This document shows positions 1 to 64,000 of a stretch of 64,000 nucleotides of DNA, piece by piece. Each line of letters starts with the position of its first letter. Position 1 is the first letter of the stretch. This DNA is from Dioszegia crocea. Taxonomy: Eukaryota; Basidiomycota; Tremellomycetes; Tremellales; Bulleribasidiaceae. A program made the position numbers and the translations under genes. The notes beneath the pieces are model-generated. The model did not search any database, had not been told where the DNA came from, and worked only from the letters and a program-made list of their open reading frames with translations. Where the stretch lies: positions 1,270,431-1,334,430 of the forward strand of contig BCKK01000007.1 in the NCBI GenBank assembly GCA_001600615.1, read 5' to 3'.

Positions 1-3000
1 GCACGAGGACGGTCTGCTCGAATACCTCGAAGATATCATCGGGACGACCAAATACAAGCAGCCGATCGAAGAGGCCGAGCAGGAGGTGGAGAAGCTCAAC
101 GAGGACAAGGGGGAGAAGTTCAGTCGGTTGAAGGTGGTAGAGAGGGAACGTGCGGCGTTGGAGGTAAGTCCCCGGGCTCTGCGCGAGGAATCCAGGCTGA
201 ATGATCAGGACAAGAAGCAGGAAGCTGAAGACTTCTTGCGAGACTCTAACGAGTTGACGAGGAAGAAGTCGTTGATGTATCAACACAACATGAACACTCT
301 CAACAACAACGTGGAAATTACCACTCAAGCTATCGTACGTTCAGCCATTCAGCTTATGGTACTGAACTGACCCTATAGGAAGCCTTCACTGCGGAATTGG
401 CGGACGAGCAAGATCGTAATGCCCATCACCTCGCCGAGATCACTCAACTCCAACAAGCTTACGACGACCAAGTTGCTACATTTGAGCAGGTTAAGAAATT
501 CGCAGATCAGCTTGTGAAGGATTCTAAGAAGTTCGAGAAGGAGGAAGTGGGATTGAATGAGAAGAAGAAGCATTTAGGGACGAGAGTAAAGAAGGCCAAG
601 AAGAGTTTGACGGATGTGAGTTGAATTCTTCTCGATATTGAGCTTTCCTGGATGTAACTGACATGGCAGGATGGACATGCTCGATCTGAAGCTCTGTCGA
701 CTATCGAGAATTGCGGATCGGAGCTGGAGAAAAACCGCAAAAAGGTCACAGACCTGGAGAGCAAGCTTGAGGCGGAAGAGGCCGAGCTGGAGGAAGTCCG
801 AGATAGTCTGAAGGGTGAGCTTTATTGTTTTCTAATTTCAGGGCAGATGTATAGCTGACATCTTAGGCAAAACAGATCACTTCACCGCTCAAATCGAAAC
901 CAAGCAGCGCGAGCTCGAACCCTGGACAGCCAAGATATCCGAAAAGCAGTCGTCGATCGACGTCGCCACTTCCGAGCGCGACCTGCTATCGGCAAAAGCT
1001 ACAGCGGCACTTGCATCGCTGGAAGAGGCCAAGGCGAATCTTGAGAAGATCAAATCTGGAGATGGCAATAAGCAGGAGGAGTATGAGCGGTTGAAGGGGG
1101 AGAAGAAGAAGGCGCAGGTGGCATTGAAGGAGAAGGAAGAGATCCTCCAGGTGAGCCAAGCTACGGACAAGACTGACGAGCAGGGAATGTCGGCCAAGTC
1201 TGAACAACTCCGAGCGAAAGTCTCCAGTTCGAGATCCAAGACGGATGAAGCTAAGGCTTCACTCCAAGCGGACAAGTCTGAGAATGCCGTATTGGGCAGT
1301 TTGAACAAGCTCAAAGCGCAGGGCAGGATCAAGGGTTTCCATGTGAGCTGAACATGGCTGTGTCTAGTCTGGAGCTGACGAACAGGGACGACTTGGAGAT
1401 CTCGGTGTCATCGACGACAAATACGATGTAGCCGTCACCACCGCCTGTTCAGCCCTCAACAACCTCGTCGTGGACACTGTCGAGCAAGGCCAAGCGTGCA
1501 TTGAACACCTTCGCAAAGGCAATGTCGGTCGAGCCAGCTTTATGGTACTTGAAAAGCTCCCACCGCGCGATTTAACACCCATCGACACGCCAGAGAATGT
1601 CCCTCGGCTATTCGACTTGATCAAACCTAAAGATCCTCGATTCGCAACTGCCTTTTACAAGGGATTGTTCAATACGCTCGTAGCGGATGATCTGGCCCAG
1701 GCACAGCGGATTGGGTACGGCAAGAAACGATGGCGTGTGGTTACGCTCGCGGGTCAGCTTATCGACCCGTCCGGGACAATGTCGGGTGGTGGTTCCAGAG
1801 TAAGCCGAGGAGGGATGAGCTCCAAGTTTACGGCGGACAGAGTGGAGCCTGAAGTCGTGGCCCGTCTGGAGATGGAATTAGGCCAGGCCGAGCAGGATTT
1901 GGCGGGCTTTGTAGCCGAGAAGAAGGGGTTAGAAGTGGAGGTTGCAAAGTTGAAGAAGAGGGTGCCTGAGATTGAAATGGAGATGGAGAAGATTGAGCTG
2001 GATGTCAGGACGGGGGAGAAGCGGATTGCGGAGGGTGAGAAGAGATTGGCAGAGTTGCAGTGAGTCATCATTCTCAGAAACCTTGACATAGCTGATAATC
2101 CAGATCCCAGAGTAAACCCGACGCAGCGGACGAAAAGCGGATATCATCCCTCTCGACTGAGATCGCCCAACTCACAAAAGAAACCGACAAGCTCCGATCT
2201 CAATCCAGCTCCATCTCGGAAGAGATCAAGGAGCTCCAGGAGAAGATCCTCCAAGCGGGCGGAGTAAAACTTCGCGCTACCCAATCCAAAGTCGCTACGA
2301 CCAAGGGCCTGCTCGATCTGGCCAGTGAAGCCATCACCAAGGCTGAAGTGGCCCAGGCCAAATCTGAGCGGGATGCGGATAAGCTCGGTAAAGCCATTGA
2401 AAAGAATAAGGCGGCGCTGGCGGAAGTTGAGGCGGAACTCGAGGGTGTTCAGGGGGATCTGGATGCTGTGGTTAAGGATTTAGGCATCATTAGGGGGAAA
2501 GTCCAGGAAGCGGCGGATGCGTGTGCGGAGGTCCAAGAGGGGTTGGGAGAGAGTAAGAAGGAGCTGGATGAGAAGACTGGGGATATCAATGCGTTTAGGA
2601 AGTTGGAGGTGAGTAAGATGATGAGTTTAGGCTGATCTTGTAGATGGATATCAAGCAGAAGATTGAGGATAATCAGAAGCTGCAGAAGGATAGCAGGGAT
2701 AAGCATAGGCATTGGAGGAAGAGGCATGATGAGCTTGAGCTGGTGTACATTGAGTGAGTCAGATCGCACGTTTTGAAGAAGGGCTGAGCTGACAGTGGTA
2801 GTGAAGATGATGAGGAGGAGGAAGAGGAAGCACCCAAGGCTGAAGTTATGCCCGTTGCAGAAACCGATACGGAGCGTATGGATGAGGATGGCGAGGGCGA
2901 ACAGCCTGAACAAGAGGCACCTGCACCGCCAAAGAAGAAGCGGAAGAATGACAGCTTTGAGCTGGTCGAGTACTCGGCGGATGAGTTGGCCGAGGTGGAT

Positions 3001-4072
3001 AAGGAGTTATTGAATGCGGAGATCACACAGCTAGAAGGTGAGGTTAATCGTTCCGGCTTCATCGGGCTAAGCTAACTCCCTATCAGAAGAAATAGGCAAA
3101 GCCAAACCCAACCTCACAGTCTTGGCTGAGTATCGTAAACGTGATGCCGAGTTCCTGAGCCGAGCGCAAGAGCACGACGATGTGATTGCTGCGCGCGATG
3201 CGGCGAAGGTACGATATGATGACTTGACGGATATGCGCTTGAAGGAGTTCATGGCTGGGTTCACGGCGATTTCGACAAAGTTGAAGGAGATGTATCAGGT
3301 GAGTATGGCTGAGGGCGTAATAAGGATGTGATGAGCTGAGTTTTGCAGATGATCACTATGGGTGGGAATGCCGAGATTGAGTGTATTGACAATAGCAACC
3401 CATTCTCCGAAGGTCAGTTGGCAAAGATCCGATTATAGCCTATCTAGCTGACGCGTTCAGGTGTGGTACTATCCATCATGCCTCCCAAGAAGAGTTGGCG
3501 TCAGATCGCCAATCTGTCCGGTGGAGAAAAGGTCAGATTTCATCTCGAGAGATAGTAGGCAAAGCTGATGATCGCAGACTCTCGCTTCGCTTGCTTTGGT
3601 GTTCGCGCTCCACGTATTCAAACCTACACCACTCTACTTTATGGACGAAATCGACGCCGCACTGGATTTCAAAAATGTCTCGATTGTGGCCAATTACATT
3701 CAGTCAAAGACTCAGGCTGCTCAATTGTAAGTGGACCCGATCGCCATCGAAGCCAGCTGACAAGTCAGCATTGTCATCTCCCTCCGAAACGACATGTTCG
3801 AATTGGCCCACCGTCTCGTGGGGATCTACAAGACGTCGAATTGCACCAAATCCATCGCGATTGACAACAAAGACCTGCGGACACAAGCTGTGCCGAGGCG
3901 GATTGGACCACCGGGTCGATCGCCTAGCAAGAGCCAAGTCAGGGGGACGAGTCCGGATAAGCGGGCGGGAAGCGTTATACCTCCAACACCCTCAGGAATG
4001 GGCTTGATGGTACCCTCGACGCCTAGGGCTGGGTCCGTAGTGCCTTCTACGCCAGGTACCGTAAGGGGTTAG
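1..4072 (+). CDS. SMC4: SMC4, condensin core ATPase subunit (5' partial)
   Basis: Structural maintenance of chromosomes subunit 4, which with SMC2 forms the ATPase core of condensin and compacts mitotic chromosomes. The window opens inside the first coiled coil in frame 2 (DIIGTTKYKQPIEEAE, a typical SMC4 stretch). Next come a long charged coiled coil, the hinge at about 1380-1830 (GVIDDKYDVAVTTACS through DPSGTMSGGGSR), the second coil, and the C-terminal ATPase half. That half has the ABC signature LSGGEK (about 3510-3535), Walker B YFMDEIDAALD and the D-loop/H-loop FIVISLRN. At least ten short introns interrupt it, one directly after SGGEK. The tail after the ATPase domain is basic and rich in SP/TP sites (TSPDK, PPTP, PSTPR, PSTPG), possible CDK targets. 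The N-terminal Walker A lies outside the window. It ends 70 bp from the convergent HEM13 stop. Confidence 0.96.
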
Positions 4073-4142
4073 AGTCGAGAGAGGGACATTTGGGCTTTGG
4101 GCGATCAAGGTGGATAACATGTTGTACCATATGCTACACTAG

Positions 4143-5605
4143 CTATATCCAATCCCGAGGGTTCTTCAGCACTTCTTGCAAGTCACCCTCTGGTGTCCCT
4201 TCTTTACCCATCTCTGACATATATTCCCATCTCGCCGTTTCGGGCAGACTGACATTAGCCAAGCTCGTACACTTGACTCACCTCATCAGAATACTCTCAA
4301 TCCTCGCTCCGGGAGTCATCAACCCGAACTTTGTTCCTCGATCATAGACCAGGTTGAATTCAACATACCGCCCCCTTCTCATCAGTTGCCACCGCCGTTC
4401 TTCCTCCGTCCATTCCCTGTCCTTATTCTTCAGTACGATCGGCACGTACGACGGCAGAAAGCTCGACGAAACGTCCTTGACGAAACTGAACAACTCCTCT
4501 TGAGACGGATTACGCCCTTGATTGATGTTTGACGATGTAGTAAGGTCATCGAAGAATATCCCTCCTACACCCCTCGATTCCTTCCTGTGAGGGATGTAGA
4601 AGTATCGATCACACCATCCCTTGAACTCCTTCCAGTATCCTCCTGACGCATCGTGCTTGTCGATAGCACTTTTGATCGTTTGGTGGAAATGCCGTACGTC
4701 CTCGGGAACAAGGTATGAAGGTGTAAGATCGGTACCCCCGCCAAACCACCATGCCGCAGGTTCACCCGGTCCTGGCTTGTCTGGATTTTCTAATTCGAAA
4801 TACCGGTAGTTGAGGTGAACGGTAGGAACGTGGGGATTGCGCGGGTGAAGGACGATGGATATACCAGTAGCGAAGAAGGGGACGGGGGTATCGCGGACGG
4901 GGAGGGAAGCGTGGTCTGCCCTCATTTGCTTTTGAGCTCCAGGGGGTAGTTTACCATGAACGATCGAAACGTTCACTCCGGCCTTTTCGAATACTCGGCC
5001 GTTGGTCAGGACGCATGATGACCCTTCGCCGCCTTCAGGCCGGAGCCAGTGATCTCGGAGGAAAGTGGGTGATGAGCCGGGTGTTTCGGGATGTGAAGCC
5101 TCGATGGATTCAAGGGTGGTGACGATATGATCTTGGAGTGCCTTGACCCAGAGAGCCATCCGGATACGCATGGGATTCTGTCGTCAGTCAAACAGTAATG
5201 GGGACGTACCTCGGGGTCATCCTGCTCGTACGCCTGGACGGGTTCCCAGGACTTGCCATCTGTGTCGACCAATGGCATCGCTGGCGCTCCATCACACTTC
5301 AGGTCTGCCTGAAAGTCAGTCAGAGCGTCAAGTAAGGGCTTACATTCTGGGTTGGGCCAGCGTACCGCCTGGCAATCATGAATATCAGACCCGCTGCGAA
5401 TCCCGCTGCAGCAGATGTCCATAGTGGGCTTATAGGCTTCTTTGGTTGAGGCGGAGGGGGTATAGATGAGTATGGGCGAGCTGTAGCATCAGCGGCCAAT
5501 CAGGCAGATGGGCTTACCTGGAAGGCGGAGGATAGGCTGAGCGGTGAATCGTGCCGACTTTTGGCCTGATCGCAGAGCGCTTCGGGTACATCGTAGGGCG
5601 CTCAT
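4143..5605 (-). CDS. HEM13: Coproporphyrinogen III oxidase, oxygen-dependent, with mitochondrial presequence and membrane anchor
   Basis: Catalyses the oxidative decarboxylation of coproporphyrinogen III to protoporphyrinogen IX in haem synthesis. The body is unmistakable: SSCVLTNGRVFEKAGVNVS, HLNYRYFE, WWFGGGTDLTPSY, GVGGIFFDD and RRGRYVEFNLVYDRGTKFGL. Five exons give about 435 residues. The last intron splits LMR from SLPETARWEYM and the protein ends LKNPRDWI. Exon 1 encodes an Arg/Ser-rich leader (MSALRCTRSALRSGQKSAR). Exon 2 adds a ...RPYSS... cleavage-like site, a proline-rich stretch and a hydrophobic helix, TSAAAGFAAGLIFMIA followed by RR. This looks like a bipartite signal for the intermembrane space, as in animals; the baker's yeast enzyme is cytosolic. 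The start is the ATG that opens the presequence. It is divergent from COQ8, 261 bp away. Confidence 0.95.
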
Positions 5606-5866
5606 TCTGGCCGATCTAGCAGGCGATTCGATAGCCAGTGTTAAGCTATAGCTAGTGATAGAAGGATAGTGAAGATGAGGTATGTGTTGTCGGAGGCAGA
5701 TCAATATCACAGACGGAATTTCTGAAACCTCGGCAAGTTTCGGATGCAATCGTGAGTCCATCTCATCACATCTCTACATCTGCTACAGCCACTATCGAAA
5801 ACGAGAGACCTCGCCTAGACTCTCAGGCTGATCTCCGGGATCAGGGCTTTCCGTCGATACCGAAGT
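5606..5866. promoter_or_regulatory. Shared HEM13/COQ8 divergent promoter region
   Basis: 261 bp separate the start codons of two divergent genes for mitochondrial cofactor synthesis, haem and coenzyme Q. No TATA box or MCB site is evident. Co-regulation is inferred from the arrangement only. Confidence 0.45.
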
Positions 5867-8265
5867 ATGTTCTCCTCACTTATAAGAGTAGCGACTCGAT
5901 CGGCGTCGATCCAGCTCGAAGAACTGGGTGCGAAGGCTGTGCCGGCGGCGGTAGCCAAAGCTGGCAAAGCGGTAGATCGGACGGCGGGGGCGAAGGTGGA
6001 TGATGAAGTGTTGCCTATCAAGGAGGGCGATAGGATAGAGGGAACGCCTCTGGATGAGGCTAGGACAAGTCCACCGTCTCAACAAAGGTCTAATCCGCCA
6101 ATAGCCGATCTGGCCAGGCAGGCAGTCAGCCCGCCTGCATCTGCTGCTGAGCCTTCGCTGTCGACGCAGAGCACTGTCGTCGACAACCAGTCTATAATAC
6201 GGTCATCGATACCCGCCACAGAACATACTGGAGCCTCTGTGACATCCCCTCCCACCGCCAGTCGCAATGTCGTACCTGAACCCACCCTCTCATCGCCCAC
6301 TCCTGCATCAACAGCGATCCCTCCCGCATCCAGATCGTTACCGCCTAAGATCTCAGCATCGGTGTCATCCGCGCAAAGTGGATCAAATCTCGCTGGCCCA
6401 TCTGTACCCCGATCTCCGGCGTCATTCCGGCCTCGACCAGCCGAAACGGATCCTGGAATGTACGCAGAAAGCGCAGATAAGGACGATGTGAGTCTGAGCC
6501 ATGGCCGTGTTCTCAGCTGATGATAGGCCCCCGTACTCCTCCGAGCGTCCAGAGTTCCTTCATCCAAAATTGGCCGATTTCTGCATTACGGCTGTGAGTT
6601 CCTACCCTTTCATCAAGTATGCCGCTGACATCTAGCCCTCGCAGCGTCTCTCAGCTGGGGAGCTGCGACCGAGACGATCTCACGCTCCGCCGGTGGTGGC
6701 GGTCAATCCGGCAGTAGCGTCTTCATGTCAGATGCCAATGTCCGACGGCTCGTATCGAGCTTGACCAAAATGCGGGGTGCAGCATTGAAGCTGGGGCAAT
6801 TTATGAGTATACAGGGTGAGCCCCTGCAACGGCCTGAGCTGATCACTAGATAACCACATGCTACCGCCTGAGATTGAGAGAGTGTTATCTCAGGTCCAAT
6901 CACATGCCAATTACATGCCAGACTGGCAAATGGAGGTAAGCCCTGTCCGACTCCCAAAACTGACAATAGCGCGTAATGACGGAAGAACTTGGACCTCAGT
7001 GGTCTTCCCTCTTTTCCACATTTGATCGAACACCTATCGCTTCTGCGTCGATCGGACAAGTCCATCGCGCAACTCTACCCACCGGCCAAACTGTCGCTGT
7101 TAAAATCCAATTCCCGGGTATTCGCGATTCCATCACTTCCGACTTGTCATATCTTACACCATTACTTGCCTCATCTTCGATCTTGCCCAAGGGGATGTAT
7201 TTGCAGAACACCATCGCGGTAATGAAGCGAGAATTGGCGGATGAGTGTGATTATACCAAAGAAGCCGAGGCAGGGAGGAAGTTTGCCCTTTTGCTCAAGG
7301 GTGACGACTACTTTGATACACCGCAGATTGTGGAGGAGGCGTGTACGGAACGCGTGTTGACTACTACGTGGATGGAGGGCAAGTCGTTGAGTCGGATAAA
7401 GGGGATGAGCCAGGAGGTCAGAGATAGGGTATGTCGCATTTCCCCGGGCCTGCCTTGTTCCCTCGGGCTCGTCACCCAAGCTGGCCCTCCTCACCTGCGA
7501 TTGTCACAGGTCTTAGACATAGGCTGACCCTCCAGATCGGCACAAACATCCTCCGCCTCTGCCTACAAGAACTATTCCATTTCCGCATAATGCAGACCGA
7601 CCCGAACTGGGGTAATTTCCTCTACAGCCCCACGACCGACCGACTCGGGTTAATCGACTTCGGAGCGAGCAGGTCTTACTCGCGTGAATTCATCGATGGG
7701 TGGCATGCGCTCTTATCAGCCGCGATACGGGGCGATAGGGAACGGATGAAGGTTGAAAGTGAGAATATTGGGTATTTCACCGGGGCAGAGGAAGAGGTGA
7801 GTCGTGTCTGTTCACTGGGCGTTCCGGTTCTGGAGGAGATGAGTCGCGAAGGAAGTTGCGGACTTTGGATCCATGATCTCGTATCCTAGATCGTCAGATC
7901 CGCAACGAGGTCCTTGACTACCCACCCAATCCCGAACTACTAAGACTTCATTCCATCCCCATACCATCGCTCACTTCCAGATCATGATTGATGCCCACCT
8001 CTCATCAATGTCCCTACTCTCCGTCCCATTCGCCCATCAAGGCATATACGACTTCTCCAATCAAACCATAACCGATGATGTTCGGAAATACATCCCCATC
8101 ATGCTTAAACATCGACTCACGCCACCTCCACAAGAGACATACAGTCTGAATCGGAAGTTGTCGGGTGCGTTTTTGATGTGTGCCAAGTTGGGGTCAAGGG
8201 TGGATTGTGCCAAGTTGTGGGAAGAGTGGGCAGGGGGATATCCATATCCTGATCCGAAAGTCTGA
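5867..8265 (+). CDS. COQ8: COQ8/ABC1 atypical kinase of coenzyme Q biosynthesis
   Basis: Mitochondrial ADCK/UbiB-family ATPase that supports assembly of the coenzyme Q synthesis complex on the matrix face of the inner membrane. Seven exons give about 650 residues. The N-terminus (MFSSLIRVATRSAS) looks like a presequence and precedes a roughly 190-residue Ser/Pro/Ala-rich disordered region. The family core follows: SSKIGRFLHYGSLAASLSWGAATE, the KxGQ motif in ALKLGQFMSIQ, the alanine-rich nucleotide loop SASIGQVHRA, VAVKIQFPG, ADECDYTKEAE, the catalytic loop QTDPNWGNFLY and the metal motif LIDFGASR. All introns preserve the frame, and the last is about 180 nt. The start is the only ATG giving a presequence in frame. 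Residues needed for the atypical kinase fold are all present. Confidence 0.95.
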
Positions 8266-8736
8266 GGGGGAGGGTAGATCTTTCACGATGTATGTTGACG
8301 TCTACCGAGTAGATCGTTCTCATGACCTCTCAGACTTGCACTCGGCCATGACGAGGGACCTGGATCCTGGGGGATTGGTGCCGTGACAATTGGCCGTGAC
8401 ATTCGAATCCATACATTGCTCTTTGCCTGTGCGCCAAGCAAGAAGCCCCAAATCACTAATTTACCTAACTACCCTAATGTAATGAATGACAGATGCTATG
8501 CTAATGTAATAACTATGTAGAGAAGGGTTGGGGGGAGATACATAATTGGGCTACTCTACGTGGTCTATTTTACTCTATATACTGATACGCTAGCAGTGGA
8601 AACTGGGTATAGATGCCTATGTAGTGGGTTATACGTGTTGTACATGGTGTAGTCGAGAAGTCGAGAAATGAGAATAGGGTCGTGAGGAGGGTTGAAGAGT
8701 AGTCGAGATTCCGAGATGTTTGGGGATTCGAGGCGT
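8266..8736. other. Convergent intergenic region, no gene seen
   Basis: 471 bp between the stops of COQ8 and KAP104, AT-richer than the flanking genes and with scattered short ORFs that lack introns or family signatures. It probably holds the two 3' UTRs. Confidence 0.6.
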
Positions 8737-11700
8737 CTAGACAGAGTATCTCTCTCGCATTCTCTCTCGAATGACGGGCGGGAAAGAAGAAACCATAGTT
8801 TCCCAATTGGCTCCGAGGTTGTTTCGGAATCCCTGTAGGATCTGGCGTGTAAGCTGATGTCCGCTGTACCTAGACGGCGAAATGGGAAATGCAACTTACA
8901 GATCGGAACATACTGTCCAGCTGTTGAGATGGTTGTTGCCATTTACAAATTGCGTTGCAGAAGTAGTGGAATGCCTGTGGTGTTAGTTTTTGGTCTATAT
9001 GTCTCGGCCCGATCCAACACGATTACGGCCCGACCTCAGCCCAATTCAGTCCAATCTATCCCGTCCACCCCCTTCCAATTGTCCCACACCAGACCAAACC
9101 CCGACTACCCCCACCTAGACCATGACCTCCCCTAATCTGCCCAAGCCCGCCTGCTCAATCCGCCCCCAGCGATCCCAATACACCATCAACCACCCCCAAA
9201 CCCCCTGCCAACCAAACCCAAATCCAGACCCAGCCCAAACTCACACTTTCAATCCCAGCCGGATTCGCCGAAATCATCATACAAAACCCTCTAAACGCTG
9301 AATCCTTCTCATCATTATCCTTAATTTCCCACAGGGCAGTACACCACGCCTGCGCAAATTTAGGCAACTCGGGCGCGACCGTAGCCGGGCAAACCAGCCC
9401 AATCCTTCCAATCGTCACGGCCGCATTTTCACTAAGTGATTTCGGAGATTTAGGGTTGAGGAGGATAGGGATAAGTCGGCCAATAAGGGCAGGGACGAAT
9501 GGTTCGAGTGGTGCGCTATCTTGATGATACTGAAGGGCAATCTCGCCTGCTGCCCATGCCGCATTGTTGGTTACGCTGATACAGTCCGCTTCGGGGTCTG
9601 AAAGGATTTGATCGATTACCGATGGCATAAATTGTGGAATAACCGGTGCGAGGATTTGCCAGCATGAAATTGCCATATCGCCGAGTAGGGCATGTGCAGA
9701 TTGACGAACTGGGGGTTCGGCGTGCTGTATTTAGCGAAGATTTGGGGGAAACTTACGTTAAGACATAGAGCCATAAGGTGAAGTAAGGGTGGTTGGGTTG
9801 ATGCAATCAATTGATGGATCTGATCGCCTAACCCTTGGGTAAGACCTGAGAGAAGGTCCAAAGCAACGACGATAAATGTCCGATCGGGCTCATCGACAGT
9901 ATCGGGATTAGCGTCGTATATTTGATATTGCTGTAGGGAAGTATGGATGATGTTGAGGCATCGCTGGAATACGGGGGCGGTATAGGGAGCAAATGCTACA
10001 CCAGCTGCAATCGAAACGGAGGATAGACACTGGGGTTAGCTATGACCCACAACGGACTTACCTCCAGCAGAGGAACCAAATCCCCATCATCATCCGCCAA
10101 CTTCATCCATCGGTCGATCAGGGGCGGCATGAGAATATCGAGATATGCCGGTCGGCCCAATTCTGAACCGACAGAATCGGCCAATGTGCCTAGGGCATCG
10201 TATAGAATCAAAAGATTCTTCTGTTGATATTTTTGGAACGCAAAGGTGAGGTTGCGCAGGATGGGCTCGAGGAAAGGTGCAAGTTCGACTTCGGCTTCTT
10301 CTTCAAGAGTCGCAAAGGCTGAACAGCCCGCTTCTTGGACTCGCTTGTTACCGTCCAGGACGCGTTTGAGCAGCTAGGATGTCAGCTTAGATTCACCATG
10401 AATTGCAACTCGTCAAGCAATTTGAAACGGCGGGTCTGCGACAGAGGTAAACTTACACCTTCCATAGTGGGGATGAAGAACTTTGTCTTGTCCTCGGCGG
10501 CGGTCTGAACCACCCAGGAAGAGTACCGGCCCAATGTCCAACATGTAATCGACCTAACGAGCGCCTAGGGTTAGCAGGCCCAACCTAAACATACCTTCTT
10601 ATCCCCTAGCGAGTTGATCAACCACGGAACCAGCTGCTGTAGATGCGGTTGCAATCCATCAATACAGCCTGACGTTAGCGAGCCCAAACCAAAACTTACC
10701 CTCTGCAATAGCGCCCAGAGCCAAAATCCCGCTCTCCCTCTGCTCCCATTCCTCATGGAAAAGCCGTTCCTTCAGATGAGGCAACAACAACTCCAACACC
10801 TCTTCTTTGAACGTCACCGCCATCACATCCAAAGCCGCAGCGGAACATTTCCTGATGTTCCACTCGCTCGTGTCTTCCTCGTCATCATCGTAGTCGTCGT
10901 CATCATCGTCATCATCGTCCAACGCCCGATCTGCCGCCTCGCGAGATTGCCCGACTCGGCTGGACGATTGTTCGTTTGATTCGTGCGTGTGGGTTTTCGA
11001 CGAGTAGTTCTTCGGCTTGATATCCTCCTCCTTATCAGGCACAGCCTCGTCCTCCTCATCATCGTCCAGCGTCAACAGGTCGAACTCGGTATACACCATT
11101 CCCTGCAATAGCAAAGGGAGGACGATGTGGAGGTATGGCCGTAGATAATCCCGCATGGTAGGCTCCTCCGCAAATGTCAACCAAAACTCGCACGCCTCCA
11201 GCGCCACAAGCTCGTCCTGCTCCGTCGTGCAGTATGCCATATAGTCGACGACGTTTTTGAGTTCCGGGATGAGTTTGTCCGGCCGGGTGTTGAGGATGAG
11301 AGCCAGAGCGGCACAGACGGCTTTGCGCACGTCTGAAGATTCATCCGAAGCTCGAGCAAAGAGGGATTGGAGGTAAGGGTCGATATTTGCCGCCATGGAT
11401 GGGGATTGAATCGCAGAGAGGGATTGCAAAGACTGAAGGCAGTTGAGGCGGATTTTAGGGGATGAATGGGCGGTATACCGTATAAACTCAGGAACGAGGT
11501 GGTCGAGTAATTTCCGACCCGACACCTCAAAGTCAAGCTTATGAGGACAATCCTCGCAGATCTTTTCAAGCGTGTTGAAGGATCCCTACATCAGCTTGGT
11601 CAACTCTGGAACCTACCTCGGCAAGGTTGATATCCTGCGATCCAATCCCCTGCGTCACCGCATTCAACGCCTCGGGCCATTTACCCACATCTTCACTCGC

Positions 11701-12076
11701 AAGTAAAGCCGTAATGACCGCACCGGCAGTTTGACGAATCATCTGATCCTTATCGGATAATCCCATCAGAATGACCGCTTTGACATAATCGACAGCTGGA
11801 CCGTTGATTGATGATTGACTCAGGGCATTTTTGAGTAATAACCCCGCGACAGCTCGATGAGAGTCTTGCTCGTCCGTGCAGATGATTAAGACGTAGGATA
11901 GGTAAGCGAGGAATTCGGGTGAGGCGCGTAGGCTTTGGATTTGCTAGATGTTAGCTGGGGAGGCAAAAAGGACATACCTCAGTGACGGCTCTTTGGACAT
12001 TGGAGTCGTGTGAGCTGGATTGTCGTAGAAGATTGACGACATTCTCCAGCTCGTGCTGTTGAGGTTGCCAAGTCAT
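8737..12076 (-). CDS. KAP104: Transportin / karyopherin beta-2 (Kap104)
   Basis: Nuclear import receptor of the importin-beta family, a HEAT-repeat superhelix of about 900 residues that carries PY-NLS cargoes such as hnRNPs. It begins [19 protein letters not shown]. The family's acidic H8 loop is present ([17 protein letters not shown], then a run of nine Asp and [21 protein letters not shown]), with conserved C-terminal HEAT repeats ([37 protein letters not shown]). The reading frame appears to end near 9155, but the conserved C-terminus lies downstream. After ANPAGIES a 270-nt intron (8975-9244) leads to [18 protein letters not shown], then a 58-nt intron, then [11 protein letters not shown]...[12 protein letters not shown]. 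Start-side introns are 30-35 nt. Confidence 0.95.
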
Positions 12077-12556
12077 ACTGGCTGTTGTGGGTATAGTAAG
12101 GTATGTGTAGAGAAGACCCTTTCGCACAATGCTTCGCTGGTGCTGGGTGGTGGGCTGGAAATTAATCCGGACACAATGTTGGGCCCCGGATTCCGGATCA
12201 TCACGTGGCCGGGTCAGAATGGTTCCGTCGGAGACTCGGAGATTACGCGAATGTGGCACTTTTGCCTTCTGCGTATCTGAAACACCTCTGAAACGAGCAT
12301 GGAATGCCTCCAGATCCCCCAGTATCGTGCAGTGGAGAGTCGATGGTGATAGAGGAGAAGGGAGGAAAGGGGAGGAAGAGGAGAAGAAAGTGGAAGAGGA
12401 GAGAGTGGAGAGGTTAGAGGAGAGAGGAGAGAGGAGAGAGAGGAGAGGCACCAGATGACCCCTGCACCTCCTCAAAACACCCATATGCCCTACACAAAGT
12501 CATATTCATCCATTACACAAAGGTCTACACATTTACTCAAAGATTCCCGATAGATA
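12077..12556. other. KAP104 upstream region with purine-rich tract
   Basis: 480 bp between the KAP104 start and the stop of the next minus-strand gene. Apart from the GA-rich tract annotated separately no gene is visible. The short ORFs on both strands have low-complexity composition. Confidence 0.6.
12350..12448. repeat. GA-rich (minus strand CT-rich) low-complexity tract
   Basis: About 100 bp made almost wholly of GAGGA/GAGAGA units on the plus strand. Read in the direction of KAP104 this is a polypyrimidine tract about 275-370 bp upstream of its ATG, as is common in fungal promoters. Confidence 0.8.
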
Positions 12557-15500
12557 TTACATGAGTTTCCCAAAGACGCCCTAGGAAAATCAGCACATGC
12601 CCACCCATTCATCACACCAGTCTGACAACATACCTTCACAGTACTCTTCGCTGCCTCCTTCATAGCGTTATTCTTAGCCTGCTGCAAGTAATTCCCCGCG
12701 CTGACACTCGCACTGCTGAGTTGATCATTGAGTTGATCCATGTATGTCGCCCTCTCCTCTGTCGCATTGCGCATCTCCGAATATCTGAATTGTCAGATAA
12801 ACTTTTGCGGTTCAACTACTGAAAATAACTCACACATCATCCCTCTCTCCCCTGACTTTGGCGGCATCCGCACCCCGAGCCACTTTCGCCACTGTAGTCC
12901 TCTTGGCCGGTACTGGAGTAGGCGAGAGTACCTCTTTCTTCTCTGAAGGGGGTTCACCCCAGCTAATGAGGGGTTTCTTGGGTGCGGGTGGAGGAGGTGG
13001 AGGAGGGGGTCGTTTAGGTCCAGCCACTGCAGTATCAGCTTCGTATCGTGCTATCCAGTTTACGATCAGCTCACCAATAGCGTCCAATTGCGCCCCGCTG
13101 AGCGGTGCTCCACCCCATAACCAAGCGCCCGGAATCCCACTTGCACCCAACGGCGCAGGCTGGGCCGGAACAGGACGCTTAAATGAACAAGGGTCAATGC
13201 GCGGTGGGAAAGGTTTACGGAAATGGAACAATGTCCTTAGGTTGATTTCGAGAGGACCAGAATATTCGATAAAATCGCCTGAACGATCGTCGATTGAGAT
13301 ACGTCCAATCTTGCGACTGAGGGGTGTAAGCTTGTAGTCTACCTAAAAACTTGCTGCATGAAACTTACCCTTGAGTACCAAAGTAAAGTTCCATCCTTGT
13401 GATGGGCTGTAAGAATGGTAAAGCGTAGGCAAGAACCGAACCCATAGTCGTAATCCCCACCAAGATCTTTTGTCCTATATCCGTCAGCTAAGCCTTCCCA
13501 CGACACTTCGGAGATGCAGTTAACTCACCATGTCGAGTAATGTAAAACGCCTCTCCTAACTCCTCTTCAACAAACTCAACCTTAGCCACTCGTTCCCCAT
13601 TAAAATTCACAGCAGCCCTTATACTCTTCTTACTAACGGCAATCCAAACACAATGAGGGGGCACGTCTTTCTCCTTCTTCCCCTCGGCCGTCGGTTTATG
13701 CGCCATGGCAGATGATAGTGCTTCGGCAGTAGGGTTGAGCTCGTTACCCGTCGTGGGATCAAGGACGAATGTGCCCAGCGGTCCAGAGAGGGATTCATTT
13801 GTGAAGGTTGGTGGTTTAGACTCGACCATCCATTCGCCGAGGACATTGACGAGGGTGTAGATCTTGGTCATTCCTTTGGAGTAGGATACGATTAGGCGGG
13901 GTCGGGGTCTGGAGTCTGGATATCAGCATGAAGTATGGAGGAGGAGAGGATGGAGGGGAGGAAGAAGGGTGAGGTGAGGAAGTAGGTGGGGCGTGGGTCA
14001 AAGCGCAGAAGCGCGAGGACGAGAACGGAGCAGGGAAGACAGCGTGACTAGGAGGTCCAAGCGTAGAGGCCAGGCCAGAATTCCGCGCCCCGATTTCCCA
14101 GACCAGGACCTGATGTAAAGTTCCGGGGCATGTCTCCAAGCCCTGGCCTCAAGCCCTGTTCCTACTTCCCATCCCTTGCAACCCCGACGCATTCGCCTCA
14201 GGAAATAAAGACTCACCAACTCCCATACCCGACACAACCCACTTCAACCTCCCTACCAAACTCTGCTCCCCTACAACATTCTGCACATTCTGATTCTTCC
14301 TCTTCTTCTTCTTAATGACCATCCCATCTTCATCAAACCCTTCTCTGAGTATAACATCCGGACCGCGCATATCGAGTATAGCCACTGATTTCGACGTAAA
14401 CGCGACTGATATGAACCCTGATTAGTCAGCCACCATCCCTTTCTCCCCGCTATACCGTAAAAGCAGAAACGTACCAATATCCGACACTGCACAAGCAACA
14501 ACTTCTCCCTGTTTCAGCGTAAAGATAGCCACTGGCTTAAACCCATCCACCGCATATCTGGCCAGATGTTGAATCTCCGTTACTTCCTCTACCCACCCTT
14601 CCACCGCACTCGGGACAGCCGGCATGGAAGGGAAATAACCCCCATTAGGCGATTTTAACGCCTCACCACCTTCATCATCTAATTCCTCCATCTCATCATC
14701 TGCCCGTCCCGGTTTAGCTTCCATAAACTTTGTCACGATAATCTCGCCAGTGACCATGGTAATTATACACTCCAACGCCTCTCGTGCAAGATGCACCGAT
14801 TTGATTTGAACCTTGGGCCGGTCGGTCTCCCATAATTGCGCCAAGGGGAGATGAGCAACATCGGGCGATCGAAGATATTCGCCAATGGAGATGGTGAGAT
14901 GGGGGAGTGGACCGGGATATTCAAATCGGAGTGGAGTGGGGAGGATCAAGAGATGAGGGGATGTATCCCAGAATCGGACGGTTGAGTCGGGATGGAAAGT
15001 AACGAGAATCCGGTACGATTCAAGTTTAGCAACTTTTACATCGGGTGCACCAGGGGATTGGAGGTCGGGAACTGCAAGACCGCCATGGAGGGGTAGGCGG
15101 GGCATAGTCTCCGAAGAGGCAGTTTCGATCGACCATGAGATAAGTCGCTTGAAAGCTGGAGTGGGGAGAGGCACAAGTTCGCAGCCCAACACCGAGAGAT
15201 GTCCGGTCCAGATTGATGAGGGGATCCGATAGTGTCGACGGGCTTGGGGTCGGTGTCGACCTGCAGCAGACATGATGGAATTTGGAGTTGCGACTCTCAT
15301 TCGAGGTGAAGGGAGGGGAGAGCCTGATGTCCATGGTAGTCGCCAGCCAGGGGTGGTAGAGCCGGGCGTACCTGGTGTACCTGGTCGCGCAACCGGAGAC
15401 ATCATCGGTGCTGGAGTCATTGCGACTATATTCTCCCCTTCACCCGGAAGGACAAAAGTCTTCCTGCCCAAAGCAGGGGGAACGACCGTGGAGCGCTGAG

Positions 15501-17083
15501 GAGGGAAGACGAACGCTTCCATTGCCCTATCACCGTGAGGTGTAGAGATAGGAGCGAGGCGTTTGTCTGGCGTAAGAGAGACGATGAGGGCAGTAGCATC
15601 GTACGCCATGCCAAAGTAAGGATTGGATCGAGGGAGGAGGACAAAGTCTTCAGGTGGGGTTTTTGTGGGGTAGTTGGACGCGCCCGTGGGCATGAGTGAA
15701 TCTCGATAGGCGTATCGTTGTTGTAAAGGCATACTTTCCGAAGTGGCCATCGTCTTTTTGGCAGGTGCGACAGGAGGGATATAAGCGGGGAATTGAAGGA
15801 GGTTGATACCCGGTCGTTCATTAGGTGATTGTCCACCTAGAATGACCAAGATGGTCTCCCCTCGCTCCGCAAAGTCCATCGTGGCGTTGGTAACCGGTTC
15901 ACCATCCTGCGCAGCCGCAAGGAGCTTCATAGAAGCTGAATCTGGGAAACTTGCCCATGCCAATTTGTAAATGGGCTCCCGGTTGGCCAATATGGCCGGA
16001 GTGACTGGATTCCCATCCACGTCAAGTTTACGAGGTTGGGTATCGAGTGCGCCGGCATCGTAGAGCGATTCGGCATCGGCGATGTTGACATCCTCGTGTG
16101 TAATTGTGCGGACCATGAGGGGTTTATCGGGTTCTGAGAATGCCCAGAGGGCAATACAGCCGTCTGAATGACCAACCGCAAAGACTTGACCATCAGGTCG
16201 CCAGGTTAAAGAAGTGACGGAGGGTGTACGTTCTGTCCATATAGCCTGGGGTCAGCTTGGTATAATGAGAACTTACATCGTTGTTCTGATATGATCCTCC
16301 TCCGGGTGCTCCGGGCGGCAGAAACATTTCAAAGTTTTTGGTCACCACTCCCTTCTGGAAATCCCACGCTACCACCCCTCCTTCATACCCTATAAGCATC
16401 ACATTCAGGTCTCTAGGATTGAGAGCTAGACAAGTCGCTTGTGGGCTAAGATCAGCACAGCTTTACTCCTCAACTGACCCTCCAGGCGTCCGTCTCCTTC
16501 CGGGCATTCCACTACGCAGCATCTTATCCTCATACTCTCCCCAACAATTCCCGATCTTCCAATTACCCAACACGCCCCGGCTCAGATCCCAAGCCAACAT
16601 CTGACCATCCTTCATCGTAATGAATAGATGTGTGTGACTGGGAAGGGGTTGGTCGACAGCAGTGATGGTGCCCCAGAGTGTATATGAGGCTTCTCGAGTA
16701 GGCAAGGGAGGATGAGTGAGAGGAGTCGCGTGGTCGGATATCTCTTGCATGGTGTAAGAGTGCAGAGTGTTGGCCGTGTCAACAACGACAATTCGGTGAT
16801 GGCCCGGATGAAAAGTGAGGAATTTTATCCCTGCGGCGGGTTTGGAAGAAGGGCCAGAGATGGGTAAGGCGAACTGGAAGGCGGATTGACCAAAGATGTG
16901 GACTACGCCCGCAGAGGTGCCTACTCCCAGCAGAGAAAGGACCGGGTCGACGGCTAGGGCGGTGATTTCCCCGCTGATGCCCAGTGAGCGTAAGTGGCCA
17001 TATCGGTAGAAAGATGTCTCGCGGAGGTTGCGCGTCCAGTCTGTGCCTGGGGGTAGGGCAGGGGGTTTGTTAGACTTGAACAT
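12557..17083 (-). CDS. Lgl/tomosyn/Sro7-family WD40 protein with C-terminal SNARE-like helix
   Basis: Syntaxin-binding WD40 double-propeller protein of the lethal giant larvae/tomosyn/Sro7 family, acting in polarised exocytosis. About nine exons give roughly 1,250 residues. The N-terminal signature is ETSFYRYGHLRSLGISGEITALAVDP, followed by repeats (LFITMKDGQMLAWD, LIGYEGGVVAWDF, FAVGHSDGCIALWAF, LVTFHPDSTVRFWDTS). The middle carries a Ser/Pro insert, and a proline-rich linker (eight consecutive Pro near 13000) leads to a terminal VAMP-like segment, EERATYMDQLNDQLSSASV...NNAMKEAAK, ending GVFGKLM. Aligned to VAMP, the ionic-layer arginine is a glutamine. The start is the first ATG (MFKSNKPP); the codon before it in frame is TTG, not a start. 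Sro7/Sro77 is the yeast counterpart, but the tail makes it tomosyn-like. Confidence 0.88.
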
Positions 17084-17440
17084 GGTGGATGTGAAGGGCA
17101 AAGGGGGATAGATGAAGGTAGGCGGGAAATTGATGCGGGACTGGACGCGTTTTGTTCCGACGCGTGCTTACGGCCACCAGTACCAGGCACCAGCTGGTCC
17201 GCAAACATCCTTCATCTCTTTATCTATCATCTCTACATGACTCTATGAAGATAAGGATACACTGTTCAGCTAGTACGCCCTCATGACGGGAATAGCGGCA
17301 ATATAGGGGACAAGAAGATGTCAAAGCGGGGGACGCGCACAGACACCCCCCTCCCAGCATTTCAGCCTCTCCTCACTCTCTCTCTTCCTTCTCTTCTACT
17401 TCATTCTTCTACTAATCATCTAATCATCTAATACATCACA
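17084..17440. promoter_or_regulatory. Divergent promoter with two MCB (ACGCGT) sites
   Basis: 357 bp between the tomosyn and PIP-box gene starts. Two exact ACGCGT hexamers lie at 17145-17150 and 17160-17165, 15 bp apart, the arrangement expected for MBF (Mbp1/Swi6-type) G1/S control. A pyrimidine-rich leader precedes the plus-strand ATG. MCB function is established in ascomycete yeasts; use here is inferred. Confidence 0.55.
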
Positions 17441-18608
17441 ATGACTACTACTCGACTAAGCAGCAAGAGGAGGAAGGAAGAGGAAGAGGGAGTGGTGAAA
17501 GTTCCCAAGGAGGAGGAGGTGAAAGAAGAGGACGACGATGACATATTCGAGGATAATGTCTCCAACTCCGATGAGGAGCTCTATAGCGACACAGACTATG
17601 CGGAACTGGGATACTCTGACACCGAGAGAGCAGCCAAGGCTCCCAAGACAAAGAAGAAGGTGAGTCCAATCTTCCGCTGGAACTAAATCGACCTATATCC
17701 ATGCTGATTGCTCTGAAGGGAAAGAAGGCGACTGCTTCTGCAGCTGAAGCCACTCCGGATTCATCATTGGCTGATCAGCGTAAGTCTTCCTCTCTCTGGC
17801 GCTCTGAGCAGTAGGTCAAAGCTGACTATTCAGCTCTGATCAATACATACTTTTTCCAAAGTGCATCGGCGTCTTCCCGCTCCGAAGGGTCTAGGACTGG
17901 AAGCAAGGTCGTGAGTCGGTTTGGTAATCCTCGACATTCGCCGGAATTAAGCTGAATCTCAGGCTGGGCTAAAATCGTCTACCATGCCAGCTGGGAGTGC
18001 GTCCTCGTGCGGGAAGGAAGGTACGTTCCAAGTTTCAACTTTGCCTATCCATTTCGAAACTTCATTGCCCTAATCATTCCCGATCCTCCAATTTCTCAAC
18101 TCTTCTTATCAATTATCCATAACTGATACCTACAGGCGATATCCGACTTTTCCTCCCCAACGCTCCGGCCGCTGCCGACCTTACCCCCACCCCCGAGCCG
18201 ACCCCCAAACAAGGCGTGAAGGAAGTCCGAAAACTCCTATCTGCCTCTGAAAACAAGAGGGATCGAACCGAGCGGGCGTTGGCGGATACCGAGAGACAGC
18301 GTGACATCGCCCTTCTCAAGGCTGAGGACGGTCTCGAAGCGATCAAGCAGAATACTCGGATGAAAAGCGAGCTCGCCGCTGCGAAGGCCAAGATTGCCGA
18401 GATGGGGAGGAGGGAGGAGGGATTTATGAGGGCTATGAATGCTGCGTCGGGTCAATCTACCCCGGCGTCGGCTTCCGCGCCCAGGCAGGCTACTGCTCCG
18501 ATCCTCAACATTCGGGCTGGCGAAGATGTTAAGGTCAAGGTGGAGGTGGGGAGTAAGAGGGGTAAAGGGAAGAAGGGGGATGTCAGGGCGAAGAAGGCGA
18601 AGAAGTAG
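17441..18608 (+). CDS. Acidic/basic nuclear protein with canonical PIP box (PCNA-interacting candidate)
   Basis: I do not recognise an orthologue. Five exons give a hydrophilic protein of roughly 250 residues. It starts MTTTRLSSKRRKEEEEG, has an acidic serine-rich block (EEDDDDIFEDNVSNSDEELYSD) with CK2-like sites, then lysine clusters. The splice between exons 2 and 3 creates QPLINTYFF, which fits the PCNA-interacting-peptide consensus Q-x-x-[ILM]-x-x-[FY]-[FY] exactly. The C-terminal half is a predicted coiled coil (KEVRKLLSASENKRDRTERALADTERQRD...) and ends in a basic tail (KRGKGKKGDVRAKKAKK). The composition indicates a nuclear protein, and the PIP box plus upstream MCB pair point to replication or repair. 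It cannot be assigned to a known PIP-box family from the sequence alone. Confidence 0.8.
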
Positions 18609-18758
18609 AGAGAAGAAGCGGCAGCTGTCAAGCAGGGTAGTGATGTAGCCACAATCCCCGTCGGGATTGGTTCTGCCCGAGGGCTGAGAAAGTCCGTCAG
18701 GGAGGTCCCCTTCGCACTGCCAATCACGACGAATTGACAGAGTTCACGCCTCACATAC

Positions 18759-18952
18759 CTTATCCTTGGACTTGGCAGAAGGAGCAGGGGTCTCGGTCGG
18801 ATCAGAAGGAGCTATAGGCTGTACTGATCAGATCAAAGCTACATCCAGACTGATCAGGAAGAAAAACACACCTTAGGGATTTCGATCCCGCCTGCTTTCC
18901 CTCCCTCACTCTCAGAGGTCTTATACAGTTTGATGGCCTTGCTTCCTTCCAT
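18759..18952 (-). CDS. Possible small hydrophilic protein, 3' end unresolved
   Basis: An ATG in good context (TTCAAAATGGAAGG) opens MEGSKAIKLYKTSESE..., followed by a plausible 52-nt intron (GTGTGT...TACAG) and a second short exon rich in Pro/Ser/Lys (APSDPTETPAPSAKSKDK) that ends at a GTATGT donor. Candidate third exons run antisense into the PIP-box gene's end and I could not choose between two acceptors. A CTATAC box and a 54-bp repeat lie upstream. The function is unknown, and it may be a non-coding or relic locus. Confidence 0.35.
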
Positions 18953-19062
18953 TTTGAAAGGTGATATAATGGCAGATGTCCAAACTAGGGATATGTAGGG
19001 AGTGTATAGCCGATGTATGAGTCTATGGCTGGATAGGAGTGGTGAAGGCAATAGAGAGGACA

Positions 19063-19116
19063 AAAGTGGCGGATAAACATTCTGAAACGCGGATGCCGTA
19101 ATCGCCTCGGGCTCGA
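19063..19116. repeat. 54-bp imperfect direct repeat, copy A
   Basis: Matches 19445-19498 at 45 of 54 positions by eye, with the core ACATTCTGAAACGCGG identical. It lies about 110 bp upstream of the possible minus-strand gene starting at 18952. Confidence 0.75.
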
Positions 19117-19444
19117 TTTTGTGGCTGGAATCCGAATGAGGACGAGTAGGGATGACATGCGTCCTACACTTCGTCTTCTCAAATACACTGAATGTACAGT
19201 CTTCACACAGACTGACCACATCTGCATAAAGCCTGTACACGAGATCGAATTGATCATTGACTCTGCTACTGTTTCTCAGACCTGGACCTTCCCTTGGGCC
19301 TTCCCCTTGTCGTTCACATCTGCCTTCACTTTGATTTCGGGTCAGGCGGTGAATGTTAAGGGTTCCAGGGTGAGGGTGGTATATAGCCGACAGCTGTATA
19401 CCGAAGTATAGCTGGAAAGTAAGATGGAGGAGGGGCCAAGCGCG

Positions 19445-19498
19445 AAAGTGGCGCCTCAACATTCTGAAACGCGGGTGCCGTAACTACCCCAGGCTCGA
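19445..19498. repeat. 54-bp imperfect direct repeat, copy B
   Basis: Second copy, offset by 382 bp. It includes GGCGCCACT on the minus strand (19447-19455). Downstream on the minus strand there is a TATATA box but no clear ATG-led gene, so this copy may mark a decayed duplicate of the neighbouring promoter. Confidence 0.75.
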
Positions 19499-19737
19499 GT
19501 GTGGCACTTTACTCTCCGCCAACTCTGGTCATTTAGTCTGTACTCCGGCAAGCGTCATTCATGCAGGCAAGTCGCAGTAATGTTGTCGATCTGCAGGATG
19601 ATAGAGCACAACCAGGCGGTCATTCCTATGCATATATGACAGGGGGATCCAAAGCAGGGAACTCGCAAAACGCCCTACAGTCATTTACTTCCCCCGTCCC
19701 GAAGGGATATATGTCTTTTCACGATCCGCTTTTCATC

Positions 19738-19822
19738 GGTTGCTTCGTATAACGGTTAGTACTTCAGATTCTGATGATAAAAACGGGTTCTGGCGACCTG
19801 GGTTCGACTCCCAGAGCGACCT
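19738..19822 (+). tRNA. tRNA-Gln (anticodon CUG) with about 13-nt intron
   Basis: Complete cloverleaf. Acceptor GGTTGCT pairs with AGCGACC (one G-U), followed by discriminator T at 19822. The D arm is GTA...TAC. Anticodon stem TCAGA pairs with TCTGG around loop TTCTGAT, placing CTG at 34-36. An insertion of about 13 nt (TGATAAAAACGGG) follows base 37, the standard nuclear tRNA intron position. The T arm is CTGGG-TTCGACT-CCCAG. A T-rich stretch suited to Pol III termination follows directly. Confidence 0.9.
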
Positions 19823-20702
19823 CTTTCTTTTGCGTTTTGCGAGGTCTTCCCTCAATCAATGCATGATTTTTTTGGATAGGCAGATAGCCAGGACCCCAGG
19901 CTATCCAGAACTCCTTTTTATTCATGATTTGGACGATTGTAGCATGAGGGAAAGCCGTTTGAAAAAGCATATCGTTTGGCTGTAATTTACGACCTCCCCG
20001 CCGTTTGGGCGCTATTCGCTCGATCATTCTACTGTTTGTGCATAGCATCAATGGTGCGGATGATCTCATAGGTCCTCAACACCAAAGATGCAGGTCATAC
20101 TGTCCAACTTGATCCACGCACGATCGATTTAGATATCCGCCACTAATCCCCTTCGGCACCACCGGCAGATAGCATCCGGCGCGGGGCCCACCGGTACCGG
20201 CATTCTCTCGTAAAGTGCCATTCGCTGGAATCCCTGACTGAATGACGACAATTGCTGGAATTCGCGTGGGTGCCAGTCCCTGATCGATCTATCGCACACG
20301 ATCCTCATCAACCCTCGATTCTCGGCCGCTGCCATCAGCCTCCACCAAAGGCTATGACTTCAATCGATGGGCCGGCTATCAGATATCGGCTCGGCACCAC
20401 GCTAGAACTTAGACCCGATCTTCTACTTTCCCGATCTTATCAAGAAACCGCTTGATCGCTGCCGTCTTGCCCTGATTCAGATCGAGACGGGGTCACGGGT
20501 TGGGCGTGTTTCATGTCGATTCCAGCAGACTTGTGCGTCATGGCGTGTGTTAGTCCATGGCGTCATTGAGTGAGTCAACCCCAGTCAACCGACCTCTCCA
20601 ACCTCGCGACGGGATATATAAGGGGTACTTTCTCCCCTTCCCTTCCCTCATCAACTTCATCTTCACTTCACACTACCATACAAACACACCCTCACATCAA
20701 AC
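19823..20702. other. Intergenic region upstream of the two-repeat gene
   Basis: 880 bp without a supportable gene. Short ORFs here overlap the tRNA or lack start and splice context. The last 100 bp form the promoter of the next gene. Confidence 0.55.
20615..20622 (+). promoter_or_regulatory. TATA box (TATATAAG)
   Basis: TATATAAG followed by GGG lies 81 bp upstream of the ATG at 20703, with a CT-rich leader between. This suggests a strongly expressed or inducible gene. Confidence 0.65.
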
Positions 20703-21313
20703 ATGTCTACCTACAAGCCTTCCGAGGTACGTCTTCTATCTTGCCCTGTAGTCGTAGGGCTCTCTGCTAACTCTTCAGCACGATGGTCTCACCAAGTCTG
20801 GCGAGCCCGACAAGAGGATGTCTTCTGAGCACGGTTTCGGTGGCTCGTGAGTCACTGTTTCCCTTTGTTAGCTCTCCTCTTTTCCTCTTACCGTCCCCAC
20901 CTTGACTACATCTTCCCTCGTCTCATACTTCATACCCATCCCAACTTGTCTTGTTATTGCCCGACCCCCAAGTACTGAGGCTGACCCTTCAGCGACGGAC
21001 CCGACCCACACGTAGAGGGTGCCAAGGGCGGCAAGACCTCCGGCTCCAGCTCCGGCGGCGACGGCGGTGATGGCAGTGGCACTTACAAGCCCTCCGAGGT
21101 ATGTTTTTGCGCTTCTTCGCGTTGATTCTCTGCTGAAGCTCAAGCATGACGGGCTCAAAGCCGATGGCACTCCCGACAAGCGCATGTCGTCTGAGCACGG
21201 CTTTGGTGGATCGTAAGTCTTATCCGCTCATACCTTGTTACATTCGATGCTGACTTGCCAGTGATGGACCCGACCCACACGTCGAGGGCGCCAAGGGTGG
21301 CAAGTCCTCGTAA
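20703..21313 (+). CDS. Small hydrophilic protein of two tandem repeats (KPSEHDGL...DKRMSSEHGFGGS...GPDPHVEGAKGGK)
   Basis: Five exons give about 100 residues made of two nearly identical units: YKPSE-HDGLTKSGEPDKRMSSEHGFGGS-DGPDPHVEGAKGGK and YKPSE-HDGLKADGTPDKRMSSEHGFGGS-DGPDPHVEGAKGGK, joined by a Gly/Ser/Asp linker. Introns interrupt both units at the same two places (after PSE and inside the Ser codon before DGPD), so an exon pair was duplicated with its introns. The composition is Gly/Asp/Lys-rich with no hydrophobic core, like fungal stress-induced or desiccation-type small proteins. I recognise it as a conserved-looking fungal small-protein type but cannot name it. A TATA box and CT leader suggest high expression. 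Confidence 0.85.
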
Positions 21314-21719
21314 GGAGTTAGTAGCTAGCAATCCATAAGGATATTGTAGCAGTCCGAAGAAGCAAATGCAAATAAGTGAAGAAGCATATTCGTTGGTCTT
21401 GGCGCATTTCTGTCCAGTCTTTAATTCTTGATTTCGTCTCAGATTGTTCTCGTTGTCTCGTTGTCGTTTTCCTTTTGGCCTCTTTCATGTCCGTCGGCAC
21501 TCACCTTCGGTTTACATGTACTCTTGCTCGATGTAACACCAAGCACTGACAGTGTCTCTTCGTCCAGCTCGGAAGCCTGGAACACAACCACAATGCGTTC
21601 AACGTTACCATCCTTAACTCTCCAGCTTTGATGTTCCCTAACTGCGAGGCTCTCCTCACTCTGTTACTCTAAGTGGCTTCTTGCATCTGCATATCAGATT
21701 CAGCACAAGTCTACCCCGC
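21314..21719. other. Convergent intergenic region, no gene seen
   Basis: 406 bp between the two-repeat gene and the PHS1 stop. It is pyrimidine-rich in part and presumably 3' UTRs; no ORF has support. Confidence 0.6.
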
Positions 21720-22745
21720 CTAATTCCTCTTGTTCGCCCCTCCAACCACCTTACCCACACCCAACACTCTCCTCCTTTGCTTTAACATGTAGTTGTAAAG
21801 AACAAAGAGCGCTATTGTCAGCTTGTCCAGACATCGACTCACAAGGCCACCACACGAAGAACAGCGCCAATCGTCCATAATCCACCAGCCCCCACTCCCT
21901 CGTCAAACCCGCCTTAGCCTTGACGCCTGACTTCGCCATTCCCCAGAGCAACGCCCTACCCCAGCCCGACTTGAGCACGAGTGACTTTACCGATCCCGGC
22001 AGATTGGCAAAGATGTATTTGATGGGGATCTTGGCGACTATCCAATTAGGAATGAGTTTGGATATTGGCGGTAAGGTCGAGAAGCTGATGAAGGCTTCAG
22101 AAGCCGCGCCGAGGGGGTAGAGAGGGAGGAAAGTGGTGTATCTCAACCAGTCTAGGGCATGGATCTTGATACCGAGGAGGGAAGTGGCGTAGTAGGTGTA
22201 CCGGATGACCTCAGTCAAGGACCAGGCAAGTAGCATGGTGGTGAAGAGGGGATTGGAGTGGGTCTAATTAGCAAAGTCAACGGTGAGCTTACCTTGGGTA
22301 CAGCCTCGACAACTCCCCAGACTGTGTAGACTCGGCTTGCGACCTGACTTGCGGTAGTCAGGATTGGACTTCGGACCCAGCCCAGCGCGGCATGGACAAC
22401 TTCCAACAGAGCCAGACTTTGGGTGTACTTTGTCAACCATCCTAGGTTTTTGTAGTTGTACGATCCGCTCAGGGAGCTTGTGGTGAGTGGCGGGAGGTAA
22501 CGAGCTATTGGCGAAGACGCGACTAGGCGAGTGAGGTATGATGAAGGCTTGGAGGCTTGTCGGCCAGTAATGAGGAACGAGAGGGTGATGTAGAGGAGGT
22601 TTGCCCAGAGCAAAGCAGAGACGATATTGTAGCTCAAGAGGTAAATTTTGAGCGGGGTGAGGCGGGTACTGGTCGGCTTGCCAGCCTGTCGAGACACACG
22701 CTGCTTCTCTAGCTCTGCGCGTTGGCTCATTTTGGGCGTAGACAT
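21720..22745 (-). CDS. PHS1: 3-hydroxyacyl-CoA dehydratase PHS1 (HACD/PTPLA family)
   Basis: ER multi-pass enzyme that dehydrates 3-hydroxyacyl-CoA in very-long-chain fatty acid elongation. Three exons give about 320 residues. It starts MSTPKMSQRAELEKQ, and the first membrane span is IYLLSYNIVSALLWANLLYITL. The family signature is intact: LAWSLTEVIRYTYYATSLLG, then WLRYTTFLPLYPLGAASE, which holds the catalytic Tyr (LYP) and the Glu seven residues on (ASE), the spacing of yeast Tyr149/Glu156. The final exon follows a 29-nt intron and ends SLFVLYNYMLKQRRRVLGVGK...NKRN, a basic cytosolic tail that may serve ER retention. An insertion of about 30 residues follows the first span. It is divergent from CAB5 with 115 bp between start codons. 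Confidence 0.93.
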
Positions 22746-22860
22746 GGTGTGATGTAGAAAGTCTACGCTGGGCGGATACAACTTAACCGAGTCGGAAGCA
22801 AATCCGACGACATCAAGAGGGTCCGCGGTAGCGAGCTCGACCATCTGGACGACATTCACA

Positions 22861-23770
22861 ATGCTAGGTATGTCAAGGTGTGGCTGAGCTTACCCAGTCG
22901 TCGGTCTAACAGGAGGCATCGCATCAGGTAAGCTTAAGGCCGACATGGCTAATCTAGGCAAATCCACCGTGTCCACCCTTCTGTCCAAACAGCGCATCCC
23001 CATTATCGATGCCGACCTACTCGCTCGACAAGTCATCGAGCCTGGATCTTCAGGATTCAAACGTGTAGTCGACCACTTTGGCCCAGATCGCGTCTTGCGC
23101 GCAGACGGCACGCTCGACCGCGCAGCAATAGGCGATATAGTCTTTCATGATCCAGACCAGCGGAAATGGCTCAATGGGGTTGTTCACCCTTTGGTCCGGC
23201 GAGCAATCTTCACCAGTGTGCTATGGCACTGGATCACGGGACACTCAGTCGTCGTTCTTGATGTTCCCCTATTGATAGAAGCGGGATTATGGCGCTTCGT
23301 AGGCGAGATCGTCGTGGTCTATGTGTAAGTCCCCCGTAATCCGCGCTGATGCCAGTAACGAACGACTACAACTATCCCGCCTGCTAGATCGTCCTTCCGA
23401 CCCACCCCTATCTGGCACACAAGCGAAAGCGCGGATATCGTCACAACTGCCATTATCCGCTAAATTGGCCTATTCAACTCAAGTGCTGGATAACTCCGGA
23501 TCAACGGCAGATCTGGCGCAGCAGGTGGATAGGCTTGTGAAGCGGTGGGAGAAGCAGCAAGGGGGTAGTACGGGATGGTGGTGGAGGTTATGTTGGGTTT
23601 TGCCGCCGGTGGGAGTCACGGCGGGTTTGCTGTGTCTGTTGGGCAACTACGTGCGGTCGCTGAAGAAGAAAGGGCGGAGAAGGGGAAGAGGGGAGGTGGA
23701 TCCCAGAGGAGAGCGAATTGAGATGAGGGATATGAAGAGACGGACGGGGAGTATCACAGATGCAGATTGA
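22861..23770 (+). CDS. CAB5: Dephospho-CoA kinase with C-terminal membrane segment
   Basis: Last step of coenzyme A synthesis: ATP-dependent phosphorylation of dephospho-CoA. Exon 1 carries only ATG CTA G. A 30-nt intron joins it to VVGLTGGIASG, and a second 30-nt intron interrupts the P-loop before KST, so the Walker A GGIASGKST exists only after splicing. Further family motifs are IIDADLLARQVIEPGSSG, VVHPLVRR and VVLDVPLLIEAGL, and the C-terminal lid/CoA region RISSQLPLSAKLAYSTQVLDNSGS. After the kinase a tryptophan-led hydrophobic stretch (WWWRLCWVLPPVGVTAGLLCLLGNYV) and a strongly basic tail suggest C-terminal membrane anchoring. The enzyme is about 280 residues. Confidence 0.93.
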
Positions 23771-24333
23771 GCGTGGGCTACTGGCGGATTACTGACAGAA
23801 TCGAAACCTTTGACTTGAGGATTTGACTAATCACCCTTACCTTGACGCGGAACTTCCTCTCATAGCAGTTGTAATTCTGGTCAGAGCTGATCTCCTTCCT
23901 AGGATACCGCGGCGAAGATACGTATACTCAAAATCTCGATCCTCGCACTTCATGTAGCACTGATCCTCTCCAGACCCACACAGGATGCGGACTAAGGGGT
24001 ATGCCTACCTACCAGCTGAAGCCGAGTACTACCGACCGACGGAGGTCCGTGTCTGCCACTTGATGCCTACGGACCATCTCGCACAGAGAACGAAGGCGTG
24101 CAATAGTTGACACCCTCTATTCCTTTGATATCCTCTCCTTGAACTCGGGAGCATTCGGAAACGGGGTCTAGTGGCGCGAGGCACTCAGTTGCGCTATGGG
24201 ACATATAAAGTCTCCCACACACCCTTACTCCCCGGCTACATCACGCCTCATCTCTATCCTTACGCACTTATCCTTCCCTCAGTTGCTCAGTCTGAGTATA
24301 CCAGACTCACGCTACGGCTGACAATCCATCAGG
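23771..24333 (+). promoter_or_regulatory. Intergenic region with TATA box at 24204-24210
   Basis: 563 bp without a gene. TATAAAG at 24204-24210 lies 130 bp before the next ATG and is followed by a CT-rich leader. Confidence 0.5.
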
Positions 24334-24918
24334 ATGCCCCCCCGTGACCGCCGCAATCGTGCTCCACGACCCGACGATCCCCCTCCTTTATGGCGCTTCC
24401 TTGTACTCTGCCGCAACACCGCGGAACCCCCCTCCACCACTGTGCGAGCCATCGACTGCACGGCAGAGCAAGCGACCGATCGCGAACGCGAGGTCGAAGA
24501 TGCCTTCACCTCGGCGTGCCCACCTGGTACCCACTGGACCGACGCCACAGAGATGCTCACGGCGTTTATCACTGGGGCAGGCCCGGAGTCAGAGCGGCTC
24601 CGGGCAACGCTCGACTGGGCGAACACTCAGAATCGGCATGTCATGACCATTTCCTGCAGACCCAAAGAGTTCCAAACGATGGCGGACGAGACCGAAACCT
24701 ACTGCCGGCGTTTTGCCTCCGAAGCGAACACTCAGCAGGCTGGCGACGATATTGTGAAGGACGAGGACGATGAGGCGAAGGTGAAGGAGGAGCCTGATGA
24801 AGAAAGGATGTTCGACCCAGCGCAGTTCGCAGTTCGCAGGATCCGGATCGGATCGGAGATGATGAATCGGCAGGGATCCCAAGCTCAGATCAAGAAGGAG
24901 GAGATGACTGATTATTGA
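24334..24918 (+). CDS. Hypothetical single-exon acidic-tail protein
   Basis: An intronless 194-residue ORF, unusual beside its intron-rich neighbours. The N-terminus is Arg/Pro-rich (MPPRDRRNRAPRPDDPPPL). The middle, about residues 20-130, looks globular (LWRFLVLCRN, FTSACPPGTHWTDATEML, ISCRPKEFQTMADE). The C-terminus is charged, with two sumoylation-like sites (VKEEP and IKKEE) in acidic context. There is no recognisable family and no signal peptide or membrane span. An upstream TATA box and good codon usage favour a real, possibly lineage-specific gene. Confidence 0.6.
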   Translation: MPPRDRRNRAPRPDDPPPLWRFLVLCRNTAEPPSTTVRAIDCTAEQATDREREVEDAFTSACPPGTHWTDATEMLTAFITGAGPESERLRATLDWANTQNRHVMTISCRPKEFQTMADETETYCRRFASEANTQQAGDDIVKDEDDEAKVKEEPDEERMFDPAQFAVRRIRIGSEMMNRQGSQAQIKKEEMTDY

Positions 24919-25514
24919 TGAAACCCGGTTCCTGTGTCCTTACGGTCGTATACTCCATTGGTCTCCATATTTATGTATGATGTCATGTTCTGTGCCGGTA
25001 ATTGGTCTGACGATCTCAGCGCTCTTTGCAAAATCATCTGTATCTCTTCATGGCCCTTGTTGAGATTGTCCCCCACCTGCGTATAGTTCTGTACTGAGAC
25101 TGAAAGTTGAGGGAGGGAAAGCAATGGCTCGAGCTCCTGAGGAAAGCGATGGTTACGATAGGATAGGCAGTGTCAGATAGGGTCCACATATCCGGTGTGA
25201 TATGCGGGGGTAGGCCAGAGAGAGTCATGGACATCCGTGCCCCGACTCCTCTCAGACTCCTGGCCACTGGGCCAGTGACTGTATCGAAGGGTGGAATACG
25301 GGGTAGTCCCGTGAACCTACATACGAAAGGAGATCCTTGTCGCGATGCTCAGCAGATAGCTACAGCCAAGTGACCTCTGGCGCCACCCTGTTCCCCCGCA
25401 GAGTACTAGTAGTACCGCACGCCTCGGCGCCACTTTCAGAATTCCGCGTTTCATCTATCCCTCACCCAACAACCGCCTTCGACCATACAATCTCCCTTCT
25501 CAACATAGCGCAAC
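24919..25514. other. Intergenic region upstream of ERF4
   Basis: 596 bp with no supportable gene. GGCGCCACT lies at 25426-25434, 81-89 bp before the ERF4 ATG, with a near match (GGCGCCACC) about 45 bp further up. Confidence 0.55.
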
Positions 25515-26795
25515 ATGTCCCAGGCTCAAACAGGACCCAACCCACTCCCAGCATTACCATCCCTAACCTCCAACCCGACATTCTTCCCAACAACCCCTTC
25601 AGACTCCACAACCCCGCTCGGGCCCTCACCCCCTCGAGCAGCCTCAACAACGCCTTACTACCCACCACCTCCAACCTCCACTTCACACCGGCCTCAAGTA
25701 ACATCACCCATCACGCTCAAATCCTCATACTCTACTCAGACGCGTCATGGGACATCAACCCTCCCGGTATCATCATCGATGATTGGCGCGCACGGCCTGA
25801 GTGTTTCTCAGAGCCAAACAAGCCAGGCTGCTACGGAGTGGGAATTGGCTTTTGAGCGGCAAGAGGAGGAGAGGTGGGGGGAGAAGATACGGGATGATTT
25901 GGGTGGATGGAGGGGTGGGCATGGGTGAGTCATTAGTTGAGGCTGAGATTGAGATTGTTTGGGTGAAGGGCTGGGTCGGGGGCGACCTTTGGAATGCTAG
26001 CAAGGGCTATGCTGACATTTCAGTGTTGTACGGTCTACTTACTCGCGAACGGCTATACCTGGCCTTTCGTACTTTGGGCAAATGAAGACTGGGGTCGTGG
26101 GTGTGCATCTTCCAAAGGAGGTGGTGCGGATCGAGCGGGATTGGTCTGATGGCGAGGTATGCCAGTGAGTTTTTACGGTCCGTTCCTTCTGGGCTCGGAG
26201 AGCTATCTTATGCTCTGTTTGAGCGTACTGCGCTATCGACCTATCCCTCTTCATCTACCGCCTGTACAAGGGGAAATGCTGATTGTTCAGATTCGAGACC
26301 AGCTTCCCCATGGAACTAGACGGCAGAGTGAGTTTTGTCCTCTTCATCCCCTATGCTAAAGCCTATCCTAACCTCTTGCTTTCTACACGGCCGTCTCAAT
26401 CTCCCAGCCCGATCCTATGCTGACCCACAGATAACACCCCCAGCATTCCACACCCTAATCTCATCCCTAAACACCCACCTCTCCGCCGCCTACTCCATCC
26501 GCGGCGCAGCCATCGACAACCTCATCGCCATCGCAAGCTGGTGGACTAGTATCTTATGGCGTACGAGCTGCTTTGAGCGTCATCTTCAGCTTGCCGAAGC
26601 GGAAATACGGCGGGCGAACGAGATGGTATTCAATCCTGCTGGGCTGAATGTGCTCAGTCCTAGAGATGTCGCGCTGCAATATGTGAGTCTCATCATGCGG
26701 AATGATGGTGACCAAGGCTGATAGACTAGCTGGAGATAGAGTAAGTCATGAAGTCCTTGACGAGTGAATTCAGCTGACAGTTTAGGTATTACTGA
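25515..26795 (+). CDS. ERF4: ERF4/GOLGA7-type subunit of Ras palmitoyltransferase
   Basis: Partner of the DHHC enzyme ERF2; the complex palmitoylates Ras-type proteins at the ER/Golgi. Six exons. The first 135 residues are Pro/Ser/Thr-rich and disordered (MSQAQTGPNPLPALP...). After a 99-nt intron the conserved domain begins: VVGVHLPKEVVRIERDWSDGEVCQFETSFPMELDGR, ITPPAFHTLISSLNTHLSAAYSIRGAAIDNLIAIASWWTS, ERHLQLAEAEIRRANEMVFNPAGLNVLSPRDVALQYLEIEYY. The matching short loop and terminal LEIEYY are typical of the family. The Gln codon of VCQF and the Glu of IEY are split by introns. The hydrophobic helix around LIAIASWWTSILW probably contacts the membrane or ERF2. Confidence 0.9.
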
Positions 26796-27386
26796 GGTGG
26801 TACTATGACCATCATGTCGGCTTCGCGCCCACCAGATCTGAACGCACATTACCCTTCGACCTGCCATTTTACTAGTCTCAAGAGGCGATCATACAGAGGG
26901 CATCAGTCTGACTCGCGGACTCGACCCGGGGCGGACATGCGTAGAGACCTCGACAGCGAGGTGGACAATGATGATTGGGTGGGATATCCCGAGGTTTGCT
27001 GGAATGTAGGAGATTTGCTGGAATGCATGAGGATGAGCTCGTATGTATGGGGCTCGTGCCTGTCTCCGCTGGCTATAGTAGTGAGAAGCAAACTCTAGGA
27101 CCCGGTAGGCCGTAGCCATAGGCCTCGGTAGAGTCCCTAACAACCCAGACCGAGTCGGAAATTCCGCTTCCAACGGAAACTTTTCGGCTAAATCAGCAGA
27201 TTCAAATTCCAGATGCTAGTCAGCCTCAATTACAGCTTGATCATCCATCTCATTATATATAGACGCGGCATCTAGGCTTCGTGGATCTGCTCATTCAAAA
27301 ACGTCTTCAAATCCCCAAATTCCAAACGGTTCAGAAGAAGTCCCAGTCAGATCCACCCGACCGATCTTCCAAACTTCAAATCCACC
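26796..27386 (+). promoter_or_regulatory. RIB3 upstream region with TATA box at 27254-27262
   Basis: 591 bp without a gene. TATATATAG at 27254-27262 lies 133 bp upstream of the RIB3 ATG. ORFs on either strand here lack family or splice support. Confidence 0.5.
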
Positions 27387-28308
27387 ATGTCTGCCCCTCG
27401 CCATATAGCCGACGCACCAACATCCATACCCTCACCCTTTGTCTTTGACTCTGTGCCTGATGCGATAGAGGCGTACAAGAATGGAGAGTTTGTAGTGGTG
27501 ATGGATGATGAAGGGCGGGAGAATGAGGGGGATTTAGTTTGTGCAGCTGGGAAAGTTACGACGGAGGGTATGGCCTGGATGATTCGATGGACAAGGTGAG
27601 TGGTCTCGCGCTCTTACCAGATCGTGCTTCATCTGGACTAAGTGGAACTGCGCACTTCTTCAGTCAAAGAAATATGTCCAAATCCAAAAGCTAATTTCCC
27701 AGCGGCTTCATCTGCCTCTCACTCCCCGCACCCCGCCTGGCAGCTCTCGGCCTCCCACCGACCCTCCCCCCATCTGGCATAACCCAAGATCCTAAACAAA
27801 CAGCCTATCATCTCACCCTTGACGCCAATCCCCTGAATGGCCACCCAGTGACGACGGGTATATCAGCGCATGATCGCGCATACGTCTCTCGGCTCATTGC
27901 GGACGGAGCGGATGAAGAGGACTTTACGAGACCGGGACATTTGGTCACGCTGAGATATACCGAGGGTGGTGTGAGAGAGCGGAGGGGTCATACGGAGTGT
28001 GCAGTTGGTGAGTTTCACATGTGTCAGATAGATACGACCCGTTTGATCTCCCCATCCCGGACTAGGCGGCGAGATAGACCGCGATGATCCAAGCTGATAC
28101 ATCAGACCTATGTTACCTCGCCTCCCTTCCTCCCGCTGGACTACTGTGCGAGCTCGTTCACCCCTCGGACCCCTCGGGCAGTATGGCACGGCGAGACGAC
28201 AGCTGGCGCTTTGCTCGAGAGTGGGGATTGAAGATTATAAGCGTGGAGGATTTGGCGGCGTGGGTGTCGGGGGAGAATGGCGAGTTAGTGCCAAAGCGCA
28301 GAGCATAG
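27387..28308 (+). CDS. RIB3: 3,4-dihydroxy-2-butanone 4-phosphate synthase
   Basis: Converts ribulose 5-phosphate into formate and 3,4-dihydroxy-2-butanone 4-phosphate, the four-carbon unit of riboflavin. Three exons give about 240 residues as a stand-alone enzyme, without the GTP cyclohydrolase fusion of many bacteria. Motifs in order: [20 protein letters not shown] (acidic metal-binding loop), [17 protein letters not shown] (the splice restores TSG), [60 protein letters not shown], and the C-terminal [20 protein letters not shown]. The codon for the Asp of AVDL is split by an intron. All catalytic motifs are present. Confidence 0.95.
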
Positions 28309-28675
28309 GCTGGGTAGATGTGGCGCGTTGTCTGAGGGGAGGTCGGGCCGACTACAAGGGGGATACTAGGTGGATCGAAAGGTGCAAATGAACGCTTTGG
28401 GCCGTTTTGGGCATTTTTCAAGCTACGCTTTCTTACTCCCATATCAAGGCGCTATAGATTCTGCTCGTCTACACGTCGCGCTACGTGTCATACATGCTGA
28501 AGCTGGGACAGCGTGCATTCCTCAAAGCCTCAAGATGTCGACGGCAAATTTTGGGTGAAGAATGACATCATCACTCCCCGCCAAGTCAGCACTTGTCAAC
28601 AAACCTTCTACATCTCTTCCACTTCGTACATCATCCCCATCACCCTTCCTCAGCCCCAATAACAAGCAGAGCAAG
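28309..28675. other. Intergenic region, no gene seen
   Basis: 367 bp between RIB3 and the next ATG. An in-frame upstream ATG at 28562 would lengthen the next protein by 38 residues of low-complexity sequence; the later ATG was preferred. Confidence 0.5.
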
Positions 28676-29245
28676 ATGAGCGACTCCGCCACCCAACCCA
28701 CGAGCACCAGCACCGCGCCCACTACAGCCCCAGGCGCCACAGCCTCCGCAACCCCTACTTCCCCAACCTCCCCTTCAGCCCTCTCCCCTTCAGCCCCCAG
28801 CCCCGCACCCACCCCAACCACTGCCGCTGCACCTACCAAACTCATCGCAGTGGCCTTCTCCACCCTTGATCCCTCTACCAAAACACATAAACTACGACCC
28901 GCAGTCGCATCGTCCCTATCCCCCATCACAATCATTGCGTCCTCCCCTTCTGCCGCTTCGGCCCATGCGGCCCCCGGCGTCGTAGCTGCCTTCAACGCAG
29001 CTACCGATTTGGTCATGTACCTGGACGAGCAACTGTCACACCCCCCCTCTGTCGGGGAAACGATTACGGGTCTTTTCAGACCTGCGAGTGCCGAGTTGGG
29101 CGGTCGGCTCAAGAAGTTGGGTGAGAAGGTTAAGGCGGGTAAAGTGAAGGTGCCTGTGGGTCAAGGTGGGGAGGCGTGGGATGGTGAGAGAAGGGTGGAG
29201 GGGATGAACTGGGAGGAGTTCGGCAAGGTGTTCGATAAAGAATAG
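28676..29245 (+). CDS. Hypothetical protein with Ser/Thr/Pro/Ala-rich N-terminus
   Basis: Single-exon ORF of 189 residues from MSDSATQPTS. The first 55 residues are a Ser/Thr/Pro/Ala low-complexity segment. The remainder (KLIAVAFSTLDPSTKTHKLRPAVASSLSPITIIAS..., AAFNAATDLVMYLDEQLSHPPSVGETITGLFRPASAELGGRLKKLGEKVKAGKV, NWEEFGKVFDKE) alternates hydrophobic and charged residues and looks folded or coiled. No signal peptide, membrane span or known family is seen. The frame opposite on the minus strand is also open because of the C-rich composition, but it lacks a sensible protein. Confidence 0.6.
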   Translation: MSDSATQPTSTSTAPTTAPGATASATPTSPTSPSALSPSAPSPAPTPTTAAAPTKLIAVAFSTLDPSTKTHKLRPAVASSLSPITIIASSPSAASAHAAPGVVAAFNAATDLVMYLDEQLSHPPSVGETITGLFRPASAELGGRLKKLGEKVKAGKVKVPVGQGGEAWDGERRVEGMNWEEFGKVFDKE

Positions 29246-29450
29246 GGAATGGAATTTGCGGTGCCAGAAGTAGGGATCATTGTGAAGGGGTGGAAGGCGG
29301 GCATGGCATTGCGAGCGTAGAAGAAGGGGTCATTGACGAACGTAGAATGCTGGCCCATAGATTGATACATATAATTCATACACGAAGAGACGACAGGCTT
29401 CTAGGTTCATTAAAGATGTCCACCCCCTCCGGATCCGATCTGAACTCTCC

Positions 29451-30587
29451 CTAGAGCGTATCAGGGTTCGCCACGCCCGCAGCCAACAGCTTCTCAATCT
29501 CCGCCTTCATGTGCTCCGGGGTCGTGCTGGGAGAATACCGCCCGACGATCTGGCCATTTCGGTCGACAAGGAATTTGGTGAAGTTCCTAAGGGGTCAGCT
29601 TTGTCCTGGCCCAGCCCAAACCACCGCTGCTCATATTTCCCTCATCGCCTGAACCGCCACATCCCGCCATACCACCGTCCCCTCAATCCCACCGCCCCAT
29701 CAGAAAGTCGCGCAACTCACCACTTGATAGACGTCGTCCCTGCCACACCACCCGCACCAGGCACATGTGCTCCGTTGGCCTTTAGCCACGCAAAGACCTC
29801 ATTCATGTTGTTCCCGTTCACCTCGGACTGTCAAGTCAGCATTTGTCCAAGTTCAGACACCTGGGGTCTTCCCGAAGTAGAGCGTCTCGCGATCCACGGA
29901 CAACCCAAACCTTAACTCACCTTCTTCATCAGAGGGAAAGTAACGCCATGGTTCAGCTGACAGAAAGACGCAATCTCATCGTCCGATCCCGGATCTTGTC
30001 CGCCAAACTCGTTACTGGGGAAACCGAGCACTTCCAGTCCTTTGTCATGGTATGATTTGTACAGCTCCTCGAGGCCAGTATATTGTGGGGTGAAGCCGCT
30101 GACATGTCAGCCTAAATCCACTTGCTGACACTCCCTCCAATTTGCTGACATCCCTTTCGCCACTGCCTACTCAAGCGCCAATTCCAACCTGACCCCACCC
30201 ACATTTGACCGCGCCCAACATCTTGGTCGTCCCAACATCTCGGTCGTATATCCACAATCAGAAAACAACTCACCACTTCGACGCAGTGTTGACAATCAGA
30301 ACCGCCTTCCCCTTGAAATTTGAAAAGTCCAACTCTCCCTTGCTCCCCGGTAGAGTCGCCTTCAGCTCGTAGAAAGATTTCCCCTTCGCAGCTTCTGGTA
30401 CCACCTCAAAGAGGGCGTTCTTGATGAGATTCATTCTGCTGTCGGTGAAGGTAGGTTTGGAAGTAGATAGATTTCGGATGTAGATCGACGGATGAAGGAT
30501 CGATTTGGATGACAAAAGGGTCAAAGGGAGTACTTTGGCTGAGCGAAAAATGGGCGATGAGGTACAAGTTCGAGACAAGAGGGTCAT
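29451..30587 (-). CDS. Glutathione peroxidase-like thiol peroxidase (GPX/Hyr1 type), with mitochondrial-leader start
   Basis: Cysteine-type peroxidase that reduces hydroperoxides, usually with thioredoxin. Four exons. The core reads [25 protein letters not shown] (peroxidatic Cys, codon split by an intron), [38 protein letters not shown] and [23 protein letters not shown] (conserved Trp and Asn). Two starts are possible. ATG 30587 adds a leader rich in Ser/Arg/Leu and free of acidic residues ([19 protein letters not shown]... to about residue 50), a mitochondrial presequence. The internal ATG at 30434 ([11 protein letters not shown]) gives the usual cytosolic form. A TATATATA box sits only 12 bp upstream of the first ATG, so its transcripts would start downstream and favour the short form. 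Confidence 0.93.
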
Positions 30588-31188
30588 CCAGCAAGTGTTA
30601 TATATAATCTGTAAAGACGGGGATAGGTAGATACGGATATGGATATAGAAGGCGACACAAAAAGCACCGGAGCCTCGGAGGACGGGGAGGGTGAGGGAAT
30701 ATCGCCGCGGCCATAGGCGTGCCCGTTATCGCACCGGTGATTGACAGCTGCCCCCAGCTTCAAATGCCTCGGCCTCCCTGCCGTCGCATCGCAGCAGGTG
30801 CCATGGGCTTCTCAGTGGGTCAGGACTTTACTGGAATCGCCGTCATCATATCCACGAAGCAGTCCAAAATAAGAGGCCGACGGCCATCGAATCGTTCCGC
30901 CCAAATCGGAACCGGGCGCCGGGTCTAATCTTATCGTCATCCGCTCTATCGCCATCCTGTACCTGTTTCAGATATGGACACTGCACATGGGTGAACACTG
31001 AACGGCATATGCGACGGTGTCTGCGGCAACCCTACGCGGAATGGGCAAAGGGTTTGGCCAAGACTGACTCGAGCTTGACGCTTGACGTCAAGCATCGCAG
31101 CTGGCTCGATACTTGCTCAAGAATTGCCACAGCTCAAGAAGTACATCCGGTCCGTTAACAGCAGCGCGCAGATAACTATACCCAACCT
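30588..31188. other. Intergenic region between DBP3 stop and GPX start
   Basis: 601 bp with no gene. TATATATA at 30599-30606 (same on both strands) lies immediately upstream of the long GPX start. Confidence 0.55.
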
Positions 31189-33067
31189 TTAATCGAATGT
31201 AATCTTGGTGGGAGGGGGAGCATCCGCCGTGTCCTTGAACCAAGCGCCGTATGACCCATGTTCTAAAGTCAGCCCTGCCCAAAACCTAAACTCACCCTTC
31301 TTCTTGATGGTACTGGGGAATCGATCCATCTCCTGAGGAATCTCCGCGCCGACATCCCTCAGCACGCGCATAAACTCGCCAGCAAGTGATCGCTCGTGGT
31401 TCTCGCCAGTGAAGAATGTGACTGCTTTGCCAGATTTCCCAGCTCGGCCTGTACGTCCACATCGGTGTACAAAGTCCTCTGTAATGTTAGCGCCGTCTTC
31501 TAACCGCTGAAGATAACTCACCAGTAGTCAAGGGGAAAGTGACATTGATGACCAACCCCACATCTGGGATATCCAAACCCCTAGCCGCAACATCTGTAGC
31601 CACCAAAACGTTGACATCTCCCCTCTTAAACTGATCGAGCGCTTTGAATCGCGCCTCTTGTCCCATATCCCCATGCAGCGCCCCGACCTTGTATCGGTTC
31701 CGACCAATAGTCTGTTCGAGACGCTGGGCCTCTTTCTTATAGAGCGCAAAGACGAGGATACGGGTGGGGGCAGTGGGGGTTGAGGGGTGAGCAGCCATGT
31801 GGGCGCGGAGGTGGTGTAGCATTCGGGGACTACTGTTAGTCTAGCCCATTCGTCAACTCACTCCTTCTCCCTGCCCGAATCAAGAACCTCGACAATTTGC
31901 TCGATTCGCTTATTCGCGCTGAGCTCGTCGCTGCCGACCGTAATCCGAACAGGGTTGTTGAGGAATGTCGAAGCGAGTCGACGGACGGATTCAGGCCATG
32001 TAGCTGAGACTGAGATTAGCGTAGACCATATCTAAACCTACACATGACGGTCTGTCTGCCTTTGGCATCGGTATGGGCGATGATTCGTCGGATATCATTC
32101 TCGAATCCCTGATCCAGCATTCGGTCCGCTTCGTCCAAAACAAGATATTTAACCCTAACATCAGCCCAGTCATCAACCTGACTCACGTTGAAAGATCCAT
32201 ATCTCCCGAATCCGCCAAATCCAAAACTCGACCCGGTGTCCCCACCACAATCCTAGTCTCCGCCTTGGACAAAGAAGCCAACTGCGCATCCTTGCCTACA
32301 CCACCGTACAAACACACGCTCTCAATACCCAACGCCTTGCCCAGCTCACTAAGCGTCTCGTGACTCTGCAAAGCCAACTCCCTAGTCGGTGCCAGAACCA
32401 ACAGCTGAATCACACCCATCGCGCCCTTCCCCTTCTTCTTCTTTCCCCCTCCCGATGCCGAGGGAAGGGTGGACAAGAACTGAAGGCCCGGGACCCCGAA
32501 ACCGAGGGTTTTACCCGATCCAGTCTCGGCAACACCGACGACATCTCTTCCAGCGAGAAGAGGGGGCCAGGCGCAGGCTTGAATAGGCGTTGGCGCGGGG
32601 AAACGGGAGAGGAATTTGAGAATCGAAGCGGAGACGGGTAAGACGGGAATGCTGAGGATTGGAGGGAAGAGGGACGGGGTGAGGGTAATGCCCTGAGCGG
32701 TAAGGTAGTCGTTGTGCTCTGTGGTGAATGTCGTATGGATGGCGCTGGCGACAGTGGCGGTGGGTGCAGTATCAACAGCCTTATCCTTCTTGGACTTCTT
32801 CTTGGGCTGCTCGGCACTGACGACGGGCTCAGGCTCGGCGACGCTGCCCTCTGTAGCTCGCTTCCGCTTCTTCTCCTCCTTCCGCTTCTTCTTCTCCTCC
32901 TTGCTCAAAGTCTCATCTTTGCTTTCGGCAGGAGCAGCGGTCGAAGGGCCAGCAATTGAAGCTTCGGCGGCAGCGGCCTTTTTCGCCTTTTTCGCCTCCT
33001 TCTTTTGCCTCTTCTCCTCTTTCGACAGAGCTGCCTCGGGGGTGCTGGATGTTGCGTCGATGGACAT
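31189..33067 (-). CDS. DBP3: DEAD-box RNA helicase DBP3, ribosome biogenesis
   Basis: Nucleolar ATP-dependent RNA helicase of 60S pre-rRNA processing. Six exons, about 575 residues. The N-terminus (about 100 residues) is Lys/Glu/Ala-rich with repeated [20 protein letters not shown] blocks, a nucleolar signal and DBP3 trait. Helicase motifs follow: [20 protein letters not shown] (Q), AETGSGKT (I), APTRELALQ (Ia), TPGRV (Ib), VLDEADRML (II), FSATWPE (III, Phe codon rebuilt by a splice), [16 protein letters not shown] (IV), [17 protein letters not shown] (V) and [13 protein letters not shown] (VI, Cys where Ile is more usual). It ends [23 protein letters not shown], a family-typical C-terminus placed after a 32-nt intron. 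The start is the first ATG of the frame. Confidence 0.94.
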
Positions 33068-33382
33068 TGTGGTATATGCTTAAGATGATAGATGCAAGCA
33101 TCACTGACTTTTCGCTTGGCCTGCAATTTTTCCGCGTTACGTTAGCATGCCGTTATGCGGCAGAGTGGCGCCGAGGTGGGTGGCAAATACTTCAGCCTCG
33201 CCTGAGCTTTCACTGCACAGTGCGTAGTCACTGAGCAGATCAATAGTCCAGCACTGAGACTGAGCAGCGTATGAATGCAGATGCAGATACATGATAACCA
33301 TAGAAGTCTACAGGAGTTAATAAACCAATACGCAGGTCTTTCAATCCCCATCGCCACCAACCCGCCCGACAGTCGCCTCATC
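33068..33382. other. DBP3 upstream region
   Basis: 315 bp between the DBP3 start and the stop of the next gene on the same strand. GGCGCCACT lies on the minus strand at 33164-33172, about 100 bp upstream of DBP3. No gene seen. Confidence 0.55.
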
Positions 33383-34374
33383 CTACGCCAGCGGTGGCCC
33401 ATCCACCACTGCATCGTCGACAAGGAATTGATACACATATCCTAGCCTCTCCAATCGCTCTTTGATCCCGGAAGTGACTTGCCTCAATGCCGTGACTACA
33501 GCCGCGTTCTTCGGCTCTCGAGTCGTACTGATGGTGATCTCGCGCATGTGGATTGGATTTGTTCGGTATGGGCCTCTTGCGTGCTCCAACCCATCACCGA
33601 AAGAGGACAGAAGGTCGGAGTCGACGACTCCGGTCGGCGAAGCTGACACGTTCCATCGAAGAGACGATGGCGCATCCGACCAATACATGAACTCTTTGAA
33701 AGCAGGCATGTGATCGGATGTGCTGTGCCAAATGGTGGCTGAAGGCATGCCACTAGGTAGACCATTCTGCCCAGAGTCTTGCAGGGCGAAGTGTAGCGTT
33801 GGGATATGGGTTGATGATCCCTGATGGCCCCGTTCAGCCAGGGATTCATGACAGCTGTGCATTGTGCCCCTGCCGATTCCACCCAACTGGCCACCGAGTC
33901 TTTTGAGTGCAAGTGGCGGTCATGGAGGACGATATGGCGTGTACTTGGACATTCGACCGCTGCGACCGAGCAGGCTTTCTGCATTGCTGTGCGCCATCCT
34001 TTGAACCGTATGTCGAACTCGCTCCGTGATTCGTCCCCATATTGCGGATGGAGGTCGGTGATTATCAAGTCAGTCGTTTCAGATGGAACCCTAGTCGAAT
34101 GACCGGGGCCGAGTTTGTCATCAGAGAGTGTAAAGGTGACGTCGACAGGATTGACGTTGCGATAGATTCTCTGTTGCATCAGTGTTAGTAAGCCATGCCA
34201 AAGCCTCGCCTCGAAGTCCAGAATGGCGACTCTCACCCTGCTAGTTCGTCGGAAAGCTGCTCGCGCCCTTTTGCCCACCGGTGTGTCATCCATATGTCCG
34301 CCAATGTCCGCCACGAGCTCATTCGGCAGCTTGTCCATGTAGGGGGTAGTGTCTTCGTTTTCGATGGATTCCAT
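33383..34374 (-). CDS. F-box-like protein, lineage-specific (paralogue of the 34811-35769 gene)
   Basis: Unnamed protein of about 300 residues. MDKLPNELVADIGGHM near the start resembles an F-box beginning (LPxEL), suggesting SCF ubiquitin-ligase adaptor use, weakly. Intron 1 (GTGAGA...CTAAC...CAACAG, 66 nt) is in frame and clear from its branch site. Farther on, the frame used by the N-terminal half must switch to that of the C-terminal half. A 32-nt intron, GTCATG...CTGAAC...CATCAG, does this with a non-canonical donor but a good branch site, joining QCTA to GSSTHIPTLHFALQDS. Without it the gene has a frameshift. The end (REITISTTREPKNAAVV...KERLERLGYVYQFLVDDAVVDG) aligns with the neighbouring gene's end. 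Confidence 0.6.
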
Positions 34375-34810
34375 TGTGTTTGGAGCTTGCTGAGAGGTAA
34401 CAGTGAGAGACTGATGTATTGTATGAAGATAAGAGAAGGTGATAGTTGACGAAGTACAGTTGAAGATAAGAAAGTGAAGATCGGTAGACTGAGGGATCGA
34501 CCAGCAGCGTTAGGACACTCAGGACAGGCTGTCGTTTCCATTCATGCCCGATATCAGATATTTGGAACACGTAACAGGTGGGTTGTACTCCTTTGTGTGT
34601 GCATCACGCCACCCGGCCAAAGTTGCTATAGGAAGCCCAATTTGCCACCCGTGGCATATGCGATCTTCCAACTGCTGCCGCTTCAAGTCTCGGGGAAGAT
34701 TTGAAGGTGAGTCTACTGGCTGCTTCGGGAAGATCGGGAAAAGGTCGTTAGGCCTGGTGTCGAAATGAAACAAAGCCAAATAGATACATCATCACAGTCC
34801 AGACTAGTCA
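34375..34810. other. Intergenic region between F-box-like paralogues
   Basis: 436 bp between two same-strand paralogues: promoter of the downstream copy and 3' region of the upstream one. No other gene seen. Confidence 0.55.
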
Positions 34811-35769
34811 CTAGTCAAGAACTCGCAGCTTGCCCCCCTCGTAAGCCACCTTGCCACCCACCACCACACTGAAGACATAGCCATCAGCAGACAATCGGCG
34901 ATGAATGTCAGGAGCCATACTCAACGTCTCCTCCACCAATGCCGTATCCTGCTCTTCACCGCTGATACTGATGGTGATGTTCCTGGTGTAATCATGACCC
35001 GCCCTTCCGATATTTCTGCCGAAATTCTGCAACCCCTGAGTGTTGATTGAACCGTCATCAGACGTGAAGGCCTCCCAGCAAAGCGACGAGTTGCATTCGG
35101 GCCACTCGGTGGGGTTGAATCCGGGCACATTGTCACTGCTGCTGTGAATGATGAGTTTTGCAGGTACGCCGTCTGGGACTGTGCAGGCATTGGTGCTGAT
35201 CCAGTGATATTCGACCTGATGGGCAAGGGTGCGGTCGAGGTCCAACAAGTACACTTGCGAAAATGGGTCGTGAAGCGGGGTGTGTGAAGCTGTCCTTTTG
35301 CCGCTTGTGTCATCATCAGTGATGGCGACATATCGTAGTGAAGCCAGGTGCTCTCGGAAGCCTTGGGTGTATCGCGCGGAAGTGCACAGCTGGTGCAGAC
35401 CCTCTCGTCGTGCGATGATCACCTCCTCCAGGCTCCGGCTGTCGTCTGCGCGGCTCTTGGGGACAAGCAGCGTCAGTGTGTCGTCAGGAATAGCAAGGAA
35501 CACGTCAATAACAGGGCACGAAATGGCAACGGCCTGCTGAGACCGATTGATGTCGTTGACGGTATGGTAGAGAAGCTAGAAGATCAGCTTCAGATCTTTA
35601 ACTCGGACACACTCCAGGAGCTTACTTGGCTGCCCGACCTAAATACCTTCTGCCCTGTCGTCTTGGGGATAGGGATGTCGTGCGGGACAGCATTTCTTCC
35701 TGGATCAACGCCTAAAGCGTTGTAGATCTGGCTCAAGATCTCGTAGGGCAACTTGGATAGAGACGACAT
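34811..35769 (-). CDS. F-box-like protein, lineage-specific (paralogue of the 33383-34374 gene)
   Basis: Two exons, about 300 residues. It starts MSSLSKLPYEILSQIYNALG, an F-box-like opening, and a 50-nt intron joins it to LLYHTVNDINRSQQAVAISC, which resembles the layout of fungal F-box proteins with one large downstream domain. The rest has no named domain. The end NITISISGEEQDTALVEE...IHRRLSADGYVFSVVVGGKVAYEGG parallels the neighbour's EITIS...KERLERLGYVYQFLVDDAVVDG in order and spacing, and both share a P-x-L/H...SSxD-x-x-P-x-F segment before it. This indicates tandem duplication followed by strong divergence. Function unknown; the F-box call is inference from about 15 residues. Confidence 0.7.
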
Positions 35770-36575
35770 GGTATATGGTGGAAGTGTCTGGGGATTGCAG
35801 GTCGATGTGGGAAGTAGAGAGGCAAAAGAAATGATAAGGTCGATGGTGGGAAATGGGTATTGAATAAAGTGCATCGGAGTGGGAGAAGCAAGAATGGGCC
35901 TGTCGGACTTCTGATAAGGCTTGTAGAACCTTGGCAAGTAGTGAACTCCGCCATAAGTCGCACGACCGATGATTCTATACGCAGACCTTCCCTCTGCGCG
36001 ATCATGACAGTCCTTTCATGTTCAGTCTCAGCACGGTATCTCGCGCCCTTTTACTCCGAGACTCTTATCGTCAAGGGCATAACGCTCCAGCAGGTATACA
36101 CTCAAGGTGAGCCCACGACCACCTTTCGATACAGTCATGAGGAGGTCTGACCGGAGTTACGACCCGAAAATTCTCGAAAGCCAGGCGAGCGAGCAACGAT
36201 TCCCAATGCCTCCTGCAGTACTTCGCAGCTCGATGCTCCTTTGATCTCACGTCCTTTGGACTGGAGACATGGGTGGCGAGCGAGAGGCCTAGCTGCCACA
36301 ATGCAACGCGTGCGTAGCGGAGATACAGGCCGATGTCCGCCCCTCCTTTGGGTGGAGTTCGGCCTCGGCCATCGGCCCCGCTGAGTGTTGTATTTTCGGC
36401 GGCGGTCATCCTCTATCCATCGTCACACAACCATCCCATCTACACTTTATCTATATATCTACCTACACACCCTCCCCTTCCCTACCCCACTGCACAGACT
36501 GACCAGAGTCTACTCACACCCCTGCCCAAGATCGCCTCTCTAACAACCACCACATCGCGCACGCGCCTTTTCAAA
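35770..36575. other. Divergent intergenic region
   Basis: 806 bp between an F-box-like gene and the ABHD gene. The 3' half is a C/T-rich leader typical of the downstream ATG. No ORF has splice or family support. Confidence 0.5.
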
Positions 36576-38477
36576 ATGGTCACTACCACCACCCCATCCC
36601 CTTCTTCCCTACCTACCACTCGCTCATCGTCCCCGTTGCCCACTGCTCGATTCTCCACTCCTCCACCTCCACCACCCGCAGGTGCTGTCCCTACCGATTT
36701 CCGCTCATCTCTCTCGGCATGGTGGAACAATACTTCATACAAAGAAGCACGGATCGCCGAAGAACGCCTACTCCGCCGGATGGCTCACTTCCAACCGCCC
36801 CCTCCTCCCGAAGTTGAGAAGGGATGGTTTGGACGAGGCACAACGAAGCCGGCTGCTCCTACCGCAGCGGAAATCAGCGTAGATGCGGCTTACGATGCCG
36901 TTCATCACGAGCCGCCTTCGTCACCTGCTGAAGTGGCGACTGCCAACTCTCGTCAAGGCGAGGAGGTGTCCAAGCCTATCCCCATCGAGGGAACTAAACT
37001 TGTTGCGACACTACGAAACGTCTTCATTTCTTCCCCAAATCCTCTTGCCGCACCCCACCACCCGGCCGATCCGATCGTGCATGAATCAGGATCACCCCCT
37101 GCCTCCGCCGCGTCATCGCAGACTTCTCTGGGCGAAAAGGTCAAGGTAAAGTCGCATGGGCGGCGCAAAGCGGGCAAGATGGAGGATTACATCAACACGC
37201 TGGAGATTAGCAGACCGGAAGATCGGGGTCAAAAGGAGGCTGTTGTTGTTCTACATGGATACGCCGCTGCTATGGGGTGAGTTACAAATATCCCGGGCCT
37301 GTTGGACGATCAACTCACATTCCAGCTTCTTCTTCCGAAACTGGGACGCAATCTCTCAACACTCAGCCGCAACCTCACGCCGGACCTTCTTCCTCGACTG
37401 GCTCGGAATGGGCTTATCATCCCGACCCAACCCTTCTTTGCTTTCATCACCCTCCAACACGCCCATCCCAGCCCGTGTCGCCCGCGCAGAACACTTCTTC
37501 CTATCATCCCTGGAATCATGGCGTGAAGCCGCAGGTATCGAGCGGATGGTCCTTGTCGGTCACTCCCTGGGCGGATATCTCGCTTCGGCATATGCCGTCC
37601 GGTATCCTCATCGGGTATCGGGTTTGATCCTCGTCAGCCCTGCGGGCATCCCACACGGCAAGGAGTATACGCGGTATGAGACTACGGCGGAATTGGAGGT
37701 CAAGAGGGCTAGATCTGGTGGGGCCAAGAAGGTGGATGAGGATACCGTCCAGGGTGGGAATTTGGATGAGGCGGTGAATGCTGCAGAGCAAGAATTGGGA
37801 GTTGGAGAAGGTGAAGGTGGATCGGCAGCAGCCAAGGGTGAAGCAAAGGAATGGGAGAAGAATCAGACACTACTTCGGAAGAACATGATGAAGTGTGAGT
37901 TGGACTCCGTGAGGCTTGAGTATAGCTGATGGATTAGTCTTCGTTTGGGGCTGGGAGAAGGGTCTTTCACCATTTACATTCCTCCGTACGATGGGACCCT
38001 TCGGACCGATGTTCGCAGGCCGATATTCTCTACGGAGATTCGCAGCTCAATCGGACGAAGACGTCCGGGATTTACACGGGTACATCTACAACACGTCCGT
38101 CCTGAAGGGTTCGGGAGAGTTCTGCATTTCGCATATCCTGGCGCCGGGAGCCTATGCGAGGATTCCAATTGTCGATCGGATAGGCGCTTTGAAGGTTCCT
38201 GTGACATTCATGTGTAAGTCTCATTCGGTAATTTGGTCAAGCGGGGGAAATGCTAGCGGATAGCCCAGAGAACAAAGCTGACTCTTCAGATGGCGATAAT
38301 GATTGGATGGACGTAGAAGGCGGACATGCCTCAGCTGTCGAATTGAAGAAGGCGGGCAATGACAAGTGTGCAGTACACGTCGTCAAGAATGCAGGCCACC
38401 ACGTCTATCTCGATAACCCCGAGGATACAAATCGGATCATTGGCGAGGCGATCCGGGCGATTCCAAAGTCTGTTTGA
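36576..38477 (+). CDS. Alpha/beta hydrolase of the ABHD4/ABHD5-CLD1 family
   Basis: Lipid hydrolase/acyltransferase related to yeast Cld1 (cardiolipin deacylase) and Ict1 and to animal ABHD4/5. Four exons, about 580 residues. The N-terminal 200 residues are Pro/Ser/Thr-rich with a conserved-looking WWNNTSYKEARIAEERLLRRM segment. The hydrolase fold has an oxyanion strand EAVVVLHGYAAAMGFFFRNW (split by an intron), DWLGMGLSSRP, nucleophile elbow VLVGHSLGGYLASAYAVRYP, the family's LILVSPAGIP, acid region YGDNDWMD and histidine NAGHHVYLDNPE, which also forms the H-x4-D acyltransferase motif of this family. A roughly 50-residue Glu/Gly/Ala insert precedes the lid. The start is ATG in AAAATGG; the upstream open frame is the leader. 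Substrate (cardiolipin versus lysophospholipid) is not decidable. Confidence 0.9.
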
Positions 38478-38650
38478 GCAGTGTAAATGTGTATATTCTC
38501 TCGTTGTAGCGCCGTATTGATCCAGTATTGGTATATAATAGACATGATGATAGATGCAGAGATACGACCTAGATACGCCGAGACAAGATATCGAACCTAG
38601 ATATGACAAATCCAACAGATACAATTGTCCAAGTCAACCCCCACCCCCGC

Positions 38651-41336
38651 TCACACCTGATGCTGGTACAGACACTGAAACTGGACATCTCCCTTCCCCA
38701 AACCCAACTCCACGTTCTCAACACCTACAAACCCCTGCATCCCCATCTGTACCCCCTTCACACTTTCCCCCGAACTCCTTCCGCTCTTGGTGGGCGTAAT
38801 CGGCATAGCGCCATCCTCAACTGACGCCTCAGTCAAAGAGGAAGATAATCCACTTCCGACCGAATCTACACTCCCCTTCCTCTCTCCACAAGCCTCAACA
38901 GGATATAAATCCACCCTGGTCCCTTCCGAACTTTCCATACTATCCGGCGTATCCATTCCCACCCATCCCCATTCCTCCCCTCTCGTCCATCCTGGCGCAT
39001 CATCAAAGCTTGGTAAATCCTCTTCATCCGATCCTGACGCTAATGCCCGCGCATACCGCGCTGGAGTCGTTGTCGATTTGTATTTCCGGATAAAGGCTTC
39101 GCGCCGGGTATGATAGCGCTTCGATCGGATCGGGTGGAATGAGTCCAGTAGCATTTGGGAGAGTTCTTCGGTGCGATAGTGGACGAGAGGGGGAAGGGTG
39201 CGATTGGCAGAGGTGTAGAATTGGGATTTGCAAGTGGCGATGCTGGCAAGTGTGGGAATGTCTGAGGTGGAATGGGAACGTGCCCAAGGGGCGCATTGGA
39301 GAGGAGTTGAGAGGGATCCAAGGGTGATGGCTTGAGAGTCGCCGAGGAGATTACGAATCTGCTCCATCATTGCCGATTCGATGTGTCCGGGGGAGGAGTC
39401 ATATGATCCCACTTCAACATCGATAAGGCCCTTCAGGCGTGCCTCAGTCGTGGATATAGGCGTCATATCTCTCAATAGATGAGCAGCGGCCATAGGTCCG
39501 CATCGTTGCGCATAGGAGTATCTGGAAAGTCAGCACTATCCCCACTTTCGGTAGATTGACATACGAGTGGAATTCCGAACCATGCAGGCCCATAGCTCTA
39601 TACGCAGGATTCAACACCACCTCTCTAGCTCCAATGACAATATCGCACGCTGCGGCCAGAGCTACTCCGCCCGCCGCTGCATTACCGCGCAGACACGCCA
39701 TGGTTACTATCCCACGCTCGACCAAGGGTTTCTGAGATTCAAATATGGCCGATCGCTCGGGGTGCGTGTCGTCAAGGAGGAACTCGACGATATCGTCTAT
39801 AGCGTTGATGTTTGCCCATGTCTCGTCGGCCGGGGATGAGGCCGCTTCGATTGTGTTGAGAGCGATCCCGTTCGAGAAGTAGGTACCGCCCATGAGCGCT
39901 ATGAGGCGGATGGGGAGAGATGATGAAGAGGGATCTGCAGCCCATTGAAGAGCACGAAGAAGGAGCTGACAATTTGATGTAGTGAATGCGCCATTACTAC
40001 GGGTTAGCGAAGCAAGTTCGGACAGTAAGATACTTACTAGAAGTTCCAATAGACCAACCGAGCAACTCCACCTTCCTCCTCCACAGTCTTGACGTAGACA
40101 GCCTGCCATTCGCCCCGCCTATACCCAAACCCTTCCTGCTTCCATTCTTGAACACCCTCCAACGCCGCCCCATGCCCGCTCTTCAGGATAGCATCTACCA
40201 TCGGCACCTTTGGATCTAGGGGGTCTTTCAGACTCTTCTTGGGTAAACGCCCATGCGTAATCCAGACTCCAGCCCCGCCCCCAAACCTCTGCTCAGTCTT
40301 GACAAACACCGCTCCGTCCCTCTTTGCCAGAATCGTCCCATTGGGCACAACCGCCAAACTCCCCCATTTCTCATATAACTCCACCGGCACCGTCGCGGGA
40401 TCCTCATGTACACACGCGCCATACGCAAAGAGAGCAGTTCTCGAGTCGGTCGTCAATGGTGGAAGTTGTCCTCCGGGCTGAGAATCCCCAGCTGAAATGA
40501 TCCGATGGACGTCCCTGGCCGTATGATACGCCCAGACCGGCCGACGAGATTTGCTCTGAAGGAGATGTCGATCGTGTACCCGTCCACCGAGGAAGGGCTT
40601 ATTGGCTGTAATGCTGTTGATTCCCCATTCCGCCCGAGGCGTCGCTTTGACGTATGTCGACCGATCTCCATTCCCTACTCGCTCATACACCCTGAATAGC
40701 GCCGTAACGAGGGATAGCATAGCCCCTTGGCTGTGTAGCCCTTGGTATAATTGTGCCTTGGTGAGAGTGCCAATTGGGGGTAAAGGGTATTGCTCCCATG
40801 CCCAGACTGCACCGCCGTCCAACTCTTCATTCGCCTGGAAACAGATTGTTCCCCAGTGAGAGCGTTGAATGGGGTTGAGGGAGTATTGGGGGGATTCGAG
40901 GTGGGATAAGGTATCGGTTGAGGAAGGGGAAAGACCGGTGTCGCCCACAAGGACCCAGTCGAGGGAGGATGGACCAGCATCGCCGGGTGGACCAGGATGG
41001 ATCACAAGTGTCATCCACTGCTTCGTCAGCTCTAAAGCCGAATTGTAGACTCACCCTTGTAAAGACGCTATCGGGGATTCTGGCAGTTAAGAATGGGCAC
41101 AATATGACATCCGGGTCACACTTCTCCGCCGCAGCTACCATCCCTTCCGCCGAGCCTGCTATCTGAACGGCATAGTTCGTCATGCCAAGATGATCAAAGT
41201 ACGCAATGACCTTTTGGACAAACGAGTTGACCGAGGTGCAGAGGATGAGGATGCGCCATTCCTTGAGGCCGACGAGGTGTGCGGGAAGGGAAGGGAAAGG
41301 GCCAAGAGGCGCTGTCGGGTTGGACGGGAGGGACAT
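38651..41336 (-). CDS. hypX: HypX/HoxX homologue: formyl-THF transferase-like plus enoyl-CoA hydratase-like fusion
   Basis: Four exons, about 854 residues. The N-terminal formyltransferase-like domain has ILILCTSVNSFVQKV, CDPDVILCPFLTARIP, then LVIHPGPPGDAGPSSLDWVL and WGTICFQANEELDGGAVWAWEQYPL. The linker holds ARDVHRIISAADSQPGG-type sequence (here SAGDSQPGG), FAYGACVHED, GTILAKRDGAVFVKT and GVWITHG. The C-terminal crotonase-like domain has YWNFYNGAFTTSNCQ, LIALMGGTYFSNGIALNTIEAASSPADETWANINAIDD, CLRGNAAAGGVALAAACD and VVLNPAYRAMGLHGSEFHSYSY. This is the exact domain order of bacterial HypX. That enzyme takes the formyl group from N10-formyl-THF to CoA and releases CO for the Fe site of NiFe hydrogenase. 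The C-terminal YRTEELSQMLLDSF...RYHTRREAFIRK is also HypX-like, then about 115 extra Ser/Glu-rich residues follow. The fungal role is unknown. Confidence 0.93.
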
Positions 41337-42114
41337 GGTGAAGATTGCGAGTCGAAGGGAGAGAACAAGCTTTAGCGAAGGTAAGGGAATGAGTTTGCTG
41401 ACGAAAGGCTCGAGCAGGATGTTATAAGGCGGTAGGCTGTACCGTGTTGATAGTGTCGCTAAATGTATACAGGCGAATCTGCGAGATGAACACTTGTTGC
41501 CGCCCGGTCGCGATGTAAATCTAAAGACGAGCCCCTATTTAAGGCTTGATTGATTAAATGCGCAAGGTGTGGCGAGTGGCAGCGTCGGGATGATCAATCA
41601 TGTCTCGGAGTCATTACACAGGTTTGTTTATAGAGGAGGATCTGGGTCCGAATGTGAATGTGAGCTTACGGGGGGCTTTAACTTCTAGTGCGAGTGGAGC
41701 GTGCCTGGGCCTGACAAAATTAGGGTGAGCCTCCGAAGGTCGTTTTTCCGAGAATACGGTAATAAGTGTAACCATTTGAAGTCTGTGATCTCATGTTTGG
41801 GAAGGGAGGGGCCCAGAGATGGGCTGTGCTGGGCATTCATGTTTCTGAATGGGGAAGTGGGAGGGATGTTGACATTCTGGGCGGTTTTGAATGGCTGAGC
41901 TTGTCACGCCGTCACGCTATTGATCATTGGGCGAAAACCTCTCAAAGGGGCAATTTGGCGTGTTTCATCTAAGTTATAGGAGGCTCTGCGCTGAAGCAGC
42001 CACTGCCCAAGTGTTGACCTCCCCGCTAAGATGTACAGATAGTCCCATCCAGATTTACTCGGTCTAATACTGATATACAGTGAGACATTCGTAGACGGGT
42101 AAGTCTGGGTAAAA
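41337..42114. other. Intergenic region upstream of HypX
   Basis: 778 bp between the HypX start and the stop of the secreted-protein gene. No gene is supportable; the plus-strand ORF at 41701-41898 has no splice or family support. Confidence 0.5.
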
Positions 42115-42715
42115 TTACAGAACTGGCCTGGCATCCTTCACGCCACCACACGTCGCCCCCGTCCCATCCTCGTAGACACAGAACAGCTTCACACCGCTGT
42201 GTGTGTCGCCATCCTCGCACGGGAAGAGAAAGTCTTCCTTATTCCGGAGTTGAAACTCCATGTTGCCTTTGAAGTCTAGATTCATGACGCCCATGAATCG
42301 GCACTATTTCATCAGCGCCGAAATTCAATTTGTATACGTTAGACTGTGAGCTCGGTAGATCAGTAAAACTCACGGTTGGGCAATGAGGGAACGTTGGTGC
42401 TACCCAATTGAAATTATTGTACGACCTCCAGTCGCGGTCCTGCTCCTCAGGAGTCATCTTCGGGTTGACTACGTAAGGAGGTCGTTTGCCGTAGCTGTCC
42501 CAGCAAAACGAAAAAGCATCGATGCCTTTCGTATCGACCGTGCCGTTTTTGAAGGTATCGAAAACCAGCTGGTTGTCCTTTCCGATCTTCAACTTGGGCT
42601 GCTCGTTGATTCTGACATCGCTGCCGTCGATAATGACCTGCCTTGACTTGGCCAGCGTGGGTAGGATTGAGCAGAGGACGACCAGCGCCGTGGGAAGGAC
42701 AGAGAGGAACAACAT
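42115..42715 (-). CDS. Secreted six-cysteine protein, unknown function
   Basis: Two exons, about 177 residues. It starts with a clear signal peptide (MLFLSVLPTALVVLCSILPTLAKS) and continues into a mature protein of about 150 residues: IDGSDVRINEQPKLKIGKDNQLVFDTF, FCWDSYGKRPPYVV, PEEQDRDWRSYNNFNW. A 70-nt intron precedes CRFMGVMNLDFKGNMEFQLRN, FPCEDGDTHSGVKLFCVYEDG and ATCGGVKDARPVL. Six cysteines in the mature part imply up to three disulfides, and no membrane span or GPI signal is seen. A TATATAAG box on the minus strand (42857-42864) lies about 140 bp upstream, and the gene is flanked by long gene-poor DNA. A secreted or wall-associated protein is likely; there is no recognised family. Confidence 0.8.
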
Positions 42716-43452
42716 TGTGAGTTGGGGTGCGGTGGCGAGTGGTACGTTCGGCTAGCCGAGGTTGCTGTAGTGTGTGTCTGATAGGGTGTCGGGTCTTCTG
42801 GCTTCGTTTCGAGGCTGCTTGATGTATGACAAGACTCAGAGCGAGGATGTGCTCGCCTTATATAGGCACGGCAGGACGAGCACGGGCAAATGTGTACCCA
42901 CTACTCCTTTGGTCTCGCCCCTCGATCCCCGTCCAGCCCGTACATCTGTAAAGGAAGCCAACTGATCTCTCCTGACCCCAGGTCAGCCAAGGTGATGTAT
43001 GAAGGGGTTCAGTAGGTGTAACATTACGAGACGTCAGTGCGATGTCTGCTGGGCGGTCTGTAGGTCTCCAGATCTCGCCATGGCATTTGCCTAAGAAGAG
43101 GATCGGATTTATGCTAATTGACTGATGCGTCGTTATATCGTCAGATGGCCAAAGCGGAACATGGTACGTATATTATCATGGCCAAAAGAGAGACAATTCA
43201 CAGGTTGCCGGCTGTCGGGGTTCTCATCAGATGCAAGTGCTGATGTTATTCCCAGCGTCCACCGATTGTCCAGACTGCTCGCTATGTACTTAACACACAG
43301 GCAAACTCTTCAATCGGGATAACGATCACGGTATGTCCGGGACTTTGCCTCCCCTATATGTAACCGGAAGGGGAGGGTGTCATTGCCTCTCTTCGCAGAT
43401 GTGTGTACAGTGATGAACATCGAGTCTGCTGGGCATGGTGTGATGAGGTGTG

Positions 43453-43502
43453 GCAGTGCGACTTTCGGCGAATTGTTTTGCCCTGAATGTGGCATTAATT
43501 GA
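43453..43502. repeat. About 50-bp imperfect direct repeat, copy A
   Basis: Resembles 43930-43980, sharing TGCGAC-TTCGGCG, TTGCCCTGA and TGTGGC in order with small indels. Origin unknown. Confidence 0.55.
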
Positions 43503-43929
43503 CGGAGTTCGCTCCCTATACTCCGGGTGGCAAAAGGGAACGAGCTACTCTAACTGTTTCTTCACGAGGGATGCACTGGCTAAGCTCAATGGTTATCCTA
43601 TAATGACCTCCGCTATGAGGATTGAACACTGTGAAAGCCTAAGCAATGATAATGTCCAAACGACACTACTCGGGTCATTCCCATTCGCAATGAAGTTTGA
43701 CACGCCTACAGAGCCTGATAGCGATAGGCTGGACTCTGGAGGAACGGAAGCTGCATTCCTTAAGGAAGAAGAATGTGTTTGTTTGGGAGCGGTAGACACC
43801 TACCTCCACGATTGGTCATGTGGTGCCTGGGAAAGGCGTTCATCTGTCAAGGATGATGACTAAAGGTGGAGCTGGTCGATGTCTGCCGCTCAGTGAAAGT
43901 TGTGGCCTGGAGGCACATTCTCGTCCTAT

Positions 43930-43980
43930 GCAGCTGTGCGACCTTCGGCGTTATCTGCTTGCCCTGATTGTGGCTATTGA
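43930..43980. repeat. About 50-bp imperfect direct repeat, copy B
   Basis: Partner of the copy at 43453. The two are about 475 bp apart and neither lies in a supported gene. Confidence 0.55.
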
Positions 43981-44017
43981 TCAGCATGGGGCTGGTCGAG
44001 CGACGCATGACCCGTGC

Positions 44018-44112
44018 CTTTTTGCGCGGTAAGATTCGAACCCGCAACGCGAATGATTTTTGTTCCTGAGGAATGTGGCTGAACGGCCTGTCTGACTCGG
44101 TGGCAAATGTCT
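44018..44112 (-). pseudogene. tRNA-like relic (Leu/Ser type)
   Basis: On the minus strand a B-box-like GGGTTCGAATC follows, by about 60 nt, a GCC...GAGT...GGC D-arm resembling A-box sequence, with CTCAGGA (a Leu CAG-type loop) between. Acceptor and anticodon stems do not pair, so it is a decayed tRNA or chance similarity. Confidence 0.3.
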
Positions 44113-44386
44113 GCGGGAGTGTTGGCGACCATATCTGACACTTTATGCATGATTTTACATAGGGATGAAGAGCGTATAATGAGAAGAGAGTTGCATGGTT
44201 GATCTGCGCATGTATGGCGAGGCGCTGGCGGGTGCGTGCGGCGTAATTGGTCCCCCCCGGAGCGGGTGGCGGCATAGTTGACTGTAGTAGAACATCACTC
44301 AACATAACACACTACATCCCACACACCCGTGTAGACACCTACACCGCACTCTAAACCTACGCACAGACCACCCCCAGATCAGAAAT

Positions 44387-45289
44387 ATGGGACACAAATT
44401 GCGAGAAGGCTGTCCCACAGTCTCTGCGCCTACGCCAGGGGCTGTTGAAATGAGCCCTGAACCAACGGGATATGTATGTCTACCCCTTTCCTCTTTCCGC
44501 TCGGACCCCTGTCCCTTTTACCCCTTGATTGCACACAGAAACGCACAGACCTCCTTTGAAACCCAAATCTGGTTCAACGCTAACTTAATCTAGATCGAAA
44601 AGGCACCTAAGAAGCCTGTAAGTTTTGGATGATCTGCTCTGAACTGGTCTGCTTGGTCTGCTTTCCTTTCTGCCTCAATGGCCTCTTCCTTGGTATTCCA
44701 TGGCCTCTGTTACGTGCCATGACAACTATCCCTAGGCTTCTCACACTTCCGAAAGACTCAGCCTTGATTGAAGGAGCTCGTAGTACCAGGCCGAGCTTGC
44801 ATGCGCAGGGAAACTCGCAGAACCAGCACTATAAGATTCCCTAGATTTTGCCATAATGTAGCTCAGTCAGTTAGCTGACCCTGAAGGCAAAAGAGAGACT
44901 TCACCTCAACGATGAGCTCAAGAGACGAGCCAAGTTGCCGTGAGTCATAGGCGATGTTTAGCGCGTGGATGTCAGCAGATACAAGCGCTTATGTTTGCAG
45001 CCGCAAGAAGCCTACAAAATTCCCTGCGGGTATTGCCCTGCGTGAACGCCCAGACTTCAAGGTGTTACTGGTTGCCATCAGATTTTCTCGAGCTCAGAAA
45101 GGCCGAAACCGGATTTCCGACTCGGACGCAGTGAAAGCCATTGAGGTGAGTAACCTAATAACTTGTCATGGCAATTTTGAAGGAGACTAGCTGATCAGAC
45201 AGCGAACACCCCGCACCCCTACATCATTCATCGCTCTATATGACTTATACCGTGTCGAGATCGAGGCAGAAGTTGTACGAGTCAATTAG
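44387..45289 (+). CDS. Six-exon, 119-residue basic protein of unknown function
   Basis: Six small exons (87, 24, 53, 61, 48 and 87 nt) join in one frame with canonical GT-AG introns, totalling exactly 120 codons. The protein begins MGHKLREGCPTVSAPTPGAVEM, then EKAPKKP, AKERLHLNDELKRRAKLP, RKKPTKFPAGIALRERPDFK, KGRNRISDSDAVKAIE, and ends TSFIALYDLYRVEIEAEVVRVN. The middle is very basic, the end amphipathic. Intron 3 is 269 nt, long for this window, so a skipped small exon is possible. No signal peptide, membrane span or known domain is seen. The perfect frame continuity across five introns is the main support. Confidence 0.7.
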
Positions 45290-45640
45290 GCAGACAAAAG
45301 GGGTCAGAAGGGAGATTACAGCCGGCACGAGTGTACATCATGGGGGGCGGAGACATAGGAGGGGAGGGAGTTTACACTGTCTGCGTTGTTGTTGTCCTTG
45401 ACCTACTCTGTATCTTGTAAGCCTGAGAAGAAGAAGCCAGAAGGAGAGTCGAGTATGAGGAATGCATAGTGACATATTTGTACAAACTTGGAGAATCATC
45501 ATTCGCTATCCGACAGCTCAATCTAGACATTAGCGGGTGTTGTGCAGAGACAGCAAAGCAACTCACAACTTTAGAGCTCTTATTCCCCTTGGTGAACCTG
45601 GTCCTATCAGCAGCGCCCCTTCCAATCTGCCAAGATGAAC
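45290..45640. other. Convergent intergenic region, no gene seen
   Basis: 351 bp between the six-exon gene and the MRE11 stop, presumed 3' UTRs. Confidence 0.6.
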
Positions 45641-48600
45641 CTACGGTAGTTGAGACTGTCTAGCCGGAGTAGAAGCAGCCTTCTTCGCTGGAGCCTTCTT
45701 CACCGGTGCCTTTGCTGGAGCCTTCGCAGGCGCCTTCTTGGCCGGCGCAGCTCGACTCTTCTTCTGCGGCACCACCTCTTCTTCTTCCTCCTCTTCGTCA
45801 GAATCGTCGTCATCAAACTAGAATTGTCAGCTTGATTCTCGATACCTGCCACGACAACCATGGGGCATAAACTAGCTCACCAGCGCCTGTTTCCCCTTCC
45901 CCTTCGCAGGCGCCTTCCCCTTCAGCGGAACAGCCACCTTCCCTTTCCCTTTCTTCGTCGCGACTTCTGAAGCGAACGACGCGTCAGAGTCATCTCCGCC
46001 TCGCATACTGTCTTCTGCCGCTATATAGTCAGCTTGAGACTCTTGCACACCGTGCTTTCATCCGAGCAGCTTACCCATACTGTCTTCATCCGAATCCACC
46101 ACTTTCTTCCCTTTACCCTTCTGAGCATGTAAGCTTGTTTCTTCCGCGGCGCGCTAGTAGGAAGAAGCGTACCTTTTTCGGCTCCTTCTCCACTGGCCTA
46201 TTCTCAGCCCATTGTGAAGCAGCCCTGCAAAAGTCAGCTTGTACCGAGGCATTTCAGAACGGTTCGGAAGCTCACTGTTCCTTGGCCCGAGTCATCTACA
46301 AAGGTCAGCTAATGCTCATACTACTCCGGACTACAGTAGGTTGATGGCAACTCACATGTTCCTCCACATCGTCCTCAGTCAGATCTTTGCCCTTCATAGT
46401 ATGTCCGATATTCTTGAGCGTATTATGGACAAAGCTGGAATATCAGCTTTTGACCCCTATTTCCAACTTCGCTGGCGTCGAACTCACTCTTTGATGGCAT
46501 CCTTATCATCCTTATCGACAAACCGCATAACAGCTTCTTCCAATCCACCCTCCATCAACACCTCCAAACTCTGCGCCTGCAAATACTGCCGGACCAAATT
46601 GGCCATACGCAGTTTAGACAACTTATCACTTGTCGTCAACGTATCATCGTCACCTAGAGCAGCATCAAACTCATCCTCCATCTCAGCATCGACGTCGTCG
46701 GGAAGATTCTTAGATTCTAGTCTGGTCAGCTTGTGCCAGCGCGAACACAACAGGACATAGTAGCTCACTTCGTTCCGCCATCTTCTTCTTGCGGTGATAT
46801 TGCAAGATATCACGAGGATTGGCCACTCTTCCGCTGAAATCTTGACCGAACCGGACTGGGTTCGTCATCTCTTTCGCTTCGGTAGTTTCCACCTATCAGG
46901 ATGAGCTATCTCCACGCAGCATCGTCGAACGTTGGGACAAGCTCACCTTCAGTCGGATCAGAGGCAGCATCATATCCTTATCACTCCCATCGTGTGTTTC
47001 CGCCCATGCTTCCCTGGCCTTCTCCACCATAGCTTCCACCTAGAGTGTCAGCTGATCCTCGGCAGGTATAAACCCATACAAGGGGAGAGCTCACTTTTGC
47101 CCTCAAGAAAGCAGTAATGCTATCCTTATCCTCCAGATCCATCTCATTCCCAGGCTTTTCCGCCTCGGTCGATAGCACAACTTCGTCGAATATGAAGGGA
47201 CGGACAGTTTTAAGGGGGATTTCGGAGATTTGGAAATGAGATCCTTGGATATTGAGGATACCGACGTGCCTGAATGAGTCATTTGAGCCACTGGTCACTG
47301 AGCGGTCGCGTAACTCACTTCTTGATCGACTCCCCATACGCCAGCGAAGTAGCCACAGACGATCCAGGCTGAGTGATATAATAATTCTTCCCTTCAACCG
47401 ATTCGGGCATAATCCGACAATCATGCTCATGGCCCCAAACGACAAGTTTGATGGAATCATCAAACATGCCTTCAGGCACAGATTGTTGAGGTCCATGTTT
47501 GACCCTATGTCAATCAGCTAAATCCATTACACTGGCTCCTGAAGCAGAGCTAACTGAGTACCCAGCTGACTTACCTGTTCTGATGAACCAACAACATATT
47601 AAACCAATCCTCCTCCTTAACTTCTCCACCTTCCGGCATAAACATTTTAACCCTATTACTCCGTAACTCATAGTGCATCCTAGCATCCCTCACATTCCCA
47701 ACTCCATACATTGCCAAATGTGTATCTCCCTTCCTTAGGAGTAAAGGCTTGATCCGTATACCCTCATCACTTTCTGGATCAGGATTATCTTCGGCTGAAA
47801 GTGAGACTTTGCCAAAGTAGTTGAGGAGGCCCGAGACGGATAACATGTCGAGTGCACAGAGGGCTCCCTCCTATCTTATCAGCTGAGTCTTCCGGGTCCA
47901 CGACGCATACAGCTCACCGGTCCTGTTCCCTGGGGATCATCGTGGTTGCCATGGATGGAAAAGACGGGGATTCCGACGTTTAGGTTTGAATCTTCGTAGT
48001 TGACAGCGGGAAAGCTACATGTCAGCTAATGCCAAGAAGCCAAAGTCTCGAGTGAAACAGCTCACTTGTAGCCTGGCGCTTGACCTTCGTAGGGATCACT
48101 CATAAGCTCGAACTGACAATCAGCAATTTGTCCCTTCACACCCCTCGTCATACTTACGGATATAGGCTTATTGCCCATTGAGAACTCCCTCAGAAGCGCC
48201 ATGACGGAGTAAAGACATCCCCTGCTTGGTCTATTCTCATGGAATAAATCCCCGGCCAAGAGGATGAAGTCCACCTCGGCATCACGGGCAATCTCGAGAA
48301 TCTCTCGGAAGGTGTTGATGGAGTCTTGACCTCTGACTGGGTCTTTTTCGGCGTAGCCTATGTGGTTGTCGGTGGCGAGGAGGATGCGGAAGCAGCTGTG
48401 GAGTCAGTTTTTGAGTAGTGCTAAACATCAGGGCAAGAAGAAGCAAGTGGAGAAGTCGGAGGAAGGAAGGGATTTGATGGTTGATGTGAAGGGACTTCGA
48501 GTCGGACGTACTTGTCAGGATCTGCGCTGGTAAGCTTTGGGCCTTAACAGTAATCGACAAACGAGGCGGTCCAAATTACCTTGCTCTACGATGCTTGGGG

Positions 48601-48720
48601 AAGGTTCCACGAGTCCATCATCACCGCTATAGCATCAGCCTTCGGTCGACAGGGTGGACCTGGTTGGACTTACATTGCTGATCTCGCTGTTGACGGGGCG
48701 TGTTGGCTGGAGCCGCACAT
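45641..48720 (-). CDS. MRE11: MRE11 nuclease of the MRN/MRX double-strand-break repair complex
   Basis: Mn-dependent 3'-5' exo/endonuclease that, with RAD50 and NBS1/XRS2, starts resection and signals breaks. It is split into about 15 exons by 40-70 nt introns. Phosphoesterase motifs appear in order: [19 protein letters not shown] (I), [14 protein letters not shown] (II), [10 protein letters not shown] (III), VHQNR (IV), [11 protein letters not shown] (V-VI), then the cap region [14 protein letters not shown] and [13 protein letters not shown]. The RAD50-binding part and the acidic [21 protein letters not shown] follow. The C-terminus is Lys/Ala/Pro-rich, with repeated KAPAK units, two GKGK clusters, a [13 protein letters not shown] block and many possible phosphosites, ending ARQSQLP. 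The start ATG ([16 protein letters not shown]) gives about 45 residues before the nuclease domain. It is divergent from NSE4. Confidence 0.96.
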
Positions 48721-48971
48721 CTTACTGACGCTTCCTTGAGCTGTCTAGTAGGGTCCTAGCTGTATAACTTGTCCAGGTATACAGACGGATGAAGGCTGTA
48801 AGAGGAAGGATGTCCCCCCCTTCTAAAGTTGACGAAGCTTGGGCCACCTCCACCTTCTTCTTCTTTACGTAAACAGACGCGTGACACAACGCGTCCAGCC
48901 CAGCGAAAGTCCGCTCATCTTCTCTGCCTTCCATATCATACCATACCATACCATACCATACCATACCCGCC
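48721..48971. promoter_or_regulatory. MRE11/NSE4 bidirectional promoter with twin MCB sites
   Basis: 251 bp separate the two start codons. Two exact ACGCGT sites at 48877-48882 and 48889-48894 are 12 bp apart, about one helical turn. Between them and the NSE4 ATG lies a CCATA repeat. The arrangement predicts shared G1/S induction of two double-strand-break repair genes. Confidence 0.6.
48937..48966. repeat. Pentanucleotide tandem repeat (CCATA)n
   Basis: Six near-perfect CATAC/CCATA units ending 6 bp before the NSE4 ATG, so they sit in its 5' UTR. Length is likely to vary between strains. Confidence 0.9.
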
Positions 48972-50827
48972 ATGTCCTCCTCACCCGGAGCAGGCCCCAG
49001 TGCGATCTACGATTACAATGATCAGCCTACGCGGACGCAGATGGCCCATATGCCTCTGCCGCGGAAAAAGGCCCGGATGAGCCAGCAGGCCATTTTTGAT
49101 CAGCCCGACGTCAAGGAGAAGCAGAAATTGGGGTTGGCAATCAAGGGACTGAAGAGTAAACTGGATGGTGAGTTCGAAAAGGCGCGTATCACTTTGTGCG
49201 ACAAGGTCAAGCTGACCCCTTTAGATGACAGAGCGAACGTCAAAAATCTCAACATCGAGGATTTCAAGAAAGCTATCGACGACCAAGACTCGGTCTTCCA
49301 AAAGGGTACGTGTGGCTAATCGGCTGGAATCTCAGCCACGTAGCTGATTGTGTCAGTGCAAGACACCGAAAGTGGTGCTCTGGAAGCTCGAGTATTCAGT
49401 AGCCGAATTGACTTGGTCCATATTTGGTCAAAGCAGCAAAACCAAAACACGACTTCATTCGATACGGATGAGTTTTTCGTTCAGTAAGCTCCCTTCTCCC
49501 GCTAGTTTCTGATCTGGGAAATGAGCTGACCCTTCAGGCTGAAAAGTCTCTTGCGCCTAAACAGGCGGATGAACGATGATGATGAGGACGACAGGGAGGT
49601 GAGCGACGAGGATGAGTTGGATGAAGATGCAGGTGGACGATCGAGGAAGCGACGGAGGATCGAAGGGCATAAGGAAATTTCAGTCTTGGGCGACTGGGAG
49701 AAAGTGGGGTGGATGGCTGCCAAGTTGTGTAGGCGGGTACCTGGTATGGAGTTCATGTGAGTTGATGAACCCCCTTGGTGTATAGGGTAAAACTGACGCG
49801 GTTAAAGGTACGGTCCGCTCAGTGTTGAACACAAGAAACGGACTATGGCTGCTCGGGCCAAAAAAGCAACTCTGGCACCTGAGCAGAAACCGGAAGAGCT
49901 CGTTCAGGGTGAGGGTGCCAAGAAGGAGTCAGACACGCCTGCTTGGGTCAAGAAGGTACGTGGTCGTCGGGGTTCAGATATTACCTTTGCCTGTCTCTTT
50001 CCTTCTCCGTCTCTTCTCGTATCTTTCCTCATCCCTGACTCCTCTCCACTGCGTACAAGCCACACCTGCTAACCCCCAGGTATTCAAAAACCTAGCACAA
50101 GTCGACCCAGCCAACGCCGGTCTAAACTTCTTCAAATTCGCAATCAACCCTCACTCATTCGGCCAATCCGTCGAAAATATCTTCTACATTTCATTCTTGA
50201 TCCGTGATGCTAAAGTTGGGCTGGACGTTATGCCCGATGGAGAACTTATTATTCGGCGGAGGTATATGGGCGGTGAAGGTGATGATGAGGATGAGGAAGA
50301 AGATGAGGAGGCTGCGGCGACGAAGAGGCGGAGTGGGCTAGGCCATCAGGGGGTTATGGAATTTGATTTGGAGACTTGGGAGGTGAGTTCTGGGTCTTGG
50401 GTTTGTGGGGTGGGATGGTGTGGTCGGGGTGCGGAGTACGGGTGTGGTGTCGGAGATTGAAGGCAGGAAGCGGAGTGCGTTGGCGGGAAGGGTGTATGAA
50501 TGCTAAGGGGACATGAGAAGAGGGAGTGTAATAACGAAGGGAGAAGCCAGGCGCGAAGTTCGGATAGTCAGAATTCTGATTGTCGGGCTTTAGGGGTCAG
50601 GGGTCACGAGGGCAGGGCAGGCTGACCAGTGGCGAAAGAGAGAAATCGATCCTCTCCCCCTACCTCCTTCTTGGGCCTCCCAAGTCCCTGCTAGGATCTA
50701 CACCCGTATAGAAGCCAGTGCTGACTTATCGCAGATGGCCAAAGACACATTCGACATTACCGAATGTCTCATCCCGAACCGTAAGGCGATTCATACAGGC
50801 GGACCGGGCGATAAGGCGTGGTACTAG
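48972..50827 (+). CDS. NSE4: NSE4, kleisin subunit of the SMC5-SMC6 complex
   Basis: Kleisin bridging the SMC5 and SMC6 heads, needed for recombination repair and replication-fork stability. Eight exons, about 400 residues. It starts MSSSPGAGPSAIYDYNDQPTRTQ. The N-terminal helix region is KKAIDDQDSVFQKVQDTESGALEARVFSSRIDLVHIWSKQ, followed by an acidic linker with a nuclear-type GGRSRKRRRIEGHKE cluster, then DWEKVGWMAAKLCRRVPGMEFMYGPLSVEHKKR. The conserved C-terminal winged-helix domain is VFKNLAQVDPANAGLNFFKFAINPHSFGQSVENIFYISFLIRDAKVGL. The final exon (MAKDTFDITECLIPNRKAIH...KAWY), which completes that domain, lies after a 352-nt intron (50383-50734), the longest in the window. Reading straight on gives a truncated protein. 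Confidence 0.92.
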
Positions 50828-51145
50828 GCGGGTAGGCTGGGCGTGGGGGCGGACGGTACAAAATGGGAATGAGACGAGAGAGGGTGGGGGTGAGAGATGG
50901 CCAGTGAAGCGGGGAGAGTGGGAGAGGAGAGAAGATGGAAGAGTAAAGTGGATGGGAAAGCTCTAGGGGGAGATTGGTCTACGAGACGGTTTTAGGGGTC
51001 TGGGGCAAGGACAAAGTGGTCAGATGCATGTCGGTCTCAATTTCCGTTGGTGGAGACCATGTCTTTCGTTGATATATATTGCCTACTGATACATTATGAT
51101 TCATGTCTAATATGACTTCTCACACTTTTTCCATCTATCCTCACT
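50828..51145. other. Convergent intergenic region, no gene seen
   Basis: 318 bp between NSE4 and the cyclophilin stop, presumed 3' UTRs. Confidence 0.6.
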
Positions 51146-52382
51146 TCACTTTTGCGCCTCAGCGATTGGGTTGGCATGCATAGTGACCTGCCCGGATCAG
51201 CCACTACCAGAGAGTTATGCTGATGCCTCGGACTGGAGACACCCTGCGCTACTCACATTCAGTATTCTGATCTCTTTTGTCGGCCTATTCTTCTCATTCA
51301 CGGGCGTCTTTTCTATTAGGTCGAGTGTCGAATCGGCTCCATCTATGACTCTACGTGTGGTCAGTGTGATCCAATGACAGGCAAGCAATTACGCGTGGCG
51401 GGCTTCGGACTCCGATTGAGAAGGGCAAGGGGACGGCAGTCTGATGTGTACAGTACGATGAGGGGCGAAGAGCAAAGAGTTGACTTCGGAAAGCTAGGAA
51501 CGATATACTCACTTGCCAAATATCGTATATTTCCCATCGAGACTTGGCTGTTTAGCGTAAGTGATGAAGAACTGGACAAGTCAGCTTGGTTAACGATGCA
51601 AGTGACAGCTGAAATTCGATCATCAATCCAAGGGGGTCTGCGACATGTCGAGTGGGACCGTGATAAGACTTTGATTCGCCCATCATGCGCCTCTTGCCCT
51701 TGCTATTGACTCCCCGCCTTCGTACAGCTAAGTCATTTGCCGTTTCAATACTTCCACGTGCACTTTGACGTCCTGCTTCGTTCTTGCCTCTTCACACACT
51801 GTCACTGAGACCACCATCGCTTCCCTTATCATCCAATCTCCGCTCCTCTCCCGAACATCCAATCCCATCCAAGTCCCCGAAGTGGAGTTCACTCACCTGT
51901 GCCTTATTCGTATCCGGTCCAGCATTCGCCATAGCGCACAAACCCCTCGAATTAAACTTCAACGTCTGCCTTATTTCATCCGCGTATTCTTTCCCCCATA
52001 TACTCTGACCACCTTTACCCGTCCCTGTTGGATCTCCACCTTGAACCATGAATGTTTTGATATTACGGTGGAAGAGCGTGTTGTTGTAGCTTCCTGTAGC
52101 GCAGAGAGCTAGGAAATTCTGATGGTGTCAGTAAAGGTCAGAGATCGTGCCTGGTATTTGTCGAGCGAACCCAAGTTGTTGACTTCAGTATTGTCAGAAA
52201 ATGGAAGGCTTACCTCTGCTGTTCTTGGGACGGCCTCGCAGAATACCTCAATCTACGGCAATCAGCTCAAGAACATGAGGAAAATGGATCAGCATACCTT
52301 CAAATCCCCGAGAGTTGTGTGTAGCGTGACGGACTGGTGATCAGCACACCAATCTGGCGAGGGGCAGGGCAGGACATACCAT
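51146..52382 (-). CDS. PPIL3-type cyclophilin (peptidyl-prolyl isomerase)
   Basis: Small cyclophilin of the spliceosome-associated PPIL3 type, about 165 residues in seven exons. Exon 1 holds only the ATG; the 43-nt intron after it ends in CACCAG, then SVTLHTTLGDLK, IEVFCEAVPRTAE, NFLALCATGSYNNTLFHRNIKTFMVQGGDPTGTGKGGQSIWGKEYADE, LKFNSRGLCAMANAGPDTNKAQ. A 325-nt intron (51572-51896) precedes FFITYAKQPSLDGKYTIFGK, then VIDGADSTLDLIEKTPVNEKNRPTKEIRILN and VTMHANPIAEAQK, the family's HANP end. Catalytic cyclophilin residues (FHR, FMVQGGD, Gln before FFIT) are present. Automated gene finders could miss both the ATG exon and the 3' exons. Confidence 0.93.
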
Positions 52383-52673
52383 TGAAATAATACGAGCAAC
52401 TGGGTTCCTGTCTTCTGCGGTAGGATAGACGAGTGTGAGAGTGCAATGTATGGTTGATGGGTCAGAGCAACTCGAGCCAAATAGACCGTTAAAGGATTTT
52501 GGCCCGTGCCTGAGGCCTGAAATGCTGCACCAAGACCCGCAGACAAGGGGGTCTCATCTCATCTCATTCTATTTTGCACACAATAACAAGACTGTCCTTC
52601 CGTCGAGCTCGTCGATAACTTAGGGACACAGTGAGCTGAACGCCACGCGCTCGTTTCCCCAGGCGGGAACAAG

Positions 52674-54267
52674 ATGCCCTCCCTGCGCGAATCGACAACA
52701 ACAACCGTCCCCCCATCCGGCCCTTCAACCCCACACACACCCTCCCCTTCCGCTACTAGACACAGCAAGACCTCTTCTCAGATCTACGTCCTGTCAGCCG
52801 ACGGATCAAGGCTATATCTCCTAGACCCTACGGTCCCAGACGGACGAGAAGATCCACCGGCGTATCATACTATTCAATCCCCAACGCCCCGCTCCGCGCC
52901 GCCCTTACCGACGACAATACTAGCCGACCATGATCCCGTTTGGGATATTGGAGCCGAGGATGGTGATGCTATAGGAGCACGAGGAGCAGGAGGAGGAGGA
53001 GGGCCCAGTAGTCCAAGATCTGTCAGGATCCAGCCGTTGCCTGGCGTACGGAGTGCTAGTGCGGCCAATCTCCGGGCGGGGGAAGCGGATGGTTATGGTC
53101 GGCATAGGGCTTATACGACTTCTTCAACTGGGAGATCAGGGAGGGCTATGAGTGCAAGTGGGGCTTTACGCGTTGATCGAGAACTGGTAATCGGATCACG
53201 GCGGGCAGGGCTGGGAGTGAGGGCCCAATCATATACCCCGCAGTCTAGGACATCGGGCTTAGGCGCTGAGGCGGAAGCGGACGAGGTTACACCTCTATTA
53301 TCTGGTCAAACAGAAGTTGCGAGGCGGAGAGGAATGATGAGGTCTATAATCTGTGGTGAGGTTGATGAAGGGGATCAGCGGCGGACATGGAGAGCGGGTT
53401 GGAAGAGGTTTTGGAACCCCTTGATAAGGACAGAATACTGGAGATGCGTCTTACATCTCTTAGTGTTGAATTTCCCATTCGTACGTCTGCCCCTTTTTCA
53501 AGAACAACCGACAAGAGATGTTTGCTTATCCAACAGGCACTACTCATTTGGCCGTTCCTCTTCGCTGGAACAGTCGCCGGAACTGCACTCTTGATCACCC
53601 TCCCGATTGGAGCGGCGGTATGGTGGTTGACCCTGATCTTAGCTCGGACAGCAGCAAGGCTGGAGGTAAGCTCACCTTCGCACAGTCAACAATCAGAATG
53701 AGGTGACAGCTGACACATCAGATCATGATGCAAACGCACCATCATTCTCCCTTTGCATCCCCGCTCACTCCGGTCTATCATCCAATCTTCCACCGTATGA
53801 TCGAATCTCCCTCTCCAAACTCTGTCTACTCTCCTCGACCTGGCTCCTACGCCTTGGAACCAGAAATGGAGAATGTTGATGAGGTCGAGGTGAGTTGGGA
53901 AACAGGCTTCATCAAGTGTTCCTGGGCAATGGTAAGTTCGGATCGATTAGCCAATGACCCCTTTCCTTGCTCCATGCCCGCCCTTTTTACTGCCCCTTTA
54001 TCTGCTGCTCCATCTACATTCAGCCCTTCATCAGACAGTATCCAGACTTGGTAGCCAAAGCTGACACTACAGTTCTGCGATTACTACTCTTATTCTGCCC
54101 TATCCTACTTTGTCCTCCTCAAACCTCTAATCACCCTCTTTTCATCCATCGCCCTATTGGTCCTGGGTGCAATAAGCCTAGGGTCGATATTGGGAATACC
54201 GATATATCTCAGAATGGCAAGACGTTGGGGACAATGGCAAGCTGGGTATGCTATTGAAAATCTGTAA
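52674..54267 (+). CDS. Membrane protein with fungal sensor-like domain
   Basis: Probable integral membrane protein related to the 'putative sensor' domain family shared by fungi and bacteria. Four exons, about 420 residues. The N-terminal 230 residues are Ser/Pro/Gly-rich and cytosolic-looking (QIYVLSADGSRLYLLDP, then low-complexity Gly and Arg runs, PLLSG). The membrane part reads WNPLIRTEYWRCVLHLLVLNFPF, ALLIWPFLFAGTVAGTALLITLPIGAAVWWLTLILARTAARLE, a loop with SP/TP sites, then after a 150-nt intron FCDYYSYSALSYFVLLKPLITLFSSIALLVLGAISLGSILGIPIYL and MARRWGQWQAGYAIENL. The sensor-domain pattern (Y-W-R...LLLNFP, then YFVLLKPL) is clear, but no signalling output is known. Confidence 0.7.
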
Positions 54268-54519
54268 TTCTAGGCAGGGTAGGCTTTGTAGAGCTAGAGC
54301 TTATCATGTCAAAATCTTGTATTTTCTTTGAACACAGCCCTAATGTTGTAACCTGCCAAAAGCTTGACGGATACGGGACACGATATACATAGATTACGAA
54401 GGATTATCAATTACCACGCTCGCCCGCAGACATATTCTAGATTGACCCTACTAACAGATTCATAATCAGATACACACACCTTTCCCTCATCGCCCCCTCT
54501 CCGGTATACTTCGCACAGC

Positions 54520-57387
54520 TTACACTAGAGCCGGCGAAGCCTTAGTCCACCTAGGTGGAGGAGCCTTGATGGGGTAACTAAGAATGCTCAGCTTCTGGCC
54601 TCGGGTCATGAGTACCACGGCATAAAGCTCACCTCTTGGTGTCTCCACCACCTTGGACCTTCTCCACCCTGAAATCAAAGACTAGATCGCCGGAGTCTTC
54701 GAGATATTCGATACTGGCGTAGTTTCGCCTGGGTTGAACGAACTGTATTTGTCAGCTCAAGACTGCAAAGCCGCACTCTACCCGACAACTCACTTTTCGC
54801 TTCATAGGCGTTCCATCGGTATCTTCCACAAAGAGCGGAATCATAACTTCGTCGGTATGCTCGGAATCTGACCAGTCAGCTCTGCCCCCCTCTTGACCAG
54901 AAAGCGACTCACGCAATGTCCGATGTTTATTCCCTCCCAACATCCCCACCATAGCAGCCGCTCCAGCAGGTGGGGGTGTATTCACAATAGCACTCGTCAC
55001 CACATTGAGCATATACCTATGATCCTCTTCGGCCGGAAGTGCCCTTCCGAGCTTTTTGGCATGGGTGAATAGACACCCAACGGCCGCCAGGTGGACATCG
55101 CCCGATAAAAAGGTGATGCGGGCGTGCATCTCCAAAGCGAGGGCTTGGCATTGGAGGACAAGCCAATTACGCTCTGTCTTGTGTGTATTGGCACACCAAT
55201 GATCATTGAGATCGTCGAGTAATTCGGAAGACTGGTTGAATTTATTGACCATCCCGCCTAGACCCATGGCGTTGTGTCGAGCGAGAACGTTGAGAGGGTT
55301 GTACTTTGCGTCGAGGAAGTGTTCGAGGAATGACATTCGGGGGTAGGCTGGAGATCAGCTCCTGACCTGTGTCTCGAATGAGGGGAGAGACTTACCAATG
55401 GGCACACCGAGAAGAATGATGAGTTGTTCAATCCCCTTATACTTCCTCACTTCTCCAAAGACCTTGGCGTACGTCTCACTCGTGACGATCCGGGTCAACT
55501 TCCTTTCGGCCCGACAGTCCAAAGCGAGCATAGCAACTTTGGGACCGAGGTAGACCATAAGACTGTGTGAAGGCTGAGGGATCCAAGGACCCAATTCACC
55601 AATGATCATAGACTTGATAGGGTGGGTTCCGGGCGTAGGGTTCGTGCCGTCAAACTCATCACACGTGAAGAGTTGGAAAATGGTGAACCACTAGGATTGT
55701 CAGCTTTGGTCATCACATCAGTGATCAAACAGCTCACGAAGTAACCCCTTGATCCCACATGCTTCAACACCGCACCAGCCTGCGTCTCATCGTCGTATGT
55801 CCCGAAACCATCAATCAAGTCATGGTCATCCAGCATGTTCACCATGGGGATGGTAGAGTTTGCACGACCGAAAGCGTTCGAGCGGAAGATCTTGCAATAG
55901 TGGTTGAAGTAGAACCGGTCAACAGCGTATTTCTGATCAATCAGCTGCTTTCCGAGAACCACATTGGATGGGTCAAACTTACAATGTCTTCAGTGAGCGG
56001 AGAGCTGATTTTGGCCTCTCGGTTCGGCGCATTGATCCAGTCTGTCATATGAGCTCATCATCCCTCTGATAGGAGGGCATACAATAACTCACCCTGAAGT
56101 TCCGGCTCCCTTGTGATGGGATCACAATAGATCTGGTCCCCACCTCCGACCATACAGTGGAACGGCCTCTGCTGGTGGCGCAATATCATGTCCTCCCATA
56201 CAGGGTCATAACCAGATTCAAAGTCTCCCTTGAACTCATCGGGATTGACACCGGATGAGAAACCTGATAATGTCAGATTTCGATTAACCCTCTTGGTTGA
56301 ATCACGCTTACCGTTACAGCTATGCGCGGCCCACCGGAGGTTCTGGCCAATCTTGGGCACGACAAATTCGATCCCTTCTCCGCCGTTCAGACTGTACGTG
56401 ACTACCATCTCGACATCCTGAAGAGGTACCTCGAGCATGAATCTGTAGAAGGACGAGGTGTCATCGTGTGATCGATACTGGTGGATACGCTCAGACTGGA
56501 CCGTCTTGGCCTCGGTGAGTTTCACGGTGGGCTCAGCGAGCCTGGGGAGGTCGGGCGTAGGTGGAGTGTAAGGGTGGAAGTTGAGAGTGAGAGTGGGTGG
56601 GGTCGAGAGGTTGGAGCCTTCATCCCTGGTCACCTAAAAGTTTAGCTACAGGCGCTAAACCCCTAGAACACTAGACTTACTATCATGACTGCACCTTGCC
56701 ATACGTTCTCCTTGACGGTGTAGTAAGCAAGCAGCGGGCCGCACCTGCCTATCAGCTGATGCCTCTATAAACGGCGAATCTCAACTCACATCAACTGCAA
56801 GTGAGGTTCCATCCTCTGCACCTGTAACTCCGCAGTCGATCCCTGCTGCTGGCTGACGACCGGCGCAGTGACACTCTGTGTACTAGGCCCATCAAGACCA
56901 TTCTCCCTCCTCCACTTCTCAACCTCTTCGGCCGTAGGTCCAGGACTCGTCCTCGTCCCTCCGGCTTCTCCACCCTTCTCCAACGCACCCTTATCTAAAC
57001 CTGACGGCGCTCCGGCATCCTCTTTCCCGCCCAATTCCTCCTTGGTCCCCTCTGTCCCCTTGTCCGTAGGTCCCATCGCCTCCTTTGGCGCTGGATCCAA
57101 TGAAGGTGGAGGAGGGATATACGCCTCGTTCAACGGCGCAGTCTCGCCTCCTGGGGCATTCCGATCCCGATCGTCCGGGGCGGCAGAGTTGTAATCTTGG
57201 GTTCCGGCATTACCGCGGCCTAGGTAGGTGTGCAAGTGTAGGCTTGGGTGGGCGTAGTATGAGGCATGAGCTGCAGCTGCGGCAGAGCGTGAGAGGTGCT
57301 CAGCCTGGTGTCGCTGGAAGGGAGAGACAGTGTCCCTGTGTTGTCAGTGCTGAATCAAGGGGCAGTACTTGGTAGTCTAGCTTACAT
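54520..57387 (-). CDS. PhoD-like metallophosphatase domain protein
   Basis: Large cytosolic phosphatase-like protein of the fungal PhoD-like family, about 780 residues in about ten exons. The start codon is split: exon 1 supplies AT, a 50-nt intron follows, and exon 2 starts G GAC ACT, giving MDTVSPFQRHQAEHLSRSAAAAAHASYYAHP. A Pro/Gly/Glu-rich linker (DPAPKEAMGPTDKG...) is followed by CGPLLAYYTVKENVWQGAVMIV, a beta-sandwich region, and the metal-site motifs HCMVGGGDQIYCD, NMLDDHDLIDGFGTYDDETQ and LDCRAERKLTRIV, then FLSGDVHLAAVGCLF. The end is YASIEYLEDSGDLVFDFRVEKVQGGGDTK and a short basic tail. These Asp/His motifs match the family's two-metal centre. The substrate is unknown; the fungal members are not secreted alkaline phosphatases. 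Confidence 0.88.
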
Positions 57388-58392
57388 GGTCGATCGAGTT
57401 ATAAGTGGAAGTAATCAATCCCAGATGATTGTGTAGATAAGAGAAGACTGGAAGGTCAGGATCAGTGTATGATCGGCTTTGGGCTCGCATATGTAGTGGT
57501 CTTGACGACCGTCAACCAGGGAGAGGGGATTCGCCTGTCGACAAATGAGGACATCGCTGAGCTTGGACGACTTGGCACTCACGTTTTGAAGCCTTGGCCG
57601 AGCTTCTTGCTGTACAGATGGATTCCAGGTCTCCTTCGACTACACAGCTACGCCAATGAGTGTGCTATTACCACTACAGAGATGGTATATAGATGGTAGT
57701 AATCGGCCAATATTTGTTGGCTGTGAGTGGCTGTGGCCGTATTTGGCTCCTCGATCGCTATGACGTAAGCCAAGCCACCAGTTGAAAAATTCGCCACCCA
57801 AGCTTCCGTCGGAAAGCTGCGTTGTTGCCGCTTTAGGACCATCGCAAACAGCGCTGTTGAAGACTGTACTCCTATTGACTGGTCAGAATTAAGTATCGAG
57901 CATCAATAATATCAGCTCATCGCGCTAGGGCGTGGTTACGAGCGCGACGTCAACGAAATCCGTTCCAGGAGGGAACACACCACAATCTCTTGCCTCGCCA
58001 CCGTGCTTGAAAGGACCACAGTGATGGCGAGCAGAGTGCAAAGCGTGGGGAGGGAAGTGAAAGGTAGAAGCGGAGTGGGGCAGTAGATGAAAGGTTAGAC
58101 TGACGTGACGCAGCAAGTCCTCGCTGGACTTCAGAATTGGGAAGTGCTGGAGGCCAAGTCTGGGTCCCTCTCTTTCCCCCCGCGCCACCTGATTTCAGCT
58201 GCGCCTCTCATCCTGCAATTTCTCCCCTTTCTATCCTGATTCCTCCCATCAGAGACCTAACTGTCGGGTCCTTCTTTCCATCACGAACTACTCTCCTGCA
58301 AACACAGCTCATTCCAGACGTCACTCACTCCGGTTGATCCAGGCTGCCATCGATCGAGCGATCCGCATTTCCCCGACCACATTGCGAAACAC
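57388..58392. other. Divergent intergenic region, 1 kb
   Basis: 1,005 bp between the PhoD-like gene and the unknown gene at 58393. Short ORFs exist on both strands without support. The last 250 bp are a C/T-rich leader for the plus-strand gene. Confidence 0.55.
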
Positions 58393-59175
58393 ATGTCGGC
58401 TCCCCTATATTCAGACGCTTCGCTTGGGGGTCTGGCCCCTGAGTTGAAGGCGCTGATCGCTGCAGAGGCGGCTGGCCTTGAGACGTATGTCGACACAAGC
58501 AATTGGAGGGTCAAATCGATGACGGCCGACCAGCTTTCCCTGGTGTCGCATGTGAGTCAGAAGGACTGAGGTGTCCGTTAAAAATGGCGTCATTGAAACT
58601 GACTTCGACCACAGGGATGGAACGACGCCGTGAAGGTCAAGCGGACCTTTCAAGATCCCAAACTCCAATCTTCGACGACGGTTTACATTGCCAATTCCCC
58701 GCATACATTCTTCGGCACCACCGACGACCGCATCCTCACCTCCGATCTTCGTAACCCACGCAGCTGGAGCAAGGAGTTGGCAAGTGACGAGGTGCAGCTG
58801 ATGGCTTCAACTGGCCAGAAGACATTGGAGAGTGTCGATAAGCTGGTTTTCCCAGTCTTCAAAGCTGACGGAACTTACCTACACTTCGCTAGCAATTATT
58901 CAACCGCTTGCGTTCACATCCTCTCGCGACTAGTCACAGACTCTTCTTTCTGCCCCAACGCCAACGCCATGTTTTTCCCCGGCTTCCCGGCAGGGTATAG
59001 GCCGAAGAGTCACCGTATGACTTCTGCGCTGTACTCTTCCGAAGTTCCCGACTACTTGAAAGCGTTGAGTAGCGCCAGACCAGGACTCACCATCTTCGCC
59101 GATCCGTGTTTCGACAAGGCGTCGCTCGGTTTACCTTCGAATGTGGTTTTTATCCCATTCAAATATTTACCCTGA
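58393..59175 (+). CDS. Hypothetical protein, two exons
   Basis: Unrecognised protein of about 240 residues. Exon 1 (MSAPLYSDASLGGLAPELKALIAAEAAGLETYVDTSNWRVKSMTADQLSLVSH) is joined by a 65-nt intron with a CTGAC branch site to GWNDAVKVKRTFQDPKLQSSTTVYIANSPHTFFGTTDDRILTS... The LAPELKALIAAEA start faintly resembles an F-box helix. The body alternates short strands (VDKLVFPVFKADGTYLHFA, SALYSSEVPDYLKALSSARPGLTIFAD, NVVFIPFKYLP) as in an alpha/beta fold. No signal or membrane segment. Possibly of the same lineage-specific, F-box-like class as the genes near 33-36 kb, but this is not demonstrated. Confidence 0.65.
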
Positions 59176-59541
59176 ATCCAGTACAAGAGCTTGATGAACG
59201 ACCTTCGCCTTGATTCAAGAGCTCTGATGGAGAAACGTGGGGAAGCGCATATTTGAGAAGGAGAGTAGTCAAGTGCTACGTGATCGATGGGACGAGGTGG
59301 CGTAGATTCGCTGCCACTTTTACATCTGTCAATATTTTCCGTTTCTTCCGCTAGCATGTACTGAGTCCGATCTCATATGCGCAACTATGGCTGGTCAAGC
59401 GGACTAGGGTCGAGGCGCAAATGGCATGCCAAGGCGCAGCCAGAGCATGCCCGTCGGTCCTCGTCCGGCTCAACTCATCAATGCATCCTCTCACGCCGTC
59501 ATCGTGTATACAGTACGTGGTCAATGATCCCACTTGCCCAA
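59176..59541. other. Convergent intergenic region, no gene seen
   Basis: 366 bp between two hypothetical genes, presumed 3' UTRs. Confidence 0.6.
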
Positions 59542-60229
59542 TCAACCCCTCGTGATTTCATCGCCAGCTCCCCCACCTGTCACCCAACTCGCTTCATCCT
59601 CCCGCAAGTACTGATACACTGCGTGTAGGCGCAACTGAGACCGTGATGCCTCGGCTACGTGCTCTTGGCCTTCCTCGTCCCACGGCCACATCCCGGATAT
59701 TTGATCTCCCTCAGAATTGTCGGTCTTGAATGACTTGCTTTCCAAGAAGGTACTGAGATTGTCTGCATTCATCCACCACAGAAGTCGAGTGTGGCCTTTG
59801 TGCCGATTGGTGGACAGCATTGCTTCTTGGATCTGCTTGCAAGCTGGGCGCCAAACGTCTTCTTGGCCCTCGGCTATCGAGCTGTCAACAGGGTGCACAT
59901 AGGGTTATATGAGCCTAGAACAAGTAGTCTGAGGACTCACGGACGACACTTTTGGCTTTGAGCGCGAGCTGTTTGACTTGTGCAGAGGTCACCCATCCCC
60001 GAGCAGACCTTGTAATGAGCATCCGCAAGCGATCCGCCCATTCCGACTCGTCGACATGGTCTTGGAGCTCGATGATGAAAGGCTGGCTGTCGATCATCGG
60101 GTCAGATTTGACAGCCGAGACGATGAAGATGGTTGGGTTGTCATTTTCGCCAGTCGTCTCGGGGAAAAGGGGATGCAGACTGCGCTCCACGTAGCGGGCC
60201 AGACGCTGATTTGAAGTGTCGGGAGCCAT
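59542..60229 (-). CDS. Hypothetical protein, two exons
   Basis: Unrecognised protein of about 205 residues. Exon 1: MAPDTSNQRLARYVERSLHPLFPETTGENDNPTIFIVSAVKSDP, FIIELQDHVDESEWADRLRMLITRSARGWVTSAQVKQLALKAKSVV. The intron GTGAGT...TTGAC...CGATAG joins it in frame to PEGQEDVWRPACKQIQEAMLSTNRHKGHTRLLWWMNADNLSTFLESKSF, ending WVTGGGAGDEITRG. An alternative acceptor 8 nt upstream breaks the frame. Charged and Trp-containing, no signal peptide or membrane span. Probably soluble and lineage-specific; function unknown. Confidence 0.65.
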
Positions 60230-60685
60230 TGTGTGTCGTACTGATATGACAGATGAGAAGTGGAGAGTACGAGCAGCAGGAGATAGGGATATGGCCCACT
60301 TGCAGCCTATCAGGGTCAAGTGGGGGAGACGAATGAATGGAGGGCTGAGATTTTCAGCTACCGCGCAACTAAATCCGTTGATCACAACAAACATATTGGG
60401 CTGACAACAGCACCGGTGCCCGGGTCTAATTCGCCCGGAAGCTATAGCTGTGGTAGCTGTCCACATATGTACTCGGCTCAGCAGCGGTCTGGCAGAGCCG
60501 CAGAGCGGACGCGTAACATGTACATTGTATGTGGCATGTCCGCATGCCCGACGGCCATCATTTGGCGCCACTCCTGGACGTTTTCGCCACCCACTTATGA
60601 ACGGCCCACCCCACCCATTCCCTCCTCTGAGCTCTCCTCACTCCAACTTCCAATTCAGACTATCACCCCCCTCTTCAACTCTATC
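60230..60685. promoter_or_regulatory. Divergent region upstream of FMP52
   Basis: 456 bp without a gene. GGCGCCACT at 60564-60572 lies 114-122 bp upstream of the FMP52 ATG; a single ACGCGT lies at 60509-60514. Confidence 0.45.
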
Positions 60686-61640
60686 ATGTCCACCCCCTCC
60701 ACCGTCCAACCTACGGGCATCACCCTCATCGGATCCACAGGCCTAACAGGCTCCGCAACACTCCGTACTCTCCTCTCTTCCCCCACCCACCCTTTCACAA
60801 TCAAGACCTTCACCCGCTCAACTCCAGCCGTCACACCCGCCTCTCACACCTCTACAACACACACCAACAAAACCTTCGCCAACCTCTTTGACGCCGTCAG
60901 CGCTACCCTGGCAGGAAAGGGGGACGTATATGTTAGTTGTCTCGGGACGACGCGTGCGGGCGCGGGCGGGTTCGAGAATCAGAAGAAGATTGATTTGGAA
61001 TTGAATAGGGATTTGGCCAAGAAGGCAAGGGAAGATGGTGCCAGTGTCGTGAGTCTGATCTGACTGGTTTAAGTCGGTATTGATAAAGCTGACTCAAAAG
61101 GCCATCCTCGTCTCGTCCGGAGGCGCAAACTCGAGCTCGTATATGGGCTACCCTCAGATGAAGGGTCAATTGGAGGATGATCTGATTGCGATGGGTTATG
61201 AGCATACCGTCATTCTTCGCCCTGGATTACTTATGGGTCCGAGGTGGGTCTTTCCTTAACTGCACCACTTTATTCTCCTCTATTTGCTCTCAGATCGCAA
61301 GGGAGACAAAGCTGATTTGGCCAGGACAGAATCCCGCTTCGCAGAGTCTATGACTCAGAAAGTTTTCTGGGGCCTGGGGAAAGTCGGACTACCAATGGAC
61401 AGTCTGAGGATCCAAGATAGCGAGTGAGCCATTGGTTCCCCTCTTATCTCCTACTTCACCAGATTGGGCCCCCTTGACACGTCCCAAACCTGGCCTGACT
61501 CTTGCTGACTCTGCAGCGTCGGTGACTGTATTGCCTACTATGCTACCCATCCACCCGCAGAGAAGGTCAAGATTGTCGGCAATAATGAGATGATCAGCGC
61601 TGCGAAGCTATGGAGGAGTGCTGTCGGCTTATCATCTTAA
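60686..61640 (+). CDS. FMP52: FMP52-type NAD(P)-binding short-chain reductase-like protein
   Basis: Atypical short-chain dehydrogenase of the FMP52/TIP30 (HTATIP2) family; yeast Fmp52 is on the mitochondrial outer membrane. Four exons, about 245 residues. Nucleotide-binding GITLIGSTGLTGSATLRTLLSSP (GxxGxxG), DVYVSCLGTTRAGAGGFENQKKIDLELNRDLAKKAREDG (family signature), ILVSSGGANSSSYMGYPQMKGQLEDDL (Tyr-x3-Lys pair), HTVILRPGLLMGPRTESRFAES, and the C-terminal DCIAYYATHPPAEKVKIVGNNEM. The start is the ATG in a CT-rich context (MSTPSTVQPTG). The upstream open frame is leader sequence. Substrate unknown in the family. Confidence 0.92.
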
Positions 61641-61908
61641 TTGGAGAATGGACGGGGCGGGGCGGTGGCTGGTGTTGAAGATCTAGGATCTATCTTGTTG
61701 GAATCTGTCGGTATACACAAACACTATAATCTTGTCGTCTTGGAATTATCTTAGTGTGCGGAATATGTATCGGATGCAGCCATTGGACTTTGCTCGACCG
61801 ATGACAACTTCCACTATTTGACCTCATCTAGATTCATAATCGTATTAAGACGGCAGATGAGCCCTTTTCCGACCATCCCCTTTTCTGACCTCAGCCCTGC
61901 GCCGCCGC

Positions 61909-63835
61909 CTAATCCACCCTGATTGAACCATACAATCGCCTGATGGCAAAGTAGGCCGCGACGTATCCTATCGATCCGCCAATGAGGAAATCGAGCAGGG
62001 TGATGATGGATCTGGAGATCAGCTTGGTACACATCCAAGCATTGGCGCTAAGCTCACAGGTAGATGAAGTAGATGACCACACTGGATATTGAATCCAGAC
62101 TGAGCCTGCTTGCCCAATACCAAAGCCCATACACAAACACCCAGAACGCACTTCCTCCCCCAATCAAGAACGCCCGCCAGTGCCACCTGTACTCTTCCGA
62201 GCATAGAACAAAGTAGGTGAACAGCACCGTGACGGTTGCGGTCGTTATCACCACGACTGAAAAAGTGAGGAAGAGGAATCCGAAAGCGTAATATGCCCTA
62301 TGCCCAAATAAGGACGAGAGGACAAAGTACAATTCGACGAATGCGGCGCCGAAGGGAAGGATACCGCCTAGGATGGCCGATTGGACGGGTCGGAGATACC
62401 ATTGTTGAGGAGGTATCTGACGGGGGATGGGGTGAACGCGGACGGGCTGGGTGAAAGGTCCGTGTCGCATGCCGTAGAAGTATCCGGCGATGGAGAGGGG
62501 TACGGAGATGAGGAACCAGAGGAGGAGGAGGGCGAGAATTGTTCCGAAGGGTACTGCGCCTGATGAGGAGGAACCGATCAGCCATAGATTTAGCATACCG
62601 ATGGCTGTGAAGACTATGGTGGGGAATAGGATGGCGGTGAGGACGATGTTTGATTTCCAGTTCTCGCCTCCGTTGGAAGAATAAGTTCGGGCTGAGACGT
62701 AGCCTCCGACGCAAGCGAAGAGGGTCCAGCAGATGAGCATGACGGTAGCGAGGGAACCGCGATTGGAAGGGGAGAGGAATCCGAATAGTGCGAAAAGGAG
62801 GGTTATGCCGCACATTGCCACAAGGTGGGCACCATTACCCACCATGACGGAAAGCAACATGGGGCGAGAGGGTTGACGGAAGACTTCGCCATGGACAAGT
62901 TTCCATCCGTAGTCTTCCTGAACATCCTCGGAGAGGTCGATTTGGTTATACCGGGAGATATCCTTCGACATGGTTCGGTAGAGGATCATGGCTACCATGA
63001 AGACTAGGAAGCCAACAATGACGAGGGAGTTGATGAGGGAGAACCAGTGGATTCTGGGGTCAAAGACGTGGAGGTAGGCGTCCCATCGGAGACCCCAGGG
63101 AATGTCGGAAGGGGTAAATTCGACGGCGTAGGTATAGGCCACCTCGTTCGACCCCGTTTCGGATAGATGGTATTGCGCCTTGGCATTACAATCTACCCCT
63201 CCTCCAGCCTGTATCGAATCCACCGAGCGAGGGTATACCATAACACCCACCACCCGAAAATGATCCTTGTCCCGCATGTGGTACTGGACGTAGATATCAT
63301 AGTGGTTGTTGAGAGCTGGGCGGGCAGGGTCCGTCTCGTCATCTCCCAAATTGAACCCTTGGGCATCAAGGAATATCTCCCCAGTCTTGACATCCTGCCG
63401 CCGCTCCGAGCTTGGCAATCCGTCAATGACAAGATTCAGCCCATAATCCTCCTTTATCCGCTCATTGATGAACGCCGCGTCCGGTCCAGGTACCGTACTC
63501 GTACACAATGTCTTGCATGTGGAATTCTCAAGCATTTTGACTTCGTAAGGGGAGGAGAGGATTCGGTCGCCGAATAGGATAGAGCCGAGTGATTCTGGCT
63601 GTTTGACAGGCCCGCCGGAAGGAGCACAGAAGTGGAAACGGGGATCATAGTAGTCGAGGGAAATGAGGGATCGGAGCTTGGAGTCTAGCTTCGGCGTGAG
63701 GGCGTTGACGAAGACATCGAGCGTTTCGCCTTGGCGATAGTCTCGCGGTGCGGTCCCGGGAAGATAGAATGAGTGAGAGGGTAGAGGGGAGAGGGCGAGA
63801 GCGAGTAGGAGGAGGGAAGAGGATTGTCGCAGCAT
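61909..63835 (-). CDS. EMP70: EMP70/TM9SF nonaspanin transmembrane protein
   Basis: Endomembrane nine-span protein acting in Golgi/endosome sorting. Two exons, about 627 residues. Signal peptide MLRQSSSLLLLALALSPLPSHS, then the lumenal domain FYLPGTAPRDYRQGETLDVFVNAL (family start), YYDPRFHFC, LGSILFGDRI, SPYEVKMLENSTCKTLC. Nine membrane spans follow from SLINSLVIVGFLVFMVAMIL, with the cytosolic loop DVQEDYGWKLVHGEVFRQP and GYVSARTYSSNGGENWKSN, FGFLFLTFSVVVIT and EYRWHWRAFLIGG. A 46-nt intron precedes the last span (SIITLLDFLIGGSIGYVAAYFAI). The end RRLYGSIRVD matches the usual ...IKVD except that Arg replaces the Lys of the KxD Golgi-retention motif. Confidence 0.96.
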
Positions 63836-64000
63836 TGCGAGGAAGGGTTTCGTCAGGGTCCCTTTCCCGGAGTATCAGCTATGCGTAGAGGGTGGTTTTT
63901 TGGCTGTAAATGGACCTAACGCTCACCAGTGAGCCTGTACCGACAGAGAGGAGGGCTTGCGGAGGTGTAGAGGGGTGTTGACTATAGGGAGCGCAAAGGG
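63836..64000. promoter_or_regulatory. EMP70 upstream region, window end
   Basis: 165 bp upstream of the EMP70 ATG, no distinct box recognised. It continues beyond the window. Confidence 0.4.

Follow-up and report, generated by a model that had tools for sequence, protein, structure and literature searches.

The gene and its surroundings

The window, the 64,000-nt stretch of the Dioszegia crocea genome analysed here, carries on its minus strand a frame of 854 amino acids that runs from ATG to stop through four spliced exons (41336..38651). This spliced frame coincides exactly with the interval given in a preliminary description of the same DNA (38651..41336), and the protein motifs quoted there are present in the spliced translation. 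The three introns had been described as normal spliceosomal ones, and they do have standard donors (GTGAGT, GTAAGT and GTATGT), AG acceptors and lengths of 37, 41 and 43 nt; each contains CTGAC or CTAAC, taken as the branch site by eye.

41055..41336, minus strand: exon 1, residues 1-94
41018..41054, minus strand: intron 1, 37 nt, GTGAGT...CTGAC...AG
40038..41017, minus strand: exon 2, residues 95-421 with a split last codon
39997..40037, minus strand: intron 2, 41 nt, GTAAGT...CTAAC...AG
39565..39996, minus strand: exon 3, residues 421-565, codons split at both ends
39522..39564, minus strand: intron 3, 43 nt, GTATGT...CTGAC...AG
38651..39521, minus strand: exon 4 and stop codon, residues 565-854

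The coding GC content is 0.55 versus 0.527 for the whole window, and a search with the protein of a relative found this locus only in the 20.57-Mb assembly of 17 contigs, indicating a single-copy gene. A convergent neighbour (37150-38477, plus strand) encodes an alpha/beta hydrolase (PF00561, E = 1.4e-15, within 37150-37926); open frames at 37913-38260 and 38232-38474 on the same strand, both without a Pfam match, may be further exons. The upstream open frame (42242-42751, minus strand), also lacking a Pfam match, has an inner Met followed by a signal-peptide-like stretch. Elsewhere in the window, an Rfam tRNA match of 85 bases (19738-19822, plus strand, 45.5 bits) was not reported by ARAGORN in bacterial mode, perhaps owing to an intron.

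Domain architecture and fold

A phmmer search against PDB sequences matched the window protein to Aquifex HypX (6j1f and 6j0p, E = 3.3e-60 and 3.5e-60) over two stretches, residues 27-118 and 148-626. Over its full length, the sequence fuses a formyltransferase-like half to a crotonase-like half.

40220..41258, minus strand: N-terminal formyltransferase-like half, residues ~27-360, spanning intron 1; approximate bounds from the PDB alignment
39164..40075, minus strand: crotonase-like half, residues ~409-684, spanning introns 2 and 3; approximate bounds

Pfam detects the crotonase half only (PF00378), and seven NCBIfam crotonase models match the protein, every one below its cut-off. The HypX fold was found in the predicted structure of a relative from Orbilia, P0054, with a TM score (by target) of 0.91 to HypX. 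The hydrolase domain of 10-formyl-THF dehydrogenase, ArnA, Met-tRNA formyltransferase and crotonases each resemble one half of P0054; these non-HypX structures reach 0.30-0.79 over single-domain ranges. Rather than belonging to an unrelated formyltransferase/crotonase fusion family, a possibility raised in the preliminary description, the window protein falls within the HypX family, of which it is a member as judged by architecture and residues.

Active-site residues

Five HypX catalytic residues have been proposed from the crystal structure: His74, Asp80, Asp109, Tyr416 and Glu426 in Aquifex numbering. The last two, located near the CoA thiol, are the proposed decarbonylation residues and are needed in R. 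eutropha (PMC6802093). The corresponding positions in the window, together with those of the CoA 3′-phosphate anchors, are the following.

40979..40999, minus strand: H101 to D107 (Aquifex H74, D80), proposed formyl-transfer triad
40817..40819, minus strand: D161 (Aquifex D109), proposed formyl-transfer base
40478..40483, minus strand: S273-Q274 (Aquifex S194-Q195), CoA 3′-phosphate anchors
39993..39995, minus strand: N422 (Aquifex N306), CoA 3′-phosphate anchor
39573..39602, minus strand: Y553 to E562 (Aquifex Y416, E426), proposed formyl-CoA decarbonylation residues; W428 is His

We aligned 67 rows: 29 fungal (the window protein included), 11 bacterial without Hyp genes found nearby, and 27 other bacterial, though for three of these (P0121, P0137 and L045) adjacent Hyp genes are not established; the 9.8-kb flank of L045 has none, although its contig does carry a hydrogenase gene. 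Every row retains the five proposed catalytic residues, which are among 28 invariant positions overall. Thus, the active-site comparison with Aquifex HypX that had been suggested reveals no loss of a catalytic residue (H101, D107, D161, Y553 and E562 are kept), and the description of the protein as a complete HypX homologue holds for both halves and all five residues in sequence, and for the fold by way of P0054.

The 3′-phosphate anchors S194, Q195 and N306 are conserved in 29/29 fungal rows; other CoA contacts are changed in the window protein (R9 to Ser, R131 to Gln, R542 to Lys). R131, which contacts the CoA diphosphate, is Gln in 11 of the 29 fungal rows, the window protein among them; contacts to the CoA 5′-diphosphate were reported as not crucial (PMC6802093). 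W428 is replaced by His and F396 by Ala in all fungal rows, and R448 by Met in 27 of them, whereas the Aquifex residue is retained at these positions in 26, 23 and 23 of the 27 other bacterial rows, respectively. His at W428 also occurs in 3 of the 11 hydrogenase-distant bacterial rows. Since these fungal replacements are close in sequence to the decarbonylation residues (W428 is two residues past Glu426), the second half-reaction may differ in fungi.

A conserved Cys tag at the end of a variable linker

The extra C-terminal tail noted in the preliminary description is present, but it comprises 143 residues (after residue 711) rather than 115, and it is not featureless, as it ends in a conserved tag. 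The last 154 residues of the protein are richest in Gly, Ser and Glu.

39083..39163, minus strand: conserved tail helix, residues 685-711; a helix is predicted at the matching place in relatives
38681..39082, minus strand: variable Gly/Ser/Glu-rich linker, residues 712-845
38666..38680, minus strand: fungus-specific C-terminal Cys tag FQCLY, residues 846-850

The bacterial HypX copies whose sequences were inspected end shortly past a helix with an R-x-x-F-x-x-K pattern. In one set of 120 proteins, 25 hold the pattern and have a median tail of 22 residues beyond it; in a second set of 120, the median is 38 (maximum 109) for the 119 that hold it. Fungal proteins run on into a variable linker and a short Cys motif. 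Of 121 fungal rows (the window protein and the best 120 of 1875 matches), 101 have a strict Cys-tag pattern within the last 70 residues, versus none of 240 bacterial proteins, a set different from the hydrogenase-distant bacterial HypX described below; shuffled fungal tails gave a mean of 0.6 and a maximum of 5. A looser pattern past the helix was present in 112 of the 118 rows with a recognised helix (shuffled mean 6.5, maximum 14), and the motif is visible by eye at the end of the three remaining rows, bringing the total to about 115/121. The six tagless rows are P0009 and P0041 (marked partial), P0120 (short), and P0022, P0044 and P0095, whose unlike C-termini could be gene-prediction errors.

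Among fungal rows, 65 to 373 residues separate the motif from the helix, while the tag Cys is at least 90% conserved in two alignments (C696 in P0054, C1028 in P0001). In the P0054 model the tag block has a mean pLDDT of 71, compared with 57 before and 37 after it; in the P0001 model residues 804-1007 are below 50, the tag blocks 1011-1020 and 1021-1030 are at 77 and 67, and the next block is at 47. Because confidence is higher in the tag than in its flanks, the models suggest that it is in contact with another surface, for which the folded body would be the simplest candidate. The Cys tag, conserved in fungal copies behind a linker of variable length, is apparently new.

Distribution among fungi and origin

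The gene is less singular than the preliminary description might suggest: it occurs in many fungi, and some of the proteins bear the name HoxX in UniRef. In total, 1875 database proteins match the window protein at E ≤ 0.001, and among the best 120 of them all relatives with an organism name are fungal: Tremellomycetes, Ceratobasidiaceae/Rhizoctonia, smut-type fungi (Tilletia, Pseudozyma and Thecaphora) and many Pezizomycotina, among them Orbilia, Venturia, Verticillium and Fulvia. The oleaginous yeast Cutaneotrichosporon oleaginosum has a copy too (P0020). Many of these 120 are metagenome proteins, and the fungal spread is at least as wide as that listed. The closest relative among the matches listed is from the tremellomycete Kockovaella imperatae (59% identity), followed by Kwoniella and Cryptococcus. 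Fungal database proteins automatically named ‘Hydrogenase maturation factor HoxX’ (UniRef) or ‘ClpP/crotonase’ belong to the same family, these names being database labels. No study of a fungal HypX was found among the open-licence papers listed, judging by titles and abstract starts. In the passage of PMC4374905 that places a ‘hypX’ in a tyrosine-catabolism cluster, nothing links it to the present gene, and in that of PMC5491491 HoxX occurs in the reference list only.

The proposed search across fungi and tree against bacterial HypX placed the sampled fungal rows in one clade apart from the bacterial rows (29 rows, SH-aLRT 100, in the first tree; 22 rows, 100/100, in the second). In both trees this clade divides into Pezizomycotina and Basidiomycota, and the bacterial rows all lie beyond a long branch from the fungi; the trees are unrooted and leave donor and direction undefined. 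The first tree was built without L013-L017 (L013 has no long open frame; L014-L017 are partial or unused) and without the near-copies L004, L005, L012, L041-L043 and L054-L056. For the second, four rows were added and 14 further ones dropped (L027, P0031, P0030, L010, L024, L009, L053, P0024, P0111, P0065, P0048, P0118, L044 and L040); L027, from Sulfurimonas, is a long branch.

This topology is consistent with a single ancient acquisition, which would date back at least to the common ancestor of the two groups and would have been followed by vertical descent. Bacterial contamination or recent transfer, which might come to mind since the studied HypX genes are bacterial, can practically be dismissed given the three spliceosomal introns, the GC content (0.55 vs 0.527), the single copy within a 20.6-Mb assembly, the tremellomycete Kockovaella as closest listed relative (59% identity) and the division of the fungal subtree.

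Hydrogenase and one-carbon genes in the genome

The fungal protein shares with HypX/HoxX of Aquifex aeolicus (6J0P) and Cupriavidus necator the two-domain architecture, the fold (seen in the relative), the triad, the Tyr/Glu pair and the 3′-phosphate anchors, and differs from them in W428H, F396A and R448M and in a longer C-terminus with linker and Cys tag. The bacterial proteins serve [NiFe]-hydrogenase; when the whole fungal genome was checked for hydrogenase genes in six frames, exon by exon, neither the NiFe-hydrogenase large subunit (PF00374) nor HypD (PF01924) was matched, whereas these models match 5/14 and 4/14 control genomes, respectively. The window protein is not classed as a hydrogenase maturation factor: with neither large subunit nor HypD detectable, it is most naturally read as serving some purpose other than hydrogenase maturation.

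The genome contains an FTHFS-domain gene and two PF00551 loci, a PurN-type GAR transformylase and an exon of an fmt-type Met-tRNA formyltransferase. No other 10-formyl-THF hydrolase/dehydrogenase was seen in the exon-by-exon PF00551 search, which a divergent one could escape, PF00551 itself missing the HypX-like gene. One frame matches haem oxygenase in Pfam and has no NCBIfam match.

HypX without hydrogenase in bacteria

Bacterial loci were collected by a contig scan with two narrow patterns (15 loci) and from 50 plasmid records, of which 15 regions were read. In a census of 398 genomes, confined to Pseudomonadota and including the centre genome G004, 22 have a HypX-grade match (E = 1.9e-42 or better), and 130 others have only matches of 4e-10 or worse. 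The large subunit is present in 18 of the 22 and was not found in G383, G134, G314 and G290, genomes of unstated completeness; the last three group together in the tree, so these four represent two lineages.

By tblastn on the loci, no Hyp genes were found near HypX in these four genomes or in G191 (wider flanks of all five have none either), nor in Acaryochloris, Nonomuraea, one Embleya, two Nocardia plasmids and Mycetohabitans. G191 has hydrogenases ~0.23 Mb from HypX, and the Embleya record has one ~2.4 Mb away; records W01, W05, W06 and W07, which are plasmids and not whole genomes, contain no large subunit. Like the fungal proteins, hydrogenase-distant bacterial HypX (G383, G134, G314, G290 and the Acaryochloris, Nocardia and Mycetohabitans plasmids) keep the five catalytic residues; they neither form one clade nor group with fungi. 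Thus, fungi are not alone in having HypX without hydrogenase.

No neighbour gene or theme shared around hydrogenase-distant bacterial HypX was found. On plasmid pBRH01 of Mycetohabitans rhizoxinica, which has no large subunit, HypX (L028, 3001-4755) has no Hyp genes nearby and sits beside genes for an acyltransferase, acyl carrier protein and acyl-CoA dehydrogenase; other Mycetohabitans strains among the plasmid records are listed as coming from Rhizopus. In the closely related genomes G314 (L060) and G290 (L061), both without detectable hydrogenase, HypX lies ~2-5 kb from phenazine genes, with PHZA_PHZB and class-II DAHP synthase near it in both, and with isochorismatase and chorismate-binding/GATase proteins in L060, where these were scanned. 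The best-scoring bacterial HypX against the fungal query (L057 in G191, 7911-9704, 42% identity) stands between two AraC-type regulators near an AmoC/PmoC gene, and its named relatives include Methylocystis and Methylocella. One Nocardia strain has two different HypX genes (L024 and L025) on two plasmids, neither with a large subunit.

A possible role in one-carbon metabolism

Our best explanation, to which we give an even chance, is that the protein acts in the cytosol, combines 10-formyl-THF:CoA formyltransferase with formyl-CoA decarbonylase activity to yield CO and THF, serves as a valve and uses its Cys tag as a latch or handle; we infer catalysis, location, valve and latch alike. The N-terminal half would bind 10-formyl-THF and pass the formyl group to a CoA that occupies the cavity where the two halves meet. 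The arm of this CoA would then swing into the crotonase-like half, where Tyr553 and Glu562 would break formyl-CoA into CO and CoA, and free THF would leave. With no [NiFe] cluster to feed, the enzyme could act as a one-carbon overflow valve, freeing THF and venting one carbon as CO, perhaps to be sensed by haem proteins. The Cys tag on its disordered linker would probably act as a latch by docking on the folded body, or offer a handle to a partner protein. A valve turning surplus 10-formyl-THF into THF and CO would be the simplest role; CO as a signal is possible. Against this explanation stand the fungal changes W428H, F396A and R448M, Gln for R131 in the window protein, and the haem oxygenase match, as CO would then not require a HypX-like enzyme. 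CO is also toxic to respiration and an odd waste product. Only tentatively do we extend the proposal to Dikarya as a whole, in which the protein might be a dedicated haem-independent CO synthase fed by the folate pool, gated by the Cys latch and acting as overflow valve or source of a CO signal.

The replacements at W428 and F396 in 29/29 fungal rows, the former two residues past Glu426, would also suit a formyl-CoA hydrolase, in which the first half-reaction is kept and the changed second site admits water to attack formyl-CoA, so that the net reaction converts 10-formyl-THF to formate and THF. No other hydrolase-type PF00551 protein was seen in the genome, and THF recycling alone would account for the wide spread. 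Yet all 29 fungal rows retain Y416 and E426, the proposed decarbonylation residues, which are required in R. eutropha, and His in 3/11 hydrogenase-distant bacterial rows implies that the W428 change may be mere drift; we regard hydrolysis as rather unlikely, though worth keeping in view.

A role mainly in handling formyl-CoA for another pathway seems improbable, whether by loading formyl-CoA that stems from oxalate or fatty-acid alpha-oxidation into the folate pool or by feeding it to an acceptor enzyme bound via the tag. The genome has one CoA-transferase family III gene (in four neighbouring pieces), and the conserved tag resembles a docking element. However, the oxalyl-CoA decarboxylase model finds one locus in the genome, at 127 bits vs a cut-off of 739, and the best NCBIfam match of this locus is acetolactate synthase; no formyl-CoA-forming lyase of the oxalyl-CoA decarboxylase superfamily was seen in the genome. 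Still more doubtful is a regulatory or inactive relative that keeps folate and CoA binding for sensing: the long low-confidence tail with its conserved short tag and the changed second-shell residues would agree with lost catalysis, but the five proposed catalytic residues are invariant in 29/29 rows across Basidiomycota and Pezizomycotina.

HypX has been studied so far as the CO supplier of [NiFe]-hydrogenase. Its active sites are conserved in all sampled fungal copies, although hydrogenase is undetected in the present genome, and some bacteria likewise keep HypX without detectable hydrogenase. Together these observations would imply a second use of folate-derived CO or formyl-CoA chemistry. 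In fungi, the automatic label ‘hydrogenase maturation factor’ may mislead.
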